NCBI RefSeq assembly: GCF_001434835.1
Contig: NZ_AZDV01000005.1
Span: forward strand, 62,001-126,000
Source: Levilactobacillus acidifarinae DSM 19394 = JCM 15949
GTDB taxonomy: Bacteria; Bacillota; Bacilli; Lactobacillales; Lactobacillaceae
DNA: 64,000 nucleotides
Reading direction: 5' to 3'
Position 1 is the stretch's first letter. Each line of letters opens with the position of its first letter. A program made the position numbers and the translations under genes. The notes under the pieces were generated by a model that saw only the letters and a program-made list of their open reading frames with translations, was not told the DNA's origin and searched no databases. Below are positions 1 to 64,000 of the stretch, piece after piece.

Positions 1-5
1 TCTAG

Positions 6-56
6 ACCCGAAGATTGACCGGAAATCCCCGTCAAATCTAGGGAATTTCCGGGGTC
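6..56. repeat. Imperfect hairpin at the window edge
   Basis: GACCC at 6-10 pairs with GGGTC at 52-56, and inside it GGAAATCCC pairs with GGGAATTTCC with one bulged base. A T-rich stretch (68-72) follows at a distance. It may be the terminator of a gene lying left of the window. No coding sequence is seen in 1-474 apart from the T-box leader. Confidence 0.4.
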
Positions 57-115
57 TCCGTCCCTAGTTTTTAATTAAAAATTAGCCATAAATCTAATTA
101 TTTTCAAATTTACCG

Positions 116-143
116 TTTACTTTTTATTTCATAGTGCTATTCT
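116..143 (+). promoter_or_regulatory. Promoter of the asnA T-box transcript
   Basis: The -35 element TTTACT (116-121) and an extended -10 TGC-TATTCT (138-143) are separated by 16 bases. Transcription would start near 150, just before the T-box stem I. Confidence 0.55.
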
Positions 144-154
144 ATTGGCAACAA

Positions 155-437
155 GATAAAAGCGATAAGAAAGCAGAGTAAGCTTCTTCACCCTGACAGT
201 GAATTGGGACTAGTGAAAACCCAACCCAGACCTTGAATTAGCTGAATAACCCTTTCTTAAGTTTCTGGCTGAAATCCCGTGCGGAGAGTAGGTTTAGACG
301 TTGACCGGTACGTTACCAACGGTGGAGCATGGTTGTGCTCTTGTTTGAGGTGGTCTATTTGAGATAGGCAATCTGGGTGGTACCGCGAAAAGTCTTTCGT
401 CCCTGTATTTAGGGATGGAAGACTTTTTTATTTTGTC
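155..437 (+). promoter_or_regulatory. T-box riboswitch, asparagine type, upstream of asnA
   Basis: The T-box core GGGTGGTACCGCG lies at 375-387 and is followed by a terminator hairpin (388-427) ending in a T run. Stem I shows the loop-E elements AGTA (177-180) and GAA. After GAA the bases read T-AAC-C, so the specifier codon is most likely AAC (Asn), matching the downstream asparagine synthetase. Uncharged tRNA-Asn is expected to stabilise the antiterminator and allow asnA transcription. Confidence 0.9.
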
Positions 438-474
438 AAAACTAATGATTTTAAATTTTAAGGAGTGTGCGCTT

Positions 475-1482
475 ATGGACTTAATTATTCCCAAGGACTA
501 CGATCCAAAATTAGACGTGATTGAAACACAAAAGGCAATTCGTTATATTCGTGAAACCTTCCAAGATGAATTTGGGAAGGAAATGAATTTAACGCGGCTC
601 TCTGCGCCCATGTTTGTTGAAAAGGGCACCGGATTAAACGATAACCTAAACGGGGTCGAAAAGCCGGTTTCCTTCACCATGCAAGACATGCCGGGAAAGA
701 CCATTGAAATCGTCCACTCCTTAGCCAAGTGGAAGCGCCTGGCCTTAAAGCGGTACGGCTTCAAGATGCACACCGGTCTGTACACCAACATGAACGCCAT
801 CCGCAAAGACGAAAACCTGGACAACATTCACTCGATCTACGTCGACCAATGGGACTGGGAAAAGATCATCGCCAAGGAAGAACGGACCACGGCGACCCTC
901 GAAACTACCGTACGGACCATCTTCAAGGTCATCAAGCACATGGAACACGAGGTCTGGTACAAGTTCCCTAAAGCGGTCCATCACCTGCCCGACGACATCC
1001 ACTTTGTTACGACCCAGGAACTCGAAGACGAATTCCCGACCTTAACGCCTAAGGAACGTGAAGACGCCATCACCAAGCGTTACGGCGCCGTGTTCCTGAT
1101 GCAAATCGGGGGCAAGTTGAAGAGTGGCAAGCGCCACGACGGCCGGGCACCCGACTACGACGACTGGCAATTAAACGGCGACATCCTCTTCTGGTACGAA
1201 CCGTTACAACACGCCTTAGAAATCTCCAGCATGGGGATCCGGGTCAGTGAAGACTCAATGCGCGCCCAATTAAAGGACGCCGGCGCCGAAGACCGGGCAA
1301 CCTTACCGTTCCACAAGATGCTGTTAAACGGTGAACTCCCTTACACCATCGGGGGCGGGATCGGCCAGTCTCGGCTGTGCATGCTCCTATTGGGCAAGGC
1401 TCATGTGGGCGAAGTCCAAGCCAGCGTTTGGCCCCAGGACATGATCGACACCTGCTACGCGCACAAGATTCAAATCCTCTAA
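475..1482 (+). CDS. asnA: Aspartate-ammonia ligase (asparagine synthetase A)
   Basis: AsnA makes asparagine from aspartate, ammonia and ATP in the cytoplasm and has a class II tRNA-synthetase-like fold. The 335-residue product has the normal family length. It begins [19 protein letters not shown], and near the C-terminus carries the glycine-rich [14 protein letters not shown] stretch typical of the family. The start was set at ATG 475 because AAGGAGTG lies at 460-467; an upstream in-frame ATG at 415 falls inside the T-box terminator and has no ribosome binding site. It is a single-gene unit controlled by the Asn T-box and closed by a terminator at 1507-1546. Confidence 0.96.
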
Positions 1483-1506
1483 CCTAAATTAGTCATGTAA
1501 TCATCT

Positions 1507-1546
1507 AAAAGAACGCCCAACTCAAAAGCGAGTTGGGCGTTCTTTT
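1507..1546. terminator. Bidirectional terminator between asnA and the small secreted gene
   Basis: Perfect stem GAACGCCCAACTC / GAGTTGGGCGTTC with AAAA before and TTTT after. It can serve asnA on the plus strand and the convergent gene ending at 1563. Confidence 0.9.
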
Positions 1547-1562
1547 AAGCTACTAGGTAAGT

Positions 1563-1802
1563 TTACGGTTCTAAGTGGTGGGCGCGTTGCGTTTGGACCC
1601 GGACCACGTGTTGGTAGTGCCCTCGCACGGCCGTGGGTTCGGTCTCCGCCACACTAGCTACTACCGCGGCCGTATACGCCGCCTCGTTGGCCGCTAACGC
1701 CGATTTAGGCCCACGAGCGCTCGCCGTTGCGGGCGTGGTCAGGACGCTTAGCCCGACTAAGGCCACGGTCAGCACCCCCACTTGTTTCATCCACTTTGTC
1801 AT
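1563..1802 (-). CDS. Small secreted protein of unknown function
   Basis: The 79-residue product begins MTKWMKQVGVLTVALVGL and has a clear Sec signal peptide with probable cleavage after TATASA (about residue 29). The mature part is only about 50 residues, rich in Ala, Glu and His, with no motif I recognise. The start at 1802 is preceded by GAGGGAG at a sensible distance; a longer in-frame form starting at 1829 would disrupt the signal peptide and lacks that site. It stands alone between the asnA terminator and a sugar transporter. Function is unknown; the signal peptide is the only firm statement. Confidence 0.65.
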   Translation of the reverse strand: MTKWMKQVGVLTVALVGLSVLTTPATASARGPKSALAANEAAYTAAVVASVAETEPTAVRGHYQHVVRVQTQRAHHLEP

Positions 1803-1950
1803 ATTGTCTGCTCCCTCTCTTTTTGCCAATAGGAAACTACTTTACCATATCATCGGTCGCTTCCCATTGGTCATTGTGGCCAAAAAAAGAAACGACCGTT
1901 GTCCCGCTCGCAGTCGGGGCACCCCATCGTTTCTCGAAATAATCGTTAAA

Positions 1951-3309
1951 TTAGTTGTCGTGCCGTAAGTCCATTTCGATCTGTTCCAGCGACTTGCCCC
2001 GGGTTTCGGGAACCAAGTAGTGCACGAAGAACAGCGATAAGACGGCGAACACGGCGAAGATGGCAAACGGGCCACCCACGTTGTTATGGAAAGCATCCAG
2101 CAGGACTAAGAAGAACTGGGACACTAAGAAGTTCCCAATCCAGTTGGCCGCAGACCCGATCGATGAGCCAATCCCCCGGACGCTCAACGGGAAGATCTCC
2201 CCGATCAGAACCCAGGCAATCGGGCCCCAGGAAATGGCGAACCCGAAGATGTAGATACCAATCAGGATCATGGTTGGAATGGCCGTCGCGTGAATGCTCA
2301 TGGTAAAGTTCATCACGGCGAGAATCCCCAGTGAAACGGCCATGACCACGGAACCAAAGGTCAGCAGCTTCTTCCGGTCGAACTTATCCATGATAAACGT
2401 AGCCAAGATGGTAACCACAAAGTTAACGATCCCAATCCCTACGGAAATCCAAATGGCGCTGTTTTCGGCAAAGCCGAAGCCTTTAATGAAGACTTGGGGC
2501 AAGAAGTAGATGACCGAGTTGATGCCGACTAACTGCTGGAGCAACATGATGCCCACGGCCACGATCACGGCCGGCCGGGCAATCGTAAAGAGCATCTTGA
2601 TGCCCCCCTTAGGTTGGTGGGCCACCTTTTCGATGTCTTGTAATTCGTCTTCTGGATTAACGTCACTATTCTGTCGCAGGTAGGTCAAGACGTCGCGGGC
2701 CTCGTCGACCTGTCCCTTTTCCACCAGGTAACGTGGCGATTCGGGTAACAGGAGTCCCCCGATCAGTAACGCGGCGGCTGGAATCAGCGCGGATCCTAAC
2801 ATCCACCGCCAGTCCCGGATTCCCATCAGGTTATGCCCCAAGAACCCCAGGTTAGACACGTAGGCCAACAGAATCCCTAAGGTAATCATCAGTTGAAACA
2901 TGGTTCCCAGTGACCCCCGCCGGTCGGCCGGTGCTAATTCGGCCAGGTAAGCCGGCGTTAACGCGGAAGCCGACCCAACGGCCAACCCCAAAATGATCCG
3001 GGCAATCACCATGGACACGAAGCCCACGGCCACCATCGATAACGACGACCCCAGTAAAAAGAGGATCGCGGCTAAAATCAATAATTTCCGCCGACCGTAA
3101 CGATCGGCTAACGGCCCAATTGAAAGCGCTCCCACTGAAGAGCCGATTAAAACGGATGACGTGATGAAACTCGTTTGGGCAATCCCTAAATGAAAGTTTG
3201 ATTCAATTAAGGGAGAAGCCCCCGAAATAATCCCCGTATCGAACCCGAATAAGAGTCCTCCCAAGGCGCCAAAGATAAAAATAAATGCTGTACTCAATCG
3301 GTGTTGCAT
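1951..3309 (-). CDS. Sugar-proton symporter, MFS sugar porter family
   Basis: This 452-residue membrane protein has 12 predicted helices and the sugar porter signatures: GRRK after helix 2, PESPRYLV before the central loop, QQLVGINSVIYF in helix 7 and PETRGKSLEQIE after helix 12. It resembles XylT/AraE/IolT-type proton symporters that import pentoses or hexoses; the substrate cannot be read from the sequence. GAAGGAGTGG precedes the ATG. The promoter -35 is overlapped by a perfect cre site, so CcpA repression in glucose is expected. It has its own promoter and is separated from the HAD gene behind it by a terminator. Confidence 0.9.
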   Translation of the reverse strand: MQHRLSTAFIFIFGALGGLLFGFDTGIISGASPLIESNFHLGIAQTSFITSSVLIGSSVGALSIGPLADRYGRRKLLILAAILFLLGSSLSMVAVGFVSMVIARIILGLAVGSASALTPAYLAELAPADRRGSLGTMFQLMITLGILLAYVSNLGFLGHNLMGIRDWRWMLGSALIPAAALLIGGLLLPESPRYLVEKGQVDEARDVLTYLRQNSDVNPEDELQDIEKVAHQPKGGIKMLFTIARPAVIVAVGIMLLQQLVGINSVIYFLPQVFIKGFGFAENSAIWISVGIGIVNFVVTILATFIMDKFDRKKLLTFGSVVMAVSLGILAVMNFTMSIHATAIPTMILIGIYIFGFAISWGPIAWVLIGEIFPLSVRGIGSSIGSAANWIGNFLVSQFFLVLLDAFHNNVGGPFAIFAVFAVLSLFFVHYLVPETRGKSLEQIEMDLRHDN

Positions 3310-3345
3310 CGTTGCCCCACTCCTTCGTTCACAATTTGCATTATT

Positions 3346-3374
3346 AATATAAAACTTTTCATCGTGATTGTAAA
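3346..3374 (-). promoter_or_regulatory. Promoter of the sugar symporter
   Basis: Reading the minus strand, -35 TTTACA (3374-3369), 17-base spacer and -10 TATATT (3351-3346). The -35 hexamer lies inside the cre site, a classical layout for CcpA repression. Confidence 0.8.
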
Positions 3375-3382
3375 CGTTTTCA
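3369..3382 (-). promoter_or_regulatory. cre site (CcpA operator)
   Basis: The minus strand reads TGAAAACGTTTACA, an exact fit to the consensus TGWAANCGNTNWCA. It covers the -35 element of the sugar symporter promoter. Confidence 0.85.
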
Positions 3383-3407
3383 AATAAATATTTTTATCTT
3401 CCAAATT

Positions 3408-3448
3408 AAAAACCCGCTTCCCCATGTTTCCATGAAAAATCGGGTTTT
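3408..3448 (-). terminator. Terminator behind the HAD phosphatase
   Basis: AAAACCCG pairs with CGGGTTTTT; the loop holds an inner CATG-GAAA-CATG hairpin. The T run reads on the minus strand. Confidence 0.75.
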
Positions 3449-3480
3449 AGAAAACTGGTCTACTAGACCAATTTCTGAAA

Positions 3481-4302
3481 TTAGACTAATGTGGCTAAAA
3501 CGTCCAAGACCCCTTCGGCGTTATTAGTCCCGGTATGGTGGGTAACCTGCGCTTTCACGGTCGGCGTGGCGTTGGCCATCGCGTACCCGTACGGGGTCAG
3601 GCGCAACATGCTTAGGTCGTTTTCATTATCGCCAAAGGTCATGATCTCGTCGTCGGCAATCTGGTACTTCTCCTGCAACTGCCGTAATCCGGCGGCCTTA
3701 TTGACCGAGCTTTCACTGATCAGCTCGGTGTTAAAGCCCGACGTTTGACTCGCCAATTCGGTGGGTAACGCCTGCCGCAGGGTGGTCATCACCCGGTTAA
3801 AGTCCACGGACGGCTGAAAGGTCACCCCGATACTGGTGATCTGGTCGTCCAGGCGCTGCGGCGTCACGGTCGGCAGGTCGCTGACCAACTGCAGGTGGTC
3901 GTAATAGTGGTGCGTTAGGTCGTAAGCGGCCTGAGAAATCTGGTCGTCGACGTAGGCCGATTTGACCCCCACCACGATGTGCTCGGCAATGTCCGTGGCG
4001 GCAAACTGGTGGTTAATCACGTCCAAGGTCGCCGCTACGGCAGCGGTTGGCATGGCCGTGATCATTAGGGGCCGCCCGTTACTGTGAACCACCGCACCGT
4101 TTTGGGAGACGAAGTCCATTTGCTGTTGAAATTCCTGGAATTGCGTTTGGAGTCGCTGGTACTGAGACCCGCTGGCGGCCACCACCCGAATCCCTTGCGC
4201 CCGTAACCGAGTCAGTAGGTCCGCAAACCGGGCGTGGTTATAGGTGTTCTGGTCGTTGAGAAACGTGCCGTCCATGTCAAACGCGACTAATTTAATCGTC
4301 AT
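3481..4302 (-). CDS. HAD-superfamily phosphatase, Cof/YidA type
   Basis: The 273-residue protein starts MTIKLVAFDMDGTFL, with the nucleophile and acid/base aspartates at D9 and D11 in the DxDGT motif. GDNENDLSML near the C-terminus is the metal-binding motif IV. Length and the C2-type cap fit Cof-like hydrolases, which dephosphorylate sugar phosphates, flavin mononucleotide or related small molecules in the cytoplasm. The exact substrate is unknown. AAGGAGG precedes the ATG. It is transcribed alone, with terminators on both sides. Confidence 0.88.
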   Translation of the reverse strand: MTIKLVAFDMDGTFLNDQNTYNHARFADLLTRLRAQGIRVVAASGSQYQRLQTQFQEFQQQMDFVSQNGAVVHSNGRPLMITAMPTAAVAATLDVINHQFAATDIAEHIVVGVKSAYVDDQISQAAYDLTHHYYDHLQLVSDLPTVTPQRLDDQITSIGVTFQPSVDFNRVMTTLRQALPTELASQTSGFNTELISESSVNKAAGLRQLQEKYQIADDEIMTFGDNENDLSMLRLTPYGYAMANATPTVKAQVTHHTGTNNAEGVLDVLATLV

Positions 4303-4373
4303 GCCGTTGCCTCCTTAAAAATCATCAGTTTAGCATACCACAAACCGTCATGTGGTTTCACGATTCAGCCCAG

Positions 4374-4409
4374 AAAAAAACGGGGATACCGACCGCGGCA
4401 TTCCCCGTT
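4374..4409 (-). terminator. Terminator of the MFS exporter gene
   Basis: On the minus strand AACGGGGA pairs with TCCCCGTT and is followed by seven T residues. Confidence 0.85.
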
Positions 4410-4424
4410 ACTTCCTATACTAAG

Positions 4425-5621
4425 TTAGTCAGCCGATTCAGTAGTCAGCTGGGCCGGTTCGCCAATAATCAAATGACTGATCACGGCCAGAATCAAAAAG
4501 CCCGCGGCCACACCGCACACGCCCGACCAACCGGCCTGACTCCAGGCCCAGGTCGCGCTCAACGTGCCGACGGACCCACCCAGAAAGTAGCTGAACATGA
4601 AGACGGAATTGTTGCGGCTACTAGCCTTACGGTTCAACGACTGCACGATCGCCTGATTGGAGACCTGACTGAATTGCGTCCCTAGGTCCAGTAAGACGAT
4701 GCCGACGATCAGTCCAAGTAACCAGGCGCCTACTCCCCAGAAAATCACGAAGGCCACGCCCGAAAAGACCATGCTTAAGCCAATGGTCAGCCGTGGGGAC
4801 CGTTGATCGACGAGCGTTCCAATCAAAGGCGCCGCCAAGACCCCCGCAATGCCCAGGAGGCCCAACAGTCCGGCCACGTTACTGCCCAAATGATATTGGG
4901 CGGCCAGGTAAAAGGCCAACGTCGACCAAAGGACGTTGGACATCCCGAAGAGGCAAAATCCGTTAATTGCCGAGCCGCGCAAGGCCCGTTGCCGGAAGAA
5001 GAGCCGCGGTAACGTCCGAATCACCGGCCAATAACGCAGGTCTTGATGCCCCCGCGCATCGTGGGGTAACCGGTAGTGGACGATTACCAGAAAAATCAGG
5101 TCGATGACCGCCGCAATCAGGTAGATGTCCTGCCACGGTAGCCAGCTTCCGAGTAAGCCGCTGAAGGACCGCGACAATAGAATTCCGGTCAACAGGCCGC
5201 TCAACACGATGCCCAGGACCTTGCCCCGCTGTAACGCGGGCGCCAGATAGCCGGCGTAAGGAATGATGAGTTGTGGGGCCACCGAGGTGATGCCCACCAG
5301 CGTGGTCGCCACCGCGAAGACCCCGGCGTTCGGGGCCCAGTAGGCCAATAACAGGGACCCGATCGATAACAGCATCATGACTTGAATCAGGTGATAGCGG
5401 TCGAAGATATCGCCTAGGGGCACGATTAATAATAGGCCAAAAGCGTAGCCCAACTGAGTGACCATCGCTAAGGCCCCGACCACCGCTTTACTTAACTGAA
5501 AATCCGTGGCAATCAAGTTTTCAATCGGTTGAATGAAGTTTAGATTGGCCACGATGACCCCCGTCACCACCGCCATCAGTAAGATGGTTCGGCGTGACAG
5601 GGTGGTTTCTCTCTTTTGCAT
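4425..5621 (-). CDS. MFS transporter, DHA1-like exporter
   Basis: The 398-residue protein has 12 hydrophobic segments and the general MFS pattern, with GDIFDRYH in the loop after helix 2. It looks like the DHA1 (12-helix) drug and metabolite efflux group; the substrate is not evident. The start MQKRETTLSRR at 5621 follows CAGGAGG at 7 bases; a longer frame from 5705 would start in the upstream terminator. It lies behind the condensation-fold gene on the same strand but a terminator-like hairpin sits between them, so co-transcription would need readthrough. A role in exporting a product of that neighbour is only a guess. Confidence 0.82.
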   Translation of the reverse strand: MQKRETTLSRRTILLMAVVTGVIVANLNFIQPIENLIATDFQLSKAVVGALAMVTQLGYAFGLLLIVPLGDIFDRYHLIQVMMLLSIGSLLLAYWAPNAGVFAVATTLVGITSVAPQLIIPYAGYLAPALQRGKVLGIVLSGLLTGILLSRSFSGLLGSWLPWQDIYLIAAVIDLIFLVIVHYRLPHDARGHQDLRYWPVIRTLPRLFFRQRALRGSAINGFCLFGMSNVLWSTLAFYLAAQYHLGSNVAGLLGLLGIAGVLAAPLIGTLVDQRSPRLTIGLSMVFSGVAFVIFWGVGAWLLGLIVGIVLLDLGTQFSQVSNQAIVQSLNRKASSRNNSVFMFSYFLGGSVGTLSATWAWSQAGWSGVCGVAAGFLILAVISHLIIGEPAQLTTESAD

Positions 5622-5687
5622 GCAAAAACCTCCTGCGTAAAGTTTAGACTTTTGCGGGGAAAAAGAAAACCAACGAAAACATGACGC

Positions 5688-5714
5688 AAAAAAACGATCC
5701 GTCACCGGACCGTT
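5688..5714 (-). terminator. Terminator behind the condensation-fold gene
   Basis: The minus strand shows AACGGTCCG / CGGATCGTT with one G-T pair, then a run of seven T residues. Confidence 0.8.
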
Positions 5715-5721
5715 TACTCGT

Positions 5722-6939
5722 TTAATGGACCCACTGAGTCAACTGGGTCGCCACGTTCTTTAAAATTTTAATCCCAAGTTGGTAATCGGGCTCCGACCCC
5801 AGCATCCGAAAGGCCAGGGTCCAAGCATCCCGGTACCCGCTAGCCGTTAACTGAAAGTAGGGCATGGTCTGGTAGGCCCCGGCGAAGTAGACCTGAGAAA
5901 CCCGGCTACCGGCAAACTGTAACCGTGCTTGGTCGATGCGACCGAAGTTGGCAAACGAAACGGCCGCCGTTGGCCGATATTTACTGGCTAACCGGCGGAC
6001 AATCTGCGGGGGTAAGGCCCGGCTCATCCGGTTAATTTCCACCAATGGTGTCAGGTAGGCCAATTGGTCGTGCAGCTCGGATAGGGTGGCTTGAACCTGC
6101 TGGACCACGTCCGCTAAGGTCGCCAACTCGTTGACCGTAATGGGGATGGGCATCTCGCTGGTTAAGTTGGCCACCTGAACCACGTTGGTCGCCGCCACGG
6201 GACCGTGGAGACGTAAATCGACCTGCGCCGGAATGACCAAATGACGACTGCCCGTCAACGTTGCTAGCGCTAAGGCGTAAGCCGCCAGAAGGACCGCGTT
6301 AAGCGTCACCCCACTTTGCCGAGCCTTTCGTTGTAACCGTTGAGTCTCTAACCGCGAAATCACGGTCTCCCCGTGATGGTGGTGGACGTCCCCACGCAAC
6401 GTGGGAAAGGGATCTCCCGGTTGCATCAAGTCAGTTAACGACGGCAACGGCCGGTGCGGGTGGCGTAAATAGCTGACGAGGCGGCGCCCACTCCGTTCGT
6501 TCACGAACCGCGTGAGGTCATCCCCCGCATAAGCCGCCGACAACAGGTAGAGGTAATGTTTGAACCCTTCACCATCGGTCAGTAGGCGACTCATGGCCAA
6601 CCGAACCCGGTCGTACCCCGCATGGTGAATGACCTGAATTTTTAGTTGGGGACCCGCTAACACATCGAGGCGGACCCGCTCGGGATCGTGGCTGGCCGGA
6701 TATTCGTCGATCACGGGTTGCTGCCCGGACGGCTCGTCCACTTCAAACCGGTTCCAGGTCACGTTATACCGCCCTTGAATCTGAGGGACCACGGTTTGGG
6801 TCGCCCGGACGGCGGCTTGCAGCCGGTCAACGTCAATGGGCTGCGTCAGACTCAGCGTGCATTCCAGTAGCGGCCGGATCTGGGTCAAATTCAACGTTGG
6901 CATTAAGTCCAACGGTTCACCATGATAATTCACCCTCAT
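5722..6939 (-). CDS. Condensation-domain-like (COG4908-type) acyltransferase fold protein
   Basis: The 405-residue protein has the layout of the chloramphenicol-acetyltransferase/condensation superfamily: an N-terminal half ending in a helix-strand motif at residues 116-125, and a C-terminal half with SFANFGRID near residue 340. In active members the first motif is HHxxxDG. Here it reads MSRLLTDGEGF, with Arg118 where the catalytic His should be, while Asp122-Gly123 are kept. It may therefore have changed or lost its acyl-transfer chemistry. An HHHH run lies near residue 185. The start at 6939 follows GAAGGGGTG. Next to a probable efflux protein. Substrate unknown. Confidence 0.6.
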   Translation of the reverse strand: MRVNYHGEPLDLMPTLNLTQIRPLLECTLSLTQPIDVDRLQAAVRATQTVVPQIQGRYNVTWNRFEVDEPSGQQPVIDEYPASHDPERVRLDVLAGPQLKIQVIHHAGYDRVRLAMSRLLTDGEGFKHYLYLLSAAYAGDDLTRFVNERSGRRLVSYLRHPHRPLPSLTDLMQPGDPFPTLRGDVHHHHGETVISRLETQRLQRKARQSGVTLNAVLLAAYALALATLTGSRHLVIPAQVDLRLHGPVAATNVVQVANLTSEMPIPITVNELATLADVVQQVQATLSELHDQLAYLTPLVEINRMSRALPPQIVRRLASKYRPTAAVSFANFGRIDQARLQFAGSRVSQVYFAGAYQTMPYFQLTASGYRDAWTLAFRMLGSEPDYQLGIKILKNVATQLTQWVH

Positions 6940-7106
6940 CACCCCTTCAGTTCTAATTGCCCCCAGTATAGCAAAGCCACCGGTAAACCTCCCCCTAAAC
7001 ACTTGAGTTATTGTGAAAAATTAATAATCCTGTAACTTCTCGGCATTGACCGGGCTGCTCTGGTAGAATGGAGATAGCGATTTCACAAACTCATGAGGTG
7101 ATTATT

Positions 7107-7628
7107 TTGTCAACGTCTCAACCGATAACCTGCAACCAAACCTTAATGGTCACAACTCACCGGGTCTTCGAACCCGATTTAAACGAACACCAAACCGTCT
7201 TCGGGGGAAAGATTCTGTCACTGGTCGATGACAGTGCTTCGGTCGCCGCAGTCCGCTTGACCCACGCAACCGTGGTCACGGCCGCCTTTGACCACGTCAA
7301 CTTTCTGGCCCCCTTCCGCCTCGACGATTCTTTGTGCCTCGAGGCCTACGTGACCGGAACCGGAAAACGTTCCTTGGAAGTCTTCGTCAAGGTGATTGGC
7401 GAAAACCTGACCACCGGGAAACGGTTCTTAGGCTTCACCTGCTTCATCACCTACGTCCTCGATAATCCGGACGCCCCGGCGCTCCCCAGCATCCAACCGG
7501 AAACCGACGAACAGTGTTACCTGTGTGCCGGCTATTCGCAACGTTACCAGGAACGCCGCACGCACCGCGCCGGCGAACGTGAGTTGACCCAGCACCTTAC
7601 GCTGACCGCTCCCTGGTTGACGGATTAG
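7107..7628 (+). CDS. Acyl-CoA thioesterase, hotdog fold (YkhA/YciA-like)
   Basis: The 173-residue protein carries the hotdog helix sequence VFGGKILSLVDDSASVAA, with GG and the catalytic-type Asp of the acyl-CoA hydrolase family, followed by the strand FDHVNFLAPFR. Such enzymes hydrolyse acyl-CoA to free acid and CoA in the cytoplasm. I choose TTG 7107 because TGAGGTGAT lies just before it; an in-frame ATG at 7068 has no ribosome binding site and overlaps the TAGAAT -10-like sequence. A C-terminal tail of about 40 residues beyond the core is charged. Divergent from the condensation-fold gene and followed by a parS-like site. Confidence 0.85.
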   Translation: MSTSQPITCNQTLMVTTHRVFEPDLNEHQTVFGGKILSLVDDSASVAAVRLTHATVVTAAFDHVNFLAPFRLDDSLCLEAYVTGTGKRSLEVFVKVIGENLTTGKRFLGFTCFITYVLDNPDAPALPSIQPETDEQCYLCAGYSQRYQERRTHRAGERELTQHLTLTAPWLTD

Positions 7629-7631
7629 GGA

Positions 7632-7647
7632 TGTTTCACATGAAACA
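7632..7647. promoter_or_regulatory. parS-like site (ParB/Spo0J binding), one mismatch
   Basis: TGTTTCACATGAAACA matches the Bacillus consensus TGTTNCACGTGAAACA at all but one position. It lies in the short gap behind the thioesterase gene, roughly 10 kb from oriC. The same 16-mer in reverse orientation occurs at 63032-63047. Confidence 0.8.
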
Positions 7648-7673
7648 TTCGGGGCAAATTCCCGCCTAAATTC

Positions 7674-7702
7674 TTGGTTTTCGTTGGGGAAGTCATTATA
7701 CT
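7674..7702 (+). promoter_or_regulatory. Promoter of the NAD(P)-binding protein gene
   Basis: -35 TTGGTT (7674-7679), 17 bases, -10 TATACT (7697-7702). AAGGAGG follows before ATG 7735. Confidence 0.7.
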
Positions 7703-7734
7703 AATCCCATCGTTAATTAAGGAGGAATTCGTTC

Positions 7735-8382
7735 ATGAAGATTCTAATTATTGGGGCGACGGGTATGGCCGGCTCTGCGTTAGTCACCGAAGCGCTCGGC
7801 CGGGGCCACCAAGTTACCGCCCTGGCTCGCTCGACCGAAAAATTGGCCCAACTGCCAACCAACGACCAGCTGACCACCAAGGTTCAAGACGCCTTTGCGC
7901 TAACGACGGCCGATTTGACCGCCTACGATGCCGTGATTGACGCCTTCGCTACGGCCCCGGCGCAAGCTTACCGCCACGTTGACCTGGCCACACACCTCGT
8001 GGCCCAACTACGGGACACGACGACGCCCCGGTTAGCCTTCATCTTGGGCGCCGGCAGCCTGACTACCGGTACGGACCATCACTTATTCGTCCGCGATATC
8101 GAACAGGACCCGCAAGCGGCCGCCTTCGTGAGCGTTCCCCAAAATCAATTGGCCGAATTGACCTTCCTGCGCACCGTGACTAACGTCAACTGGGTCGGCG
8201 TGTCACCGGCCGCAAATTTCCATCCGGGTCCAGCCGTTCCCGCCATTCAGGGAACCGACGAGCTGTTGGCCAACGCGCAGGGGACTTCCGGGACCTCCGC
8301 GGGAACCATGGCCGTCGCCATTCTCGACGAATTGACCACGCCCAAGCACCACCAAACTCGCTTTACCGTGGCCGACCGTTAA
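7735..8382 (+). CDS. NAD(P)-binding Rossmann protein, NmrA/YwnB-like
   Basis: The 215-residue protein starts MKILIIGATGMAGSALVTEA, with the GxxGxxG dinucleotide-binding turn and a following LARS stretch that suits NADP(H). It is the short atypical SDR type (NmrA, YwnB), which lacks the YxxxK catalytic pair in the usual place. Members are NAD(P)H-dependent reductases or redox sensors; the substrate here is unknown. It has its own promoter and a strong terminator at 8394-8428, so it is a single-gene unit. Confidence 0.85.
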   Translation: MKILIIGATGMAGSALVTEALGRGHQVTALARSTEKLAQLPTNDQLTTKVQDAFALTTADLTAYDAVIDAFATAPAQAYRHVDLATHLVAQLRDTTTPRLAFILGAGSLTTGTDHHLFVRDIEQDPQAAAFVSVPQNQLAELTFLRTVTNVNWVGVSPAANFHPGPAVPAIQGTDELLANAQGTSGTSAGTMAVAILDELTTPKHHQTRFTVADR

Positions 8383-8393
8383 ACCGAAACTTC

Positions 8394-8428
8394 ACGCTAG
8401 TCCGTTTTGGGACTAGCGTTTTTATTTT
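8394..8428 (+). terminator. Terminator behind the NAD(P)-binding protein gene
   Basis: Perfect stem ACGCTAGTCC / GGACTAGCGT followed by TTTTATTTT. Confidence 0.93.
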
Positions 8429-8481
8429 AATTTGCTAAGATAGTAGGGGTTTTACACTTTAAAAAGAAAGTTGCGATTATC

Positions 8482-9822
8482 TTGAAAACACGTCTTACCT
8501 GGCGGGAAACCGGGTTTATCGGCACCATGCTCTTTGGGCTATTTTTCGGTGCGGGTAACCTGATTTTCCCCATTTACCTGGGTCAACAAGCCGGCAGCCA
8601 CGTTTGGGCAGCCATCCTGGGGCTTCTCCTGACCGGGATTGGTCTGCCCCTCCTTGGCGTTACCGGCATGGGCCTGACGCGCAGTGCCGGCGTCTTCGAC
8701 CTGGCCAGTAAGGTCAACCGGCCGTTTGCTTACGCCTTTACCATCCTCCTCTACCTGACTTTAGGCCCCTTCTTCGCCGTTCCCCGGTTAGCCACCACGT
8801 CCTTTCAAATCGGGATTGTCCCGTTTGTTTCCACCGGGGCCCAACCGGTGACGTTGGCCATCTTCTCGGTAATTTTCTTTTTCATCGCCTGGCTACTTGC
8901 CCGGCACCCGGGGAAACTCATGACCTACATCGGTAAGTGGCTGACCCCCCTCTTCTTAGGTCTACTGGCGATTATCATGGGGGCCGCGTTACTTCATCCT
9001 TTAGGGCCAATTAGTGGCGCGGCTCACGGTGCCTACGCCACCAGCCCCGTGTTAAGCGGGTTTACCGAAGGGTATAACACCATGGATGCCTTGGCCGCAC
9101 TGGCCTTTGGTATCGTGGTCATCGACAGTATTCGCGCCCTCGGGGTGACGGATTCTCGTCAAATCGCTCAGGACACGATCAAGGCCGGGACCATCAGTAT
9201 GGTCCTGATGGGGGTCATCTACACCCTGCTAGCATTGATTGGGACCATGAGCCTGGGACACTTTGCCCCGGCCGCCAACGGGGGCGTCACGTTGGCGCAG
9301 ATTGCCCATTACTATTTCGGCACCTGGGGCAACGTCCTATTGGCCTTACTAGTGATCATCGCCTGCTTAAAAACAGCGATCGGGCTGATTTCGGCGTTCG
9401 GGGACACCATGCACGACCTGTTTCCCCGGATTCCCTATAACGTCTTGACCGGACTAGCGGCCCTGTTACCCTGCCTCTTCGCTAACGTAGGACTGACGCG
9501 CCTAATTACCTACTCGACGCCGGTCCTGATGTTCCTGTATCCGCTGGCGATCGCCTTGATTGTCCTGGCGGTCCTCTCGCCCCTACTAGGAACCTCCCGG
9601 TGGCTTTTCGGATTTACGATTCTGTTCACCCTGTTGCCGGCCATTGGATCCGCGGCGGGTTCACTGCCCACGAGTTGGCAAGCGACCGGCTGGTGCCAAG
9701 CCATTCTCACGGCTAACGCCCATCTACCCTTCGCGGCCAACGGTTTTAGCTGGGCCGTCCCCGCCTTGGCGGGCGTTGTGCTCGGCTGGATTCTCGCCCG
9801 CCTGCATGGTGAGCGGGCCTAA
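8482..9822 (+). CDS. brnQ: Branched-chain amino acid permease BrnQ (LIVCS family)
   Basis: The 446-residue protein begins MKTRLTWRETGFIGTMLFGL and continues FFGAGNLIFP, the N-terminal signature of LIV-II carriers, with about 12 transmembrane helices. It imports leucine, isoleucine and valine with a cation. The start is TTG 8482 with only a weak AAAGAAAG upstream, so translation initiation may be poor; no better in-frame start is visible. No T-box or other leader is seen before it. It ends in a strong bidirectional terminator. Confidence 0.9.
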   Translation: MKTRLTWRETGFIGTMLFGLFFGAGNLIFPIYLGQQAGSHVWAAILGLLLTGIGLPLLGVTGMGLTRSAGVFDLASKVNRPFAYAFTILLYLTLGPFFAVPRLATTSFQIGIVPFVSTGAQPVTLAIFSVIFFFIAWLLARHPGKLMTYIGKWLTPLFLGLLAIIMGAALLHPLGPISGAAHGAYATSPVLSGFTEGYNTMDALAALAFGIVVIDSIRALGVTDSRQIAQDTIKAGTISMVLMGVIYTLLALIGTMSLGHFAPAANGGVTLAQIAHYYFGTWGNVLLALLVIIACLKTAIGLISAFGDTMHDLFPRIPYNVLTGLAALLPCLFANVGLTRLITYSTPVLMFLYPLAIALIVLAVLSPLLGTSRWLFGFTILFTLLPAIGSAAGSLPTSWQATGWCQAILTANAHLPFAANGFSWAVPALAGVVLGWILARLHGERA

Positions 9823-9849
9823 CGACCACTAACCAACCGAACCGGACAC

Positions 9850-9887
9850 AAAAAGCGGCACCCCCTCACCGGGTGCCGCTTTTCTTT
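9850..9887. terminator. Bidirectional terminator behind brnQ
   Basis: AAAAGCGGCACCC / GGGTGCCGCTTTT hairpin with T tracts in both directions. It could also end a minus-strand transcript coming from about 10.33 kb. Confidence 0.93.
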
Positions 9888-10050
9888 TGGGATGAGTGGG
9901 TGATCACCACCACTCATGGCGATCACCCGATGTATGGGAAGCTAACCGTTAACGGGAATGGACACTCACGGTCCACTCCCAGTTAAGCTAATGAACTGCT
10001 ACCGATGAATCACGGGTCTCTTCCCTCATGCTGGTCGAGAACCGTCATCC

Positions 10051-10227
10051 TCAAGCAATGCTCCTCCTCAGTTCATTTCCCGCAGTGTTGACTCCAATGA
10101 AGGTCGCCGGAATCTCGTCCGCGCCCCATGGCGGTACACGATTACCAAAACGAATGGCCATCAACTGCCATGCCAAACAAATTGTGATTATCCCCGTCAA
10201 CCACAATTCTAAGCGTTGTCCCGTCAT
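10051..10227 (-). CDS. Possible small membrane protein (tentative)
   Basis: A 58-codon minus-strand frame starting at ATG 10227. It has one hydrophobic segment (about residues 9-24, beginning LWLTGIITICLAW) and a polar tail containing PPWGADEIPATFIGVN. The start overlaps the stop of a 26-codon frame by ATGA, the usual sign of coupled translation. There is no good ribosome binding site of its own. It may be a real small gene, a decayed gene, or chance. I do not recognise it. Confidence 0.3.
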   Translation of the reverse strand: MTGQRLELWLTGIITICLAWQLMAIRFGNRVPPWGADEIPATFIGVNTAGNELRRSIA

Positions 10228-10304
10228 CGTGGAGCTTCGGCAGTGGCCTTCACCGTTACTGAATCATTCACTGTGGTTATTAGCATACCAACGCCATGTT
10301 TCAT
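10224..10304 (-). CDS. Possible 26-residue leader peptide (tentative)
   Basis: ATG 10304 opens a 26-codon frame, MKHGVGMLITTVNDS and onward, ending TGA at 10226-10224. AAGG lies 11 bases upstream and TATAAT (10340-10335) 30 bases upstream. Its stop overlaps the next small frame. Support is weak; listed because the spacing of -10, start and overlap is orderly. Confidence 0.2.
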   Translation of the reverse strand: MKHGVGMLITTVNDSVTVKATAEAPR

Positions 10305-10431
10305 TTTTGCAAAGACCTTGTAAATTTTTTGTATATTATAGATCCGTGCACGTCGGGTTTAGCCAGAACCAAGTGCCCCCCTAGTTTCAGCTGATTATTC
10401 GTTTTGTTATTAATAAATGATTATTAGTAAT

Positions 10432-10473
10432 AAAAAAGGTGACTCACTTCGGCATCGTGTGAGTCACCTTTTT
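10432..10473. terminator. Terminator of the mnmG transcript (bidirectional)
   Basis: AAAAAAGGTGACTCAC / GTGAGTCACCTTTTT, ten bases behind the mnmG stop on the minus strand. Confidence 0.93.
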
Positions 10474-10482
10474 CACTTTCAA

Positions 10483-12393
10483 TTACTTAGTTTTCGCGAT
10501 CTTTCCCTGTTCGATGTAGACACTCAGGATCGCAATATCGGCGGGGTTGACCCCACTGATCCGACTGGCCTGGGCCAACGTCTCGGGTTGAATCTTCTTT
10601 AACTTTTGGTGCGCTTCCGTCGCTAACCCGTCGATGGCGTCATAGTCGATGTTCGCCGGAATTGCCTTGGCTTCCATCCGCTTCAACTTGACCACGTTTT
10701 CCTCAGCCTTCTTGATGTAGCCGGCGTACTTCAAGGAAATCTCAATCTCCTCGACGATGTGCCGGTCTAGTGGCTGCTCCGGTGCCGGAATGAAGTCCAG
10801 TAGCGCCTGGTAGTCCACGTACGGCCGGCGCAAGAAGACGGCGGCCGTGACCCCGTCTTGCAACGGCTTGTCACCATGACTCGCAATAAAGGCGTTGACG
10901 GCATCGTTCGGCTTGATGCGAATCGTATTTAACCGGTCGATTTCGGCTTGGATTGCGGCCTTCTTGTCCAGAAAGGCTTGGTAGCGCTCGTCACTGATCA
11001 GTCCCAGTTCGTGGCCCTTAGCCGTTAACCGCAAGTCGGCATTGTCGTGCCGCAAGATCAACCGGTACTCGGCCCGGCTGGTCAGTAACCGGTAAGGCTC
11101 CTTGGTGCCCTTGGTGACCAGGTCGTCGACCATGACCCCGATATAGGCGTCCGAGCGCTTCAGCGTGAAGCCTGGCTTGCCCAGGGCCCGTAAACCGGCG
11201 TTGATTCCGGCTAACAGTCCCTGACCAGCCGCTTCTTCGTACCCGGAAGTCCCGTTGGTCTGACCGGCCGTAAACAGGTTCTTCAAAATCTTCGTTTCCA
11301 AGGTTGGCCGTAACTGGTACGGTGCCACCACGTCATATTCGATGGCGTAACCGGGCCGCATCATTTGGGCGTCCTCAAGCCCTTGAATGGAGTGCAAAAT
11401 CTTCTGTTGGACTTCTTCAGGCATCGACGTCGATAATCCCTGAACGTACCATTCGTCGGTGTTTCGGCCTTCTGGCTCCAAGAAGAGTTGGTGCCGCGGC
11501 TTATCGGCGAACCGGACGATCTTGTCTTCGATGGATGGGCAATACCGTGGCCCGACCCCTTCGATGACCCCCGTAAACATCGGCGCGCGGTCGAGGTTGG
11601 CCTTGATGATCTCGTGAGTCTTGGTGTTGGTGTAGGTCAACCAGCAAGACAGTTGGTTCTTCAGTTCCAAGTAGGCGCTATCCGGCGTCGTAAAACTAAA
11701 GTGGTTCGGCTTAACGTCGCCCGGTTGTTCCTCGGTTTCGTCGTAATGGATGGTGTTCCCGTCCACTCGTGGCGGTGTCCCGGTCTTAAAGCGTTCCAGC
11801 TCGAACCCGTACTTCGGTAGGTTGGCCGTCAACTTGTTAGCGGGTTGGGAGTTGTTGGGACCGGACGAATACATCAGTTCCCCGATGATAATCTTCCCGC
11901 GCGCAGCGGTTCCGGCCGCAATCACCACGGCCTTGGCCCGGTAACGGGCCCCGGTGTTAGTGATGACCCCCTTACATTCGTCGTCTTCCACGATCAAATC
12001 ATCGACGATCCCCTGCCGTAACGTCAGGTTGGGTTCCTTTTCGATGGTGTGCTTCATTTCGGCGTGGTAAGCGTGCTTATCAGCTTGCGCCCGTAAAGCT
12101 CGAACTGCCGGTCCCTTCCCGGTGTTGAGCATCCGCATCTGCACGTAGGTCTTATCGATGTTCTTTCCCATTTCGCCACCCAAAGCGTCGATTTCACGCA
12201 CCACGATGCCCTTAGCGGGTCCCCCCACTGAGGGGTTACATGGCATGAACGACACCATGTCCAGGTTGATGGTCATTAATAAGGTTCGGTTGCCCATTCG
12301 TGCGGCCGCCAAAGCGGCTTCGCTACCGGCATGGCCGGCCCCCACGACGATGACGTCGTAGTCGTCGCCGGGATATTGCTTTACTTCCGTCAT
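10483..12393 (-). CDS. mnmG: tRNA uridine 5-carboxymethylaminomethyl modification enzyme MnmG (GidA)
   Basis: MnmG works with MnmE to put carboxymethylaminomethyl groups on wobble U34 of tRNAs, using FAD, NADH and methylene-tetrahydrofolate. The 636-residue length is normal. The N-terminus has the FAD-binding [19 protein letters not shown], followed by [10 protein letters not shown], and the C-terminal domain that contacts MnmE is complete. GGAGGG precedes the ATG. It lies behind mnmE on the same strand with a 148-base gap that holds repeated DnaA-box-like sequences. It is the last gene before the terminator at 10432-10473. Confidence 0.97.
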
Positions 12394-12474
12394 GGTAATT
12401 GTTTCCCTCCATGCTTGAACTGATTAATTACCCGCTCAAGCGCCTTTTTATCGTTTAATATGCTGCTAAATTAC

Positions 12475-12540
12475 TATCCACAAGGGGATAACTCGCCGTA
12501 GCTTTTAGTTTCTGCTCAAAAGTTGTCCACAAGGGGATAA
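12475..12540. repeat. Repeated DnaA-box-like motif between mnmE and mnmG
   Basis: The 15-mer TCCACAAGGGGATAA occurs at 12477-12491 and 12526-12540. Each copy joins a one-mismatch DnaA box (CTATCCACA, TTGTCCACA) to an inverted GGGGATAA half. Confidence 0.55.
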
Positions 12541-12541
12541 A

Positions 12542-13933
12542 CTATTTTCCTAAACAGAATTGGCTGAACAGTTGGTCTAATAACTCGTCTTGGTAACTGT
12601 CTCCCGTGATTTCACCCAAGAGATCCCAGGCCCGGGTCATGTCGATCTGCACCAGGTCCACCGGCATACTGATGGCGATGCCGTGCTTCACGTCGTCCAG
12701 CGCCGCGCTAGCCTGGTGTAACAACCCGATGTGGCGCGCGTTCGTGACCATGACCGTATTCTGACTGGATTCAATCCCCTCATCGAAGAACAGGTGGGCG
12801 ATGGTGCTTTCCAGTTGGTCCATCCCCGTACGTTGCAGGATCGAGGTTTCAATCAACGGACTGTCACCGGCCGCGGCCTTGACCGCCGCGAGGTCTAACT
12901 TCTGCGGCAGGTCGGTCTTGTTTAAAATCAGGATGCGTTGCGTGTCCGCTGTGGCGGTTAACAACTCGCGGTCTTCGGCGGTCAACGGTTCGCTGGCGTT
13001 TAAGACCAACATCACCAAATCGGCGGTGTTGATGGCTTTGCGCGACCGTTCGACCCCAATTTTTTCGACCTTATCGTCGGTCTTGCGAATGCCGGCGGTG
13101 TCGATCAGCTTCAACGGCACCCCTTTGACGTTCACGTATTCTTCGATCACGTCCCGCGTGGTCCCGGCGACATCGGTCACGATGGCCTTGTCTTCGTGTA
13201 AGAGGTGGTTCAACAGACTACTCTTCCCCACGTTGGGCCGGCCCACAATGGCGGTCGCTAGCCCGTCGCGGAGGACCTTCCCCTGCTTAGCCGTCGCCAA
13301 TAACGTCTTGATTTGGGCCTGCACTTCGGTGGCCTTTTCCAATAACATCTTGGTGGTCATGGTCTCCACGTCATCGTATTCGGGATAGTCGATATTGACT
13401 TCGACCTGGGCCAACGCATCCAAGATGTCCTGGCGTAGGTTTCGAATCAGGTGCGACAAATCGCCGTCCAGCTGGTCTAGGGCGACCTTCATGGACTTAT
13501 CGGTCTTCGCCCGAATCAAGTCCATCACGGCTTCCGCCTGGGACAGATCAATCCGGCCGTTTAAGAAGGCCCGCTTGGTGTACTCGCCGGGTTCGGCTAA
13601 CCGGGCACCGTAACTTAAGCACAGCTGTAAGATCCGATTGGTCGCCACGATACCCCCGTGACAGTTGATTTCAATAATATCTTCCTTGGTATAAGTCTTG
13701 GGCGCCCGCATGACGGACACCATGACTTCGTCGACTTCCTCACCGTTCTCCGGGTCATAGATGTGCCCGTAATTAATGGTGTGGGTGGCGACTTTCCGCA
13801 AGTCCTTACCCTTAAACAACTTCTCGATCACGTCAAAAACGGCTTCCCCGCTCAGACGAATAATCGCAATTCCACCCTCACCAGGTGGGGTCGAAATTGC
13901 GGCGATCGTATCAAATTCCGTAGTCGTTGCCAT
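12542..13933 (-). CDS. mnmE: tRNA modification GTPase MnmE (TrmE)
   Basis: MnmE is the GTPase partner of MnmG in wobble uridine modification. The 463-residue protein has the N-terminal folate-binding domain, a G domain inserted in the helical domain with [13 protein letters not shown] and NKTD motifs, and the C-terminal CLGK. The start is ATG 13933 ([14 protein letters not shown]) behind GGGAGGA. It has its own strong promoter at 14080-14108, embedded in the terminator region of jag, and a leader of about 140 bases with hairpins. Confidence 0.97.
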
Positions 13934-13990
13934 GCTGATCCTCCCTTTACTTCTCAAGTTGACGACCCTGGCGTGTCATTTAACGCCATA

Positions 13991-14098
13991 AAAAAAAGCA
14001 CCCACTCCACGCCACCTAACAGACGTGGATAAAGTACTTTCACTACTTTATCGTAAACTTGATAAGAATGATTGTCTTCACTATAAGGTGCTTTGGTC
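13991..14098 (-). terminator. Complex terminator of jag and leader of mnmE
   Basis: On the minus strand AAAGCACC pairs with GGTGCTTT across about 90 bases and is followed by a run of eight T residues. Between the arms lie the hairpins AAAGTAGTGAAAGTACTTT and CCACG/CGTGG. The left arm overlaps the spacer of the mnmE promoter, so a transcript starting there lacks that arm and is not terminated by it. Confidence 0.55.
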
Positions 14099-14108
14099 GA
14101 TTTGTCAA
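14080..14108 (-). promoter_or_regulatory. Promoter of mnmE
   Basis: Minus strand: consensus -35 TTGACA (14108-14103), 17 bases, -10 TATAGT (14085-14080). It is one of the best promoter matches in the window. Confidence 0.85.
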
Positions 14109-14117
14109 TCCCAACGC

Positions 14118-14900
14118 CTAGGCCGGTTCGATCACGACGGCTCTGTGCGGTTCCTTCCCCGCCGAATACGTAGTCACGTGGCGGTTCTTCGCCAGCGCTG
14201 CGTGAATCTGCTTGCGTTCAAACGACGGCATCGGGTCTAAATAGATCGGTTTCCCGGACGCCACGACCTCACGCGCCGTATTCTCGGCTAAGCGCGCCAA
14301 CGTCGTCCGTCGCCGTTCGCGGTAGTCGGCCACGTCGAGCTCCACGACCACGTGAGCGGCACCGTGATGGTTCAAAAAGAGCTGGGCCAGACTCTGCAGG
14401 GCGTTGATGGTCCGCCCGTGCTTACCGATCAGTAGCCCCTCTTTGTCGGTAGCGAGTTCCAAGCGAACTTGCCGCCGGGCCGGCTGTTGCACGTCCACGG
14501 TCGCCTGGATGCCCAATTGGTCAACGATGGTCGTGACGTAGTCGGCCACTGCCGCGATGGCGGCCTGCCGCTGTGCACCGTTTTGCGCGGACTGGGCCGG
14601 TTGAGCCGATTGCGTTACGGTCGGAGCTGGTTTTGCTGCCACCCGCGGTGCGGCACTAGCGACACTAGTGCCCTGCGCTTCTTCGCTGGCTTGGGGCTGA
14701 GGAGTGGCGCTAGTCGATTGCGTCGTCGAAGTCGGGACCTTAAGTTGGACATCGACCTGCGCTTCGCGGTGCCCGATCCCGAGCCACCCCTTGCGTGCGG
14801 CGGTCACGACCTGCACCGTCACCTGTTCGCGCGTCGCGTTCAGCGCGTCCAATCCCGCCGTGATGGCGGCTGCTTCCGTTTTCCCCGTAAAGATCGTCAT
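14118..14900 (-). CDS. jag: RNA-binding protein Jag/KhpB (EloR)
   Basis: The 260-residue protein has an N-terminal Jag domain (about 1-50, MTIFTGKTEAAAITAGL), a long Ala/Gln/Ser/Pro-rich linker (about 55-120), a KH domain with GLLIGKHGRTINAL, and a C-terminal R3H domain beginning DYRERRR. With KhpA it binds RNA and controls cell elongation in streptococci and lactobacilli. It follows yidC, but a terminator at 15066-15104 lies between them, so expression probably relies on readthrough or on a promoter in the 14901-15060 gap. Confidence 0.92.
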   Translation of the reverse strand: MTIFTGKTEAAAITAGLDALNATREQVTVQVVTAARKGWLGIGHREAQVDVQLKVPTSTTQSTSATPQPQASEEAQGTSVASAAPRVAAKPAPTVTQSAQPAQSAQNGAQRQAAIAAVADYVTTIVDQLGIQATVDVQQPARRQVRLELATDKEGLLIGKHGRTINALQSLAQLFLNHHGAAHVVVELDVADYRERRRTTLARLAENTAREVVASGKPIYLDPMPSFERKQIHAALAKNRHVTTYSAGKEPHRAVVIEPA

Positions 14901-15002
14901 GGTGTTTCCTCCGTTCTACGTTTCAATCATTTGTTAGTATACCATTCTCCCCTAGCAGCGTCAGGTGAAAACGGTGGTCCAACGCAAACTGCGTTATCCC
15001 CC

Positions 15003-15011
15003 GGTGGATAA
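15003..15011. promoter_or_regulatory. DnaA-box-like site before jag
   Basis: GGTGGATAA, one mismatch from the perfect box, next to an inverted TTATCCCCC at 14994-15002. The pair forms a short palindrome. Confidence 0.4.
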
Positions 15012-15065
15012 CTTAAAAAACGGGTGCCCAATGTCTGGTAAGTGTCCGGTTTCAATCTTGGTCAT

Positions 15066-15104
15066 AAAAAAAACCGCTCAAGCTTTAACAGCCCAGCGGT
15101 TTAA
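15066..15104 (-). terminator. Terminator behind yidC
   Basis: Minus strand AAACCGCT ... AGCGGTTT followed by a run of T residues; the loop also pairs internally. Confidence 0.8.
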
Positions 15105-15124
15105 AATGCATTTAATGTTGTGTA

Positions 15125-15958
15125 TTACTTACGACGACTTTGCTTAGCCTTACGAATGGCGCGGCGAACGGCCCGTTCGTGGTCGGCTTCAGCTTTTTCT
15201 TTTTCGTCACGTTCGGCTTGAATCTTCCACGGGTTTTGAATCAAGAGGGTTTGCCCCACCTGGAACACGTAGGAGACCGTCCAGTACAGTGACAAAGACG
15301 ATGGAACGTTTAAGGCAGTGAAGAAAACCACTACCGGCATCCCGAAGACCATCATGGTGTTCATCGAGCTGGTTTCTGGCGCCGACTTAGTCGTTAACCA
15401 GGAACTGGCCATCGTGGCTAACGCCGCGAGGACTGGCAGGATGAAGTACGGGTCCTTGTGGCCCAATTGTAACCACAAGAAACTCCCCGACCGCAGAATG
15501 GCGGTCCGCCAAATGGCTTGGTACAGCGCCCAGATAATGGGCAACTGAACCACGGCTGGTAAGCACCCCATCAACGGGTTAATACCCGCTTCGGAGTACA
15601 GTTTTTGCTGCTCAGCTTGTAATTTTTGAACCGTTTCCCGGTCCTTAGATGAATATTTCTTTTGTAAGGCCTTAACCTTGGGTTGAATCTCTTGGGTCTT
15701 CCGCATGCTGCGCGTTTGGAAGATCATTAACGGTAACAGGATAATCCGGATCACAATGGTGAAGAGGATAATTCCCATCCCGTAACTATTGCCGAAGAAA
15801 TGCGCCAACCAGATAATCGCCCGCGAGAAGTTTAGGACGATCAGACCGTCCCAAATCCCCGTACTTTGATTGGTGATTGGTTTATTACTACAAGCGGAGA
15901 GAATGAACACCAGGCTCACGATACCTAACATCAGTAGGGTACGTCTGTACTTTTTCAC
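15125..15958 (-). CDS. yidC: Membrane protein insertase YidC (lipoprotein form)
   Basis: YidC inserts and folds membrane proteins with or without SecYEG. The 277-residue protein has a signal peptide with a lipobox LSAC ending at Cys23, five hydrophobic segments, the hydrophilic-groove region with GMGIILFTIVIRIILLP, and a basic C-terminal tail that contacts the ribosome. This is the Gram-positive SpoIIIJ type. It starts two bases behind the rnpA stop, so both are one transcript. Confidence 0.96.
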   Translation of the reverse strand: MKKYRRTLLMLGIVSLVFILSACSNKPITNQSTGIWDGLIVLNFSRAIIWLAHFFGNSYGMGIILFTIVIRIILLPLMIFQTRSMRKTQEIQPKVKALQKKYSSKDRETVQKLQAEQQKLYSEAGINPLMGCLPAVVQLPIIWALYQAIWRTAILRSGSFLWLQLGHKDPYFILPVLAALATMASSWLTTKSAPETSSMNTMMVFGMPVVVFFTALNVPSSLSLYWTVSYVFQVGQTLLIQNPWKIQAERDEKEKAEADHERAVRRAIRKAKQSRRK

Positions 15959-15960
15959 AG

Positions 15961-16317
15961 TTATTCCTCGCTATAGTTGGAATCTAGCAGTTGCGCCAAC
16001 TTGAGTACGTGAATCATACTCTGCTTGGCATCCGCCATGGAAATCCCGTCTGCTCTAGGCCGGGCGATCACGAGAAAATCCACGTCTTGTTTCAAGAAGG
16101 GCTTTAACTCGAGAAGGCTCTGGCGAATTCGCCGTTTGACCCAGTTACGGTGCACGGCATTCCCAATCTTCTTGCCGACGGACACGCCGACCCGAAAATG
16201 TTTTTGCCCTGGCTTGGCCATTGAATACACCACAAACTGCCGATTAGCGACCGAATTTCTGGTTTCAAAGACCTGCTGAAATTCCGCTTCTTTCTTAATG
16301 CGGTAAGATTTTCGCAT
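15961..16317 (-). CDS. rnpA: Ribonuclease P protein component
   Basis: RnpA is the protein part of RNase P, which matures tRNA 5' ends. The 118-residue protein has the family RNR motif, [11 protein letters not shown], in the middle and starts [17 protein letters not shown]. It lies behind rpmH on the same strand. A hairpin with a T run overlaps the end of rpmH (16425-16455) and should lower expression relative to rpmH. Confidence 0.96.
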
Positions 16318-16424
16318 GGAGCATCTCCAAAATTTTCACGATCTTAATGATCAGAATTGACGACCAGTCGGCTGACTGGCACAAACAGTCCGAGGGGCAT
16401 TGGGGTCCCAGTACCGACTCAGAT

Positions 16425-16455
16425 AAAATAAAAAGACCACTGAACCCTCAGCGGC
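16425..16455 (-). terminator. Attenuating terminator between rpmH and rnpA
   Basis: Minus strand CCGCTGA / TCAGTGG with one G-T pair, then CTTTTTATTTT. It starts right at the rpmH stop codon. Confidence 0.75.
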
Positions 16456-16590
16456 CTATGCAGACAATACTTTACGTCCCTTTTGACGGCGACGTGCTAA
16501 GACGTGACGGCCGTTACTAGTACTCATCCGTTTGCGGAAACCGTGTACACGTGAACGGTGACGCTTCTTTGGTTGGTAAGTGCGCTTCAT
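16456..16590 (-). CDS. rpmH: 50S ribosomal protein L34
   Basis: A 44-codon gene reading [20 protein letters not shown] and ending KGRKVLSA, a complete bacterial L34. The start at 16590 is preceded by AAAGGAGGTG. It is the first gene of the leftward rpmH-rnpA-yidC unit, divergent from dnaA, which is the usual arrangement at Gram-positive origins. Confidence 0.97.
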
Positions 16591-17129
16591 CGTGACACCT
16601 CCTTTATATCAAGTTTTTGATTGGTTGCCCGACACAGGGTCGAACAGACTAAATGCATTTCTTGACCATATTAGCATAAAACCGCCGGAATGAAAACCAG
16701 AAGTTGTAATTTCCAGCAAAAAGTTCTCCCCGGTTAATCTTGTTTCATACACATTTGCTGTGGATAACCCAAACCGGCCCAAAAAGTTATCCCGGACTTG
16801 CTCACCGGTTTATCCCCAGTTTCACAACGTGTGAATTCCCGATTTTTTCGACTTGTCGAAAATGTGGATAACTTGTGAAACATGCAATAGAATAATGTTT
16901 CCCAGGTTTTTGTCACTGTGGATAACTCGGAATAACTTTTAAAATCCACAGAAATCAGCATCCTGTGGATAACTGTTATGAACTTGGTGTGAAACAATTA
17001 GTCACAGGGTGCATTTACCTGTGGAAAACTTTTTTCTGACATGCTACACTGAATATACGTTTTCCACCGACGTAACGTTTCTCGTTGGTGGCCACGTCAT
17101 CAAATTTGTAATTTAGGGGGATCCCATTA
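16591..17129. other. oriC, upstream DnaA-box cluster
   Basis: The gap between rpmH and dnaA has perfect boxes TGTGGATAA at 16759-16767, 16863-16871, 16917-16925 and 16964-16972, all in one orientation. One-mismatch boxes lie at 16810-16818 (TTATCCCCA) and 17020-17028 (TGTGGAAAA). No gene is present. It corresponds to the incAB part of the bipartite Bacillus origin and probably also serves autoregulation of dnaA. Confidence 0.92.
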
Positions 17130-18488
17130 GTGCCAGATATGTCAACTTTATGGACTGATATCCAAGAGTCGTTCAAACAGAGCTACTCCAAGACGTCCTA
17201 TGCGACTTGGATCGCGTCTGCCAAGCCGATTTCCCTGGTGGGGAATAAATTGACGTTGGAACTCCCGTCACCGCTGCACCGCGACTACTGGACCAATCAA
17301 CATCTGGACCAGCAATTGGTCGAATACGCTTATCAAGCCACTCATGAAGACGTTCAACCCGTGTTAATTCTGGAAGGCGAGCGGCAACAACAGGCCACCT
17401 TAAAGGCCCAAGCTGCCGACGCCCCCGCTGAAGCGACGCGTGAACCCACGCCCACTTTTATGAAGGAAACGACGTTGAACCCCCGCTACACGTTCGATAC
17501 TTTCGTCATCGGTAAGGGCAACCAAATGGCCCACGCCGCAGCCTTAGTGGTCTCCGAAGAACCCGGTGTGATGTACAATCCACTGTTCTTCTACGGGGGC
17601 GTCGGGCTGGGCAAAACCCACTTGATGCACGCCATCGGTAACAAAATGCTGGAGGACCATCCCGCAACGAAAGTGAAGTACGTGACCAGTGAGGCCTTCA
17701 CGAACGACTTTATTAACGCGATTCAGACCCGGACGCAGGAAAAGTTTCGACAGGAGTACCGAAACGTCGACCTACTACTCGTCGATGATATTCAGTTCTT
17801 TGCTAATAAGGAAGGAACACAGGAAGAATTCTTCCATACATTTAACGCCTTATATGATGAAGGCAAACAGATCGTTTTAACGTCCGACCGCTTACCCAAC
17901 GAAATTCCTAAGCTACAAGACCGGTTAGTATCCCGGTTTGCTTGGGGCCTTTCTGTGGATATCACCCCGCCGGACCTCGAAACGCGGATCGCCATCCTGC
18001 GTAACAAAGCGGATGCTGACCAAGTCGATATTCCCGACGACACGCTGAGTTACATTGCCGGACAAATCGACTCTAACGTGCGCGAACTCGAAGGGGCCCT
18101 GGCCCGCGTGCAAGCCTATCACCGCTTGATGCGTCAACCGATCACCACGGATCTGGCCGCCGAAGCCTTGAAGGGCTTGAACCTCGCACACAACGAAGCC
18201 ACGCTCACCATTCCGACCATTCAGGATTGTGTAGCCCGCTACTTTGACGTGTCGCTCAAAGACCTTAAGGGTAAGAAACGCAAAAAGGCCATCGTCATTC
18301 CCCGCCAAATCGCTATGTACCTGTCCCGGGAGCTGACCGACTCGTCACTCCCCCGGATCGGGAACGAATTTGGCGGCAAGGACCACACCACCGTGATCCA
18401 CGCCTACGATAAGATTGCCGCTTCCCTCAAAGACGATGCCGAACTGCAAAAGGACATCGCGGATCTCAAGGAAGAGTTACGCCATTAA
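17130..18488 (+). CDS. dnaA: Chromosomal replication initiator protein DnaA
   Basis: DnaA binds the boxes on both sides of its gene, opens oriC and loads the helicase. The 452-residue protein has domain I, a variable Gln/Ala/Pro-rich linker (about 90-115), AAA+ domain III with Walker [11 protein letters not shown] and Walker [11 protein letters not shown], and domain IV with the box-recognition motif [16 protein letters not shown] use GTG 17130, ten bases behind AGGGGG; ATG 17139 is an alternative that shortens the protein by three residues. Confidence 0.97.
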
Positions 18489-18775
18489 GACCGTTCCGGC
18501 GTCGCCAGTTGACTGGCGTTGCACAGACGTCCCCACGGTCTTTTTGGTTGCCGTTAGTGTATGATAGACTTATCCCCGGAAAGGGGTGTGTGGATAACCA
18601 CCACCAAAGTCCACCGGTTATCCACAAGTTTTCCACAGGTGGATAAGCTTACGGGCTCTATGTTCCGCACGATTATCCACATTATCCACCGGTCTACTAC
18701 GACTACTGTTTTTTCTTTTAATTAAGTTAAACCCTAGTCTCCAAGGAGACTATCAAAAAAGGAGTGTCATTCCGT
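18489..18775. other. oriC, downstream DnaA-box cluster and unwinding region
   Basis: The dnaA-dnaN gap holds perfect boxes at 18589-18597, 18618-18626 and 18673-18681. One-mismatch boxes lie at 18629-18637, 18638-18646 and 18682-18690. The last two boxes (18673-18690) are directly tandem and lead into the trio element and AT-rich stretch. It corresponds to incC of Bacillus, where strand opening starts. Confidence 0.93.
18691..18731 (+). other. DnaA-trio element and AT-rich DNA unwinding element
   Basis: Right after the tandem boxes come GGT (18691-18693), then CTACTACGACTACTG (18694-18708), then T/A-rich DNA to 18731. The complementary strand reads TAG-TAG-TCG-TAG-TAG, the repeated trinucleotide that DnaA filaments contact in the Bacillus basal unwinding system. 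The order box-box-GC spacer-trios-AT rich is as known there. Confidence 0.85.
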
Positions 18776-19915
18776 ATGCAATTTACGATTAACCGGGCAG
18801 CTTTCGTGAAAGAACTCAATAACGTGTCCCGGGCCATTTCATCTAAGACCACGATTCCCATCTTGACGGGGTTAAAAATTGTGGCCAGTGACGCTGGTCT
18901 ACTCTTGACCGGATCCAACGCCGATATTTCGATTGAAACCTTGATTCGAGCCGATGATCCCGACAATGGCCTAACCATTGAAGACAACGGCGCAATCGTG
19001 TTAACCGCGCACTTCTTCAGTGAAATCGTGAAGCGGTTGCCGGAAAAGACCATGACGGTCACGGTCAAGGATGGGTTCCAGACCGAAATCACGTCCGGGT
19101 CCGCCGCCTTCAACATCAACGGCCAGGACGCTAACAATTATCCACATTTGCCAGAAGTAGACGCAGAAGATTCCGTCGTCCTTTCGGGGGCCGTGTTCAA
19201 GGAATTGATCAGCCAAACCGTCATTGCGGTTTCCACGCAAGAAAGTCGGCCGATCCTAACCGGGGTCCACTTCGTCTTGAACGACAATCAGTTCTTGGCG
19301 GTAGCGACCGATAGTCACCGGTTGAGCCAACGGCAAATTGAATTGCCGACGCCGACCAACGCCAACTTCGACGTGATCATTCCCGGAAAGAGTTTGACCG
19401 AACTCTCCCGGATGATTGGGGACGAAGACGATGACGTGAAGATGCAATTCTCCGAAAACCAAGTGTTGTTCCTCTTGGGCGACACCTCGTTTTACTCCCG
19501 GTTGCTAGAAGGGAACTACCCGGACACCTCGCGGTTGATCCCAAAGACCGCGTCGACCACGATGGAAATCGAAGCGCCCGAATTATTGGCGGCCGTGGAA
19601 CGGGCATCGTTACTCTCCCACGAATCCCGGAACAACGTGGTTAAGCTGACCTTGAAGCCAGACACCAAGGAAGTCACGATCTTCAGTAACTCCCCGGATG
19701 TCGGGAACGTTGAAGAAGAATTGACGCCTAAGGATATGGACGGGGCCGAACTGGAAATTTCCTTCAACCCGGATTACATGAAGGATGCCTTACGTTCCTT
19801 CGGGCAAACCGCGATTCGCGTGGCGTTCACGTCACCGTTGCGGCCGTTCACGTTAGTGCCGACCGAAGATACCAGCAACTTTATTCAACTGATTACGCCG
19901 GTCCGGACGTTCTAA
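18776..19915 (+). CDS. dnaN: DNA polymerase III beta subunit (sliding clamp)
   Basis: DnaN forms the ring that tethers DNA polymerase to the template. The 379-residue protein starts MQFTINRAAFVKELNNVSRA and ends PTEDTSNFIQLITPVRTF, complete over three clamp domains. ATG 18776 is ten bases behind AAGGAGTG; an in-frame GTG at 18764 lies inside that site and is rejected. A terminator follows at 20018-20057. Confidence 0.97.
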   Translation: MQFTINRAAFVKELNNVSRAISSKTTIPILTGLKIVASDAGLLLTGSNADISIETLIRADDPDNGLTIEDNGAIVLTAHFFSEIVKRLPEKTMTVTVKDGFQTEITSGSAAFNINGQDANNYPHLPEVDAEDSVVLSGAVFKELISQTVIAVSTQESRPILTGVHFVLNDNQFLAVATDSHRLSQRQIELPTPTNANFDVIIPGKSLTELSRMIGDEDDDVKMQFSENQVLFLLGDTSFYSRLLEGNYPDTSRLIPKTASTTMEIEAPELLAAVERASLLSHESRNNVVKLTLKPDTKEVTIFSNSPDVGNVEEELTPKDMDGAELEISFNPDYMKDALRSFGQTAIRVAFTSPLRPFTLVPTEDTSNFIQLITPVRTF

Positions 19916-20017
19916 AGTTATCCACCGAAAGTGGAGATAACCGCGTCAATTCGGGGATAAGTCCCATGAGTAATTGACAGGATTTTATAGCATTGGGGAT
20001 AACCAACCCTAAACTTA

Positions 20018-20057
20018 GAAAAAAGTGAGTCACCCTTTGTGGGGGCTCACTTTTTTT
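20018..20057 (+). terminator. Terminator behind dnaN
   Basis: AAAAAAGTGAGTCACCC / GGGGGCTCACTTTTTTT. Confidence 0.88.
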
Positions 20058-20115
20058 AGCTTTAAGGGAACTGAATTGGGGTAAAAGCGACTGATTAGTG
20101 CTCAAAATGGGGCCG

Positions 20116-20149
20116 AAAAAAGAACACCACGGAGCGTGGCGTTCTTTTT
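20116..20149. terminator. Second terminator-like hairpin behind dnaN
   Basis: AAAAAAGAACACCACG / CGTGGCGTTCTTTTT, with T tracts in both directions. No gene between it and the first hairpin explains it. Confidence 0.75.
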
Positions 20150-20717
20150 CCGAAATTAACTTTAGTTGCGGTGAATCCCTTGGTAGGTCTGACTTGCGCA
20201 GTCAACTTATCCCCGAAGTTACGCACACTTTGGGGATAAGTCGGGGGATTGGGGACAAACGAATGGTCGGATGAGTAACGGTCGTCATTGGTCAACGGGA
20301 CTAGGCCGAAGTTATCCACTTTCGGGGGATAACTAGGGAACCGGGACTGCCCCTGCCTGGGCCACAATCGGTGGCGAGGAAGGTCGTGGTTTCAGTCGTT
20401 TTCAAGCCAACATAAGCGTCACGAAATGGTTTTCATTTTAGCTAATTGGCTGATGAAGTATAACGATTTACATCGTGAAAATCCCCTAAATTGCGGGCGC
20501 AATCTTTTCACAAACGGTTACTTGCTGAAAATTACTTAAAAATCGACTTATTTTGGCCATATGGCACTGTTTCGGTTTCTGAGCAGATTTACCTGCTTTT
20601 TGGAAAAAATATCAAAAATGCTAATAACGGGCTTAAAACGCCGAAATCAGGCGGTGAATCTGTACTTTTTGCGTAAAAGCGGTATAATATAAGTAAAGAA
20701 AATGAAGGGGTGAAGTT

Positions 20718-20945
20718 GTGAAAAAAGCAATTTTCATTGAGACGCCCTACATCACACTAGGTCAGATGCTCAAGGAAGAATCCATTATCGGTACGGGTGG
20801 TCAAGCCAAGTGGTACTTGCGGGAGAACACCGTGATGGTGAACGACGAACCGGATAACCGGCGGGGTCGCAAGCTGTACCCGGGCGATAACATTACCGTA
20901 CCTGATGCCGGATCGTTTTTGATTCGTTCAAAGCAGGGTGAATAA
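20718..20945 (+). CDS. yaaA: S4-domain RNA-binding protein YaaA
   Basis: The 75-residue protein is a single S4-like RNA-binding domain, with [20 protein letters not shown] and [15 protein letters not shown] as the conserved core. It is always found between dnaN and recF in Firmicutes and is thought to act on the ribosome, but its role is not settled. GTG 20718 follows GAAGGGG. Its TAA overlaps the recF ATG (TAATG), so translation is coupled. Confidence 0.93.
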
Positions 20946-22087
20946 TGTATTTGCAAGAATTGCAGCTCCAAAATTTCCGTAATTATACGGCGGCGGACTT
21001 ACGACTAGGTCAGGGCATTAACGTCCTGTTGGGCGAAAACGCGCAGGGTAAAACTAACCTTTTAGAGGCGATTTACGCGTTGGCCCTGACTCGCAGTCAC
21101 CGCACAGCTAACGATCACGATTTGATCAACTGGCAGGCCAAGACGGCCCGGGTCAGTGGTCGGGTGGTCAAGGCTAGCGGGACGACGCCTTTGGAGCTGA
21201 CTTTTTCGCGTCAAGGCAAACGCGCTAAAATCAATCACTTAGAACAGGCCCGCCTCTCCCAGTATGTGGGTCAGCTCAACGTGATTTTATTTGCGCCGGA
21301 AGACTTGGCGATTGTTAAAGGCGCCCCGACCGTGCGGCGGCGGTTCATGGACATGGAATTTGGCCAGATGAACCCGCGGTACCTGTATAACCTGAGTCAG
21401 TACCGGACGTTGCTCAAGCAGCGTAACCAGTACCTGAAGGATTTACAGCACCACCGCCAACACGACTTGTTATTACTCGACGTGTTGACCGACCAACTGG
21501 CGGCGTACGGCGCCGACATTATTCACCAACGACTGGTCTTGCTGCACCGCTTGGAACAGTGGGCCCAGTCGATTCACGCTGAGATTTCCCAGCACCGAGA
21601 AACCCTAACCTTTCACTACGCGACGCAGGTGGCCGAGTCAGCGTTAGGCGATCCCAAGACCATCTGTGATGCATTAACGGCGCTTTATCAGAAGCAACGT
21701 GACAAAGAACTCTATCAGGGCACCACGCTGATTGGGCCGCACCGCGACGATTTGCGGTTTCAGGTCAACGATAAGAACGTGCAAACGTTCGGTTCGCAAG
21801 GCCAGCAACGGACCACGGCGTTGAGTGTCAAACTCGCAGAAATTGAGTTAATGAAGGCTGAGACCGGAGAATATCCGGTCTTATTATTGGATGACGTCCT
21901 GTCCGAACTGGACGATGCGCGGCAAACGCACCTATTGACCGCCATTCAGGACAAAGTTCAAACGTTTATAACCACCACCAGCTTGAGCGGGATCACCCGT
22001 CAGTTGATCAAGGACCCGACGATTTTTCACGTCAGTGCCGGGTCCGTGGTGGCCGATGAGTCGGGCGATTCAACGCCGGCTGAGTAA
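20945..22087 (+). CDS. recF: DNA replication and repair protein RecF
   Basis: RecF, with RecO and RecR, loads RecA at single-strand gaps. The 380-residue SMC-like ATPase has Walker [16 protein letters not shown] near residue 30, a signature region with [17 protein letters not shown], and Walker [14 protein letters not shown]. It overlaps yaaA by one base and ends 20 bases before gyrB, so yaaA-recF-gyrB-gyrA look like one transcript. Confidence 0.96.
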
Positions 22088-22107
22088 TCTGTAAGGAGGA
22101 TTAGACT

Positions 22108-24054
22108 GTGGCTGAAAACGAAAAAGAAACCAAGGAAGAACGTGCCCGTGAATATGATGCCAGCCAAATCCAGGTCCTAGAAGGTCTGGAAGCGGTCCGC
22201 AAGCGTCCCGGAATGTACATTGGGACCACGAGTTCCCAAGGCCTGCACCATTTGGTGTGGGAAATTGTGGATAACGGGATTGATGAAGCCTTGGCGGGCT
22301 TTGCCGATGCCATTCACGTGACGGTCGAAAAGGACAACAGTATCACCGTGACCGATAACGGTCGGGGGATTCCGGTGGACATTCAGAAGAAGACGGGGAA
22401 ACCCGCTTTGGAAACGGTCTTCACCATCCTGCACGCCGGCGGTAAGTTCGGCGGTGGCGGGTACAAGGTCTCCGGCGGGTTACACGGGGTCGGGGCTTCC
22501 GTCGTGAACGCCCTGTCCACCGAACTGGACGTCCAAGTCGTTCGGGGCGGCAAACGTTACGCCATGGACTTTACCCGCGGCCACGTCAAGACCCCGATGC
22601 ACGTGACGGAAACGGGGCTACCGGAGGAAAAGCACGGCACCATTGTGCACTTCTTGCCGGATCCCGATATTTTCCGGGAAACCACGACTTTCGACATTAA
22701 AACGCTGACCACGCGGATTCGTGAACTGGCCTTTCTTAACAAGGGCTTACGGATTACGATTCGTGACGAACGGCCAGAAACACCGACGGAAGAAGACTTC
22801 CACTACGAAGGTGGGATTCGCCACTACGTCGACTATTTAAACGAAAATAAAACCACGTTATTTGAACCGCCAATCTACGTGGAAGGTCAGGAAAACGGGA
22901 TTACCGTGGAAGTCGCCTTACAATACACCGACGACTACCACAACAACCTGCTGACCTTTACCAACAACATCCACACCTACGAAGGGGGGACCCACGAGGA
23001 AGGCTTCAAGCGAGCCTTGACGCGGGTGGTCAACGACTACGCCCGGCAGAACAAGTTGATGAAGGATAACGAAGCCAACTTGACCGGGGACGACGTGCGG
23101 GAAGGGTTAACGGCCGTAGTTTCGGTCAAACACCCGGATCCACAATTTGAAGGTCAGACCAAGACCAAGTTGGGGAACTCCGACGCCCGGACGGCCGTGG
23201 ATCACACCTTTGCCGACCACTTCATGCGCTTTTTGATGGAGCATCCCGACGTGGCCCGCAAGATTGTGGATAAGGGGACGTTAGCCTCCAAGGCCCGGGT
23301 GGCCGCTAAGCGTGCCCGGGAAGTCACCCGCAAGAAGAGTGGCTTGGAAATCAGTAACCTCCCCGGGAAATTGGCGGATAACACCTCCAAGGACCCAGCC
23401 ATCTCGGAACTCTTCATCGTCGAAGGGGACTCCGCCGGTGGGTCGGCCAAGCAAGGCCGGTCGCGGTTAACGCAGGCCATCTTACCGATTCGGGGGAAGA
23501 TCTTAAACGTGGAAAAGGCTTCGATGGACCGGATTTTAGCCAACGAAGAAATTCGCTCGCTGTTCACGGCCATGGGGACCGGCTTTGGGGACGATTTTGA
23601 CGTCGCTAAGGCGAATTACCATAAATTAATTATCATGACCGATGCCGATGTCGACGGGGCGCACATTCGGACCCTGTTGTTAACGTTGATCTACCGTTAC
23701 ATGCGGCCATTACTCGATGCGGGCTTTGTGTACATTGCCCAGCCACCGCTGTACCGGATCCGGCAAGGCAAGTACCAACGTTACATTGACTCTGAAGAGG
23801 AACTGAAGACAGTCTTGGGGCAGTTATCCCCATCACCGAAGCCGCAAATTCAACGGTACAAAGGGTTAGGTGAAATGGACGCGGAACAATTGTGGGAAAC
23901 CACGATGAATCCGGACAACCGGCGCCTCTTACGAGTGGATGCCAAGGATGCCATCAACGCCGACCAAGTCTTCAGCATGCTGATGGGCGATAAAGTTGCG
24001 CCCCGGCGTGAATTTATCGAAGACAATGCCACCTTCGCCGATCTCGACGTTTAA
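22108..24054 (+). CDS. gyrB: DNA gyrase subunit B
   Basis: GyrB provides the ATPase that drives negative supercoiling. The 648-residue protein has the GHKL ATPase domain ([28 protein letters not shown]), the transducer with QTKTKLGN, and the TOPRIM domain ([13 protein letters not shown] and DADVDGAHI). The start is GTG 22108 behind AAGGAGGATT. It is followed by gyrA after 72 bases. Confidence 0.97.
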
Positions 24055-24126
24055 GCGTTACGCGAAGCACACCGTTGAGATGAACTCGACGGCTGGCACA
24101 CGGAAGTAGGAACGGAGGATAAAAAT

Positions 24127-26667
24127 TTGGCTGATCAAGATTTGACCCATACGCGAATTACCGACGTGGACCTGTCGCAAACCATGCGCAGTTCCTTCTT
24201 GGATTACGCGATGAGTGTTATCGTGGCCCGGGCCCTTCCCGATGTGCGGGACGGACTTAAGCCGGTACACCGGCGGATTCTGTACGATATGCACGAACTG
24301 GGGATTACACCCGATAAACCCTTCCGGAAATCGGCCCGGGTGGTCGGTGACGTGTTAGGGAAGTATCACCCCCACGGGGATACGGCGGTCTACGAATCCA
24401 TGGTACGGATGGCCCAAGATTTCTCGTATCGCTACATGTTAGTGGACGGTCACGGGAACTTCGGCTCCGTCGATGGGGACGGCGCCGCTGCCATGCGGTA
24501 TACCGAAGCGCGGTTGAGTAAGATTGCGCTGGAAATGCTGCGTGACATCAATAAAGATACGATTGATTATCAAGATAACTACGATGGCAGTGAACGTGAA
24601 CCCGTTGTTTTGCCGTCCCGGTTCCCGAACCTCTTAGTCAACGGGGCGTCCGGGATCGCCGTGGGGATGGCCACCAACATTCCGCCGCACAACTTGACGG
24701 AAGTCATTAGTGCGTTACACATTCTGATGAAGAACCCCGATGCCACGCTGGCCGACTTAATGGAGGCCTTACCGGGGCCCGATTTCCCAACCGGGGGGAT
24801 CGTGATGGGCAAGGCGGCCATTCGCCGGGCTTACGAGACCGGGAAGGGCACCATTACCCTGCGCGCCAAGGTCGACATCGAGGAAGAAAAGAACGGTAAG
24901 CAACGAATCGTCGCCACCGAAATTCCGTACATGGTCAACAAGGCTAAACTCATCGAACGGATCGCCGAACTGGCCCGTGATAAGCGGATCGAAGGCATCA
25001 CCGACGTGAACGATGAATCCGACCGGACCGGGATGCGAATCGTGGTCGATGTCCGGCGGGATGCCAGCGCCGAAGTCATCTTGAACAACCTGTACAAGAT
25101 GACGTTGATGCAGACGTCCTTTGGAATCAACATGTTGGCCATCGTGGATGGGGCGCCGAAGGTCTTGGGCCTGAAGTCCATTCTCGAACACTACCTGGAC
25201 TTCCAACTGGAAGTTATTCGGCGGCGGACGGCCTTTGACCTGAAGAAGGCCGAGGCCCGGGCCCACATCCTGGAGGGGTTGCGGATTGCGCTGGACCACA
25301 TTGACGAGATCATCACGATCATTCGCCAATCCCAGACGGCCGAACTCGCCAAGAACGAATTGATTACCCGTTTCAGCCTGTCAGACAAGCAATCGCAAGC
25401 CATCTTGGACATGCGGTTGGTTCGCCTGACCGGTTTGGAACGTGAAAAGGTCGAAAAGGAGTACAAGGACTTACAGACGGCCATTGCCGACTATAAGGCC
25501 ATCTTGGCTTCTAAAGAACGACAACAGGAAATCATCTACCAGGAACTATTGGACATTCAAAACAAGTTTGGCGACAAGCGCCGGACCGAATTGATGGTCG
25601 GCGAAGTCTTGAGTCTGGAAGACGAAGACCTGATCGCTGAAGAAGACGTCGTGGTGTCACTGACCCACAACGGCTACATCAAGCGGCTCCCAACGACCGA
25701 ATTTAAGGCCCAAAACCGGGGTGGTAAAGGGGTTCAAGGCATGGGCGTGCACGAAGACGACTTTATCGAACACTTAGTCGCCACCTCGACGCACGACATG
25801 CTCCTGTTCTTCACCAACACCGGGAAGGTCTACCGGATGAAGGGGTACGAGATTCCCGAATACGGGCGTTCGGCCAAGGGAATTCCGGTCATCAATTTGT
25901 TGGGCATCAACACCGATGAACACGTCCAAGCGGTCATTAACGTAGCCAATCCGGGGCAAAACACCGAACGTGATCTGTTCTTCACCACGGTGCACGGAAC
26001 GGTTAAACGCACGCCGGTCGACGAGTTTGCCAACATCCGGAGTAACGGATTGAAGGCGTTGAACTTAAAAGACGGCGACGAGTTAATGAACGTGGCTATC
26101 ATCAAGAACGATGCTAACATGATCATCGGGACGCACCTGGGCTACGCGGTTAGTTTCGCGGCGGAAGACGTGCGGTCGATGGGCCGTTCGGCGACCGGGG
26201 TCCGCGGGATTCGCCTGCGCGATCACGATTACGTCATCGGCGCCAGCGTCTTGAAGCCCACGGATCACGTCTTCGTGATTTCCGAAAAGGGCTACGGCAA
26301 GCAAACCGCCGCCACCGAATACCCAATTAAGGGTCGGGGCGGTAAGGGAATCAAGACCGTTAACGTGAGCGCCAAGAATGGACCGTTAGCCGGTCTGACC
26401 ACGGTTGCGGGTGATGAAGACATCATGTTGATCACCAACAAAGGGGTCATGATCCGCTTTAGCGTGGCCGACGTGTCCGAAACGGGTCGGGCGACCTTAG
26501 GGGTCCACCTGATTCGCTTGAACGACGACGCGAAGGTGGCCACCATGGCCAAGGTTGCTAAGGAAGACGACAGCGATTCGTCGACCGATGAGTCAGCGGC
26601 ACCAGCCGCCGACACCACCGCGGACGAAACACCAGCGCCAACCGAGCATCCAACGGCTGAAAATTAA
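24127..26667 (+). CDS. gyrA: DNA gyrase subunit A
   Basis: GyrA cuts and rejoins DNA. The 846-residue protein has the catalytic Tyr in [11 protein letters not shown], the GyrA box NRGGKG and a full beta-pinwheel C-terminal domain. An acidic, low-complexity tail (about 33 residues from DDSDSS) ends it. In the quinolone-determining region the sequence is [10 protein letters not shown], so Thr stands where Escherichia coli has Ser83. The start is TTG 24127 behind GGAGGAT. A terminator follows at 26683. Confidence 0.97.
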
Positions 26668-26682
26668 AGTGACAAGCACCAT

Positions 26683-26717
26683 TGAGCGTTACCCCCTGTG
26701 GGTAGCGCTTTTTTTTG
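26683..26717 (+). terminator. Terminator behind gyrA
   Basis: GAGCGTTACCC / GGGTAGCGCT followed by eight T residues. Confidence 0.92.
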
Positions 26718-26898
26718 CGGAGTGGGTTAAACCGTAAAGGGGCGTCGGAGCCCAGCCTAAATAGCAAAAACGTTCGGGTTTGGCGTAGCAATTGCGTCGT
26801 TATAATCAAATAAATATTTATCTGATTATGCAAAGGTTTTCCCCGCTTGCGCTGCGAGTACCTGCTGGCTACACTGGGGCCATTAGGAGGCGAGGCGT

Positions 26899-27384
26899 AT
26901 GACGCCGGTAGATATTCAGCGTTGGGCGGTAGCGGCACTGGGACGTTCAGCCGTGTTGGAGACCAGCACTCAGGGAGCGGAAATTGATTTGGCTTTACAC
27001 ATCACTCGGGTCGCGCCGTTTTGCGTGTTTTTTGATCAACTAGGGCGGTGGCAACAACGATTTACCACCAATGATTTGGTAAACGAACGGGGCGACGTGT
27101 TATCCTTTCAAGTCCACGTGGATTGTCGCCCCTTACCGCCAGTGATTCCGAATTTGCGGGTCACGGAGATTAAGACGGCCTTGCAGTTTTTACTGGGAAC
27201 CCACGCCCAGCTGGATATCTCGTGGCGCACCTTCGAGGGCGTTGTGACCTGGCAGCCGCAGCGGTTACAGGACCTGAGTGCGTTGGTCAATTTCTTAGGC
27301 AGCATACAGGTGGCCTACCAATTAGTCGCCACGGCGAGTCAACGAGTTCAGCTCCGGCTCGACCTGAACGATTTTCAAAAATAA
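26899..27384 (+). CDS. Hypothetical protein between gyrA and rpsF
   Basis: The 161-residue protein has no signal peptide or membrane segment and I do not recognise it. It starts MTPVDIQRWAVAALGRS and alternates short hydrophobic strands with charged loops, suggesting a small soluble alpha-beta protein. TAGGAGGCG precedes the ATG, and TATAAT at 26801-26806 is a likely -10, so it is probably expressed from its own promoter. A perfect A/T palindrome begins at its stop codon. The codon pattern resembles its neighbours. Confidence 0.7.
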   Translation: MTPVDIQRWAVAALGRSAVLETSTQGAEIDLALHITRVAPFCVFFDQLGRWQQRFTTNDLVNERGDVLSFQVHVDCRPLPPVIPNLRVTEIKTALQFLLGTHAQLDISWRTFEGVVTWQPQRLQDLSALVNFLGSIQVAYQLVATASQRVQLRLDLNDFQK

Positions 27385-27405
27385 CTTTTTTTCGAAAAAA
27401 AGTTA
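27382..27405. repeat. 24-bp A/T palindrome at a stop codon
   Basis: TAAC, seven T, CG, seven A, GTTA: a perfect palindrome starting with the stop codon of the hypothetical gene. It can form a hairpin but no T run follows, so it is not a standard terminator. Confidence 0.7.
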
Positions 27406-27463
27406 GCCGGTCGTGCGGAGTTAACGGTGTATCGTCAGTCACGCCCAGTCGGTCGGCCCCGAT

Positions 27464-27492
27464 TTGCGTTGCAATTGTTTTTATGCTATACT
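27464..27492 (+). promoter_or_regulatory. Promoter of rpsF-ssb-rpsR
   Basis: -35 TTGCGT (27464-27469), 17 bases, extended -10 TGC-TATACT (27487-27492). Confidence 0.75.
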
Positions 27493-27499
27493 ACTAGCT

Positions 27500-27565
27500 T
27501 GTGAGTATCTGGCTTACGCTAGTGACTCTCCTTGCTTCCGCACAAGAGGCGGGGGCCTGAAGTCC
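27500..27565 (+). promoter_or_regulatory. Structured leader of rpsF, possible S6:S18 autoregulatory site
   Basis: The leader has a GAGT...GACTC hairpin and a CCGC...GCGG hairpin (about 27537-27553) just before AAGGAGG. Firmicute rpsF leaders often carry an RNA element bound by the S6:S18 complex. The position fits; I could not confirm the conserved bulge. Confidence 0.35.
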
Positions 27566-27584
27566 ATAAGGAGGTGTACGATTC

Positions 27585-27881
27585 ATGGAAACTACGAAAT
27601 ACGAAATTACCTACATCATTCGTCCAGATCTTGACGACGCTGCTAAGACTGCTTTGGTAGAACGTTTTGACAAGATTGTTACGGATAACGGTGCAGAAAT
27701 CATCAGTTCGAAAGACTGGTCAAAGCGTCGTTTTGCTTACGAAATCGGCGGTTACAACGAAGGTATCTACCACGTCGTAACGTTGAACGCTAACGATGAC
27801 GAAGCTTTGAACGAATTCGACCGTTTAGCCAAGATCAATGGCGATATCTTACGTCATATGATCGTTAAGCGCGAAGACTAA
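27585..27881 (+). CDS. rpsF: 30S ribosomal protein S6
   Basis: The 98-residue protein begins [18 protein letters not shown] and ends [13 protein letters not shown], complete S6 with the usual ferredoxin-like fold. S6 pairs with S18 on the 30S platform. AAGGAGGTG precedes the ATG. It heads the rpsF-ssb-rpsR operon; ssb starts 40 bases on. Confidence 0.97.
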
Positions 27882-27921
27882 TTCTAACTTTAACTTTTAA
27901 TTTGAGAGGAGTTATTCAGCA

Positions 27922-28509
27922 ATGATCAACCGAGTAGTACTTACTGGCCGACTGACACGGGACGTTGACTTACGATACACCCAAGGCGGTGCTGCTGTTG
28001 CCACTTTTACATTGGCCGTTGATCGGCGGTTCACCAACCAGCAAGGTGAGCGGGAAGCTGATTTCGTTAGTTGTGTGATTTGGCGCAAGTCCGCGGAGAA
28101 TTTTGCCCAATACATGCATAAAGGGTCCTTGGTCGGCATCGAAGGCCGGTTGCAAACCCGAAACTACGAAAATCAGCAGGGCCAACGGGTCTATGTGACC
28201 GAAGTGGTCGTCGAAAACTTTTCCTTCTTGGAACCTCGTTCGAGCAATCGTAACGCGGCGCCCCAAGGTGGAAACAATTACGGCGCTCCTGTGAATAACG
28301 CTCCTCAGAATAATCAGACTCAGAATAACAATCCGTTCACTAGTGGCACCAACAATGGGTCGCAAGCGAACACTAACTCGAATCCCGCACCTAGTGCGCC
28401 GGCCGGGAACAACCAGCCCAATAACGGTAACAATGGTAGCAATGCCAACGATCCGTTTGCGAATACTGGCGACTCGATTGATATTTCTGACGATGATTTA
28501 CCGTTCTAA
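27922..28509 (+). CDS. ssb: Single-stranded DNA-binding protein
   Basis: SSB coats single-stranded DNA at the fork. The 195-residue protein has the OB fold ([20 protein letters not shown]) in the first 110 residues. A disordered Asn/Gln/Gly/Pro-rich linker follows, then the acidic tip DDDLPF that binds partner proteins. The Asn-rich linker is longer than in many relatives. It lies between S6 and S18, the standard order. Confidence 0.97.
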
Positions 28510-28538
28510 AAACTCACTAAACGAGGAGGGAATTATCC

Positions 28539-28775
28539 ATGGCAGGACAACGTCGTGGCGGCCGTCGCCGTCGTAAGGTTGACTTCATCGCAGCCAACCA
28601 CATCGAATACATTGATTACAAAGACACTGACTTATTACGTCGATTCATTTCTGAACGAGGCAAGATTTTACCTCGCCGGGTTACTGGTACTAGTGCCAAG
28701 AACCAACGTAAGTTAACGATCGCTATCAAGCGTTCACGGATTATGGGCTTAATGCCATTCGTCAGCGAAGAGTAG
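28539..28775 (+). CDS. rpsR: 30S ribosomal protein S18
   Basis: The 78-residue protein [20 protein letters not shown] through [15 protein letters not shown] is a complete S18. GAGGAGGG precedes the ATG. It is the last gene of the operon, ended by the hairpin at 28782-28813. Confidence 0.97.
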
Positions 28776-28781
28776 CATCAG

Positions 28782-28813
28782 AAACGACGCCTTTTAGGGG
28801 GCGTCGTTTTTTT
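28782..28813 (+). terminator. Terminator of rpsF-ssb-rpsR
   Basis: AAACGACGCC / GGGCGTCGTTTTTTT. Confidence 0.93.
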
Positions 28814-29199
28814 ATCCCCAAATTTAGTGAGTTATGCACAGAAAACGGTGGATAACTACCAGATTTAGGGGATAACTCGGAAAAGACTACTAAATCTAGT
28901 GGCTAATGGGGTAACCAGAGCTGATTATGGTGGGGGTTAGTCAGTGACGAGAACCATGATGAATGAAATAGTTAATTTAATTAATTTATGGTATGAAAAT
29001 ATGCATGCTCGATGATTAAGCGAAATAGCGCAAGTAACGCCTAACTTATGCACACTTGTGGACAATTCTGTGCATAACTTCGGTGATTATTCAAAAAGTG
29101 ATTGACAAGTAAAGCGGCTATTAAAGAGATACCGATCGACTTGCGTTCCCCTGCCAAGTTTTCTATGCTGGTAACATTAAGAACCTGGGAGGCGACACC
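28814..29199. other. Gap with DnaA boxes behind rpsR
   Basis: No gene. The variant TTATGCACA (fits TTATNCACA) occurs at 28832-28840 and 29046-29054, and inverted at 29069-29077. One-mismatch sites lie at 28847-28855 and 29057-29065. TTGACA at 29102-29107, or TTGCGT with TATGCT after 17 bases near 29142-29170, may drive the next gene. Confidence 0.6.
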
Positions 29200-29898
29200 G
29201 TGGGACGTTATCAGAATTCACAAATTTTTCAGCTGAGAGAGATTGGGTTGGGCCTAACCTTTATTGGTGGGTTTATCGACGCCTATACCTTCGTCCAGCG
29301 CGGTGGGGTGCTGGCGGCGGGACAGACCGGGAATCTGATCTTTCTGAGCGTAGACGTTGCCCAGCGAGACTTACCGGGGGTTCTGACCAAGTTGGCCACG
29401 GTCCTGGCGTTTATGCTGGGGGTGGTGGCGGTGCGCATCTGGGAGTACCACATTCGCCCACGCTCGCATTACTGGCGGCTCATCAGTCTGCTGTCAGAAT
29501 TAATCGTTTGCGGCATCGTGGGCGGCTTACCGGCCAGTGTTCCCAACTACATGGTGACGCCACCCCTAGCGCTGGTAATGGCCATGCAGACCACGGCCTT
29601 TGGCACCATTTCCGGGCACGGCTACAACAACGTGTTTTCGACCGGGAACCTCAAGAAGGCCACCAGTGCACTGACGGCGTACGGCATGAGTAGCGACCCG
29701 GCACAACTAGTCACCAGTCAGGTCTACTTCGAGCTGGTGGGGGCCTTCGCGGGCGGTGCGATCATGTCGGCACTCCTGCAAAACTGGTGGGGGACACGGA
29801 CGATTTGGGTCGCCGCGGGGGTCGTCGTCCTGGTTGGCGGGTACTACGTGGGACTACTATTCCGCCGTGCTCGGGACACTGAAAATCAGAAAAATTAA
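29200..29898 (+). CDS. YoaK/DUF1275 family membrane protein
   Basis: The 232-residue protein has six or seven hydrophobic segments and the family hallmark GGFIDAYTFVQRGGVLAAGQ followed by TGNLIFLSV. A second conserved patch is SGHGYNNVFSTGNLKKA. DUF1275 proteins are widespread small membrane proteins of unknown function. GTG 29200 follows GGGAGG. It is a single-gene unit sharing a bidirectional terminator with the convergent amidohydrolase. Confidence 0.88.
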   Translation: MGRYQNSQIFQLREIGLGLTFIGGFIDAYTFVQRGGVLAAGQTGNLIFLSVDVAQRDLPGVLTKLATVLAFMLGVVAVRIWEYHIRPRSHYWRLISLLSELIVCGIVGGLPASVPNYMVTPPLALVMAMQTTAFGTISGHGYNNVFSTGNLKKATSALTAYGMSSDPAQLVTSQVYFELVGAFAGGAIMSALLQNWWGTRTIWVAAGVVVLVGGYYVGLLFRRARDTENQKN

Positions 29899-29902
29899 CG
29901 TC

Positions 29903-29946
29903 AAAAAGCGACCAGTTACCGGAGTTTCCAGTAGCTGGTCGCTTTT
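29903..29946. terminator. Bidirectional terminator
   Basis: AAAAAGCGACCAG / CTGGTCGCTTTT with T tracts on both strands, between the convergent YoaK-like gene and the first amidohydrolase. Confidence 0.88.
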
Positions 29947-29952
29947 AAGGGT

Positions 29953-31131
29953 TTAGAATTCGCGGTGGCCCCCCAGGTAGACCTGTTTGTCGGCCTGGAC
30001 CACGTTGGCCGTGTCGGCTAAGGGATCGTTCTTTAAGACTTGGAAATCGGCGAACTTGCCGACCTCTAGGGTGCCGTAATCGTCCGCCACGCCTAAGAGC
30101 TGTGCGGAGTTTAGGCTTGAGCATTGGTAGGCCTGAGCGGGGGTCATTCCCAATTTGGTTAGGAGACCGAACTCCTTAGGCGTCAGGTCAAACCCGTTGA
30201 ATGGGGTTCCGGCGTCCGTGCCGCAGGTGAATTTAACGCCTAATTGAAAGGCCTTGGTAAGGTTGACGTAGGTGTCATCGAGGGCGTCGGCCGCCTTCTT
30301 GACCTCCCAATCGGGTAAGTGCCCCTTCCCGTATGCGGGGATTACCCATTCGGCAATCAGGGTCGGCGTTAGGTACGTGTTTTGCGCCGCCATTTGTTTA
30401 GCCTCATCGGGGGTCACGTAAAAACCGTGCTCGATGGAGTCTACCCCGGCGTCTAAGGCGTTTTGAATCCCCGGATTTCCTTCTGCGTGGGCGGCGACGA
30501 CCCGGCGCTTGTGATGGGCTTCTTCGACGGCGACGTGCATTTCGGCCGTAGAGAGTTGGGGGTCTTCCATGAAGTCATTAGGGGTCATGACGCCGCCGGT
30601 GGCAATCACCTTGACACTGTCGATTCCCAACTTAAACGCTTGCCGGATGGCCTTACGCATTTCGTCGGGAGAATCGACCAGGTTACCACTATGGGGGCCA
30701 TCCCCGTGCCCCCCGGTCATGGTAAAGGCGCGCCCGGACGTCAAAAAGTGCGGGGTGTGAGGGAGTTTGCCGTCGGCCTGCATCCGTTTGAGGGCAACGT
30801 CGACGTCGTACTTGGTTCCACATTGGCGTAAGAAGGTCACCCCGGATTTTAACAGGGCTTGTAAATTCTGGGTGGCGAATACGGCGGCTTCGGCCTCGGT
30901 TTGGCCATAATTGCCGTTAAAGGATTGCGGATCGGCGGTGACGTGGGTGTGGACGTTTAAGAAGCCGGGCATCACGTATTGACCGTTTAAATCAACGAGG
31001 TTCTCGGTGGCGGTGGGGGTTCCGGTTCCGCGAGCGGTCAACCGACCGGTTTCGTTAACGGTAAACCAGGCATCCGGGGTGTTGTGATCGGTACGACCAT
31101 CGAATAAGGTGCAATTAAAAAAAGTTGTCAT
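29953..31131 (-). CDS. Metal-dependent amidohydrolase, prolidase-like (copy 1)
   Basis: The 392-residue cytoplasmic protein has the binuclear amidohydrolase motifs: HTH (H61, H63), the lysine expected to be carboxylated in DSVKVIATGG (K174), H215 in AAHAEG, H235 in SIEHG and D306 in GTDAG. This set is typical of bacterial Xaa-Pro or Xaa-Arg/Lys dipeptidases and imidazolonepropionase-like enzymes. No signal peptide. It starts 16 bases behind the peptide-binding lipoprotein gene, so import and cleavage of peptides in one T-box-controlled operon is a reasonable inference. A close paralogue lies at 33294-34475. Confidence 0.88.
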   Translation of the reverse strand: MTTFFNCTLFDGRTDHNTPDAWFTVNETGRLTARGTGTPTATENLVDLNGQYVMPGFLNVHTHVTADPQSFNGNYGQTEAEAAVFATQNLQALLKSGVTFLRQCGTKYDVDVALKRMQADGKLPHTPHFLTSGRAFTMTGGHGDGPHSGNLVDSPDEMRKAIRQAFKLGIDSVKVIATGGVMTPNDFMEDPQLSTAEMHVAVEEAHHKRRVVAAHAEGNPGIQNALDAGVDSIEHGFYVTPDEAKQMAAQNTYLTPTLIAEWVIPAYGKGHLPDWEVKKAADALDDTYVNLTKAFQLGVKFTCGTDAGTPFNGFDLTPKEFGLLTKLGMTPAQAYQCSSLNSAQLLGVADDYGTLEVGKFADFQVLKNDPLADTANVVQADKQVYLGGHREF

Positions 31132-31147
31132 GAGTAATTCCTCCTAT

Positions 31148-32755
31148 TTATTTCCAGTAAGCATATTGGTATTGGGCTTCGTTTAAAAGTGAGTAGGATA
31201 AGCCACCCACGTTCTTATTGATGAGCTTGGCCTCGGCCGGTTGGTAGAGGGGCAGGTAACCCTTAACGCTCATCAGATATTTATCGGCGGTCATCAGACC
31301 GTTGTAGCGGGCCAGACCACTCTGGGCGTTAGCCTTTTGCAAGAGTTGATTAAAGGTCGGGTCGTTCCAGTTGGTAAAGTTGACCGTGTTGCCTTTGGCG
31401 GCTAATTCGAGGTAGTCGTCGGCGTCTAACCAATTGGTGGACCAACCGGTGAGGTTTAATTCGAAAGTCCCGGCAAAGTCGCGGGCCACGTGTTGGGCGT
31501 GGGGAATGGCCGTGGTCGTGACGGTCAGGCCGGTCAAGTTCTTCTCCAAAACGGATTGGAGGTAGGTACCCACCTTCTTATCGTCATCCGTATCGTCGGT
31601 CAACAGATTTAAGGTGACCTTGGTTTTACCGGTCTCTTTTAAGTATTTCTGCCAGTAAGCTTTGGCTTTGGTGAGGTCTTGGGGGAGTTGATTTCCCACT
31701 TCACTCGCCATGTCTTGTCCCGTCTGAGGGTTCGCCTGGTCGCCACGAGGGACGGCGCTCAGGGCAGGCTTGGACCCGTCGTTTAAGACCTGACCAGTCA
31801 GTTGTTGCCGGTCGACCGCGTAAGAAACGGCCTGACGTAGATTTTCGGAGTTCGTGGCGGTCTTCTTACTGTTCACGTAGAGGTACTGTAGACGACCTTG
31901 CAGGTGGGTATGTAACTGACTATCGTTACTGTTGGCCCGAACGTACTGGCCACTGACCGTGGTTTCTTGCACCTTATTGGCCTTGAACAGATTTTCGGCG
32001 GTGGTTTCGTCCTTGGTGACCGCGACCTTGACCCGGTCGATCTTTACGTTTTTAGCGTTCCAATAGTGCGTGTTTTTGACGTAGTGCCAGGTCGAATTGC
32101 TCCCCGTCCAGCCAACGAGTTTGTACGGGCCGTTACTCAGGGTCTTGGACGCCATGGTTCCGTATTGGGCGCCGTATTTCTTCACGGTAGCGGTATTGAG
32201 GGGGTAATACTTGCTGGCGACCAGATCGTTGAAGTAGGGGACGGCCTTGGTTAATTGAATCCGTAACGTCGTTTGATTCAAGGCCTTAACCCCCAATTTA
32301 GTGGGCGCCAGCGTACCCTTTTGAACGGCCGCGTAATTTTTAAAGGCCGATAAGACGCTGGCATATTGCGCCTTGGTCTTGGGATTCGCCATGCGTTGCA
32401 AGGAAGTGACGAAGTCTTGGGCGGTGACGGCCTGTCCGTTGGCCCACTTCGCGTTTTTCTTGAGGATGAAGGTGTAGGTTTTACCCTGGTTGGTGGGTTT
32501 AACTACCTTGGTAGCGACACCGGGCACAATCTTATTAGACCGGTTATAGGTGTAAAGCCCCTCCATGGTCTGATAAATCAGACTGGCACTGTTGGTGTCG
32601 GTATCCTTGTTGGGGTCGGCCGTCGCCGGTTCGTCGGCGAGCGTGACGTTGAGCGTTTTATTCTGTGATTTTGTCTGGCCGGATGCCTGACCGCAGCCAC
32701 TTAACGCGACTAGGGCCAGTAAAGCGGTCGTGGTTAACCAAGTTTTATGAGTCAT
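31148..32755 (-). CDS. oppA: Peptide ABC transporter substrate-binding lipoprotein, OppA-like (copy 1)
   Basis: The 535-residue protein has a signal peptide with lipobox LSGC (Cys21) and the family 5 solute-binding layout (TLADEPATADPNKDTDTNS at the mature start, NGPYKLVGW and HYWNAKNVK further on). It captures peptides at the outer membrane face. Start ATG 32755 lies behind AGGAGG; a longer open frame reaching 32899 runs through the T-box terminator and is not real. No permease or ATPase gene is nearby, so it must use a transporter core encoded elsewhere. Controlled by a T-box. Confidence 0.93.
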   Translation of the reverse strand: MTHKTWLTTTALLALVALSGCGQASGQTKSQNKTLNVTLADEPATADPNKDTDTNSASLIYQTMEGLYTYNRSNKIVPGVATKVVKPTNQGKTYTFILKKNAKWANGQAVTAQDFVTSLQRMANPKTKAQYASVLSAFKNYAAVQKGTLAPTKLGVKALNQTTLRIQLTKAVPYFNDLVASKYYPLNTATVKKYGAQYGTMASKTLSNGPYKLVGWTGSNSTWHYVKNTHYWNAKNVKIDRVKVAVTKDETTAENLFKANKVQETTVSGQYVRANSNDSQLHTHLQGRLQYLYVNSKKTATNSENLRQAVSYAVDRQQLTGQVLNDGSKPALSAVPRGDQANPQTGQDMASEVGNQLPQDLTKAKAYWQKYLKETGKTKVTLNLLTDDTDDDKKVGTYLQSVLEKNLTGLTVTTTAIPHAQHVARDFAGTFELNLTGWSTNWLDADDYLELAAKGNTVNFTNWNDPTFNQLLQKANAQSGLARYNGLMTADKYLMSVKGYLPLYQPAEAKLINKNVGGLSYSLLNEAQYQYAYWK

Positions 32756-32795
32756 AGAAAAGCCTCCTAGCACAATTGATCTAAGGTTTGAGAAC

Positions 32796-33135
32796 AAAAA
32801 AAGCACCCTCATGGAAAAAACAACTTCCATAAGGGTGCAGTTCGCACGGTACCACCTTAATTTTCGCGACAAAAACGTCGCCTTTAGCATGAACGGCAAG
32901 GGGCCTAGACGCCGACGCTAAACTAGGCTTTTAGCGCTAGCGACCCTCGCGATTCACTGCACGGATAACGGGATGCTTCCCGGTTGAACACTTACTTGAA
33001 TTCGGTGGACGGCTCCGAAGGGATGTTCGTGTTGGGGTAACTGACCCGCTTGCACTAGACCGGGTTCGCTAACAGTCGTGACCAACACTACTGGACTTCA
33101 TCATCACTTTTTAATGTTCTAATCAATTGTTAATA
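32796..33135 (-). promoter_or_regulatory. T-box riboswitch of oppA copy 1, specifier probably Ile
   Basis: Minus strand: T-box core AAGGTGGTACCGTG, with the complement GGTACCACC at 32849-32857. It is followed by a terminator hairpin GCACCCT / AGGGTGC and a run of seven T residues (32802-32796). Stem I has AGTA, and on the other side GAA-C-ATC-C before CTTC. By analogy with the asnA leader the specifier is ATC (Ile). It controls the oppA-amidohydrolase pair. Confidence 0.88.
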
Positions 33136-33141
33136 ATTGCT

Positions 33142-33169
33142 AGTTTAGCACCGATTTTTGGATTGTCAA
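33142..33169 (-). promoter_or_regulatory. Promoter of T-box/oppA copy 1
   Basis: Minus strand: -35 TTGACA (33169-33164), 16 bases, extended -10 TGC-TAAACT (33147-33142). The same promoter sequence precedes copy 2. Confidence 0.78.
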
Positions 33170-33293
33170 CGCAAATTTGAAAACTGTTGTCGGTGTGTTA
33201 GTCGGTAAACTTGCTAAGTGGTTCGACCAAAAAGCGCGCCAGCGACCGTTTTTTGAGGGGAAGGGGGTCGCTAGCGCGCAGGCGGAAATTTAA

Positions 33294-34475
33294 TTAAAAT
33301 TCACGGTGACCGCCAAGGTAAACTTGCTTATCTGCTTGGACGACGGCGTGAACATCGGCGACGGGATCGGCTTTTAGAACTTGAAAGTCGGCGAACTTGC
33401 CCACTTCAAGGGTGCCGTAATCGTCGGCAACGCCTAAGAGGTTAGCGGAATTGATGCTGGAACACTGGTAGGCCTGGGCGGGGGTCATGCCGATTTTGGT
33501 GAGCATTTCGAATTCATGAGGGGTCTGATCAAAGCCGTTGAACGGCGTGCCAGCATCCGTACCACAGGTAAACTTAACGCCAATCTGGAAGGCACGAGAG
33601 AGATTGACATAAGTGTCGTCAAGGGCATCCTCAGCCTTTTTAATCTCCCAAGCCGGGAGTACCCCGATACCGTCCTTAGCAGCCGCCCATTCAGCGATTA
33701 ACGTTGGCGTGAGGTAAGTTCCCTGGGCCACCATCTGATGAGCTTCTTGTTCGTTGACGTAAAAGCCGTGTTCGATTGAGTCGACGCCGGCGTCGATGGC
33801 GTTTTGAATGCCAGGATTACCTTCGGCGTGAGCCGCAACGATGCGCCGCTTGTGGTGAGATTCCTCCACGGCCACGTGCATTTCAGCCACGGAAAGTTGC
33901 GGGTCCTCCATAAAGTCGTTGGGAGTCATCACGCCCCCAGTTGCCATGACCTTGATGCTTTCGGCACCATTTTTAAATGCCGTTCGAACGGCTTTGCGCA
34001 TCTCGCCGGGGGAATCGACCGCGTGACCACCGTGGGATGAATCGCCATGACCGCCCGTCATAGAGAAGGCTTTTCCGGAAGTCATCATGTGTGGGGTGTG
34101 TGGCAACTTACCGTCTTGTTGCATTCGTTTGAGGGCGATATCCACGTCGTATTCAGTACCACATTGGCGAATGTAGGTAACGCCGGACTGGAGTAATTGA
34201 TGCATGTTCTGCGTAGCGAAAACCGCTGATTCGGCTTCGGTGTGGCCATACGAGCCATCAGGGGTGTCAGGGCCCGCCGTGATGTGGGTATGGACGTTGA
34301 AGAAACCGGGCATCACGTATTGTCCGTGAAAGTCGACTTGTTGGTCAGCACTGGTGGGGGTTCCAGTTCCCCGAGCAGTGATGCGGCCAGTGTGGTCGTC
34401 AACCGTGAACCAAGCATTTTCCGTATTGTGTTCAGTGGCACCGTCAAAGAAATTGCAGTTGTAAAAAGTCGTCAT
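33294..34475 (-). CDS. Metal-dependent amidohydrolase, prolidase-like (copy 2)
   Basis: The 393-residue paralogue of the 29953 gene keeps all metal ligands: H62 and H64 (HTH), K175 (ESIKVMATGG), H216, H236 and D307. Differences are scattered, so both copies look functional and may differ in peptide preference. TGGAGGAA precedes the ATG. It lies 81 bases behind its oppA partner, a longer gap than in copy 1. No terminator is obvious behind it: the next downstream elements are the promoter and T-box of copy 1, so readthrough is possible. Confidence 0.87.
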   Translation of the reverse strand: MTTFYNCNFFDGATEHNTENAWFTVDDHTGRITARGTGTPTSADQQVDFHGQYVMPGFFNVHTHITAGPDTPDGSYGHTEAESAVFATQNMHQLLQSGVTYIRQCGTEYDVDIALKRMQQDGKLPHTPHMMTSGKAFSMTGGHGDSSHGGHAVDSPGEMRKAVRTAFKNGAESIKVMATGGVMTPNDFMEDPQLSVAEMHVAVEESHHKRRIVAAHAEGNPGIQNAIDAGVDSIEHGFYVNEQEAHQMVAQGTYLTPTLIAEWAAAKDGIGVLPAWEIKKAEDALDDTYVNLSRAFQIGVKFTCGTDAGTPFNGFDQTPHEFEMLTKIGMTPAQAYQCSSINSANLLGVADDYGTLEVGKFADFQVLKADPVADVHAVVQADKQVYLGGHREF

Positions 34476-34556
34476 GAGACATTCCTCCAGTTTTTTTAGT
34501 TAAGGGGTGAGTTGTGTGGAACGGATTGGTCACTTCCTCAAATGGTTTTAGACGTA

Positions 34557-36158
34557 TTATTTCCAATAGGCGTATTGATAGTGCGCTTCGTTCAACAATG
34601 AGTAAGTCAGACCACCAACCTTGTCACTGACCAATTTAGCTTCAGAAGGTTGATAGACGGGAACGTATCCCTTTATACTCATCAGGTACTTATTAGCAGC
34701 AATCAAGCCGTTGTAGCGTGCGATACCGGTTTGAGCATTGGTACTTTGCAGAAGCTGATTGTACTGGGTATCGTTCCAATTGGTGAAGTTGACGGAATTG
34801 CCCTTCGCGGCCAGTTCCAGGTAGTCGTCGGCGTCTAGCCAATTGGTGGACCAGCCAATCAAGTTGATATCGAACTTCTCGGCAAAGTCGCGGGCTACGT
34901 GTTGGGCGTGTGGTAGAGCAGTGATGTTAACGGTCAACCCTTTGAAATTCTTTTCCATGACGGATTGGATGTAGGTACCCACGTGCTTATCGTCGTCGCT
35001 ATCGTCGGTCAAGATGTTCAAAGTGACTTTGGACTTGCCGGTTTCCTTCAAATACTTTTGCCAGTAAGCTTTGGCTTTGGTCACGTCATGAGGTAACAGG
35101 TTACCCACTTCTTTAGCCATATCTTCGCCAGTTTGGGGATTGGCTTGATCACCGTAAGGAACGGCGCTGGTGGCTGCTTTGGATCCGTCGCCCAGGACGT
35201 GGTTGACCAATTGGTTGCGGTCGATCACGTAAGAGACGGCTTGACGCAGGTTTTCGGAGCTAGTCTTTGCTTGTTTACTGTTGAAGACCAGGAGGTTCAT
35301 GCGTCCCAGCAAATGAGTTTTCAGTTGTTTTTCGTTGCCATTGGACCGAACGTATTGGCCACTAACGGTCGTTTCTTGAATTTTACCGGATTTAAACAAG
35401 TTGGCCGCTGTCGTCTCATCTTTGGTAACAGAAACCTTTACATTGTTGATTTTGACGTTTGGGGCGTTCCAGTAATGGGTATTTTTAACGTAGCGCCAGC
35501 TAGAGTTACTTCCAGTCCAACCAACTAGTTTATAGGGACCGTCACTCATGGCCTTAACGGCGCTGGTTCCGTATTGGGCACCGTACTTCTTTACGGTTGC
35601 GGTGTTCAGCGGGTAATAGTCACTGGCCACCAAACTATTGAAGTACGGGACAGCTTTGGTCAGCTGAATTTGGAGCTTAGTCTTACTTAGGGCTTTGATG
35701 CCTAATTTTGAAGGGGCCATCTTGCCGTGCTGAACGGCATCGTAATTTTTGAAGGCCGAGAGAAGACTGGCGTATTGGGCCTTAGTTTTAGGATTAGCCA
35801 TTCGTTGTAGAGAAGTGACGAAATCTTGTGCCGTGACCTGTTGACCATTAGCCCATTTGGCGTTTTTCTTAAGCGTAAACGTGTAAGTCTTTCCGTGATT
35901 AGTCGGTTTAACGATCTTGGTCGCGACGCCGGGAACAATCTTGTTAGATCTGCTATAGGTGTAGAGACCTTCCATTGTCTGGGAAATGACACTACCGCTA
36001 TTGGTATCGGTGGATTTGTTCGGGTCGGCCGTCGCCGGTTCATCAGCTAAGGTGACGTTCAACGTTTTATTTTGAGTCTGGCCGTTGGCTTGGCCGCAGG
36101 CGCTTAGGGTGACCGCCAGCAGTAGGGCGGCGGGAATCATAAATAGTGAACGATGCAT
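34557..36158 (-). CDS. oppA: Peptide ABC transporter substrate-binding lipoprotein, OppA-like (copy 2)
   Basis: The 533-residue protein has lipobox LSAC (Cys21) and is highly similar to copy 1 along its whole length. Examples are the shared mature start TLADEPATADPNK and the C-terminal SLLNEAHYQYAYWK. Start ATG 36158 is behind TAGGAGG. It is also an orphan binding protein. Its T-box has a different specifier region from copy 1, so the two paralogues may be induced by different amino acid shortages. Confidence 0.93.
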   Translation of the reverse strand: MHRSLFMIPAALLLAVTLSACGQANGQTQNKTLNVTLADEPATADPNKSTDTNSGSVISQTMEGLYTYSRSNKIVPGVATKIVKPTNHGKTYTFTLKKNAKWANGQQVTAQDFVTSLQRMANPKTKAQYASLLSAFKNYDAVQHGKMAPSKLGIKALSKTKLQIQLTKAVPYFNSLVASDYYPLNTATVKKYGAQYGTSAVKAMSDGPYKLVGWTGSNSSWRYVKNTHYWNAPNVKINNVKVSVTKDETTAANLFKSGKIQETTVSGQYVRSNGNEKQLKTHLLGRMNLLVFNSKQAKTSSENLRQAVSYVIDRNQLVNHVLGDGSKAATSAVPYGDQANPQTGEDMAKEVGNLLPHDVTKAKAYWQKYLKETGKSKVTLNILTDDSDDDKHVGTYIQSVMEKNFKGLTVNITALPHAQHVARDFAEKFDINLIGWSTNWLDADDYLELAAKGNSVNFTNWNDTQYNQLLQSTNAQTGIARYNGLIAANKYLMSIKGYVPVYQPSEAKLVSDKVGGLTYSLLNEAHYQYAYWK

Positions 36159-36202
36159 GGGCAAAGACCTCCTAGGGATGTCAATCGATGCGGTGGTGAA
36201 CG

Positions 36203-36522
36203 ACAAAAAGCGCCCTCACGGAAAATGTTTCTCCGTAAGGGCGCAAGTCTTTGCACGGTACCACCTTAGTTGGTTCTCAACATGAACGGCGGCTCCTAGA
36301 GGCAATTTCTCACAGGCTAGGTCCTGTGGGGGCCACACCGCGATTCAAGTGCAAGGATAACGGTTGCGGCCGGTCGGGCTTACTAGCATTCAGCTGACAG
36401 TTCGGAAGGGAGTTCACGTGAGGCTGGGGTTCCCGCTTACACTAAACCGGGATCGCTTGACGCCCAAGGTCACGTTACTAGTCTTCTTCATCACTTTTTA
36501 ATTTTCTCATCGATTGTTAATG
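36203..36522 (-). promoter_or_regulatory. T-box riboswitch of oppA copy 2, specifier Leu or Ser
   Basis: Minus strand: T-box core AAGGTGGTACCGTG (complement GGTACCACC at 36257-36265), then terminator GCGCCCT / AGGGCGC with T run. In stem I AGTA faces GAA followed by CTCC and then CTTCC. This is one base shorter than in the other leaders, so the specifier can be read as CTC (Leu) or TCC (Ser). Confidence 0.88.
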
Positions 36523-36528
36523 ATTGCT

Positions 36529-36557
36529 AGTTTAGCGAGACAACCGAAAAATGTCAA
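36529..36557 (-). promoter_or_regulatory. Promoter of T-box/oppA copy 2
   Basis: Minus strand: -35 TTGACA (36557-36552), 17 bases, -10 TAAACT (36534-36529). Sequence behind the -10 (AGCAAT.ATTAACAAT) is shared with copy 1. Confidence 0.8.
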
Positions 36558-36622
36558 CCGCTTTTGAAAAATTACTCACCAACTGAATGGATAATCCCGG
36601 GTGGCTGTAAGTAAGCTGTGTT

Positions 36623-36662
36623 AAAAAAATTCCGTCATAATCTGAGGATTACGACGGAATTT
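36623..36662 (-). terminator. Terminator of the nitroreductase gene
   Basis: Minus strand AAATTCCGTCGTAATC / GATTATGACGGAATTT with one G-T pair, then T residues. Confidence 0.9.
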
Positions 36663-36668
36663 AAGGCG

Positions 36669-37313
36669 TTATTGACGGACCTGTAAGATATCATCGAGCG
36701 GGGTGCGCTTGGTTCGTAATTGGTTCAGTCGGTTGTCTTTAGGGTAACCTAGCGCGATACCCATGAAGATGGCTTCGTCTGCGGGGATGTCGAATTCCTG
36801 GCGAATCTCGGCGGGATACCGGACCAGTTCGTAGGCCGGCACGCCACTAACCCCGTGTTCCTCGGCGGCGAGTAAGATTCCGTACCCGAAGGCGCCCAGA
36901 TCGTAAGCCGAGTAGGCAGAAGCGTCTTTGGGCATAGTGAGGTAGACGATGGCCGGGGCATTGAAGAGCATCTGCTGAACTTGGGCGAAGCGGGGCTTTT
37001 CGTCATCGGTGAAGAAGGCCAACATGTTCTGACGCCAGGCATCCATATTGGCCTGTGGCATTGACGCCCAGACTTTTGGCGGCATGACTTCGGTCCAACC
37101 TTTGGTGCCGTTACCGGTCAACTCGCGGTGGCTCCGGTGAATCCGATCAACCGTGTCCCCCAGCGCCAAATAGGCTTTCCAGGGTTGGGTATTTTCCCAA
37201 GAAGGCGCGTTTTGGGCGGTGTAGAGAATGGCCTTTAACGTTTCTAAGTCCACGGGGCGGTCGCTAAAGTCCCGAGCAGAATGCCGGTTGGTCAAAATAC
37301 TTTGATCACTCAT
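36669..37313 (-). CDS. Nitroreductase family FMN-dependent oxidoreductase
   Basis: The 214-residue protein starts MSDQSILTNRHSARDFSDRP, the N-terminal FMN-contact motif (NRHSxRxF), and carries AQNAPSWENTQPW and a late GYP motif (ALGYPKDN). Such enzymes reduce nitroaromatics, quinones or enones with NAD(P)H. Start ATG 37313 follows AAAGGAAG. It diverges from an HxlR-type regulator with a 104-base gap, a common pairing in which the regulator senses reactive electrophiles and controls the reductase. Confidence 0.88.
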   Translation of the reverse strand: MSDQSILTNRHSARDFSDRPVDLETLKAILYTAQNAPSWENTQPWKAYLALGDTVDRIHRSHRELTGNGTKGWTEVMPPKVWASMPQANMDAWRQNMLAFFTDDEKPRFAQVQQMLFNAPAIVYLTMPKDASAYSAYDLGAFGYGILLAAEEHGVSGVPAYELVRYPAEIRQEFDIPADEAIFMGIALGYPKDNRLNQLRTKRTPLDDILQVRQ

Positions 37314-37417
37314 AAGATAACTTCCTTTCAAATTGGAACAATCGTTGTATCATCATTCTATAGCCATGAACCAAGAAAACAAGTACGCAGTTTTTTCTGC
37401 CTTAGGAGGAATGTCTC

Positions 37418-37807
37418 ATGCCAATATCGACCCAACCGACCGACTGTGCGTTACCCACGGAACCGCGAGATTATTATCATGAAGATTGTCCGGTTTTGTA
37501 TGCGCTGGGTAAGGTTGACCAGAAATGGAAGTTACCCATTTTGTGGCAAATTGCTGGCCACCACGGGCTCCGCTATAACGAACTTAAACGGCAGGTGCGG
37601 GGCGTAACCAACACCATGCTGACCAAAAGTTTACGCGAGCTAGAAAGCGACGGCCTGGTTAGTCGTCACGCCACCTCAACGGTCCCTCCCGAAGTGGCGT
37701 ACCGTTTGACGCTAAAAGGCAAGCAATTGTTAGTGACCCTACAGGACTTGCATCAGTGGGGCGTGACACAACTCAAGCAGGAACGGAGACAGCAACATGC
37801 AAATTAA
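37418..37807 (+). CDS. HxlR-family winged-helix transcriptional regulator
   Basis: The 129-residue protein has the HxlR pattern: conserved Cys24 in DYYHEDCPVLYALGKVDQKW, then KLPILWQIAGHHGLRYNELK and VTNTMLTKSLRELESDGLV as winged helix. HxlR proteins respond to electrophiles or oxidants through the N-terminal Cys. TAGGAGGAATG precedes the ATG. Divergent from the nitroreductase, which it probably controls, and overlapping the GNAT gene by 11 bases. Confidence 0.88.
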   Translation: MPISTQPTDCALPTEPRDYYHEDCPVLYALGKVDQKWKLPILWQIAGHHGLRYNELKRQVRGVTNTMLTKSLRELESDGLVSRHATSTVPPEVAYRLTLKGKQLLVTLQDLHQWGVTQLKQERRQQHAN

Positions 37808-38255
37808 CGTGGCCCCCGTGCTAACCGCAGCGGAACTGGAGACGGTGACGGCGATTTGGTTGGCCGGTAATCTCGAGGCGCACCCCTTCGTGGACCCGGC
37901 CTACTGGCGAGCGCATCAAGCCGAAGTTCGAATCCAGCTGGGGGAAACGCCGTTGATCACGGCCAGTGAAGCGGGAAAGGTGATCGGCTTTTTAGGCTTA
38001 CAGAACGATTATATTGCCGGTTTATTTGTGACGGCGGCTTGGCAACACCGGGGCGTGGGCCGACAGTTGGTCGCCACGGCGCAAGCACAACACCAACGGT
38101 TGACGTTAGCCGTTTATCAGAAAAACACGCGGGCGGTGAGCTTTTATTGCAACCTGGGGTTTACTGAGAGTCAACGGACAATCGAACCGGAGACGGGTCT
38201 GGTCGATTTAACGATGCAGTGGTCGCACGAAACCCGCCCATCGGTCCAAATCTAG
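37797..38255 (+). CDS. GNAT family N-acetyltransferase
   Basis: The 152-residue protein has the acetyl-CoA site VTAAWQHRGVGRQLVATAQ (R/Q-x-x-G-x-G/A pattern) and the C-terminal AVSFYCNLGFTE typical of the fold. Substrate unknown; closest in outline to YjaB-like enzymes. It overlaps the HxlR gene by 11 bases, so the two are translated from one mRNA. The terminator stem begins inside its last codons. Confidence 0.85.
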   Translation: MQINVAPVLTAAELETVTAIWLAGNLEAHPFVDPAYWRAHQAEVRIQLGETPLITASEAGKVIGFLGLQNDYIAGLFVTAAWQHRGVGRQLVATAQAQHQRLTLAVYQKNTRAVSFYCNLGFTESQRTIEPETGLVDLTMQWSHETRPSVQI

Positions 38256-38273
38256 GACTTATGGGCGGGTTTA
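38229..38273 (+). terminator. Terminator overlapping the end of the GNAT gene
   Basis: AAACCCGCCCAT / ATGGGCGGGTTT, 12-bp perfect stem. The upstream arm lies within the coding region. Confidence 0.8.
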
Positions 38274-38314
38274 AACCGATCTTTGGACGACATTAAACCG
38301 ATCTTTGGACGACA
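38271..38314. repeat. Two perfect 22-bp tandem repeats
   Basis: The unit starting TTAAACCGATCTTTGGACGA occurs at 38271-38292 and again at 38293-38314 without change. A third, degenerate start (TTAATCCGGCCTTAGG) follows and runs into the MerR stop codon. Confidence 0.9.
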
Positions 38315-38325
38315 TTAATCCGGCC

Positions 38326-39087
38326 TTAGGCGGTAAAGTGCTCGATGATGGCGGCGAGGGTTACCCCGGCGTTAGGCTGACCGGTTTTTCGATCGTAGTA
38401 GGCTTGAAACCGGGGATCGGTGCGGTAGAGTTGGGCCAATCCGCGATGTTGGGCGGCCGTGTAATTGTTCCACGTGAAACATAACCAGTCTTTGTGCGCC
38501 GTAAAAATGTGCTTGGCGGTCGCCCCGGTAAGGTCTTGCGTTTGGGCGACCTGGGTTAAATCGACCAGTAGTTGGGCTTCGATGGCCTGCATCGCCTGGT
38601 AATCGGCCGCACTGAGGGCTGCAAACCGTTGTTGACTGGCGGTGACGGCGGCTTGGCCGTAACGTTGACGGGTTTCGGCGCCGTACTGTTGGTCGTTAGC
38701 CGTTAGGGCTTGGTGTTTAAACGCGGTAAATTTTTCTGAATCGGTCAATTGAGGGCCTCCTTGGTGGGCCGCTAACGTGCGGTCCAGTTGTTGGAGCAAT
38801 TCGGTGAGGCGGACTTGTTCGGCCCGTAAGGTTTCTCGTTGCTGACGAAGCGCCGCATCTTGGTCCGCTAAGGGCTGGGTCAATAGCTTTTGGATGGCGG
38901 TTAGCGTAAAGCCAAAGGTTTGCCAGTAGCGAATCCGCTGTAATCGATCGACCTGGGCCGCCGAATACTCGCGGTAGCCGTTGTGGGGATTCCGTTGTGC
39001 CGGCAGTAAACCGATTTGGTCGTAATAGCGTAGGGTCCGTGGGCTGAGTCCGGCCAACTTAGCCAGCGCTTGAATTGAATAGGGCAT
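38326..39087 (-). CDS. MerR-family regulator with TipAS-type C-terminal domain
   Basis: The 253-residue protein has a MerR helix-turn-helix (MPYSIQALAKLAGLSPRTLR, then YYDQIGLLP), a coiled-coil dimerisation helix (about 75-110) and a C-terminal TipAS-like antibiotic-binding domain containing FTWNNYT near residue 208. Such proteins activate multidrug genes after binding a ligand. Start ATG 39087 follows AGGAGGTGG; GTG 39096 lies within that site. A perfect parS site is embedded in its codons. No adjacent obvious target. Confidence 0.87.
   Translation of the reverse strand: MPYSIQALAKLAGLSPRTLRYYDQIGLLPAQRNPHNGYREYSAAQVDRLQRIRYWQTFGFTLTAIQKLLTQPLADQDAALRQQRETLRAEQVRLTELLQQLDRTLAAHQGGPQLTDSEKFTAFKHQALTANDQQYGAETRQRYGQAAVTASQQRFAALSAADYQAMQAIEAQLLVDLTQVAQTQDLTGATAKHIFTAHKDWLCFTWNNYTAAQHRGLAQLYRTDPRFQAYYDRKTGQPNAGVTLAAIIEHFTA
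38466..38481. promoter_or_regulatory. parS site (ParB/Spo0J binding), perfect match
   Basis: TGTTCCACGTGAAACA fits TGTTNCACGTGAAACA at every position. It is inside the MerR gene, about 20 kb right of oriC. Confidence 0.92.
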
Positions 39088-39338
39088 GAGAGCCACCTCC
39101 TGAATTGCTTAGGTCCCAGTATAGGGGTTGCCGCGGCGTTAAGGTCAAGGTCCTAGCGCCTAAAGTTAAAATCCAGTGCAACCGCGTCAGACCGGGATTT
39201 GTGCGAGAATCAAATTTTGTGAACGGCGGGGGTTGTGATAAAATGAAAGTATTCTTTAGTGCGGTCAGGCTCACCATTGGTTAACCGGGTGATACCGCCG
39301 CGGATAGACTTTTTGTACGAATCAGATGAGGAGTAAGT

Positions 39339-41354
39339 ATGCACAAACTATTTTCGCGAGCTAACGTCCCCGAGTTCTTACAGAACCGGCGGCTCCGGGG
39401 GATCGCAATCATGACGGCTGGCTTAGCCATTCTTGGGATAGTCCTGTCGTTCCTACTTAATTGGATCTTCGGTATCGTTATTTTAGTCTTAGTCGGCATT
39501 GGCATGCTCATTGTGTTTAACACCATGGCAGAAATCGGTGCCGACACCGCTCAATATATCTCTGATCTCTCCTACCGGATTCAACAGGGGGAGCAGGAGT
39601 CGTTGATTCGCATGCCGCCGGGTGTGATGATCCTGGGCACTAGCAACCAAGTCGAATGGCTCAACCCGTATTTGCAACGGTACTTTGACGATCAAAACGT
39701 CTTGGGACGGTCGTTGAACACGGTCGATGCCGAGTTGGCAAAGTTGGTGGCAACCACCAAGCCGGAAACGTTAACCACGGTCAAGTGGCGCGATTACCGG
39801 TTCTCGATGTACGTGCAGCCCGACTTTCACGCCGTGTACCTCTACGACATCACGCATTATCAGTTGATTCAGGAGCAGTACGACGACGAAAAGATCGCCA
39901 TTGGGCAGATTTTCTTGGATAATTACGATGAAATCACCCAATCCATGACCGACCAAGACATTTCGAACCTCCGTAATTATGTGACCAACGAATTATCTTC
40001 GTGGGTCCAACAGTTCGACATGTACTTGAAGCAACTCGACGACGATCACTACTTCATTTTAGCCTATGCCAAGTCGTTGGCGGCGATTGAAGCCGATAAG
40101 TTCAAGATTTTGGACACGATTCGGGAGAGTACGTCGAAACAAAACTTCCCGTTGACGTTGAGTATCGGGATTGCCTACGGGGACCCGAACTTAAACAAAC
40201 TGGCCGATCAAGCCCAAAGCAACTTGGACTTGGCGCTCGGTCGGGGGGGCGACCAGGTCGTGGTCAAGGCCGCCGATCAGGAAGCCCGCTACTACGGCGG
40301 GAAGACCAACCCGATGGAGAAACGGACGCGGGTTCGGGCCCGGATGATTTCCCAAGCCCTGCAAGAACTGATGAACGAGTCCGACCAGATCTTCGTGCAG
40401 GGGCACACCCAACCGGACATGGATTCGCTGGGGGCCTGCTTGGGGATTCGGCGGATTGCCAAGATGAACAACAAGACCTGTTGGATTGTTTTGGACAAGG
40501 AAATGGTGCACTCCGACGTGCAACGGTTGTTGGATAACCTGCAAGACTATCCCGACATCGCGGCGGCCATCATCTCGCCGGAAACGGCGATGGAAAAGGC
40601 CACCGACCAAAGCATGTTGATCATGGTCGACCATTCCAAACCGTCGATCACGATTGCGCCGGAGCTGTATCACCGGATGGAAAACCGTGTGATGATCCTC
40701 GACCATCACCGCCGGGGCGAGGAATTCCCCGAGAACCCGTTACTGGTCTACATTGAACCGTACGCCAGCTCGACCTGTGAACTGATTACCGAAATGTTCG
40801 AGTACCAGTCCCAGGAAGGCGAACCCATCAACAAGGTGGAAGCGACGGCGATGCTCACCGGGATTTTCGTCGATACCAAGCACTTCTCGTTACGGACCGG
40901 GACGCGGACCTTCGATGCCGCCAGTTACCTGCGTTCTGCGGGGGCCGACGCCATCGAGATGCAACAGTATATGAAGGAAAACGTCGATAGTTACCTCCAA
41001 CGCAACCACCTGATCGAGTTGGTCGAGTTCGTCAACGAGGACATGGCTCTGGTGGCTGGCGAAGAGGATCAAACTTATGATCCGGTGACCGCGGCGCAGG
41101 CCGCCGATGACCTGTTGAACATGTCGGGCGTTGACGCGTCGTTTGTCATTACCCGCCGTGATGACGGCCGGGTCGGGATTTCCGCCCGATCGTTGGGGCA
41201 GATCAACGTGCAACTGACCATGGAAGCCATGGGCGGTGGGGGTCACCTGTCTAATGCGGCGACCCAGATTGCCGATAAATCCGTGGCCGAGGTCAAGCAA
41301 CAATTACTAGATATTCTGAACCATGCCGACGATCCGGAAACCGCTGATCAGTAG
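39339..41354 (+). CDS. gdpP: Cyclic-di-AMP phosphodiesterase GdpP
   Basis: GdpP hydrolyses c-di-AMP to pApA and so sets potassium and osmolyte homeostasis. The 671-residue protein has two N-terminal membrane helices (about 20-62), a PAS-like domain, a degenerate GGDEF domain (GRGGDQVVVK instead of GGDEF), then DHH with HTQPDMDSLGAC and DHHRRGEE, and a DHHA1 domain (GGGGHLSNAA). GAGGAG precedes the ATG. It is followed by rplI after 63 bases and then an accessory TetR/DHA2 pair before dnaB. Confidence 0.96.
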   Translation: MHKLFSRANVPEFLQNRRLRGIAIMTAGLAILGIVLSFLLNWIFGIVILVLVGIGMLIVFNTMAEIGADTAQYISDLSYRIQQGEQESLIRMPPGVMILGTSNQVEWLNPYLQRYFDDQNVLGRSLNTVDAELAKLVATTKPETLTTVKWRDYRFSMYVQPDFHAVYLYDITHYQLIQEQYDDEKIAIGQIFLDNYDEITQSMTDQDISNLRNYVTNELSSWVQQFDMYLKQLDDDHYFILAYAKSLAAIEADKFKILDTIRESTSKQNFPLTLSIGIAYGDPNLNKLADQAQSNLDLALGRGGDQVVVKAADQEARYYGGKTNPMEKRTRVRARMISQALQELMNESDQIFVQGHTQPDMDSLGACLGIRRIAKMNNKTCWIVLDKEMVHSDVQRLLDNLQDYPDIAAAIISPETAMEKATDQSMLIMVDHSKPSITIAPELYHRMENRVMILDHHRRGEEFPENPLLVYIEPYASSTCELITEMFEYQSQEGEPINKVEATAMLTGIFVDTKHFSLRTGTRTFDAASYLRSAGADAIEMQQYMKENVDSYLQRNHLIELVEFVNEDMALVAGEEDQTYDPVTAAQAADDLLNMSGVDASFVITRRDDGRVGISARSLGQINVQLTMEAMGGGGHLSNAATQIADKSVAEVKQQLLDILNHADDPETADQ

Positions 41355-41417
41355 TTAATTGCGTTAACCGGGGATTCGGCGTAGGATAAAATTATGAACT
41401 ATTGAGGAGTGACCGAC

Positions 41418-41876
41418 GTGAAAGTGATTTTTACCAAGGACGTCCGCGGCAAGGGTAAACGCGGTGAAATTAAGAACGTACCTGACGGGTACGCCCAAAA
41501 CTTTTTGATCAAGCGGGGGATGGCTAAGGAAGCCAACCAATCTGCGATGAGTCAACTCAACGCCGAACGGAAGGCCGAAGAACGGCGCGAAGCCGAGGAT
41601 TTAGCCGAGGCCAATAAGCTCAAGACCCACCTGGAAAACGATAAAACGGTGGTCGAAATCCTCGCCAAGGCCGGCGATGACGGTCGGTTGTTCGGGTCCA
41701 TTCCCAGCAAGCAAATCGTCCAAGCCTTAGACAAGCAATTCAACTTAAAGCTGGATAAGCACAAGGTTGACTTACCCGAACCCATTCGCTCGTTAGGCTA
41801 CACCAACGTGCCGGTTAAATTGCACGCCGACGTGACCGCTAAGATTCGGGTTCACGTGGCCCAAAAGCAAAAATAA
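41418..41876 (+). CDS. rplI: 50S ribosomal protein L9
   Basis: The 152-residue protein starts [20 protein letters not shown] and has the N-terminal domain, long central helix and C-terminal domain of L9. Start GTG 41418 is eight bases behind GAGGAG; an in-frame GTG at 41409 lies in that site and is rejected. Normally rplI is followed by dnaB, but here the DHA2/TetR island (41940-44141) sits between them. Confidence 0.95.
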
Positions 41877-41892
41877 TAATCGCTGACAAGTT

Positions 41893-41933
41893 AAAAGAAC
41901 GCTCCGGCAATCGCCGGGGCGTTCTTTGTTTTT
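41893..41933. terminator. Bidirectional terminator behind rplI
   Basis: AAAAGAACGC.CCGGC / GCCGG.GCGTTCTTTGTTTTT, between the convergent rplI and DHA2 transporter genes. Confidence 0.9.
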
Positions 41934-41939
41934 AGCGGC

Positions 41940-43415
41940 TTAAGCCGCGTGGTGTTTGTGGGTCAGTAACAGGGTGGGTAAACAGATCGCCAGGGCAGCT
42001 AAGGTTACCAGTAGAAAACCGTTCTGAAAGGCGGCCGTGCGAATGGCCGTCAGGTGTGCGGTGGTGAAGGCACTCAGGTGCGCCGGACTAACGTGAAAGG
42101 CTCCGGCCTTTAATTGACGGTTAAAGGTGGCGACCTGGGCGTTGGAGTAGGCCATGACCACCGTGGTCACGAGGGCGGACCCGAAGGCACTCCCCACGTT
42201 TTGAATGATCCGAGAACCAATCGTGGCGGCGGCAATCTGGTTGGTCTGCATGCCGGTAAACGCGTCGGCCATTAGCGGCATCAGGATCCCCCCGGCGCCG
42301 ATGCCCCGCACAAATAAGACGATGGCAATCGCCCAATAAGGGGTGTGTTGATCGAACCAGTAGAAGGGTAAGGTGCCGATAAAGGCAATGAGGGCGCTGG
42401 TTAACACCACGTAGCGCGCCCCCAGGCTGTCGGTTAACCGGCCCGTGAGACCCCGCGAGACCAGCATGCCGAGCCCTTGCGGTAAGAGCGCCAAGGCCGC
42501 GACGATGACGCTAGCGTGCTGCACGTTTTGAAAGTACAGTGGGAGTAGTAACATGGCGCCGTTTAGGACCGTGCCGGCCATGAATAGGCCGAGCCCCGCG
42601 CCGTTAAAGGACCGAAATTTGAATAGGGTCAGCGGTAAAACGGCGCGTTCCCGGCGCCAGGCCGCCCACCCCAGGTAAGCTAACAGGGCGACTAAACCGA
42701 CCGTCCCGTAAGTCAGGGTGGTGGCGTTGGTGAAATTAGCGCGGTGCGCGGCGGCCACCAATCCGTAAATGAGGCTACTCGACGCGACGATCAGTAGGGT
42801 AATTCCGCCAAAGTCTAGTTTGGCAGTACGGTCTTGGGCGGGATAGTGGGGCATCTGCCAGAGAATCAGGACGATGGAGATCAGCACGACGGGGACGTTG
42901 ACCCAGAAGATCCAGCGCCAGGAGAGAAATTTAATGATGACCCCGCCGATGATGGGGCCAAAGAGTGGTCCTAAAATCATGGGTAATCCCACGGTGGCCA
43001 TCATCTGGCCCATGACGGCTGGGCCGGCGGTTTGCACCAGTAGGGTGGTCAACAGGGGCATAATCATCCCCCCGGCGAAGCCTTGGACCAACCGGGCAGC
43101 GATCAGCGCCTGAATGTTGGGCGCCACGGCGGACAGCACGGAGCCAATGCCGAATAGAAGCTCACCGGCCAGGAAAACGTTGCGACCGTCAAATTTATTC
43201 AAAAACCAACTGGAAAAGGGAACGGCCACCCCGGTCGCCAACAGGTAACAGGTAATGGTCCACTGCACGGTAGTGACGGTGCTGTGGAGGCTGGTGACCA
43301 GGTTGTTGATGGCGATGTTCATCATGGTGGAATCTAAAAGCGGAGCCATCGCCCCGAAAACGATGACTAAGGCAACGATAATGGTGGAACGGGAAATTTT
43401 TGCTTGTTTTTGCAT
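41940..43415 (-). CDS. DHA2-family multidrug MFS exporter
   Basis: The 491-residue protein has 14 predicted helices and the DHA2 signatures LDSTMMNIAINNL in helix 1 and LVQGFAGGMIMPLLTTL before helix 5, resembling LmrB/EmrB/QacA drug-proton antiporters. Substrate unknown. GGAGGTC precedes the ATG. It diverges from a TetR gene with a 117-base gap that holds two matching operators and both promoters, so drug-induced derepression is likely. Confidence 0.9.
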   Translation of the reverse strand: MQKQAKISRSTIIVALVIVFGAMAPLLDSTMMNIAINNLVTSLHSTVTTVQWTITCYLLATGVAVPFSSWFLNKFDGRNVFLAGELLFGIGSVLSAVAPNIQALIAARLVQGFAGGMIMPLLTTLLVQTAGPAVMGQMMATVGLPMILGPLFGPIIGGVIIKFLSWRWIFWVNVPVVLISIVLILWQMPHYPAQDRTAKLDFGGITLLIVASSSLIYGLVAAAHRANFTNATTLTYGTVGLVALLAYLGWAAWRRERAVLPLTLFKFRSFNGAGLGLFMAGTVLNGAMLLLPLYFQNVQHASVIVAALALLPQGLGMLVSRGLTGRLTDSLGARYVVLTSALIAFIGTLPFYWFDQHTPYWAIAIVLFVRGIGAGGILMPLMADAFTGMQTNQIAAATIGSRIIQNVGSAFGSALVTTVVMAYSNAQVATFNRQLKAGAFHVSPAHLSAFTTAHLTAIRTAAFQNGFLLVTLAALAICLPTLLLTHKHHAA

Positions 43416-43430
43416 GGTCAGACCTCCAAA

Positions 43431-43451
43431 TAAGAAACTTTAAGTATCTTA
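43431..43451. promoter_or_regulatory. TetR operator 1
   Basis: TAAGAAAC-N5-GTATCTTA, one mismatch from a perfect 8-5-8 palindrome. It overlaps the start of the transporter mRNA and the -35 area of tetR. The inner CTTTAAG-TAT-CTTAAAG is also a perfect palindrome. Confidence 0.75.
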
Positions 43452-43465
43452 AAGACACAACTGGT

Positions 43466-43493
43466 ATAATACACTGTAGAATCTAAAAGTCAA
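43466..43493 (-). promoter_or_regulatory. Promoter of the DHA2 exporter
   Basis: Minus strand: -35 TTGACT (43493-43488), 16 bases, -10 TATTAT (43471-43466). On the plus strand, extended -10 TGG-TATAAT at 43462-43470 serves tetR, so the two promoters face apart from nearly the same spot. Confidence 0.75.
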
Positions 43494-43514
43494 TAAGAAA
43501 CTGTTGGTTTCTTA
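43494..43514. promoter_or_regulatory. TetR operator 2
   Basis: TAAGAAAC-N5-GTTTCTTA, a perfect 8-5-8 palindrome with the same half-sites as operator 1. It touches the transporter -35 and lies just before the tetR ribosome binding site. Confidence 0.8.
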
Positions 43515-43532
43515 AAAAGGAGGGACCACTCC

Positions 43533-44141
43533 ATGACGCAGACGCGCCGGCGTGGAGCCGATTTAGAGCGGGCCGTTTATCAGGCGACCCGGGAAATTTT
43601 GAATACGGAAGGCCTCAGCCAATTAACGTTTGCGAAGGTGGCGGCCAAGGCCCAGACCAGTAAACCCGTGATTTATCGCCACTGGGAAACGCCATTTTCG
43701 TTGGCGCTACTAGCGATCCAGGACAAAATCAAAGCGGACAATCACGGTCAGCTGGACCAAGTCGTCCTTACCGGTGAGAGCTTGGCCGCCGACTTGTTGC
43801 TGGTGGCCCAACGGTTTACGGCCAGCATGGACGCCTTTGGCAAGACCTTCATGGGGTCGTGGTTCGAAGGCGTCAATCACGACGATAGTGCCCAGCTCAA
43901 GCAGATGCTGACCAGTGTGCGCCAGATTGATTTGAACGCCATTGACCGGGTCTTAAAACGGGCCGTGGCCCGGGGCGAACTGACGGGAACGGACTTGCCG
44001 GAAAGCCTGAAACTCTTGCCGTTTGATTGGTTACGGTACCGGATGCTGGCGGGGGAACCGGTTGGCCCGGCGGAATTGCAATTGTTAGTAGACGGTATTT
44101 TGGTGCCGGCCTATGTGCACACACGGGGTACCGCAGATTAA
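43533..44141 (+). CDS. TetR-family transcriptional regulator
   Basis: The 202-residue protein has the TetR helix-turn-helix in residues 10-60 (AVYQATREILNTEGLSQLTF, AKVAAKAQTSKPVIYRHW) and an all-helical ligand domain. AAAGGAGGG precedes ATG 43533. It should repress both itself and the divergent DHA2 exporter through the paired operators at 43431 and 43494, and release them on binding a drug-like ligand. This island interrupts the usual rplI-dnaB order. Confidence 0.9.
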   Translation: MTQTRRRGADLERAVYQATREILNTEGLSQLTFAKVAAKAQTSKPVIYRHWETPFSLALLAIQDKIKADNHGQLDQVVLTGESLAADLLLVAQRFTASMDAFGKTFMGSWFEGVNHDDSAQLKQMLTSVRQIDLNAIDRVLKRAVARGELTGTDLPESLKLLPFDWLRYRMLAGEPVGPAELQLLVDGILVPAYVHTRGTAD

Positions 44142-44520
44142 GGGTTTAGATCACAGTGAAGTGAGTATTAAAAAACGTCGCTGACTGTGCGGGCATGTGG
44201 TAAGATTGATTTCTGAAAGACAACTGCAGTTGTTAAATTAAGCGTAGTTTGTTTAGTAGAATCCTTGATATGCGGGGATTTGTTAAAAGTACGACGGTTT
44301 TAGATTGATTTCATAACAGCTATTATGTATAGTGTTGGTTTGCTAATTGGTAGTTGATTAAGTACTAGGTGAGACGTTGCCGTTAAATCACTGTTCAGCC
44401 TGGAGTTGTGCTCGCAGGCGACCAATTTTATGTAAAAGCTGTTAATCAGCACTAGAATGGCATCACGTTTTAGGAGAGGTATTCGTCAAGTTTTAGTTAA
44501 GGAGTTAGTGAGGAGTAAGC
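44142..44520 (+). promoter_or_regulatory. Gap before dnaB with its promoter
   Basis: About 380 bases without a gene. -35 TTGATT (44305-44310), 17 bases, -10 TATAGT (44328-44333) is a good promoter and would give a leader of about 180 bases before dnaB. No terminator is obvious behind tetR. An AACTGCAGTT palindrome lies near 44222. Confidence 0.6.
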
Positions 44521-45915
44521 ATGGACAATAGTGCACTAACAGACCACACACCACCACAGAACCTCGAAGCCGAAAAGGCCGTCTTAGGGGCAATCTTTTT
44601 GAGTACCGACGCGCTGGTGGATGCGTTGGAATACCTAAGCCCGGAAGACTTTTATCGCCGGGAACATCAAATTATTTTTCAAGCCATGATGGACTTAAAC
44701 GACCGCGATGAAGCCATCGATGTCGTGACCATCACGGATTTATTGACCGCCAAGAACCAATTGGACGACGTGGGCGGTGTGACCTACATTGCCGAATTAG
44801 CTGGGTCCGTGCCAACCGCGGCCAACGCGACGTACTACGCCAAAATCGTGCAAAACAAGGCGGTCTTACGGCGGTTGATTCAGACCGCGACCAACATCGT
44901 CACCCAGGGGTACCAACAGGACGGTGACGTGACCGAAATTTTGGACAACGCCGAAAAAGACATCATGAACGTCGCCGAAATGCGGAGCCAATCCGGGTTT
45001 AAGCAGATTCGGGAAGTCCTGAGTCAGACCTTTGAGGACATCAACGAGTTGGCCGAAAAAGGGGACGCGATTACCGGGTTGTCCACCGGCTACGCCGAGC
45101 TGGATAAGATGACCACCGGACTACACGACGACGAATTAATGATTCTCGCCGCCCGGCCGGCCGTCGGGAAAACGGCCTTTGCGCTGAACATCGCGCAAAA
45201 CGTGGGGACCCGGACCGATAAGACCGTCGCTATTTTTAGTCTGGAAATGAGTGCCGAATCGTTGGTCAACCGGATGTTGTGCGCGGAAGGCTCCATCGAC
45301 GCCAACCATTTGCGGACCGGTCAATTGACCGAAGACGAGTGGAATAACCTAGTGATGGCCATGGGGAGTCTGTCCAAGGCTAGTATCTATATCGATGATA
45401 CGGCCGGCAACAAGATTACCGAAATTCGGGCCAAGTGCCGGCGGTTAGCCAAGGAAAAACAAAACCTAGGACTCATCGTGATCGATTACCTGCAGCTGAT
45501 TGAAGGGACCAACCACGAAAGTCGGCAACAAGAAGTGTCCGATATTTCGCGGCAACTCAAAAAATTAGCCAAGGAATTACACGTGCCCGTGATTGCGTTA
45601 TCGCAGCTCTCCCGGGGCGTGGAACAGCGGCAAGATAAACGACCAGTATTGTCCGATATTCGAGAATCCGGGTCAATCGAACAGGATGCCGACATCGTGT
45701 CGTTTCTGTACCGGGACGATTATTACGAACGGGAAGGTGACGACGCCGATAATAACGATAGCGATCCACGTGAAGAGGGTAACGAAGACGTGGGGGAAGT
45801 CGAAGTCATTATCGAAAAGAACCGGTCGGGTCCGCGGGGCACGGTCAAATTGCTTTTCGTCAAGTCCTTCAATAAATTCTCATCCGTGGCCTACGTGCCA
45901 GACGGACAGGGATAA
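44521..45915 (+). CDS. dnaB: Replicative DNA helicase DnaB (DnaC of Bacillus)
   Basis: The 464-residue hexameric helicase unwinds DNA at the fork. The N-terminal domain (PPQNLEAEKAVLGAIF) interacts with primase; the RecA-like C-terminal domain has Walker A AARPAVGKTAFALN near residue 213, Walker B LIVIDYLQLI and DIRESGSIEQDAD. An acidic insert (EGDDADNNDSDPREEG) lies near the C-terminus. GAGGAG precedes the ATG. Single transcript with terminator at 45921-45963. Confidence 0.97.
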   Translation: MDNSALTDHTPPQNLEAEKAVLGAIFLSTDALVDALEYLSPEDFYRREHQIIFQAMMDLNDRDEAIDVVTITDLLTAKNQLDDVGGVTYIAELAGSVPTAANATYYAKIVQNKAVLRRLIQTATNIVTQGYQQDGDVTEILDNAEKDIMNVAEMRSQSGFKQIREVLSQTFEDINELAEKGDAITGLSTGYAELDKMTTGLHDDELMILAARPAVGKTAFALNIAQNVGTRTDKTVAIFSLEMSAESLVNRMLCAEGSIDANHLRTGQLTEDEWNNLVMAMGSLSKASIYIDDTAGNKITEIRAKCRRLAKEKQNLGLIVIDYLQLIEGTNHESRQQEVSDISRQLKKLAKELHVPVIALSQLSRGVEQRQDKRPVLSDIRESGSIEQDADIVSFLYRDDYYEREGDDADNNDSDPREEGNEDVGEVEVIIEKNRSGPRGTVKLLFVKSFNKFSSVAYVPDGQG

Positions 45916-45920
45916 ACCAA

Positions 45921-45963
45921 AGCAGGTGAGTCGGCGTTATGCCGGGGCTCATCTGTTTTTGTT
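45921..45963 (+). terminator. Terminator behind dnaB
   Basis: AGCAGGTGAG.CGGC / GCCGG.CTCATCTGTTTTTG. Confidence 0.85.
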
Positions 45964-46098
45964 TTGGCTCGTTGATTTGTCCGGATAAGTAAAAATTGAC
46001 CAAAAATCTGAAATTTTATCAGCAAACTGGCAAAATTCATACGGATGTGCTAGAAAGTTCACACTTTCGTCATATTTACCAGCTAATATATACAACAT

Positions 46099-46123
46099 AG
46101 AAGTTAACCAATTGGTTGCTTCT
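46099..46123. repeat. Palindrome around AACCAATTGGTT
   Basis: AGAAG...AACCAATTGGTT...CTTCT: perfect 12-bp core with a matching outer arm; may be an operator or the start of a structured RNA. Confidence 0.5.
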
Positions 46124-46220
46124 ACCAAAGATTAACAATCTTTTTTCATGTACTCTTCCTCCCCTGGAATAATGAAAAAATAGTTAACGTCATTTTTATG
46201 ACGTTACCCCTACTCCGATG

Positions 46221-46254
46221 ACCATCGCTTTCCCCGAGCGATGGTTTTTCTTTT
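46221..46254 (+). terminator. Orphan terminator
   Basis: ACCATCGCT / AGCGATGGTTTTTCTTTT. No gene lies directly upstream; dnaB already has its own terminator. Confidence 0.8.
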
Positions 46255-46263
46255 GCCTAAAAG

Positions 46264-46375
46264 AGTGCGTCCCGAGCGCTTAGCGAGTGAGCATTAACGT
46301 CATTCGGTCGATTAGCCCTGGGCTTGGGCTGATCGGCCGAATGGGGTTAAGCGGAACTCGCTGCTCGGGTAAGCA
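46264..46375. repeat. Long imperfect inverted repeat, about 110 bp
   Basis: Nested arms pair outside to inside: GTGC/GCAC, CCCGAGC/GCTCGGG, GCGAGT/ACTCGC, and CATTCGGTCGATTAGCCC/GGGCTGATCGGCCGAATG with a seven-base loop. No transposase or target duplication is visible. It could be a REP- or MITE-like element or a structured RNA. Confidence 0.7.
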
Positions 46376-46411
46376 CGTTTCGGCACCATCAAGGAAAAAC
46401 TTTCAATCATT

Positions 46412-46457
46412 AAAAAACGCGGTAACCCCGTAACCATCCGGGTTACCGCGTTTTTTT
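46412..46457. terminator. Bidirectional orphan terminator
   Basis: AAAAAACGCGGTAACCC / GGGTTACCGCGTTTTTTT. It shields the ABC exporter from upstream transcription. Confidence 0.9.
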
Positions 46458-46609
46458 AGCAAATTAGTTCGAATAATAGTTAGTTTTAGTTGTATTAATC
46501 TAACTAAAGAGTTAAGATAATGGCCATGAAGTTGAAGGGCGGTTATGATGTTAGACGATTCGACCGCGCTTTAATCGGCAGTTAAACTTTAACCAATAAG
46601 AGGGGATTC

Positions 46610-48382
46610 ATGATGGAACGTCGCGTTACCGCGCCACGCACGGCGCCGACCCGGTCCGCCGGGAAATTTAACCTGAAAGCTTTTTTGAATTTAATTCGGC
46701 AAACAAAACCGAAGTACTGGCAGCTCTGGGTGGGCCTAGCCTTGGGTCTGGTGGCTACCGGGGCACAATTAGCCGCCCCGAAGTTCGCCCAGACGTTGAT
46801 CAACGGCTTTAGCCACGGCATCAATCAGGGCCTGTTGGGGCTAATTATTGGCCTGTTCGTTCTGAGTGCCGTGATTAGCGCGTTTTCCGGGGCCCTATTA
46901 GGGATCTTCGGGGAAAACGTGGTGGCCAACCTGCGCAAGACCCTGTGGCAAAAGTTGGTTCGTTTACGGGTCAGCTATTTCGACAGCGTCAAGACCGGGG
47001 AGATGACTTCCCGGTTGGTCAACGATTCAACGCAGATCAAGGATTTACTGGCCAACTCGTTTCCCCAGATGGTTACGTCCTTGCTCCAACTCCTAGGAGC
47101 GCTGGTGATCATGGCGTTGATGGACTGGAAGATGACGGCCATCATGTTCATCGCCTTACCGTTACTGATGGCGATCATGTTGCCCATCATGCGGCTGAGC
47201 AGTAAGGTGGGGCGGCAACGGCAAGACGCCCTGGCCACCTTTAGCGGCAGCACTAACGACACGCTGAGCGAGATTCGTCTGGTCAAGTCATCCAACGCCG
47301 AAACCTACGAAACGCAAAATGGGTTCGCCCAAATCAAGCAGCTTTACCGGATCGGCCTGAAGGAGGCCGTGTACGATTCCATCGCCAGTCCGATCATGAC
47401 GGCCGGCATGTTGGCGTTATTCGTCGGCGTGCTGGTCTACGCCGCGGCCCGGGTGGCCGATGGCTCGATGAGCATGGGGACTCTGGTGTCATTTCTGATG
47501 TACCTGTTCCAAATCGTCGGCCCCGCCGGCATGTTGGCGCGATTCTTCACCGACTTATCTAAGGCTAACGGGTCGACCGAACGGGTTCGCGACCTGTTGA
47601 ACGAACCCGAAGAAGCCTTGACGGCCGGGACGACCCAACCGATCACCGACCACACGCTGAGTCTCCAACACGTGGACTTCGCCTACGAAGATGACGGCCA
47701 ACCGGTGCTCCACGACGTGAATATTGAGGCTAAACCCAATACGGTCGTGGCCTTTGCCGGGCCTTCCGGGGGTGGGAAATCAACCATCTTTGGTTTGTTA
47801 GAACGGTACTATCAACCGACCGCCGGGAAAGTGATGTTGGATGACCAGGACGTTAACGACCTAAGTCTAACGGATTGGCGCTCCCAAATCGGGTACGTCA
47901 GTCAGGACTCCGCCATCATGGCCGGTACGATTCGGCATAACTTAACCTATGGCTTGGCGCAGGACTTTACTGACGACCAGCTCTGGCACGTCTTACAACT
48001 GGCCTACGCCGACCAATTCGTTCACGAGATGCCGGACGGGCTGGATACCCAGGTCGGCGAACGCGGCGTTAAGGTCAGCGGTGGGCAACGCCAACGGTTG
48101 GCGATTGCGCGGGCTTTCCTGCGCGACCCTAAGATCCTCATGCTGGATGAGGCCACGGCGAGCTTGGACTCCGAGTCCGAGGCCATGGTACAAAAGGCGT
48201 TGGGGCAGTTAATGCGCGGTCGAACCACTTTGATTATCGCGCACCGGTTGAGCACCATCGTGGACGCCGATAACATTTACTTTATCGAGCACGGCCAAGT
48301 CAGCGGTCACGGGACCCACCAAGAATTGATGGACCGGTTACCGTTGTACCGCGATTACGTCAAGATTCAGTTTAAGGAGTAA
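46610..48382 (+). CDS. ABC exporter, half-transporter of the LmrA/BmrA type
   Basis: The 590-residue protein joins an N-terminal six-helix membrane domain (about 35-320) to an ATPase domain with Walker A GPSGGGKST, the signature SGGQRQRLAIARA, and Walker B ILMLDEATASLD. It should work as a homodimer exporting drugs, lipids or peptides. AGAGGGGATTC precedes the ATG pair at 46610. A single gene with a terminator shared with ogt. Confidence 0.93.
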   Translation: MMERRVTAPRTAPTRSAGKFNLKAFLNLIRQTKPKYWQLWVGLALGLVATGAQLAAPKFAQTLINGFSHGINQGLLGLIIGLFVLSAVISAFSGALLGIFGENVVANLRKTLWQKLVRLRVSYFDSVKTGEMTSRLVNDSTQIKDLLANSFPQMVTSLLQLLGALVIMALMDWKMTAIMFIALPLLMAIMLPIMRLSSKVGRQRQDALATFSGSTNDTLSEIRLVKSSNAETYETQNGFAQIKQLYRIGLKEAVYDSIASPIMTAGMLALFVGVLVYAAARVADGSMSMGTLVSFLMYLFQIVGPAGMLARFFTDLSKANGSTERVRDLLNEPEEALTAGTTQPITDHTLSLQHVDFAYEDDGQPVLHDVNIEAKPNTVVAFAGPSGGGKSTIFGLLERYYQPTAGKVMLDDQDVNDLSLTDWRSQIGYVSQDSAIMAGTIRHNLTYGLAQDFTDDQLWHVLQLAYADQFVHEMPDGLDTQVGERGVKVSGGQRQRLAIARAFLRDPKILMLDEATASLDSESEAMVQKALGQLMRGRTTLIIAHRLSTIVDADNIYFIEHGQVSGHGTHQELMDRLPLYRDYVKIQFKE

Positions 48383-48385
48383 TCT

Positions 48386-48428
48386 AAAAGGCGTCGCGAA
48401 GACTTTCTGGTCTCCGCGACGCCTTTTT
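48386..48428. terminator. Bidirectional terminator between the ABC exporter and ogt
   Basis: AAAAGGCGTCGCGGAGAC-like arms: AAAGGCGTCGCG / CGCGACGCCTTTTT. Confidence 0.88.
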
Positions 48429-48429
48429 A

Positions 48430-48942
48430 TTAAAGGTGGTGCTGCGCTAAGGTTGCCGGATCGTGCCCTTCCAGGGTCAGTAACGCGATCTTACGGTCGA
48501 GCCCGCCGGCGTAACCGGTTAGGTCGCCGGCGCGACCCACAACACGGTGACAAGGAATCATAATCGACAGCGGGTTGTGACCCACGGCGCCGCCGACCGC
48601 GCGGACCGCGTTGGGTTGGCCCAGCTGATTGGCGATTTGCTGGTAGGTCACCGTTTGGCCGTAGGGAATCTGGGTCAACACTTGCAGGACCCGGGCCCGA
48701 AAGTCGGTGACTTCCGGTTGGAGTGGGAGATCGAACGGCGCGGGCGCTTGGCCGTCGAAGTAGGCACTCAACCAGTCAAGAGCCAGGTTGAGTGGCGCGG
48801 TGCTCCCGGTTGGGATGGCACTTAAGTCGTAGTCGGCCCCGAAGTGTTGCTGGTCGGCGAACCACAAGCCGTATAAGGCCTGGTCGTCTCCCAGTAACGT
48901 GAGGTTCCCGAGGGGGGAGGGGGTGGTGAGTTGATAACGCAT
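48430..48942 (-). CDS. ogt: Methylated-DNA--[protein]-cysteine S-methyltransferase
   Basis: Ogt removes methyl groups from O6-methylguanine by transfer to its own cysteine. The 170-residue protein has the active-site PCHRVVG and the helix-turn-helix GQTVTYQQIANQLGQPNAVRA. AAAGGAGG precedes the ATG. It follows the FMN reductase gene after 14 bases, so the two form an operon. Confidence 0.94.
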   Translation of the reverse strand: MRYQLTTPSPLGNLTLLGDDQALYGLWFADQQHFGADYDLSAIPTGSTAPLNLALDWLSAYFDGQAPAPFDLPLQPEVTDFRARVLQVLTQIPYGQTVTYQQIANQLGQPNAVRAVGGAVGHNPLSIMIPCHRVVGRAGDLTGYAGGLDRKIALLTLEGHDPATLAQHHL

Positions 48943-48956
48943 GACGAGTCCTCCTT

Positions 48957-49493
48957 TTAGTCAGTCGTTAAAGTTAAAATCTGACGGAGCTTCTGGGCGT
49001 CGGCCGGCAGGGTCGATAATTTTTGAACGTCACCGGGCAGATCCGCCACGACCGTCGCGGTGCCCATGAAGGTCATTTTGAGCCAGTCACAAGAAAGTTT
49101 GAGGGATTGTTCGATGATTGGTTGCGCCTTGTGGACCGGATCGTCGGCGCCCACAATCAGGAGAAAAATCGCTTTGCCGGCAAACGAAACGCCGTGGGTG
49201 TGGCTGTCGAACCAGCGGTCGAGAAAGACCTTGAGCTGACCGCTCATGTTGTACCAGTAGACCGGGGTGCTTAACACCACCGTGTCGGCCGCCTGGAATT
49301 GGGTGATCAAGCGGTCGTAATCGTCGGTCGAATCGCCTTGCGGGTGCGTGGTTTCGCGGTAGTCGTGTTCAAAGTTTAGGTGGACGTCGGCCAGGTGAAC
49401 GGTGTGGTGGGGCAACCCCACCAGGAGCCGTTCCCCAAAAGCCGCGGAATTACTGTTAGGTCGCGAGGACCCGTCAATTAAAAGGGTGGTCAT
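48957..49493 (-). CDS. NAD(P)H-dependent FMN reductase/flavodoxin-like protein
   Basis: The 178-residue flavodoxin-fold protein begins MTTLLIDGSSRPNSNSAAF (phosphate-binding loop) and has TPVYWYNMSGQLKVFLDR, the FMN-contact loop of NADPH-dependent FMN reductases and quinone reductases. Probably reduces flavins or quinones. AGGAGGAAAA precedes the ATG. First gene of the operon with ogt. Confidence 0.88.
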   Translation of the reverse strand: MTTLLIDGSSRPNSNSAAFGERLLVGLPHHTVHLADVHLNFEHDYRETTHPQGDSTDDYDRLITQFQAADTVVLSTPVYWYNMSGQLKVFLDRWFDSHTHGVSFAGKAIFLLIVGADDPVHKAQPIIEQSLKLSCDWLKMTFMGTATVVADLPGDVQKLSTLPADAQKLRQILTLTTD

Positions 49494-49728
49494 CGGTAAT
49501 TTTCCTCCTTACATAAATCCTAGTGTAGGAAAGTCTTCGACGAAAATCAATCAAAGCGTAGAGCGGAGGGGGTGGTCGAAAGGCGGGCTCCCGTGATAGA
49601 ATGGGTCTTAATCTGAATCTCATTTAAATTTAATTTATGGTGAGCACTTTAATCCGCGGAAAATCAACGATTAGGGTGTTTTTACCAGTCCTGAGATTTC
49701 ATCAACTACACCAAAGGGAGGCTATCAG

Positions 49729-50904
49729 ATGCGTGAAATTCGGCTGCGCTGGTTACTGTTGGGGGAACTTTTCAGCAGTATCGGCATGAGTTTTATCTGG
49801 CCACTAACGACCATCTACCTACATAACCATCTGGGGATTTCCTTGACCCAGGTCGGCGTGATTCTTCTATTTTATTCCTTAGCCAACGTGATTGGCAGCG
49901 TCATCGGGGGCCGCCTGTTCGACCGGCTCAATCCGTTTTATCTGACCGTGGGCGGGGTCAGCGTGTCGCTGGCGACCATGCTGGTGCTGGTCTTCAGCCA
50001 CGGCTGGCCCGCCTTTCCGATTGCGTTACTCTTTTTGGGGTTCGCTTCGGGCTGGACGCTGACCATGGTTAACTCGCTGGGCACCACGATTCATAGCCGG
50101 GACGGGCGCTATATTTTTAACATGTTGTACTTCGCTCAAAACTTCGGCATCGTCATTGGGACCGCCATGGTTGGGTTCGTCTACAGCATCAGTATTACGT
50201 TACTGTTTAGCATCGCGGCGAGTCTGTTCGTGGCCTTCATGGTGGTGGTCTTGAGTACCTACCACGTCCCGGCCGTGATGCACCGGCAGGTTCACGAAAA
50301 GGAAACGCAAACGGTGACCTTGCCCAAGGCCAATCGCTACATTATGGGAACCTTCTTCATCTCATTGGTGATTATCTGGATCATGTACGAACAATGGAAT
50401 TCCAACCTGTCCGTTTACATGACCGGCATGGGCATCCTGATGCGCGACTACAGTCTGTTGTGGACGATTAACGCAACATTGATCGTAGTGTTCCAGGCGC
50501 TCCTGAACTGGTTATCTAACTTCTTCACCAACCTGTATCTGCAAGTGTATGCCGGAATCTTCTTCGTGGCGTTATCGTTTGTGACCCTAATTTTTGCCAA
50601 GGACTACCTGCACTTCGTGATCGCCATGGTGATCCTGACCATGGGTGAGGCGACGGCCTTCCCCGCTATTCCGGCGATTGTCAACAGTTTGACGCCGACC
50701 GTGGTTAAGGGGAAATACCAGGGCATGGCTAACGCTTGGGCGTCATTGGGCCGGGCACTGGGGCCCTTATTCGGGGGGCTAGTTATCGACTACGTGTCCT
50801 ACACGGCGCTATTCATCGTGGCGGCGGTGGCCAATTTGTTAGTTCTGGGGCTCAACGTCTTAATCATTACGAGAAATCGGCACCGTGTCACGGTTTATAA
50901 ATAA
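49729..50904 (+). CDS. MFS transporter
   Basis: The 391-residue protein has 12 hydrophobic segments and the MFS loop GGRLFDRLNPF after helix 2. It resembles small-molecule efflux permeases such as MdtG/YxlH-like proteins; substrate unknown. AAAGGGAGG precedes ATG 49729. No regulator is adjacent. The leading gap (49494-49728) holds only probable promoters. Confidence 0.85.
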   Translation: MREIRLRWLLLGELFSSIGMSFIWPLTTIYLHNHLGISLTQVGVILLFYSLANVIGSVIGGRLFDRLNPFYLTVGGVSVSLATMLVLVFSHGWPAFPIALLFLGFASGWTLTMVNSLGTTIHSRDGRYIFNMLYFAQNFGIVIGTAMVGFVYSISITLLFSIAASLFVAFMVVVLSTYHVPAVMHRQVHEKETQTVTLPKANRYIMGTFFISLVIIWIMYEQWNSNLSVYMTGMGILMRDYSLLWTINATLIVVFQALLNWLSNFFTNLYLQVYAGIFFVALSFVTLIFAKDYLHFVIAMVILTMGEATAFPAIPAIVNSLTPTVVKGKYQGMANAWASLGRALGPLFGGLVIDYVSYTALFIVAAVANLLVLGLNVLIITRNRHRVTVYK

Positions 50905-50969
50905 AATAGTATTAATTGGGTGTATAATAAATTAAGAGCAGCGGAATATTTGTTATTAGGGGAATGAAC

Positions 50970-51245
50970 ATGAAAAAAATTATCCGGGGAGCGAGCGGAC
51001 TGTTACTGGGTCTGGTGGCGGGATTCTTTCTATGGGGGACCCACACCGCGCAGAATCAGTCGACCGTGACGGACTCGGTAGTCCAACCGACGTCCGGTCA
51101 AACGGCGGTCCAGTTGACCGATTCGAATGGCCATCACGGTCACGTTGAGATGAAGACGCAGACAACGACTAGTCAGGCGGGGAAGACGGTCAGTCGCGAA
51201 ACCACAACTATGACGTATCAGCACAAGCAACCGTGCCATCATTAA
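50970..51245 (+). CDS. Small secreted or membrane-anchored His-rich protein
   Basis: The 91-residue protein starts MKKIIRGASGLLLGLVAGFF, a signal-anchor or signal peptide, followed by a Thr/Gln/Ser-rich polar region with HHGH near the middle and CHH at the C-terminus. Not recognised. Start ATG 50970 is seven bases behind AGGGG; ATG 50964 is too close to it. TATAAT at 50923-50928 is a likely -10. Terminated at 51299-51339. The histidines and final Cys might bind metal, but this is a guess. Confidence 0.7.
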   Translation: MKKIIRGASGLLLGLVAGFFLWGTHTAQNQSTVTDSVVQPTSGQTAVQLTDSNGHHGHVEMKTQTTTSQAGKTVSRETTTMTYQHKQPCHH

Positions 51246-51298
51246 ATGAATATTACGGAAAATAAGTCGATTTATTTGGAATAAAATTGTTTTTATAC

Positions 51299-51339
51299 AA
51301 AACGGCGACCCTACGGTTTCAAGGGGTCGTCGTTTTTTT
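51299..51339 (+). terminator. Terminator behind the small His-rich gene
   Basis: ACGGCGACCC / GGGTCGTCGT followed by seven T residues. Confidence 0.88.
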
Positions 51340-51387
51340 ACGCGAATATTCATAAAATATGCAGTAAAATGAATGTTTATAAAACGT

Positions 51388-51416
51388 TTGACAGCTAAAA
51401 TGAATGGTGATACCTT
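51388..51416 (+). promoter_or_regulatory. Promoter of T-box/oppA copy 3
   Basis: -35 TTGACA (51388-51393), 17 bases, -10 TACCTT (51411-51416). Confidence 0.65.
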
Positions 51417-51424
51417 ATATATAA

Positions 51425-51683
51425 ATTAAAAGTAAAGATTAAGTCGAGAAGAGTAACGGGGCGGAGCCGCCCAGCAAGTTCGGAGAGCTGACAGCCGAAC
51501 CCGCGAACCCCCGCGAAGCGCATCCCGACATCGTCATGGTGAATGATCAGTAGCCGTGACCGAACCGTGGTCGTTACCCCACGCGCACTTTTGAGGAGTG
51601 CATTGAGTGAAAAAACAAGGTGGTACCGCGACGCATTCGCCCTTGTTGACCGAAACGGGTCAGCGAGGACGGGTGCTTTTTTG
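51425..51683 (+). promoter_or_regulatory. T-box riboswitch of oppA copy 3, specifier possibly Pro
   Basis: T-box core AAGGTGGTACCGCG at 51619-51632, then terminator with GACC/GGTC and CGCCC.../GGGTG arms and TTTTTT (to 51683). Stem I has AGTA (51451-51454), with CGGG/CCCG above it and GAA-C-CCC-C on the other side, giving CCC (Pro) by analogy with asnA. The lower helix is unclear, so the codon is tentative. Confidence 0.85.
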
Positions 51684-51702
51684 CGATTGAGGAGCGATAA
51701 AT

Positions 51703-53325
51703 ATGAAAAAACAAGTGATGGGATTAGGGTTAAGCTTAGGGTTATTGGCCGTTGTTGGCCTGGCGGGTTGTGGGAGCACGCAAGCCCAGAGTAAGAGTAA
51801 AGATGCTACGTTGGGCGTCACGCTGGTGGGGAATCCCGCTACGGCGGACCCGGCGATTTCCGGGGACGTGAACAGTTCCAGTCTGATTTCACAGACCGAG
51901 GAGGGCCTGTACACGTTGGACAAGAACGGCAAGGTGGTCGCTGGCGTTGCCGAAAAGGTGGTCAAACCCACGCAAAACGGGACCGTCTACACCTTTAAGA
52001 TTAAAAAGAACGCTAAGTGGCAAAACGGTGATCCCGTGACCGCCCAAGACTTCGTGACCTCGTTTGATTGGCAGGTCAATCCTAAGTCCAAGTCGCAGGT
52101 CGCCAACAAGTTGAAATATTTGAAGAATTACGCCGCCGTGCAAAGCGGGAAAAAAGACCCGAGCCAATTGGGCGTTAAGGCATTGAATGTAAACACGTTA
52201 CAGTTGACCTTATCCAAGCCGCAACCTTGGTTGCCGGATATTCTGGCCACGGCCGAATACCCGATGAAGACGGATCTCTTTAAAAAATACGGCAGTCACT
52301 ACGGCACCTCGGCGGCTAAGACCATGTCCGAAGGGGCCTACAAGTTGGTCGGTTGGAGCGGCAACAGTGATAGCTGGACCTACGTGAAGAACGACCACTA
52401 CTGGAACGCTAAGAACGTTAAGATCCCAAAGGTCAGCGTGCAGGTGGTCAAGGATGCCGGCACGGCGGTCAACCTATTCAAGTCCGGCAAGGTGCAAGAA
52501 ACCTTCTTGACCGGTCAGTACATCAAGCAAAACGCCAAGAATCCCGAAATGACCACGACGTTGAACAGTTCGATGCGGTTCCTGGAATTTAACGACAAAC
52601 GGACCGTCACGCACAACACCAAGGTACGGCAAGCCTTCTCCGATATCGTGAACCGGACTCAGGTCACTAAAAATGTCTTACAGGACGGCTCGCAGGCCGC
52701 GAAGAGTCTGATTCCGACCGGTGACGGTAACGATCCCAAGACCGGCGAAGATTTCGCCAAGGAAGTCGGCAATCAGGTGAGCTATAACCCTAAAAAGGCC
52801 ACGGCTCTGTGGAACCAAGCTAAAAAGGAATTGGGCATCAAGAAGGCCAGTCTGGAACTATTGACGGCCGACACGGACGAACAACAACACGTCGCCCAGT
52901 ACCTGCAGCAACAGGCGCAAAAGTACATGCCGGGGTTGACCATTACGATTAAGGCGTTACCGTTGGCCCAACAAATCAACAAGGGTTCGCAAGGCAATTA
53001 CGATATCGACTTAGACGGTTGGACGACCGATTGGCGGGACCCCGCGGACTTCTTACAGATGGCCGATGGGACCAGTTCCGTGAACTTCACCAAGTGGAAT
53101 AACGCGCACTTCACCAATTTAATGAGTGAAATCGACAACACGGCGAAGTACACTACGCAGCAACGGTGGGATTTAATGAAGGAAGCTGACACCTACGTGA
53201 CCCAGCAAGCGGGCTTAGTTCCCCTGTATCAACAGGCGAAGGCTCACCTGGTTTCCAAGCAGGTCGGTGGGTTGAAGTACACCATGATGAGCGACGCGCA
53301 ATACAAGTACGCTTACTGGAAATAG
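51703..53325 (+). CDS. oppA: Peptide ABC transporter substrate-binding lipoprotein, OppA-like (copy 3)
   Basis: The 540-residue protein has lipobox LAGC (Cys23) and the family 5 binding-protein fold, with LVGNPATADPAISGD at the mature start and SEGAYKLVGW in the middle. The C-terminal SDAQYKYAYWK echoes copies 1 and 2, but the overall sequence is more distant. GAGGAGCG precedes the ATG. It has its own T-box but no amidohydrolase and no transporter core next to it. Confidence 0.93.
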   Translation: MKKQVMGLGLSLGLLAVVGLAGCGSTQAQSKSKDATLGVTLVGNPATADPAISGDVNSSSLISQTEEGLYTLDKNGKVVAGVAEKVVKPTQNGTVYTFKIKKNAKWQNGDPVTAQDFVTSFDWQVNPKSKSQVANKLKYLKNYAAVQSGKKDPSQLGVKALNVNTLQLTLSKPQPWLPDILATAEYPMKTDLFKKYGSHYGTSAAKTMSEGAYKLVGWSGNSDSWTYVKNDHYWNAKNVKIPKVSVQVVKDAGTAVNLFKSGKVQETFLTGQYIKQNAKNPEMTTTLNSSMRFLEFNDKRTVTHNTKVRQAFSDIVNRTQVTKNVLQDGSQAAKSLIPTGDGNDPKTGEDFAKEVGNQVSYNPKKATALWNQAKKELGIKKASLELLTADTDEQQHVAQYLQQQAQKYMPGLTITIKALPLAQQINKGSQGNYDIDLDGWTTDWRDPADFLQMADGTSSVNFTKWNNAHFTNLMSEIDNTAKYTTQQRWDLMKEADTYVTQQAGLVPLYQQAKAHLVSKQVGGLKYTMMSDAQYKYAYWK

Positions 53326-53346
53326 AGTGTTAGATTAAGTGTGGGC

Positions 53347-53383
53347 AAGGCGGTGACGACCAGTGAGTCGGCGCCGCCTTTTT
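53347..53383 (+). terminator. Terminator behind oppA copy 3
   Basis: AAGGCGG / CCGCCTTTTT with an inner GAC/GTC pairing. Confidence 0.8.
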
Positions 53384-53471
53384 ATGACCGGTTAGCAAAA
53401 AAACACCGGTTGACGGGGACCGGCGTAGAAGGTGAATAAGTATGACAAAAGTGGATAAATACTCGAGACAC

Positions 53472-53504
53472 AAAAAAACCGCCATCATTGCTGATAGCGG
53501 TTTT
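53472..53504 (-). terminator. Terminator of the first-listed tRNA-Lys gene
   Basis: Minus strand AAAACCGC / GCGGTTTTTTT right behind the tRNA. Confidence 0.85.
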
Positions 53505-53512
53505 CGATATGA

Positions 53513-53585
53513 TGGGCAGTCAGGGGATCGAACCCTGGACCCACGGATTAAGAGTCCGTTGCTCTGCCAGCTGAGCTAACTGCCC
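53513..53585 (-). tRNA. tRNA-Lys (CTT)
   Basis: A 73-base cloverleaf on the minus strand: acceptor GGGCAGT/ACTGCCC, D arm GCTC/GAGC, anticodon stem ACGGA/TCCGT with loop CTCTTAA (anticodon CTT), T arm CAGGG-TTCGATC-CCCTG, discriminator A. CCA is not encoded. Identical to the copy at 53751-53823. Confidence 0.97.
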
Positions 53586-53689
53586 ATATCTTTTCAACGA
53601 AAATAATCATATCATGTCTGCCGGGGGTGATGCAAGCTTTTTTTGAAAAAAGTTGATTTTTATACAACCGATTACCGACCTGCGACCAT

Positions 53690-53734
53690 AAAAAAATCAG
53701 CAGGCACGAAGTCAATTCTTCGTACGAGCTGATT
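53690..53734 (-). terminator. Terminator of the second tRNA-Lys gene
   Basis: Minus strand AATCAGC / GCTGATTTTTTT with inner CGAAG/CTTCG pairing. Confidence 0.88.
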
Positions 53735-53750
53735 AATGGTAAAGATATGA

Positions 53751-53823
53751 TGGGCAGTCAGGGGATCGAACCCTGGACCCACGGATTAAGAGTCCGTTGC
53801 TCTGCCAGCTGAGCTAACTGCCC
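53751..53823 (-). tRNA. tRNA-Lys (CTT), second identical copy
   Basis: Same 73 bases as 53513-53585, including anticodon CTT and no encoded CCA. The flanks GATATGA before and CATATCTTTTC after are also shared, while the terminators differ. The two copies are separate transcription units in direct repeat. Confidence 0.97.
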
Positions 53824-54449
53824 ATATCTTTTCGACGAGAACTATCATAGCATGTCAGCTAAGGGGACGCAATCCCTTTTGTCAAAAAATTTGGCCTAAA
53901 TTTGAATTTTTTTAAATTATGGGGTGATGGACTCGGGGAAATTACTGAGTGATTGGGTGCTATTTTTACTGGTAAGGCCGTTTACCAGCGAACTTTGAGC
54001 TTAGGAAAATGAATTTGACGAATGAACGTCGCTTGATTAATTGTTAATTAATTGTAGTAAAAATAGTTTATTTATCGTGTAAATAACACTAATAATAATA
54101 TCGTGAACGACGTCCCCGGGGTATTTCCTGGGAAATTTTAAATTAAGGACAGCTTAAAGCCGTGATGGAGCAGCCCTGAAACCAGCTGCCGGATGTGTTA
54201 TAATTCAAGTAGCGCCCGAATCATATCGTTAACCGGAAATTTATCGGAACGAACGGCGCTCTTGAGATTCATGCGGGTCATCCTGGTGGTGGCCCCACAT
54301 TCCTTGACTTTAAACGAGAGTAACTGGCAACAACTTAATGGAGTGGTCCCACTGACGATGGTGTTCTGACATCCGGTGGTTGACCTGCCGATAATCCTGC
54401 AATTATCGGATCGATTTGTCTTTTTTCCTTAAGGAGGAAATTTTTAATT
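53824..54449 (+). promoter_or_regulatory. Gap and long leader upstream of walR
   Basis: No gene. A WalR-box-like TGTTAA-N5-TGTAGT lies at 54042-54058 and a Noc-type palindrome at 54123-54136. A promoter has -35 CTGAAA (54176-54181), 17 bases, extended -10 TGT-TATAAT (54199-54204). The leader of about 240 bases has an AGCGCC/GGCGCT stem and CCGATAAT/ATTATCGG (about 54390-54411), followed after 10 bases by TTTTTT. The last hairpin could act as an attenuator. Confidence 0.6.
54123..54136. promoter_or_regulatory. Noc-binding-site-like palindrome
   Basis: ATTTCCTGGGAAAT differs in one base from the Bacillus NBS ATTTCCCGGGAAAT. Intergenic, 320 bases before walR. Confidence 0.6.
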
Positions 54450-55166
54450 ATGGCCAAAAAAATTCTAGTAGTCGACGACGAAAAGCCCATCTCAGATATC
54501 ATGAAGTTTAGCCTGGAAAAGGAAGGCTACGAAGTCGATGTCGCCTACGACGGCGAAGCGGCCCTACAACACGTTGAAGAAAATACACCTGACTTAGTCA
54601 TTCTGGATTTGATGTTACCCAAGGTCGACGGCCTAGAAGTTGCCCGGGAGATCCGGAAGAAGCACGACATGCCAATCATCATGGTCACGGCCAAGGATTC
54701 CGAATTGGATAAGGTCTTAGGCCTCGAATTAGGAGCCGACGATTACGTTACCAAGCCGTTCTCGAACCGCGAATTAGTAGCTCGGGTCAAGGCCAACCTG
54801 CGGCGGCAAAACACTGCGGCGCACGCCCAACCCGAAGAACCCGAAAACCAAGACATCGAAATCGGGGATTTAACGATTCACCCCGAAGCGTACTCCGTCT
54901 CGAAGCGGGGCGCGAATATTGAATTGACCCACCGGGAGTTCGAACTCCTGCACTACCTGGCCCAACACATCGGCCAAGTCATGACCCGGGAACATTTGCT
55001 CCAGACCGTTTGGGGCTACGACTACTTTGGTGACGTGCGGACCGTCGACGTGACGGTGCGGCGGCTCCGTGAAAAAATTGAAGACAGTCCTTCGCACCCC
55101 ACTTGGTTGGTGACGCGCCGGGGAGTGGGGTACTATCTGCGCAACCCTGATTCCGATCAGGCTTAA
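54450..55166 (+). CDS. walR: Response regulator WalR (YycF)
   Basis: WalR is the essential OmpR-type regulator of cell wall metabolism. The 238-residue protein has the receiver domain ([19 protein letters not shown], phospho-Asp in LVILDLMLP near residue 53, Lys in TKPFS) and a winged-helix DNA-binding domain ([25 protein letters not shown]). AAGGAGG precedes the ATG. First gene of walRKHI, with a long leader. Confidence 0.97.
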
Positions 55167-55210
55167 GCTGGCGGCAACGCTAAATCTTTGGCGGAGGAGC
55201 ATGTAACTTC

Positions 55211-57067
55211 GTGAATAGCAAAATTAGATTCTTTCAATCGATTCATTTTAAAATCGCGTTAGTCTTTGCGTTACTGCTGTTACTGACGTTGGAAATCGTC
55301 GGGGCCGTCTTCGTGCGGCAACTGGAGCACCAAAACCTGAACACCTTTAAGGCCCAGCAGGTGGTCCAGACCTACATCGTGAATCGCCTGTCCGACGAGT
55401 TGGCGGGGACCAATACCACCAAGTCGGATAAGCAGATCAGGTCGACGTTGTCCGAAATCACCAACACCAACAACGCCCAGATTCGGGTGATCGACAATAA
55501 GGGGACCATCCGGGGCACTAACGAGGTGGACAACCAGGGGATTGTCGGGCAGAAGACCACCGATAGTGACATCAAAAATTCGATTTATAACAACCGCGAC
55601 GTGGTCCGGACGACCTATAACTCGCAGAACAATAGCCGTTACTACACTACGATTACCCGGATCATTCGAACCCAGGGCAATAACAGTGATTTGGTCGGGG
55701 TTATTTACATGCGGGCTAGTCTGGATTCCGTCTACCAAAACATTAACCAGATTACGCTGATCTACGTATCGGCGACGTTCGTGGCCATCATCTTAGGCCT
55801 GGTCATGGCGATTATTATTTCCCGGGCAATTACCCGGCCCATCGATGAAATGAAGAAGCAGACGTTGCGCATCGCCCGGGGGGACTACTCCGGCCACGTG
55901 CACGTCTACGGTAACGATGAGCTGGGTCAACTGGCCAGCGCCGTTAATAACCTATCCGTGCGGGTCGAAGAAGCCCAAGAATCCACGGAATCGGAACGGC
56001 GGCGGTTGGACTCCGTGATGGCCCACATGACCGACGGGGTCATTGCCACCGACCGGCGCGGGAACGTCACGATTATCAACGAAACGGCTAGCAGCTTTTT
56101 GGACACCGACAGCGATGACGCGGTCGGCAAGTCCATCTTGGACCTGTTGGCGATTCGGCAGGACTACACCTTACGGGAACTTTTGGAAGATCCCGATGAT
56201 TTAGTACTGGACTTTTCCACCAAAGATCACGACTTGATTCTGCAAGCCTATTTCTCGTTGATTCAACGGGAATCCGGGTTTATTTCCGGAATCGTGTGCG
56301 TCCTCCACGATGTTACCGAACAACAAAAGATCGACCAAGACCGTAAACAATTCGTGTCCAACGTGTCGCATGAACTGCGGACACCGCTGACCAGTGTGCG
56401 GTCGTACATCGAAGCGCTGTCCGAAGGCGCCTGGAAGGATCCCAAGGTGGCACCTGATTTCTTGAAGGTCACCCAGGAAGAAACCGACCGGATGATTCGG
56501 ATGATCAACGACCTGCTGACGCTGTCGCGGATGGACTCCGGGACACAGAAGCTCGATCTGGAAATGGTCAATTTAAACGAACTCTATAACTATGTCTTGG
56601 ACCGGTTCGACATGATCATCAAGCAAGACGATCATCCGGAGAAGACCTACACCATCAAACGTGAGTTTACCAAGCGCGACTTGTGGGTCGAAATCGATAC
56701 CGACCGGTTCACCCAAGTGCTGGATAACCTGATGAACAACGCCATCAAGTATTCCCCGGACGGTGGGGTGATTACCTGCCGGCTCCTGGAGACGCACAAC
56801 AACGTGATTTTAAGCGTGTCTGACCAAGGTCTCGGGATTCCGCGGGCCGATATCTCGCGGATCTTCGACCGGTTCTACCGGGTCGACAAGGCGCGTTCGC
56901 GAGCCCAAGGCGGAACGGGGTTAGGCTTAGCTATTTCCCGGGAAGTTGTCCAAATGTTAGGCGGCCGGATTTGGGTCGATAGTCGCGAAGGTCGCGGCTC
57001 GACGTTCTACATTTCCTTACCATACAAGCCGTACGAAGAGGAGGATCTCTGGGATGAAGATAACTAA
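55211..57067 (+). CDS. walK: Sensor histidine kinase WalK (YycG)
   Basis: The 618-residue kinase has TM1 (about 12-32), an extracytoplasmic sensing domain, TM2 (about 180-202), HAMP, a cytoplasmic PAS domain, a HisKA domain with the phospho-His in FVSNVSHELRTPLTS, and HATPase with NAIKYSPDGG, GLGIPRADISRIFDRFYR and GGTGLGLAI. The start is GTG 55211 behind GGAGGAG. It overlaps walH by 14 bases. Two Noc-type palindromes lie inside its coding sequence. Confidence 0.96.
   Translation: MNSKIRFFQSIHFKIALVFALLLLLTLEIVGAVFVRQLEHQNLNTFKAQQVVQTYIVNRLSDELAGTNTTKSDKQIRSTLSEITNTNNAQIRVIDNKGTIRGTNEVDNQGIVGQKTTDSDIKNSIYNNRDVVRTTYNSQNNSRYYTTITRIIRTQGNNSDLVGVIYMRASLDSVYQNINQITLIYVSATFVAIILGLVMAIIISRAITRPIDEMKKQTLRIARGDYSGHVHVYGNDELGQLASAVNNLSVRVEEAQESTESERRRLDSVMAHMTDGVIATDRRGNVTIINETASSFLDTDSDDAVGKSILDLLAIRQDYTLRELLEDPDDLVLDFSTKDHDLILQAYFSLIQRESGFISGIVCVLHDVTEQQKIDQDRKQFVSNVSHELRTPLTSVRSYIEALSEGAWKDPKVAPDFLKVTQEETDRMIRMINDLLTLSRMDSGTQKLDLEMVNLNELYNYVLDRFDMIIKQDDHPEKTYTIKREFTKRDLWVEIDTDRFTQVLDNLMNNAIKYSPDGGVITCRLLETHNNVILSVSDQGLGIPRADISRIFDRFYRVDKARSRAQGGTGLGLAISREVVQMLGGRIWVDSREGRGSTFYISLPYKPYEEEDLWDEDN
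55817..55830. promoter_or_regulatory. Noc-binding-site-like sequence in walK
   Basis: ATTTCCCGGGCAAT, 13 of 14 bases of the Bacillus NBS. It encodes Ile-Ser-Arg-Ala-Ile, so codon use alone could produce it. Confidence 0.4.
56933..56946. promoter_or_regulatory. Noc-binding-site-like sequence in walK, second
   Basis: ATTTCCCGGGAAGT, 13 of 14 bases of the Bacillus NBS, again over an Ile-Ser-Arg codon run. Confidence 0.4.
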
Positions 57068-58346
57068 AATCCTACTACCGTTAGGCCTTACCGTGGCGGT
57101 AGCGGTCAGTATTACCTTTTCGGCGTTAATCTGGACCAACCCGGCGCAATACGAACATAACCGGCAACGCAGTTCGAACGCCCAGACGACCGAGATCAAC
57201 GCCCGGCCGCAACGCGACGTCTTTCTGCCGACCCAGGTGGTGTCCACCGACGCGTCCGGCAATCAGGAACTCCTGAATAACCGGAAAATCAACTTGACTA
57301 CCGAGTTGCGCGAGGCCCTGTCTAAATGGAAATTGGGCCGCTTAACGCGGGTCAGTGGGGTCACGCACGCCAAGTATATGGGTTACCTCCACCAGAAGAG
57401 TAGCCTGTTACTGTCGTACGCTAGTCCGATCAACGTGAAGACTTTTAACACGGTCTTTGGTAGTAAATTACCGCGCACGTCGACACAGTTTTCACGCATC
57501 GTGGTGCCGTTGGCGAACGATCATCACCTGTACCTTCTCGACGATCGCAAGCAGACCGTCTACCGGGTGCGGGTGAGTCAACCCGACGTCAAAGATCTAC
57601 GCAAGATTCTGACCGAAAACCTCTTTCGTATCAACGTGAAGATGCAGTGGTTAAACAACACCGCGATGGCCTACGTCACTAATCAGGTCACGGTCCCCTC
57701 GTACAGTTACCTGGTGAACCAGCAGTCGACCGACTACTTCACCACGCGGTTGTTGAACAACGGGGAATCGACCAACGTGACGGCCAAGAAAAATAAGGAC
57801 AACACTATCTATAGCGATGGGACGTCGCGGCAACTCACGATTTACAACAAACTGGGCATGGCTTTGTTTGAAGATTACAGTGCGCTACAAACCTCGCTGA
57901 ACTTTAGCCAGCAGTTGACCACCAGCTACAAGGCCGTCAAGTCCGTGGGGATTCCCATGGAAAACCTGCGCTACTACGGGTATAGTGCGTCGAATCGGAC
58001 CATGATCTACCGCAGCTTCGTTGAAGGGTTCCCGATTTTTAACCAAAGTAACTACGGCGCGGCGCGGATTCAGCTGCTCTCGCAGGGCGTACGGCGGTAT
58101 AACTTCTCGCTGTACAGTCTGCAGGTCCCAGTGCCCAACGACAAGCGGTCGGTGACGTTACCGGGAACGCAGGCCGTGATTGACCAGCTGAGTGCGTCCG
58201 GGTATAGTAAGAAAAAGATTAGCAGTATCCAGTTGGGCTACCAGTGGGCCGCCTCGTCGTCTTCCGACAAGGTGGTCGACCTGACGCCGACCTGGTACGT
58301 TTACTACAACGGCAGTTGGAAGAATTATAAACAACTGCTGAAATAG
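57054..58346 (+). CDS. walH: WalK regulator WalH (YycH)
   Basis: WalH is a membrane-anchored extracytoplasmic protein that, with WalI, controls WalK through contacts near its membrane helices. The 430-residue protein has one N-terminal membrane helix (about 5-25, ILLPLGLTVAVAVSITFSAL) and a large external part ending PTWYVYYNGSWKNYKQLLK. It overlaps walK by 14 bases and precedes walI by 24 bases. Confidence 0.93.
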   Translation: MKITKILLPLGLTVAVAVSITFSALIWTNPAQYEHNRQRSSNAQTTEINARPQRDVFLPTQVVSTDASGNQELLNNRKINLTTELREALSKWKLGRLTRVSGVTHAKYMGYLHQKSSLLLSYASPINVKTFNTVFGSKLPRTSTQFSRIVVPLANDHHLYLLDDRKQTVYRVRVSQPDVKDLRKILTENLFRINVKMQWLNNTAMAYVTNQVTVPSYSYLVNQQSTDYFTTRLLNNGESTNVTAKKNKDNTIYSDGTSRQLTIYNKLGMALFEDYSALQTSLNFSQQLTTSYKAVKSVGIPMENLRYYGYSASNRTMIYRSFVEGFPIFNQSNYGAARIQLLSQGVRRYNFSLYSLQVPVPNDKRSVTLPGTQAVIDQLSASGYSKKKISSIQLGYQWAASSSSDKVVDLTPTWYVYYNGSWKNYKQLLK

Positions 58347-58370
58347 GCAGGCAAGGAGGGACGGTCCGGC

Positions 58371-59225
58371 ATGGATTTTCGGCGCATCGAGTGGTTATTT
58401 TTAGTCGCCTTTATCGCCATCGATATTTTCCTGTTTGCGGCCTTTCAGCGCGATACCACCAGTCAGACGGATACGGCTTCGAGTCGCACGGCCGACAGTG
58501 ATACCACGATTGTAAAGGAAATGCGAGCAGACAACATTACCTTTAAAACGCCCTCCAAGCAAAGTAGCGAGGGGTACTACATTTCCACGACCAACAGTGC
58601 GACGCGGATCAAGGCCAGCCTGACCAGTCTCACGGACCAAACCGTGCGCTACGCCGACGGGCTGATCACCTCGACGTTTAAGACGCCGATCACTAACGTG
58701 GATACCCAGCACCCCAATAAGGTCATGGATACCGTGGTCAGTAACAGTGCCCTGATTTTAAACGGGGCCGACTACCAGTACAACGCCCAGTTGTCGAGTC
58801 GTAACACGGTGGTTTACACCCAGCGCGTGGCTGACGGGCAGATTTACTCACGCTTCGGCCAGTTACGGTTTAGTCTGACCAACGATGGGGCCGTGACCGG
58901 CTATACGCAAGGTTATCTGGCGGACGTCACGACGTTGCGGGAAAAGACCGAGACGATTTCGGAACGCAAGGCGTTGATCGGGCTCTATCAATATAACCAA
59001 ATTCAAAATAATACCAAGGTCGTGTGGACCAAGTTGGCGTACACGCGCTACTTCACTTTGAAGAACAGCAGCGTGTACATCCCAACCTGGGTCATTGCGG
59101 TGAAGGCCACCAGCGGGAACAACGCCGGGGTCTTACAGCTCAAACACGTGAACGCCTTTACGGGGACCATCCTGACTTCGGATAGCAACGTGAAGACGGT
59201 CAGTGGGACTACGACCAGTAGTTAG
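58371..59225 (+). CDS. walI: WalK regulator WalI (YycI)
   Basis: The 284-residue protein has one N-terminal membrane helix (MDFRRIEWLFLVAFIAIDIF) and an external domain of the YycI type with VYIPTWVIAVKAT near the C-terminus. It acts with WalH on WalK. GGAGGG lies upstream of the ATG. A terminator right behind it (59237-59263) ends the walRKHI transcript here. Confidence 0.92.
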   Translation: MDFRRIEWLFLVAFIAIDIFLFAAFQRDTTSQTDTASSRTADSDTTIVKEMRADNITFKTPSKQSSEGYYISTTNSATRIKASLTSLTDQTVRYADGLITSTFKTPITNVDTQHPNKVMDTVVSNSALILNGADYQYNAQLSSRNTVVYTQRVADGQIYSRFGQLRFSLTNDGAVTGYTQGYLADVTTLREKTETISERKALIGLYQYNQIQNNTKVVWTKLAYTRYFTLKNSSVYIPTWVIAVKATSGNNAGVLQLKHVNAFTGTILTSDSNVKTVSGTTTSS

Positions 59226-59236
59226 TATATGATGGA

Positions 59237-59263
59237 AAAGCGGCCAGGGATGGTCGCTTTTTT
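59237..59263 (+). terminator. Terminator behind walI
   Basis: AAAAGCGGCC / GGTCGCTTTTTT, with one mismatch pair. Confidence 0.82.
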
Positions 59264-59288
59264 ATTTGGGAGAAAGTTGGTCGCTTCC

Positions 59289-59427
59289 GGTTCAGCCAAA
59301 ATGAGCTGGAACGGGGTGGGCACGGCTGGAAGCCCGTAAACCAGGTCTCCCAGACCGGCCTTTGTCTAAACCGGTAAAGCCCACCGGTTAAGACAAACTT
59401 CACCCCTGAGCCCATTTTGACTGAACC
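59289..59427. repeat. Cloverleaf-like inverted repeat element, about 139 bp
   Basis: The outer stem is GGTTCAG.CAAAATG...GGGGTG with CACCCC...CATTTTG.CTGAACC. Inside lie CAGGTCT/AGACCGG and GTCTAAACCGGT/ACCGGTTAAGAC hairpins plus a weaker ACGG/CCGT one. The form is a multi-branched junction. No coding role is likely. Confidence 0.75.
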
Positions 59428-59740
59428 TCCAGCTAACGATGCAGGAAACTACAACATTGTCGGGAATTCTCATAAATAAATGATGCAACGAATGTTTGGC
59501 GTTAATACGTAATTGGTTGGTTAGCGATGGGCGGGCTGACCGAATTGGATGCAGAAAATACTAGTGTGGCGTGGCGGTTTAGCCGACTAGCGATTAACCG
59601 TGAGTCTCCCTTGTCACCGTTAAAAAATTCCGGTAAAATTTGGGGGAATTATTTTGCGAATCGCCGGTTACTCGGCATAAGGAAGACCGGTTGGGGCAGC
59701 TTCGTGACGGTAACGGCCGGTAGCGGGCGCGTAAAACGCG

Positions 59741-59768
59741 TTACAAGCGCCCCGGAATGCGGTATTAT
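59741..59768 (+). promoter_or_regulatory. Promoter of walJ
   Basis: -35 TTACAA (59741-59746), 16 bases, -10 TATTAT (59763-59768). Confidence 0.6.
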
Positions 59769-59800
59769 AGCGGTATTAGGTCAAGAGAGGGTTCGATAAA

Positions 59801-60616
59801 GTGAGTACGCAACAAGTAGACGACTTACGCATCAGCATTTTGTCCAGTGGTAGCACGGGCAATGTCTGTTATGTGGAAAGTCCCAACGAACGCCTGCTGA
59901 TCGATGCAGGTTTAAGTGGTAAGAAAATTGAAAAACTGATGGGCAATATCGACCGGAGTTTGACCGACGTCAACGCGTTACTGGTGACCCACGAACATAC
60001 GGATCACCGCAAGGCCGTGGGGATTCTGGCCCGCCGCTACGAACAATTGAACGTCTACGCCAACCAGGGGACCTGGGACGCAATGACGCCGCGGATCGGC
60101 AAGGTCGATTTGGCGCAAAAGCACCTATTTGCCCCGGATACGGTGCAGACCTTCGGCGACATCGACGTGGAGAGTTTTTCGGTCTCCCATGACGCCGCCG
60201 AACCCCAGTTTTACGCGTTGCACTACCATGGGAAGACCTTCGTGATCTTGACGGATACCGGTTACGTGTCCGAACACGTGGAGGGCGTCATCAAGGACGC
60301 CGACGCCTACCTGCTGGAGTGTAACCACGACGTCGAAATGTTGCGAATGGGTGACTATTCGTGGCCGTTGAAGCAACGCATTTTGGGCGACAAGGGGCAT
60401 TTGTCTAACGAAGAAGGGGCCGACGTGCTGATGGACGTGCTGGGTAATCGCACCAAGAAGATTTATCTGGGACACCGCAGCCTGCATAACAACATGAAGT
60501 CGCTGTGTCACCTGACCGTGGCCTCGATGATGGAAAATCAGGATTTCGGTGTCGGCAATGACTTTAAGCTGATCGATACCAATCCGGAAGAGGCCACCCC
60601 GCTGGAAGCCATTTAA
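59801..60616 (+). CDS. walJ: Metallo-beta-lactamase-fold hydrolase WalJ (YycJ/VicX)
   Basis: The 271-residue protein has the metal motif THEHTDHRKA and later HDAAEPQFY and LGHRSLHNN, as in YycJ nucleases linked to DNA repair and the wal regulon. GTG 59801 follows AGAGAGGG. Unlike many relatives it is not directly behind walI; it has its own promoter. Confidence 0.92.
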   Translation: MSTQQVDDLRISILSSGSTGNVCYVESPNERLLIDAGLSGKKIEKLMGNIDRSLTDVNALLVTHEHTDHRKAVGILARRYEQLNVYANQGTWDAMTPRIGKVDLAQKHLFAPDTVQTFGDIDVESFSVSHDAAEPQFYALHYHGKTFVILTDTGYVSEHVEGVIKDADAYLLECNHDVEMLRMGDYSWPLKQRILGDKGHLSNEEGADVLMDVLGNRTKKIYLGHRSLHNNMKSLCHLTVASMMENQDFGVGNDFKLIDTNPEEATPLEAI

Positions 60617-60868
60617 AAACTTTAAGGACTTCCACGAAATTTCATCGCAAAAAATTCACACTCACCCGCTAAAATAGGGGTATAAAATTTTAGATGACCC
60701 GAAACGGAAAGCCACTTAAAAAGGGGTGTCCGGTGATGAGGCCAGGTAAGCCACGGAGCGTTACCTGGGGGTCAGTGAGCCAAAATCTCACGCCGGAATG
60801 TCCAATTAGGGGATCCGTGACGAGTCGGTTCAGAATATGAGGAGGGTTAGCGCAGACGCGCACAGACG
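60617..60868 (+). promoter_or_regulatory. Leader upstream of htrA
   Basis: TATAAA at 60681-60686 is a possible -10. The transcript would carry a CCAGGTAA/TTACCTGG hairpin (60743-60769) and a 34-codon frame. GGAGG (60841-60845) is 23-25 bases from the htrA ATG, with GCGC-AGAC-GCGC in between. Confidence 0.45.
60736..60840 (+). CDS. Possible 34-residue upstream peptide of htrA (tentative)
   Basis: ATG 60736, behind AAAGGGGTG with good spacing, opens a 34-codon frame starting MRPGKPRSVTWGSVS and ending TGA directly before GGAGG. The composition is basic and not obviously protein-like. It may be a regulatory leader frame or chance. Confidence 0.25.
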   Translation: MRPGKPRSVTWGSVSQNLTPECPIRGSVTSRFRI

Positions 60869-62209
60869 ATGGCTGATAACAACAATAACAATCAAAACCA
60901 ATTTAATGATCAACAATCAACGCCGGAGCCAACGCCACAACCCCGGAAGCGTGGTCAAGTGACCATGACCAAGGTGGCTGTGACGGCGGCAGTCGCCGGG
61001 CTTTTAGGTGGTGGGGTCGCTTACGGGGGCATGAACTACCTCAATAACAGCGGCGTTACCTCGACGGCGGTTCCCGCGGGGACTAATAAGACGGGCAACA
61101 CCAAGACGTCGAACGTGACGCTTAACGTCAATAGCCAAGCCACTAAGGCCTTTAACCAGGTCAAAGGGGCCATGGTGTCCGTCATCAATTTACAAAAACA
61201 AAACAGTAGTGACAATACGTTAGGGGAACTCTTCGGCCAGAGCTCGTCGTCGGGATCGACGTCGAAGTCCGCCCTAGAGGAAGCCTCCGAAGGGTCCGGG
61301 GTGGTCTACAAGAAGAGTGGCAATACCGCCTACATCGTGACCAATAACCACGTGGTGTCCGGATCGTCGGCGCTGCGCGTGGTGACCAGTAGTGGGAAAC
61401 AACTCCAAGCCAAATTGGTCGGGAAGGATTCCGTGACCGATTTAGCCGTATTGAAGGTCAATGGCTCGTCACTGAAGACGGTGGCGTCGTTTGGGGATTC
61501 CGATAAGATCAAGGTCGGCGAGACCGCCTTGGCCATCGGGTCACCATTGGGTAGCCAGTACGCGACCTCACTGACCGAAGGGATCATCTCCGCCAAGAAG
61601 CGGACGATTGAAACCACTAATTCGGCCGGTACGCAGACCGGGAACGCCACGGTTATCCAGACCGATGCCGCGATTAACCCCGGGAACTCCGGTGGGGCGT
61701 TGATCAACGTCGGTGGGCAAGTCATCGGGATTACGTCCTCGAAGATTGCCAGCGATACCTCCGGGACCAGTGTCGAGGGGATGGGCTTTGCCATTCCGTC
61801 GAAGGAAGTGGTCAACATCATCAACCAGCTGGTCAAGAAGGGCAAAGTGGTCCGGCCGGCGTTAGGGATTACCTACGTCGACTTAGCCAACGTTTCGTCG
61901 TCCCAGCAAAAATCGATCCTGAAGTTGCCGTCTAGTGTCGATGCCGGCGTCGTGGTCATGAGTACCACCTCAGACTCACCGGCCAAGAAGGCGGGCTTGA
62001 CTAAGTACGACGTGATTACCGAACTGGGCGGCCACCAGATCAGTGACCAGTCCACGTTGCGGGACTTACTGTACAAGTACAAGTTGAACGATTCGGTCTC
62101 GATGACCTATTACCACAACGGTAAGAAGAAGACCACGACCGTGAAGCTGACGGAAACGTCCTCACAGTTGAAGAGTACGTCCTCGACGAGTGCGAACTCA
62201 GAGAGCTAA
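60869..62209 (+). CDS. htrA: HtrA-like serine protease (DegP family)
   Basis: HtrA degrades misfolded proteins at the membrane's outer face. The 446-residue protein has an Asn/Gln-rich cytoplasmic head, one membrane helix (about 32-55, MTKVAVTAAVAGLLGGGVA), a trypsin-like domain with triad in NNHVVS, DSVTDLAVLK and NPGNSGGAL, then one PDZ domain and a Ser/Thr tail. The start is odd: GGAGG lies 23-25 bases away and no other in-frame start exists, since TAG precedes it. It follows walJ, the usual neighbour. Confidence 0.94.
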   Translation: MADNNNNNQNQFNDQQSTPEPTPQPRKRGQVTMTKVAVTAAVAGLLGGGVAYGGMNYLNNSGVTSTAVPAGTNKTGNTKTSNVTLNVNSQATKAFNQVKGAMVSVINLQKQNSSDNTLGELFGQSSSSGSTSKSALEEASEGSGVVYKKSGNTAYIVTNNHVVSGSSALRVVTSSGKQLQAKLVGKDSVTDLAVLKVNGSSLKTVASFGDSDKIKVGETALAIGSPLGSQYATSLTEGIISAKKRTIETTNSAGTQTGNATVIQTDAAINPGNSGGALINVGGQVIGITSSKIASDTSGTSVEGMGFAIPSKEVVNIINQLVKKGKVVRPALGITYVDLANVSSSQQKSILKLPSSVDAGVVVMSTTSDSPAKKAGLTKYDVITELGGHQISDQSTLRDLLYKYKLNDSVSMTYYHNGKKKTTTVKLTETSSQLKSTSSTSANSES

Positions 62210-62227
62210 AGTTAACTAAGCTAAAGG

Positions 62228-62257
62228 AAGGACCTCACGAAGCGTGGGGTCCTTTTT
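62228..62257 (+). terminator. Terminator behind htrA
   Basis: AAGGACC.CACG / CGTG.GGTCCTTTTT. Confidence 0.9.
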
Positions 62258-62908
62258 GGTGTGGGATAAAAAGCCGAAAATTTAGAATGAATGTAAGCGA
62301 TCCAAGAGCGAGTGACCGTTGGCGAACCGAACGAAAATGTGGGAGAGGTTAAGGGTAATTCAGACCGAAAAAAAGTTGTCGAAAACCTGTGGATAACTTG
62401 TGGATAAGTCGATTCACAAAGTAACGGGGAAAATCGGAAATGGTGGAAAACGGGGAATGGTAGCGGTTAGAAAGTTATCCACAAGGTGGTTAAAAACGTG
62501 GGGATAAGTAGAGCTGCTTGTGAAAATAGTGATGATGAACGTTGTTAAATTAGGATTGTAACATGTGTAATCAAACGTACGTTTCTGTGGATAACTGTGG
62601 ATAAGTCAAAAAGGATTGACAATTAGAAAATAAATAAATGTGGGGGGAGGGAAATTGACGACCCCCCATATCTGGCATTTTTGAAAAACAACTTGTGGAT
62701 AACTTTGTGAATAAGTCGGACGATAGGTGGAGGTTGGTCGTGGTGAGAGTGGCCAGCGGTTAGAGAGACTGGTGGGTGTGGGGTTGACGATACCGCTGCG
62801 GCACCCAGGTGGTTGAACGGATGAAATTCGGTGAGGGTTAAAGAAAGCGCGGTGTAAGCTGGGACTAAGTGGTGAGTGGGCAAGCTTAGTTACCACTTTT
62901 AGAGAGAC

Positions 62909-62955
62909 TAAAATGGGTGACGGACGGTGGGGAAGCCGTGGGTCACCCATTTTTG
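62909..62955 (+). terminator. Orphan terminator before rlmH
   Basis: AAAATGGGTGAC / GTCACCCATTTTT, 12-bp stem. No gene lies directly upstream; htrA already ends at 62257, so a small RNA is possible. Confidence 0.75.
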
Positions 62956-63031
62956 CGGGAATTATTCTGAGTTGGGTCCGGGAACGTGATAGGTATATTA
63001 AGTGAGGACTGCGGTAGCGTCTGCGCGCAAA

Positions 63032-63047
63032 TGTTTCATGTGAAACA
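63032..63047. promoter_or_regulatory. parS-like site (ParB/Spo0J binding), one mismatch
   Basis: TGTTTCATGTGAAACA, the reverse complement of the 16-mer at 7632-7647 and one base from consensus. Intergenic, before rlmH. Confidence 0.8.
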
Positions 63048-63156
63048 TCGGCAGCAAAATGAATAACTTATTCAGAGCGAAAACCGGGATAGCTAGTGTT
63101 TTCAATCTACCCTAGGGGGTATCTAGAAAACGGTTGGTAACGGCTTTTACGGGAAG

Positions 63157-63186
63157 TTGCTGCGGGTACTGGGTTCGGAGTATAAT
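63157..63186 (+). promoter_or_regulatory. Promoter of rlmH
   Basis: -35 TTGCTG (63157-63162), 18 bases, -10 TATAAT (63181-63186). A perfect DnaA box (63232-63240) lies in the leader just before the ribosome binding site. Confidence 0.6.
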
Positions 63187-63258
63187 CAATCCTAAAGAAT
63201 CGAAAATTGGACGAGGCACGGGTTATACACCTGTGGATAACTGAAATTGGAGGACGTT

Positions 63259-63738
63259 ATGAACATCAAGTTTGTGGTCGTGGGTAAGTTAAAGGAAAAG
63301 TATTTTAAGCAGGGGATTGCGGAGTACGCTAAGCGGCTCTCACGCTTCTGTAAGTTTTCGATTGTGGAGGTCCCGGATGAGAAGGCCCCGGAGAGTCTCT
63401 CTCAGGCGCAGATGGGCCAAGTGATGCAGGCGGAGGGCGACCGGATCTTAGAGAAGATTAAGGACCGCGAATACGTCTTTGCGTTGGCCATTCTGGGAAA
63501 GGAACGCTCCTCGGAGGAGTTCGCTAAGGAGATTAAGGACCTGACCACCTACGGGCACTCGGATCTGACGTTCGTGATTGGCGGGTCGTTAGGCTTGGCG
63601 CCGGAAGTCCTGAAGCGTGCGAACACGCAGATTTCCTTCGGCCGGTTCACGTTACCCCACCAGTTAATGCGGTTGGTGTTGACGGAGCAGGTATACCGGG
63701 CGTTTATGATTAATGAGGGAAGTCCGTATCATAAGTGA
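63259..63738 (+). CDS. rlmH: 23S rRNA pseudouridine-1915 N3-methyltransferase
   Basis: RlmH is a SPOUT methyltransferase acting on pseudouridine 1915 of 23S rRNA in whole ribosomes. The 159-residue length is exactly that of the family. It starts [20 protein letters not shown] and has the knot motifs [13 protein letters not shown] and [22 protein letters not shown]. Start ATG 63259 is behind TTGGAGGA; the in-frame ATG at 63247 lies before that site. Confidence 0.96.
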
Positions 63739-63760
63739 TGCGGATTATGGAGGTAAGTTT

Positions 63761-64000
63761 ATGACGATTCAAGCAAGAAGGTTTGAAGTTAGCGATGCCG
63801 AGGCTGTGGCATTACTTGTGGCGCGAACATTGCGCGAATCCAACAGCAAAGACTATTCAGGAGAGTATATTGAAAAGGACGTTCAGCGCCTATCGGCCAA
63901 GTTTTTTATTGAGAAATCTAAGCAAACTCACTTCTATGTTTTTTGTGATCAGAATCAGATTGTTGGTACCGGCGCAATTGGCCCTTACTGGGGAAGTGAG
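63761..64000 (+). CDS. GNAT family N-acetyltransferase, cut by the window end
   Basis: The first 80 codons of a gene starting MTIQARRFEVSDAEAVALLV with a typical GNAT N-terminus and a strand QNQIVGTGAIGPYWG that leads into the acetyl-CoA site. ATGGAGG lies before the ATG. It starts 22 bases behind rlmH and may share its transcript. Codon use is more AT-rich than rlmH, which could mean recent acquisition. Substrate unknown. Confidence 0.75.
   Translation, partial: MTIQARRFEVSDAEAVALLVARTLRESNSKDYSGEYIEKDVQRLSAKFFIEKSKQTHFYVFCDQNQIVGTGAIGPYWGSE

Follow-up and report, generated by a model that had tools for sequence, protein, structure and literature searches.

A tandem pair of T-box-led cassettes for OppA-type lipoproteins and putative peptidases in Levilactobacillus acidifarinae, among eight OppA paralogues behind T-boxes

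Background

T-boxes and nutrient import have met before. In the main text of Wels et al. 2008 (PMC2494555), T-boxes control Met, Ile, His and Trp ABC systems of lactobacilli; the regulated systems serve amino acid transport, Met systems being assigned precursors and co-factors as well, and for one L. plantarum ABC system no firm assignment is made. That main text (additional files aside) returns no hits for opp, peptide, dipeptidase or amidohydrolase. TrpX of Streptococcus suis, in the part of its description drawn on here (PMC9382623), belongs to a T-box-controlled binding-protein operon and to a tryptophan uptake system. The portions of the T-box, regulon and proteolysis literature that we consulted yielded no T-box-controlled OppA-type proteins and no such proteins paired with amidohydrolases; such leaders may well have been listed earlier, in tables or in TBDB.

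The cargo of an OppA paralogue is hard to predict from its sequence. The locus described here, from a food-fermenting bacterium, places two such paralogues behind T-boxes with different specifier codons.

Two tandem cassettes

The locus (29953-36557, minus strand, of the window, which is the whole 64,000-nucleotide stretch of DNA analysed) consists of two tandem transcription units, each running from a promoter-like site through a T-box leader to an OppA-type lipoprotein and a cytoplasmic amidohydrolase:

36529..36557, minus strand: promoter-like site of the upstream (Leu) cassette, TTGACA-17-TAAACT
36234..36500, minus strand: T-box leader of the upstream (Leu) cassette, RF00230, 89.4 bits, E 4.6e-19
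36410..36412, minus strand: CUC (Leu), specifier codon within the specifier loop of Stem I, from the Rfam alignment column, position counted by eye
36210..36244, minus strand: intrinsic terminator of the upstream leader, -28.6 kcal/mol, z -7.4
34557..36158, minus strand: SBP2, OppA-type peptide-binding lipoprotein, PF00496, lipobox LSAC
33294..34475, minus strand: AH2, amidohydrolase (COG1228-like), PF01979; AF2 model pLDDT 89.6, best PDB match 3MTW
33226..33282, minus strand: hairpin and T run behind AH2, -29.1 kcal/mol, z -6.0
33142..33169, minus strand: promoter-like site of the downstream (Ile) cassette, TTGACA-16-TAAACT
32828..33113, minus strand: T-box leader of the downstream (Ile) cassette, RF00230, 84.1 bits, E 1e-17
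33022..33024, minus strand: specifier codon AUC (Ile) of the downstream leader, from the Rfam alignment column, position counted by eye
32803..32838, minus strand: intrinsic terminator of the downstream leader, -26 kcal/mol, z -7.5
31148..32755, minus strand: SBP1, OppA-type peptide-binding lipoprotein, PF00496, lipobox LSGC
29953..31131, minus strand: AH1, amidohydrolase (COG1228-like), PF01979

An earlier, sequence-only reading had described a cassette duplicated in the same order and direction, and the open reading frames, all on the minus strand, bear this out; the lipoboxes it noted are retained in both lipoproteins. It had also named promoters, and TTGACA/TAAACT-type sites do precede both leaders; as such, sites of this kind turn up in the region at no higher rate than in shuffled sequence. 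The upstream unit probably ends at the hairpin and T run that follow AH2. Identity between the copies is 78% at the protein level and 72% at the DNA level, and AH1 and AH2 differ by a dN of 0.17 at a saturated dS of 4.1 (dS of SBP1 against SBP2 is not computable), which points to an old duplication under purifying selection. Duplication, then, stands; the equivalence of the two copies does not, for their T-box specifiers differ, Ile in the one and Leu in the other.

Both leaders match RF00230 over its full length. A default Rfam scan gave neither of them because their scores sit just below the gathering score of 93, and a lenient search gave both; the genome has 33 T-box matches, and only 7 of them reach the gathering score. 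Despite the 84-89 bits, the anatomy is complete, with strong terminator hairpins and T runs, and the proposal of T-box leaders ahead of a lipoprotein and a cytoplasmic amidohydrolase is upheld. Judged by sequence, T-box regulation of the cassettes is well supported.

One OppBCDF core and eight binding proteins behind T-boxes

SBP1 and SBP2 carry an SBP_bac_5 domain (PF00496, E 6e-67 and 1.9e-67) together with their lipoboxes, as OppA-type lipoproteins do. The genome encodes 15 OppA-family binding proteins and one OppBCDF core, counted through its two oligo_HPY ATPases (Opp3B is above its NCBIfam cut-off; Opp3C scores 447/450 bits). Only four of the 15 are encoded near the core; of the other eleven, 8 are under T-boxes. 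A "self-contained" salvage module, as first suggested, does not describe such an arrangement; docking on a shared Opp core, the other part of that suggestion, is plausible.

The eight genes stand directly behind T-boxes reading Ile (2), Leu, Met (2), His, Arg and Trp (8/15; P 9e-13, assuming 2800 genes), and the cassette pair is part of this set and no lone oddity. One further member lies in the window:

51432..51647, plus strand: third such T-box in the window, before an OppA-type protein, RF00230, 65.4 bits, CGC (Arg) by alignment
51703..53325, plus strand: OppA-type binding protein, Arg class, PF00496 (open reading frame in L177)

Two other T-box binding-protein operons contain an M20-family enzyme. 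Among the genome's 33 T-boxes, L178-L180 were viewed for their neighbours only, and L018 carries no assigned codon.

The amino acid of each class is kept across the genus loci read. Orthologues of the Arg-class protein occur in 34/35 genus genomes, and the leaders of this class read Arg in 30/30 (27 CGC, 3 CGG); His is read in 4/4, Met in 30/30 (29 by pattern, one by eye), Trp in all 14 leaders found among 15 loci, and Ile, in the M20-linked class, in 10/11, the exception (L209) reading Leu. No T-box core was seen in the stretch of L188 that was read, its strand possibly having been turned wrongly. In two other genera (60 binding-protein loci of 14 genomes viewed, out of a larger number of search matches), Arg-class L327 reads CGG and His-class L344 and L375 read CAC. 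Two loci speak against the class-codon reading: no T-box is visible at Met-class L379, and L354 (His class, 55%) received no codon. Several other leaders there likewise have no codon assignment.

Discriminator evidence across the whole T-box set is mixed. Ten of 14 Trp leaders have UGGC, which pairs with the discriminator G of the tRNA-Trp encoded here, and many Met leaders, including L030 of this genome, have UGGC too. His leaders have UGGA or UGGC, a mismatch to the discriminator C of tRNA-His; TBDB, in the section on this criterion, sets it aside for His.

What the set may be for

The leaders, codons, conservation, gene order and single core (by its ATPases) can be read off the genomes themselves. 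The whole is best explained, with a probability of roughly 0.7, by peptide-capture lipoproteins that are addressed by tRNA charging and feed one Opp pump, some with peptidases attached. Uncharged tRNA-Ile at the downstream copy, or tRNA-Leu at the upstream copy, would pair with the specifier codon and the UGGU bulge; this pairing would stabilise the antiterminator and let transcription proceed into the lipoprotein and amidohydrolase genes. The lipoprotein would catch external peptides and pass them to the cell's single OppBCDF, and the cytoplasmic amidohydrolase would release the scarce amino acid once the peptide is inside. The copies would have arisen by an old duplication, one leader going from Ile to Leu, and all eight OppA paralogues under T-boxes (Ile, Leu, Met, His, Arg, Trp) would use one pump in common. 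Induction by starvation, handover to Opp, the peptide preference of each binding protein and the substrate of the enzymes are what we infer here.

Does the codon also name the cargo? That a tRNA in short supply selects, via its T-box, an OppA paralogue (in several cases with a peptidase) dedicated to peptides supplying that amino acid, with a single Opp pump fed by all, is a proposal we advance tentatively, at somewhat under even odds. If true, the Ile/Leu tandem would exemplify subfunctionalisation through joint change of a specifier codon and a binding protein. As a rule, OppA proteins discriminate little between the side chains of the peptides they bind, and one pump is apparently common to all the paralogues; specifiers can also switch, as from Ile to Leu in the amidohydrolase clade and, in one case (L209), in the M20-linked class. 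One can accordingly imagine an OR gate, in which shortage of any of several amino acids lifts general uptake through broad-binding paralogues whose cargo need not match the specifier. We hold this to be unlikely, if a serious contender: class amino acids are kept across the genus loci read, even through the synonymous CGC/CGG change, and are kept again in one Arg-class and two His-class leaders from other genera; and peptidase content differs between classes, some having none. Class-wise retention of codons and differing peptidases would fit dedicated cargo better, although inheritance alone would give much of it as well.

The amidohydrolases

AH1 and AH2 match Amidohydro_1 (PF01979; E 6.1e-42 and 1.3e-46). 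Their fold (TM 0.85-0.90, to query length, against COG1228 structures) and metal-ligand positions are those of a COG1228-like binuclear amidohydrolase, the COG1228 label being taken from a reference title. H62, H64, K175, H216, H236 and D307 (AH2 numbering), which we take to be the metal ligands from knowledge of the family and from the alignment to 3MTW, are identical in 16/16 aligned sequences, as the claim that both enzymes keep their ligands would have it. Residue 218 departs from this likeness: it is Glu, in an HAEG motif, where the five aligned PDB relatives have His, in the HAHG expected of COG1228-like dipeptidases/carboxypeptidases. HAEG recurs in 47/49 amidohydrolases of a first set (one HAQG, one not read) and in 46/51 of an overlapping second (a hand count; the rest HAQG or not read). 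In ochratoxinase (4C5Y), according to the part of its description that we draw on, docking places the substrate carboxylate at the second His of HAH. Glu218 in place of that residue, equated with it by motif and without alignment to 4C5Y, suggests that the substrate may differ from an ordinary dipeptide. Both enzymes also fall short of the 500-bit cut-off of the NCBI Xaa-Pro dipeptidase equivalog NF051886, scoring 232 and 234; this, with the changed residue beside a metal ligand, makes them only putative peptidases.

They probably cut peptides, and the most likely substrates are amides of an aliphatic amino acid, whether dipeptides or others. The Xaa-Pro, Xaa-Arg and Xaa-Lys dipeptides proposed earlier look less likely than Xaa-hydrophobic ones because the specifiers of amidohydrolase units are Ile, Leu, Val and Met. 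The 2QS8 enzyme is reported (PMC11342369) to cleave dipeptides whose C-terminal residue is Ile, Leu, Phe, Tyr, Val, Met or Trp, and Thr as well; 3MTW (Xaa-Arg/Lys) is marginally closer to AH1 and AH2 than 2QS8. Hydrolysis of other aliphatic amino acid amides (N-acyl, gamma-glutamyl or lactoyl conjugates), imported via the lipoproteins, would accommodate Glu218, the missed equivalog cut-off and the presence of ochratoxin amidases among the relatives in fold; set against an OppA-type partner, Ile/Leu/Val/Met leaders, the M20-family enzymes of the sister operons, and a fold and metal positions matching dipeptidases/carboxypeptidases, it seems to us doubtful.

Reading the specifiers

Specifiers were read by alignment and by eye. 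A script working from helix pairing alone was dropped: it gave the cognate codon in only 7/16 controls, often being one base off because the helix can be extended. By eye the cognate codon was found in 16/16 (the leaders of 10 tRNA synthetase genes, of asnA and of five Met genes), with gene names themselves assigned by eye and codons read with the names known. The Rfam columns were right for 6/9 synthetase leaders (pheS, serS and thrS were one base out; ileS was not among the nine) and one base out for L019 (Met) among the binding-protein leaders shown.

On this footing the 33 leaders from 22 genus genomes read AUC in 20/20 of the downstream type and CUC in 13/13 of the upstream type. The genome encodes the matching tRNA-Ile(GAU) and tRNA-Leu(AAG), both with discriminator A (by eye), able to pair with UGGU. 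What counts against the reading is the C 3' of both specifiers, where a conserved purine is described (PMC7583486, in the passage concerned).

The specifier loop is one base shorter in 12/13 CUC leaders, the present upstream leader included, so that those 12 alone leave some room for UCC (Ser). A fixed GAA-N-codon frame would indeed yield UCC in all 12, and the distance from GAA to codon varies among pheS, leuS, serS and hisS leaders. A Ser specifier is nevertheless improbable: the stem-anchored reading, the Rfam alignment gap and the TBDB rule (as there stated, bases 2-4 counted from the end of the specifier loop) agree on CUC; the Leu-type leader L067 reads GAA-A-CUC, which fixes the codon frame; and the leuS leader of this genome shares the short loop (GAA-CUU).

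A pheromone or signal-peptide module, its signal inactivated by the amidohydrolase, is very improbable: PrgZ (4FAJ, E 7.6e-80) is second among the PDB matches of SBP1, outranked by 6NPO, an oligopeptide-binding protein by name (E 8.8e-94), and leaders that sense tRNA charging fit nutrition.

Distribution and history

Conservation of the gene pair beyond this strain is borne out. The amidohydrolase is present in 22/35 genus genomes (13/35 are without the cassette; the binding-protein frame is broken in L068, and the upstream amidohydrolase of L073 is internally shortened, to 344 aa), and the unit of T-box, binding protein and enzyme recurs in Secundilactobacillus (L106, L107) and Lentilactobacillus (L108). 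Amidohydrolase relatives stand directly behind T-boxes in other genera, with Ile (L114), Val (L115) and Met (L138, L147) specifiers. A motif search had returned CAC for L114 by matching sequence ahead of the leader; the loop reads AUC, and L114 was so relabelled in the amidohydrolase set used for dN/dS, specificity-column and motif comparisons. The run of Ile, Leu, Val and Met in amidohydrolase units is suggestive, but several of these codons are one base from AUC and the share of chance is not small. Nor is T-box coupling universal: around the best-scoring relatives outside the genus, a T-box core pattern that misses variants placed a T-box before the amidohydrolase or its binding protein in 11 of the 40 stretches inspected, and showed no core in the other 29, most of which also have no binding protein beside the enzyme.

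A tree of binding proteins only (dropping L104 and proteins of fewer than 330 residues, such as the L068 fragment) gives CUC a single origin, with branch support of 92/95 and recovery in 91% of 200 bootstrap trees; where a codon was assigned to rows from outside the genus, it is AUC in 7/9 and GUA in 2/9. One switch from Ile to Leu at an old duplication would fit. When the Ile clade is compared with the Leu clade, 2 columns of the amidohydrolase and 5 of the binding protein are specificity-determining.

Comparison with known systems

If leaders do name cargo, the codon is a readable label for eight binding proteins of one genome and offers a testable link between tRNA charging and the choice of peptides, which bears on lactobacilli that are unable to make some amino acids and obtain them from food protein. 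The Ile/Leu pair, for its part, is a natural case for studying change of T-box specificity after gene duplication.

With the T-box ABC systems of lactobacilli, as the main text of PMC2494555 presents them, the cassettes share leader class, anatomy and codon logic, and there leader specificity is used to predict cargo; unlike them, they join a stand-alone OppA-type binder to an amidohydrolase, and do so twice, with a different codon each time. With TrpX of S. suis they share the link of T-box to substrate-binding protein; TrpX is described, in the part of PMC9382623 used here, for tryptophan uptake, whereas the cassette binders are of the OppA-type peptide class. With Cc2672 (3MTW, Xaa-Arg/Lys), Sgx9355e (2QS8, Xaa-hydrophobic) and ochratoxinase (4C5Y) of COG1228, the enzymes share the fold and the HxH/Lys/His/His/Asp set; they differ in being only 26-30% identical in structural alignments and in having Glu218 for His. 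And with the Opp systems of lactic acid bacteria the locus has in common SBP family 5 lipoproteins and a single OppBCDF core; what sets it apart is that most of the binders lie away from that core, eight of them under T-boxes.

Two neighbouring cassettes with different specifier codons

The 2.92 Mb genome (30 contigs) that contains the window carries the tandem duplication described in the sequence-only reading, with both units in the same order and direction:

36557-29953, minus strand: two cassettes, each with promoter-like site, T-box leader, OppA-type lipoprotein gene and amidohydrolase gene in the same order (ORFs, Rfam and Pfam matches)

A strong terminator hairpin closes each leader (z about -7.4), and an additional hairpin lies behind the upstream amidohydrolase, AH2, which is 97% identical to its counterpart in Levilactobacillus zymae DSM 19395; its closest named records are Levilactobacillus. 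The copies are 78% identical in protein sequence for both genes and 72% identical in DNA, and the two amidohydrolases differ by a dN of 0.17 with dS saturated. Low dN together with saturated dS and these identities indicates that the duplication is old and that purifying selection acts on both copies.

Aligned to the Rfam model, the two leaders read as directed to different amino acids: the specifier column holds AUC (Ile) in the downstream leader and CUC (Leu) in the upstream one. Across the 22 enzyme-bearing genomes of the genus, AUC stands in 20/20 downstream-type and CUC in 13/13 upstream-type leaders, with zero exceptions. All but one of the 13 CUC leaders lack one base in the specifier loop; the exception, at locus L067, has a full-length loop, GAA-A-CUC, and thereby fixes the frame of the CUC reading. 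Both cassettes are also present in L. brevis ATCC 14869 (L092). The published TBDB rule (specifier at bases 2-4 from the specifier-loop end) is consistent with that reading. Both tRNA-Ile(GAU) and tRNA-Leu(AAG) are present in the genome, each with a discriminator A that is complementary to the UGGU bulge present in the two leaders.

Distribution and origin of the leucine copy

The amidohydrolase is encoded in 22 of the 35 Levilactobacillus genomes, and the T-box/binding protein/enzyme unit is found in all 22 (in one, with a broken binding-protein frame): both units in 11, the Ile unit only in 9 and the Leu unit only in 2, with the Leu unit upstream in every one of the 11. The broken frame belongs to a solitary Leu-type unit (L068, genome G025, counted among the 2). 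At L073 (genome G016) the upstream Leu-type amidohydrolase is shortened to 344 aa by an internal gap of roughly residues 236-282.

A single branch separates the Leu rows from all others in the tree of binding proteins (bootstrap support 92, SH-aLRT support 95), and a single origin of CUC is recovered in 91% of 200 bootstrap trees. Outside the genus, the rows with an assigned codon, leaving out the second L108 protein and L111, which are unassigned in the tree, read AUC in 7 cases (L106, L107, L108, L109, L116, L117, L120) and GUA in 2 (L115, L118). One Leu branch and mostly AUC elsewhere make it likely that Ile is the ancestral state and that Leu arose once, after a duplication early in the history of the genus.

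A relative of the enzyme (E up to 1e-60) occurs in 137 of 397 Lactobacillaceae genomes. Among 40 stretches fetched around the best-scoring relatives outside the genus, a T-box precedes the enzyme or its binding protein in 11 (motif and eye); together with the 22/35 genomes of the genus, this shows conservation beyond the strain. Among the 11, the T-box stands immediately before the enzyme at L114, where it reads Ile, at L115, where it reads Val, and at L138 and L147; in the last two the T-boxes read AUG (Met) and no binding protein lies between them and the amidohydrolase relatives. No T-box was seen by motif and eye before either gene in the other 29 of the 40, and the enzyme thus occurs outside such units too. 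The home genome has a third paralogue, 47% identical (L085, G000:C5:390085-391269), with a divergent binding protein nearby and no T-box core found in the fetched stretch.

A genome-wide set of binding proteins behind T-boxes

The genome has 33 T-box matches and 15 SBP_bac_5 genes, and 8 of these 15 lie directly behind a T-box (P about 9e-13 by chance, 2800 genes assumed). Two of these units are the tandem cassettes, reading Ile (with AH1, the downstream amidohydrolase) and Leu (with AH2); two more, reading Ile and His, each carry an M20-family enzyme, peptidase-like in the Ile unit; the last four read Met (two units), Arg and Trp. The genome-wide search placed no T-box at the remaining seven, four of which adjoin the sole OppBCDF core found. 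The notion of a self-contained module must accordingly be given up: the amidohydrolase cassettes are part of eight T-box binding-protein units in a genome with one such core. Units outside the tandem pair include:

51432-53325 of the window, plus strand: Arg-class T-box (CGC) and OppA-type lipoprotein (Rfam/Pfam matches)
L172:3343-6125 and L173:2848-5860, same genome: His and Ile T-box operons, OppA-type protein with M20-family peptidase/hydrolase

Orthologues of the Arg-class lipoprotein, at least 79% identical, occur in 34 of the 35 genomes. In the genus loci read (up to 30 per class, among more matches listed), the specifier amino acid is kept in 30/30 Arg leaders (27 CGC, 3 CGG), 4/4 His leaders, 30/30 Met leaders (29 by pattern, one by eye), all 14 Trp leaders found at 15 loci, and 10 of 11 Ile/M20 leaders. 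The eleventh (L209, genome G005, one of 11 genomes) reads CUC, a second Ile-to-Leu change that seems independent of the one in the amidohydrolase cassettes. In other genera CGG stands in one Arg-class leader and CAC in two of the His class; a further His-class leader there has no assigned codon, and for one Met-class gene no leader was seen. Ten of the 14 Trp leaders have a UGGC bulge, a match for the discriminator base G in the genome's tRNA-Trp; the same comparison gave no matching pairing for His and Met leaders.

Two further features of the window are noted here:

156-407, plus strand: T-box reading AAC (Asn), ahead of an AsnA-like asparagine synthetase-like frame (named by eye)
53513-53585 and 53751-53823, minus strand: two tRNA genes 165 bases apart, identical in score and aligned letters, anticodon region CUCUUAA

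Proposed mechanism and relation to known systems

Leader structure, codons and their conservation, gene order and a single core, counted by its ATPases, are read from sequence. By T-box biology, each cassette would be induced when its cognate tRNA is uncharged; by family membership, the lipoprotein would capture peptides and hand them to Opp, and the amidohydrolase would release an aliphatic amino acid inside the cell. Each binding protein may prefer peptides containing the amino acid of its own codon; a plausible alternative, an "OR gate" of broad peptide binders in which different T-boxes merely raise general peptide uptake, would not require this.

That T-boxes control the uptake of amino acids in lactobacilli has been described (PMC2494555); the main text of that paper has zero matches for opp, peptide or dipeptidase. 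In the literature searched we found no account of T-box-controlled OppA-type proteins, nor of this amidohydrolase pair, though such leaders may well be listed already in published tables or in TBDB.

The AlphaFold2 model of AH2 (pLDDT 89.6) is closest to 3MTW (TM 0.90), followed by 2QS8 (methionine bound, by its entry title), 3BE7 and ochratoxin amidases. According to passages of PMC11342369, the 3MTW enzyme cleaves Xaa-Arg/Lys, whereas dipeptides that end in Ile, Leu, Phe, Tyr, Val, Met, Trp or Thr are substrates of the 2QS8 enzyme; in ochratoxinase, docking puts the carboxylate of the substrate close to His191, His287 and His289. Every metal position is retained in the lactobacillar enzymes, but 47 of 49 have HAEG in place of the HAHG of the five aligned PDB relatives, which signifies either an altered hold on the substrate end or a different amide substrate, an ambiguity that leads us to count the cleavage step as inferred.
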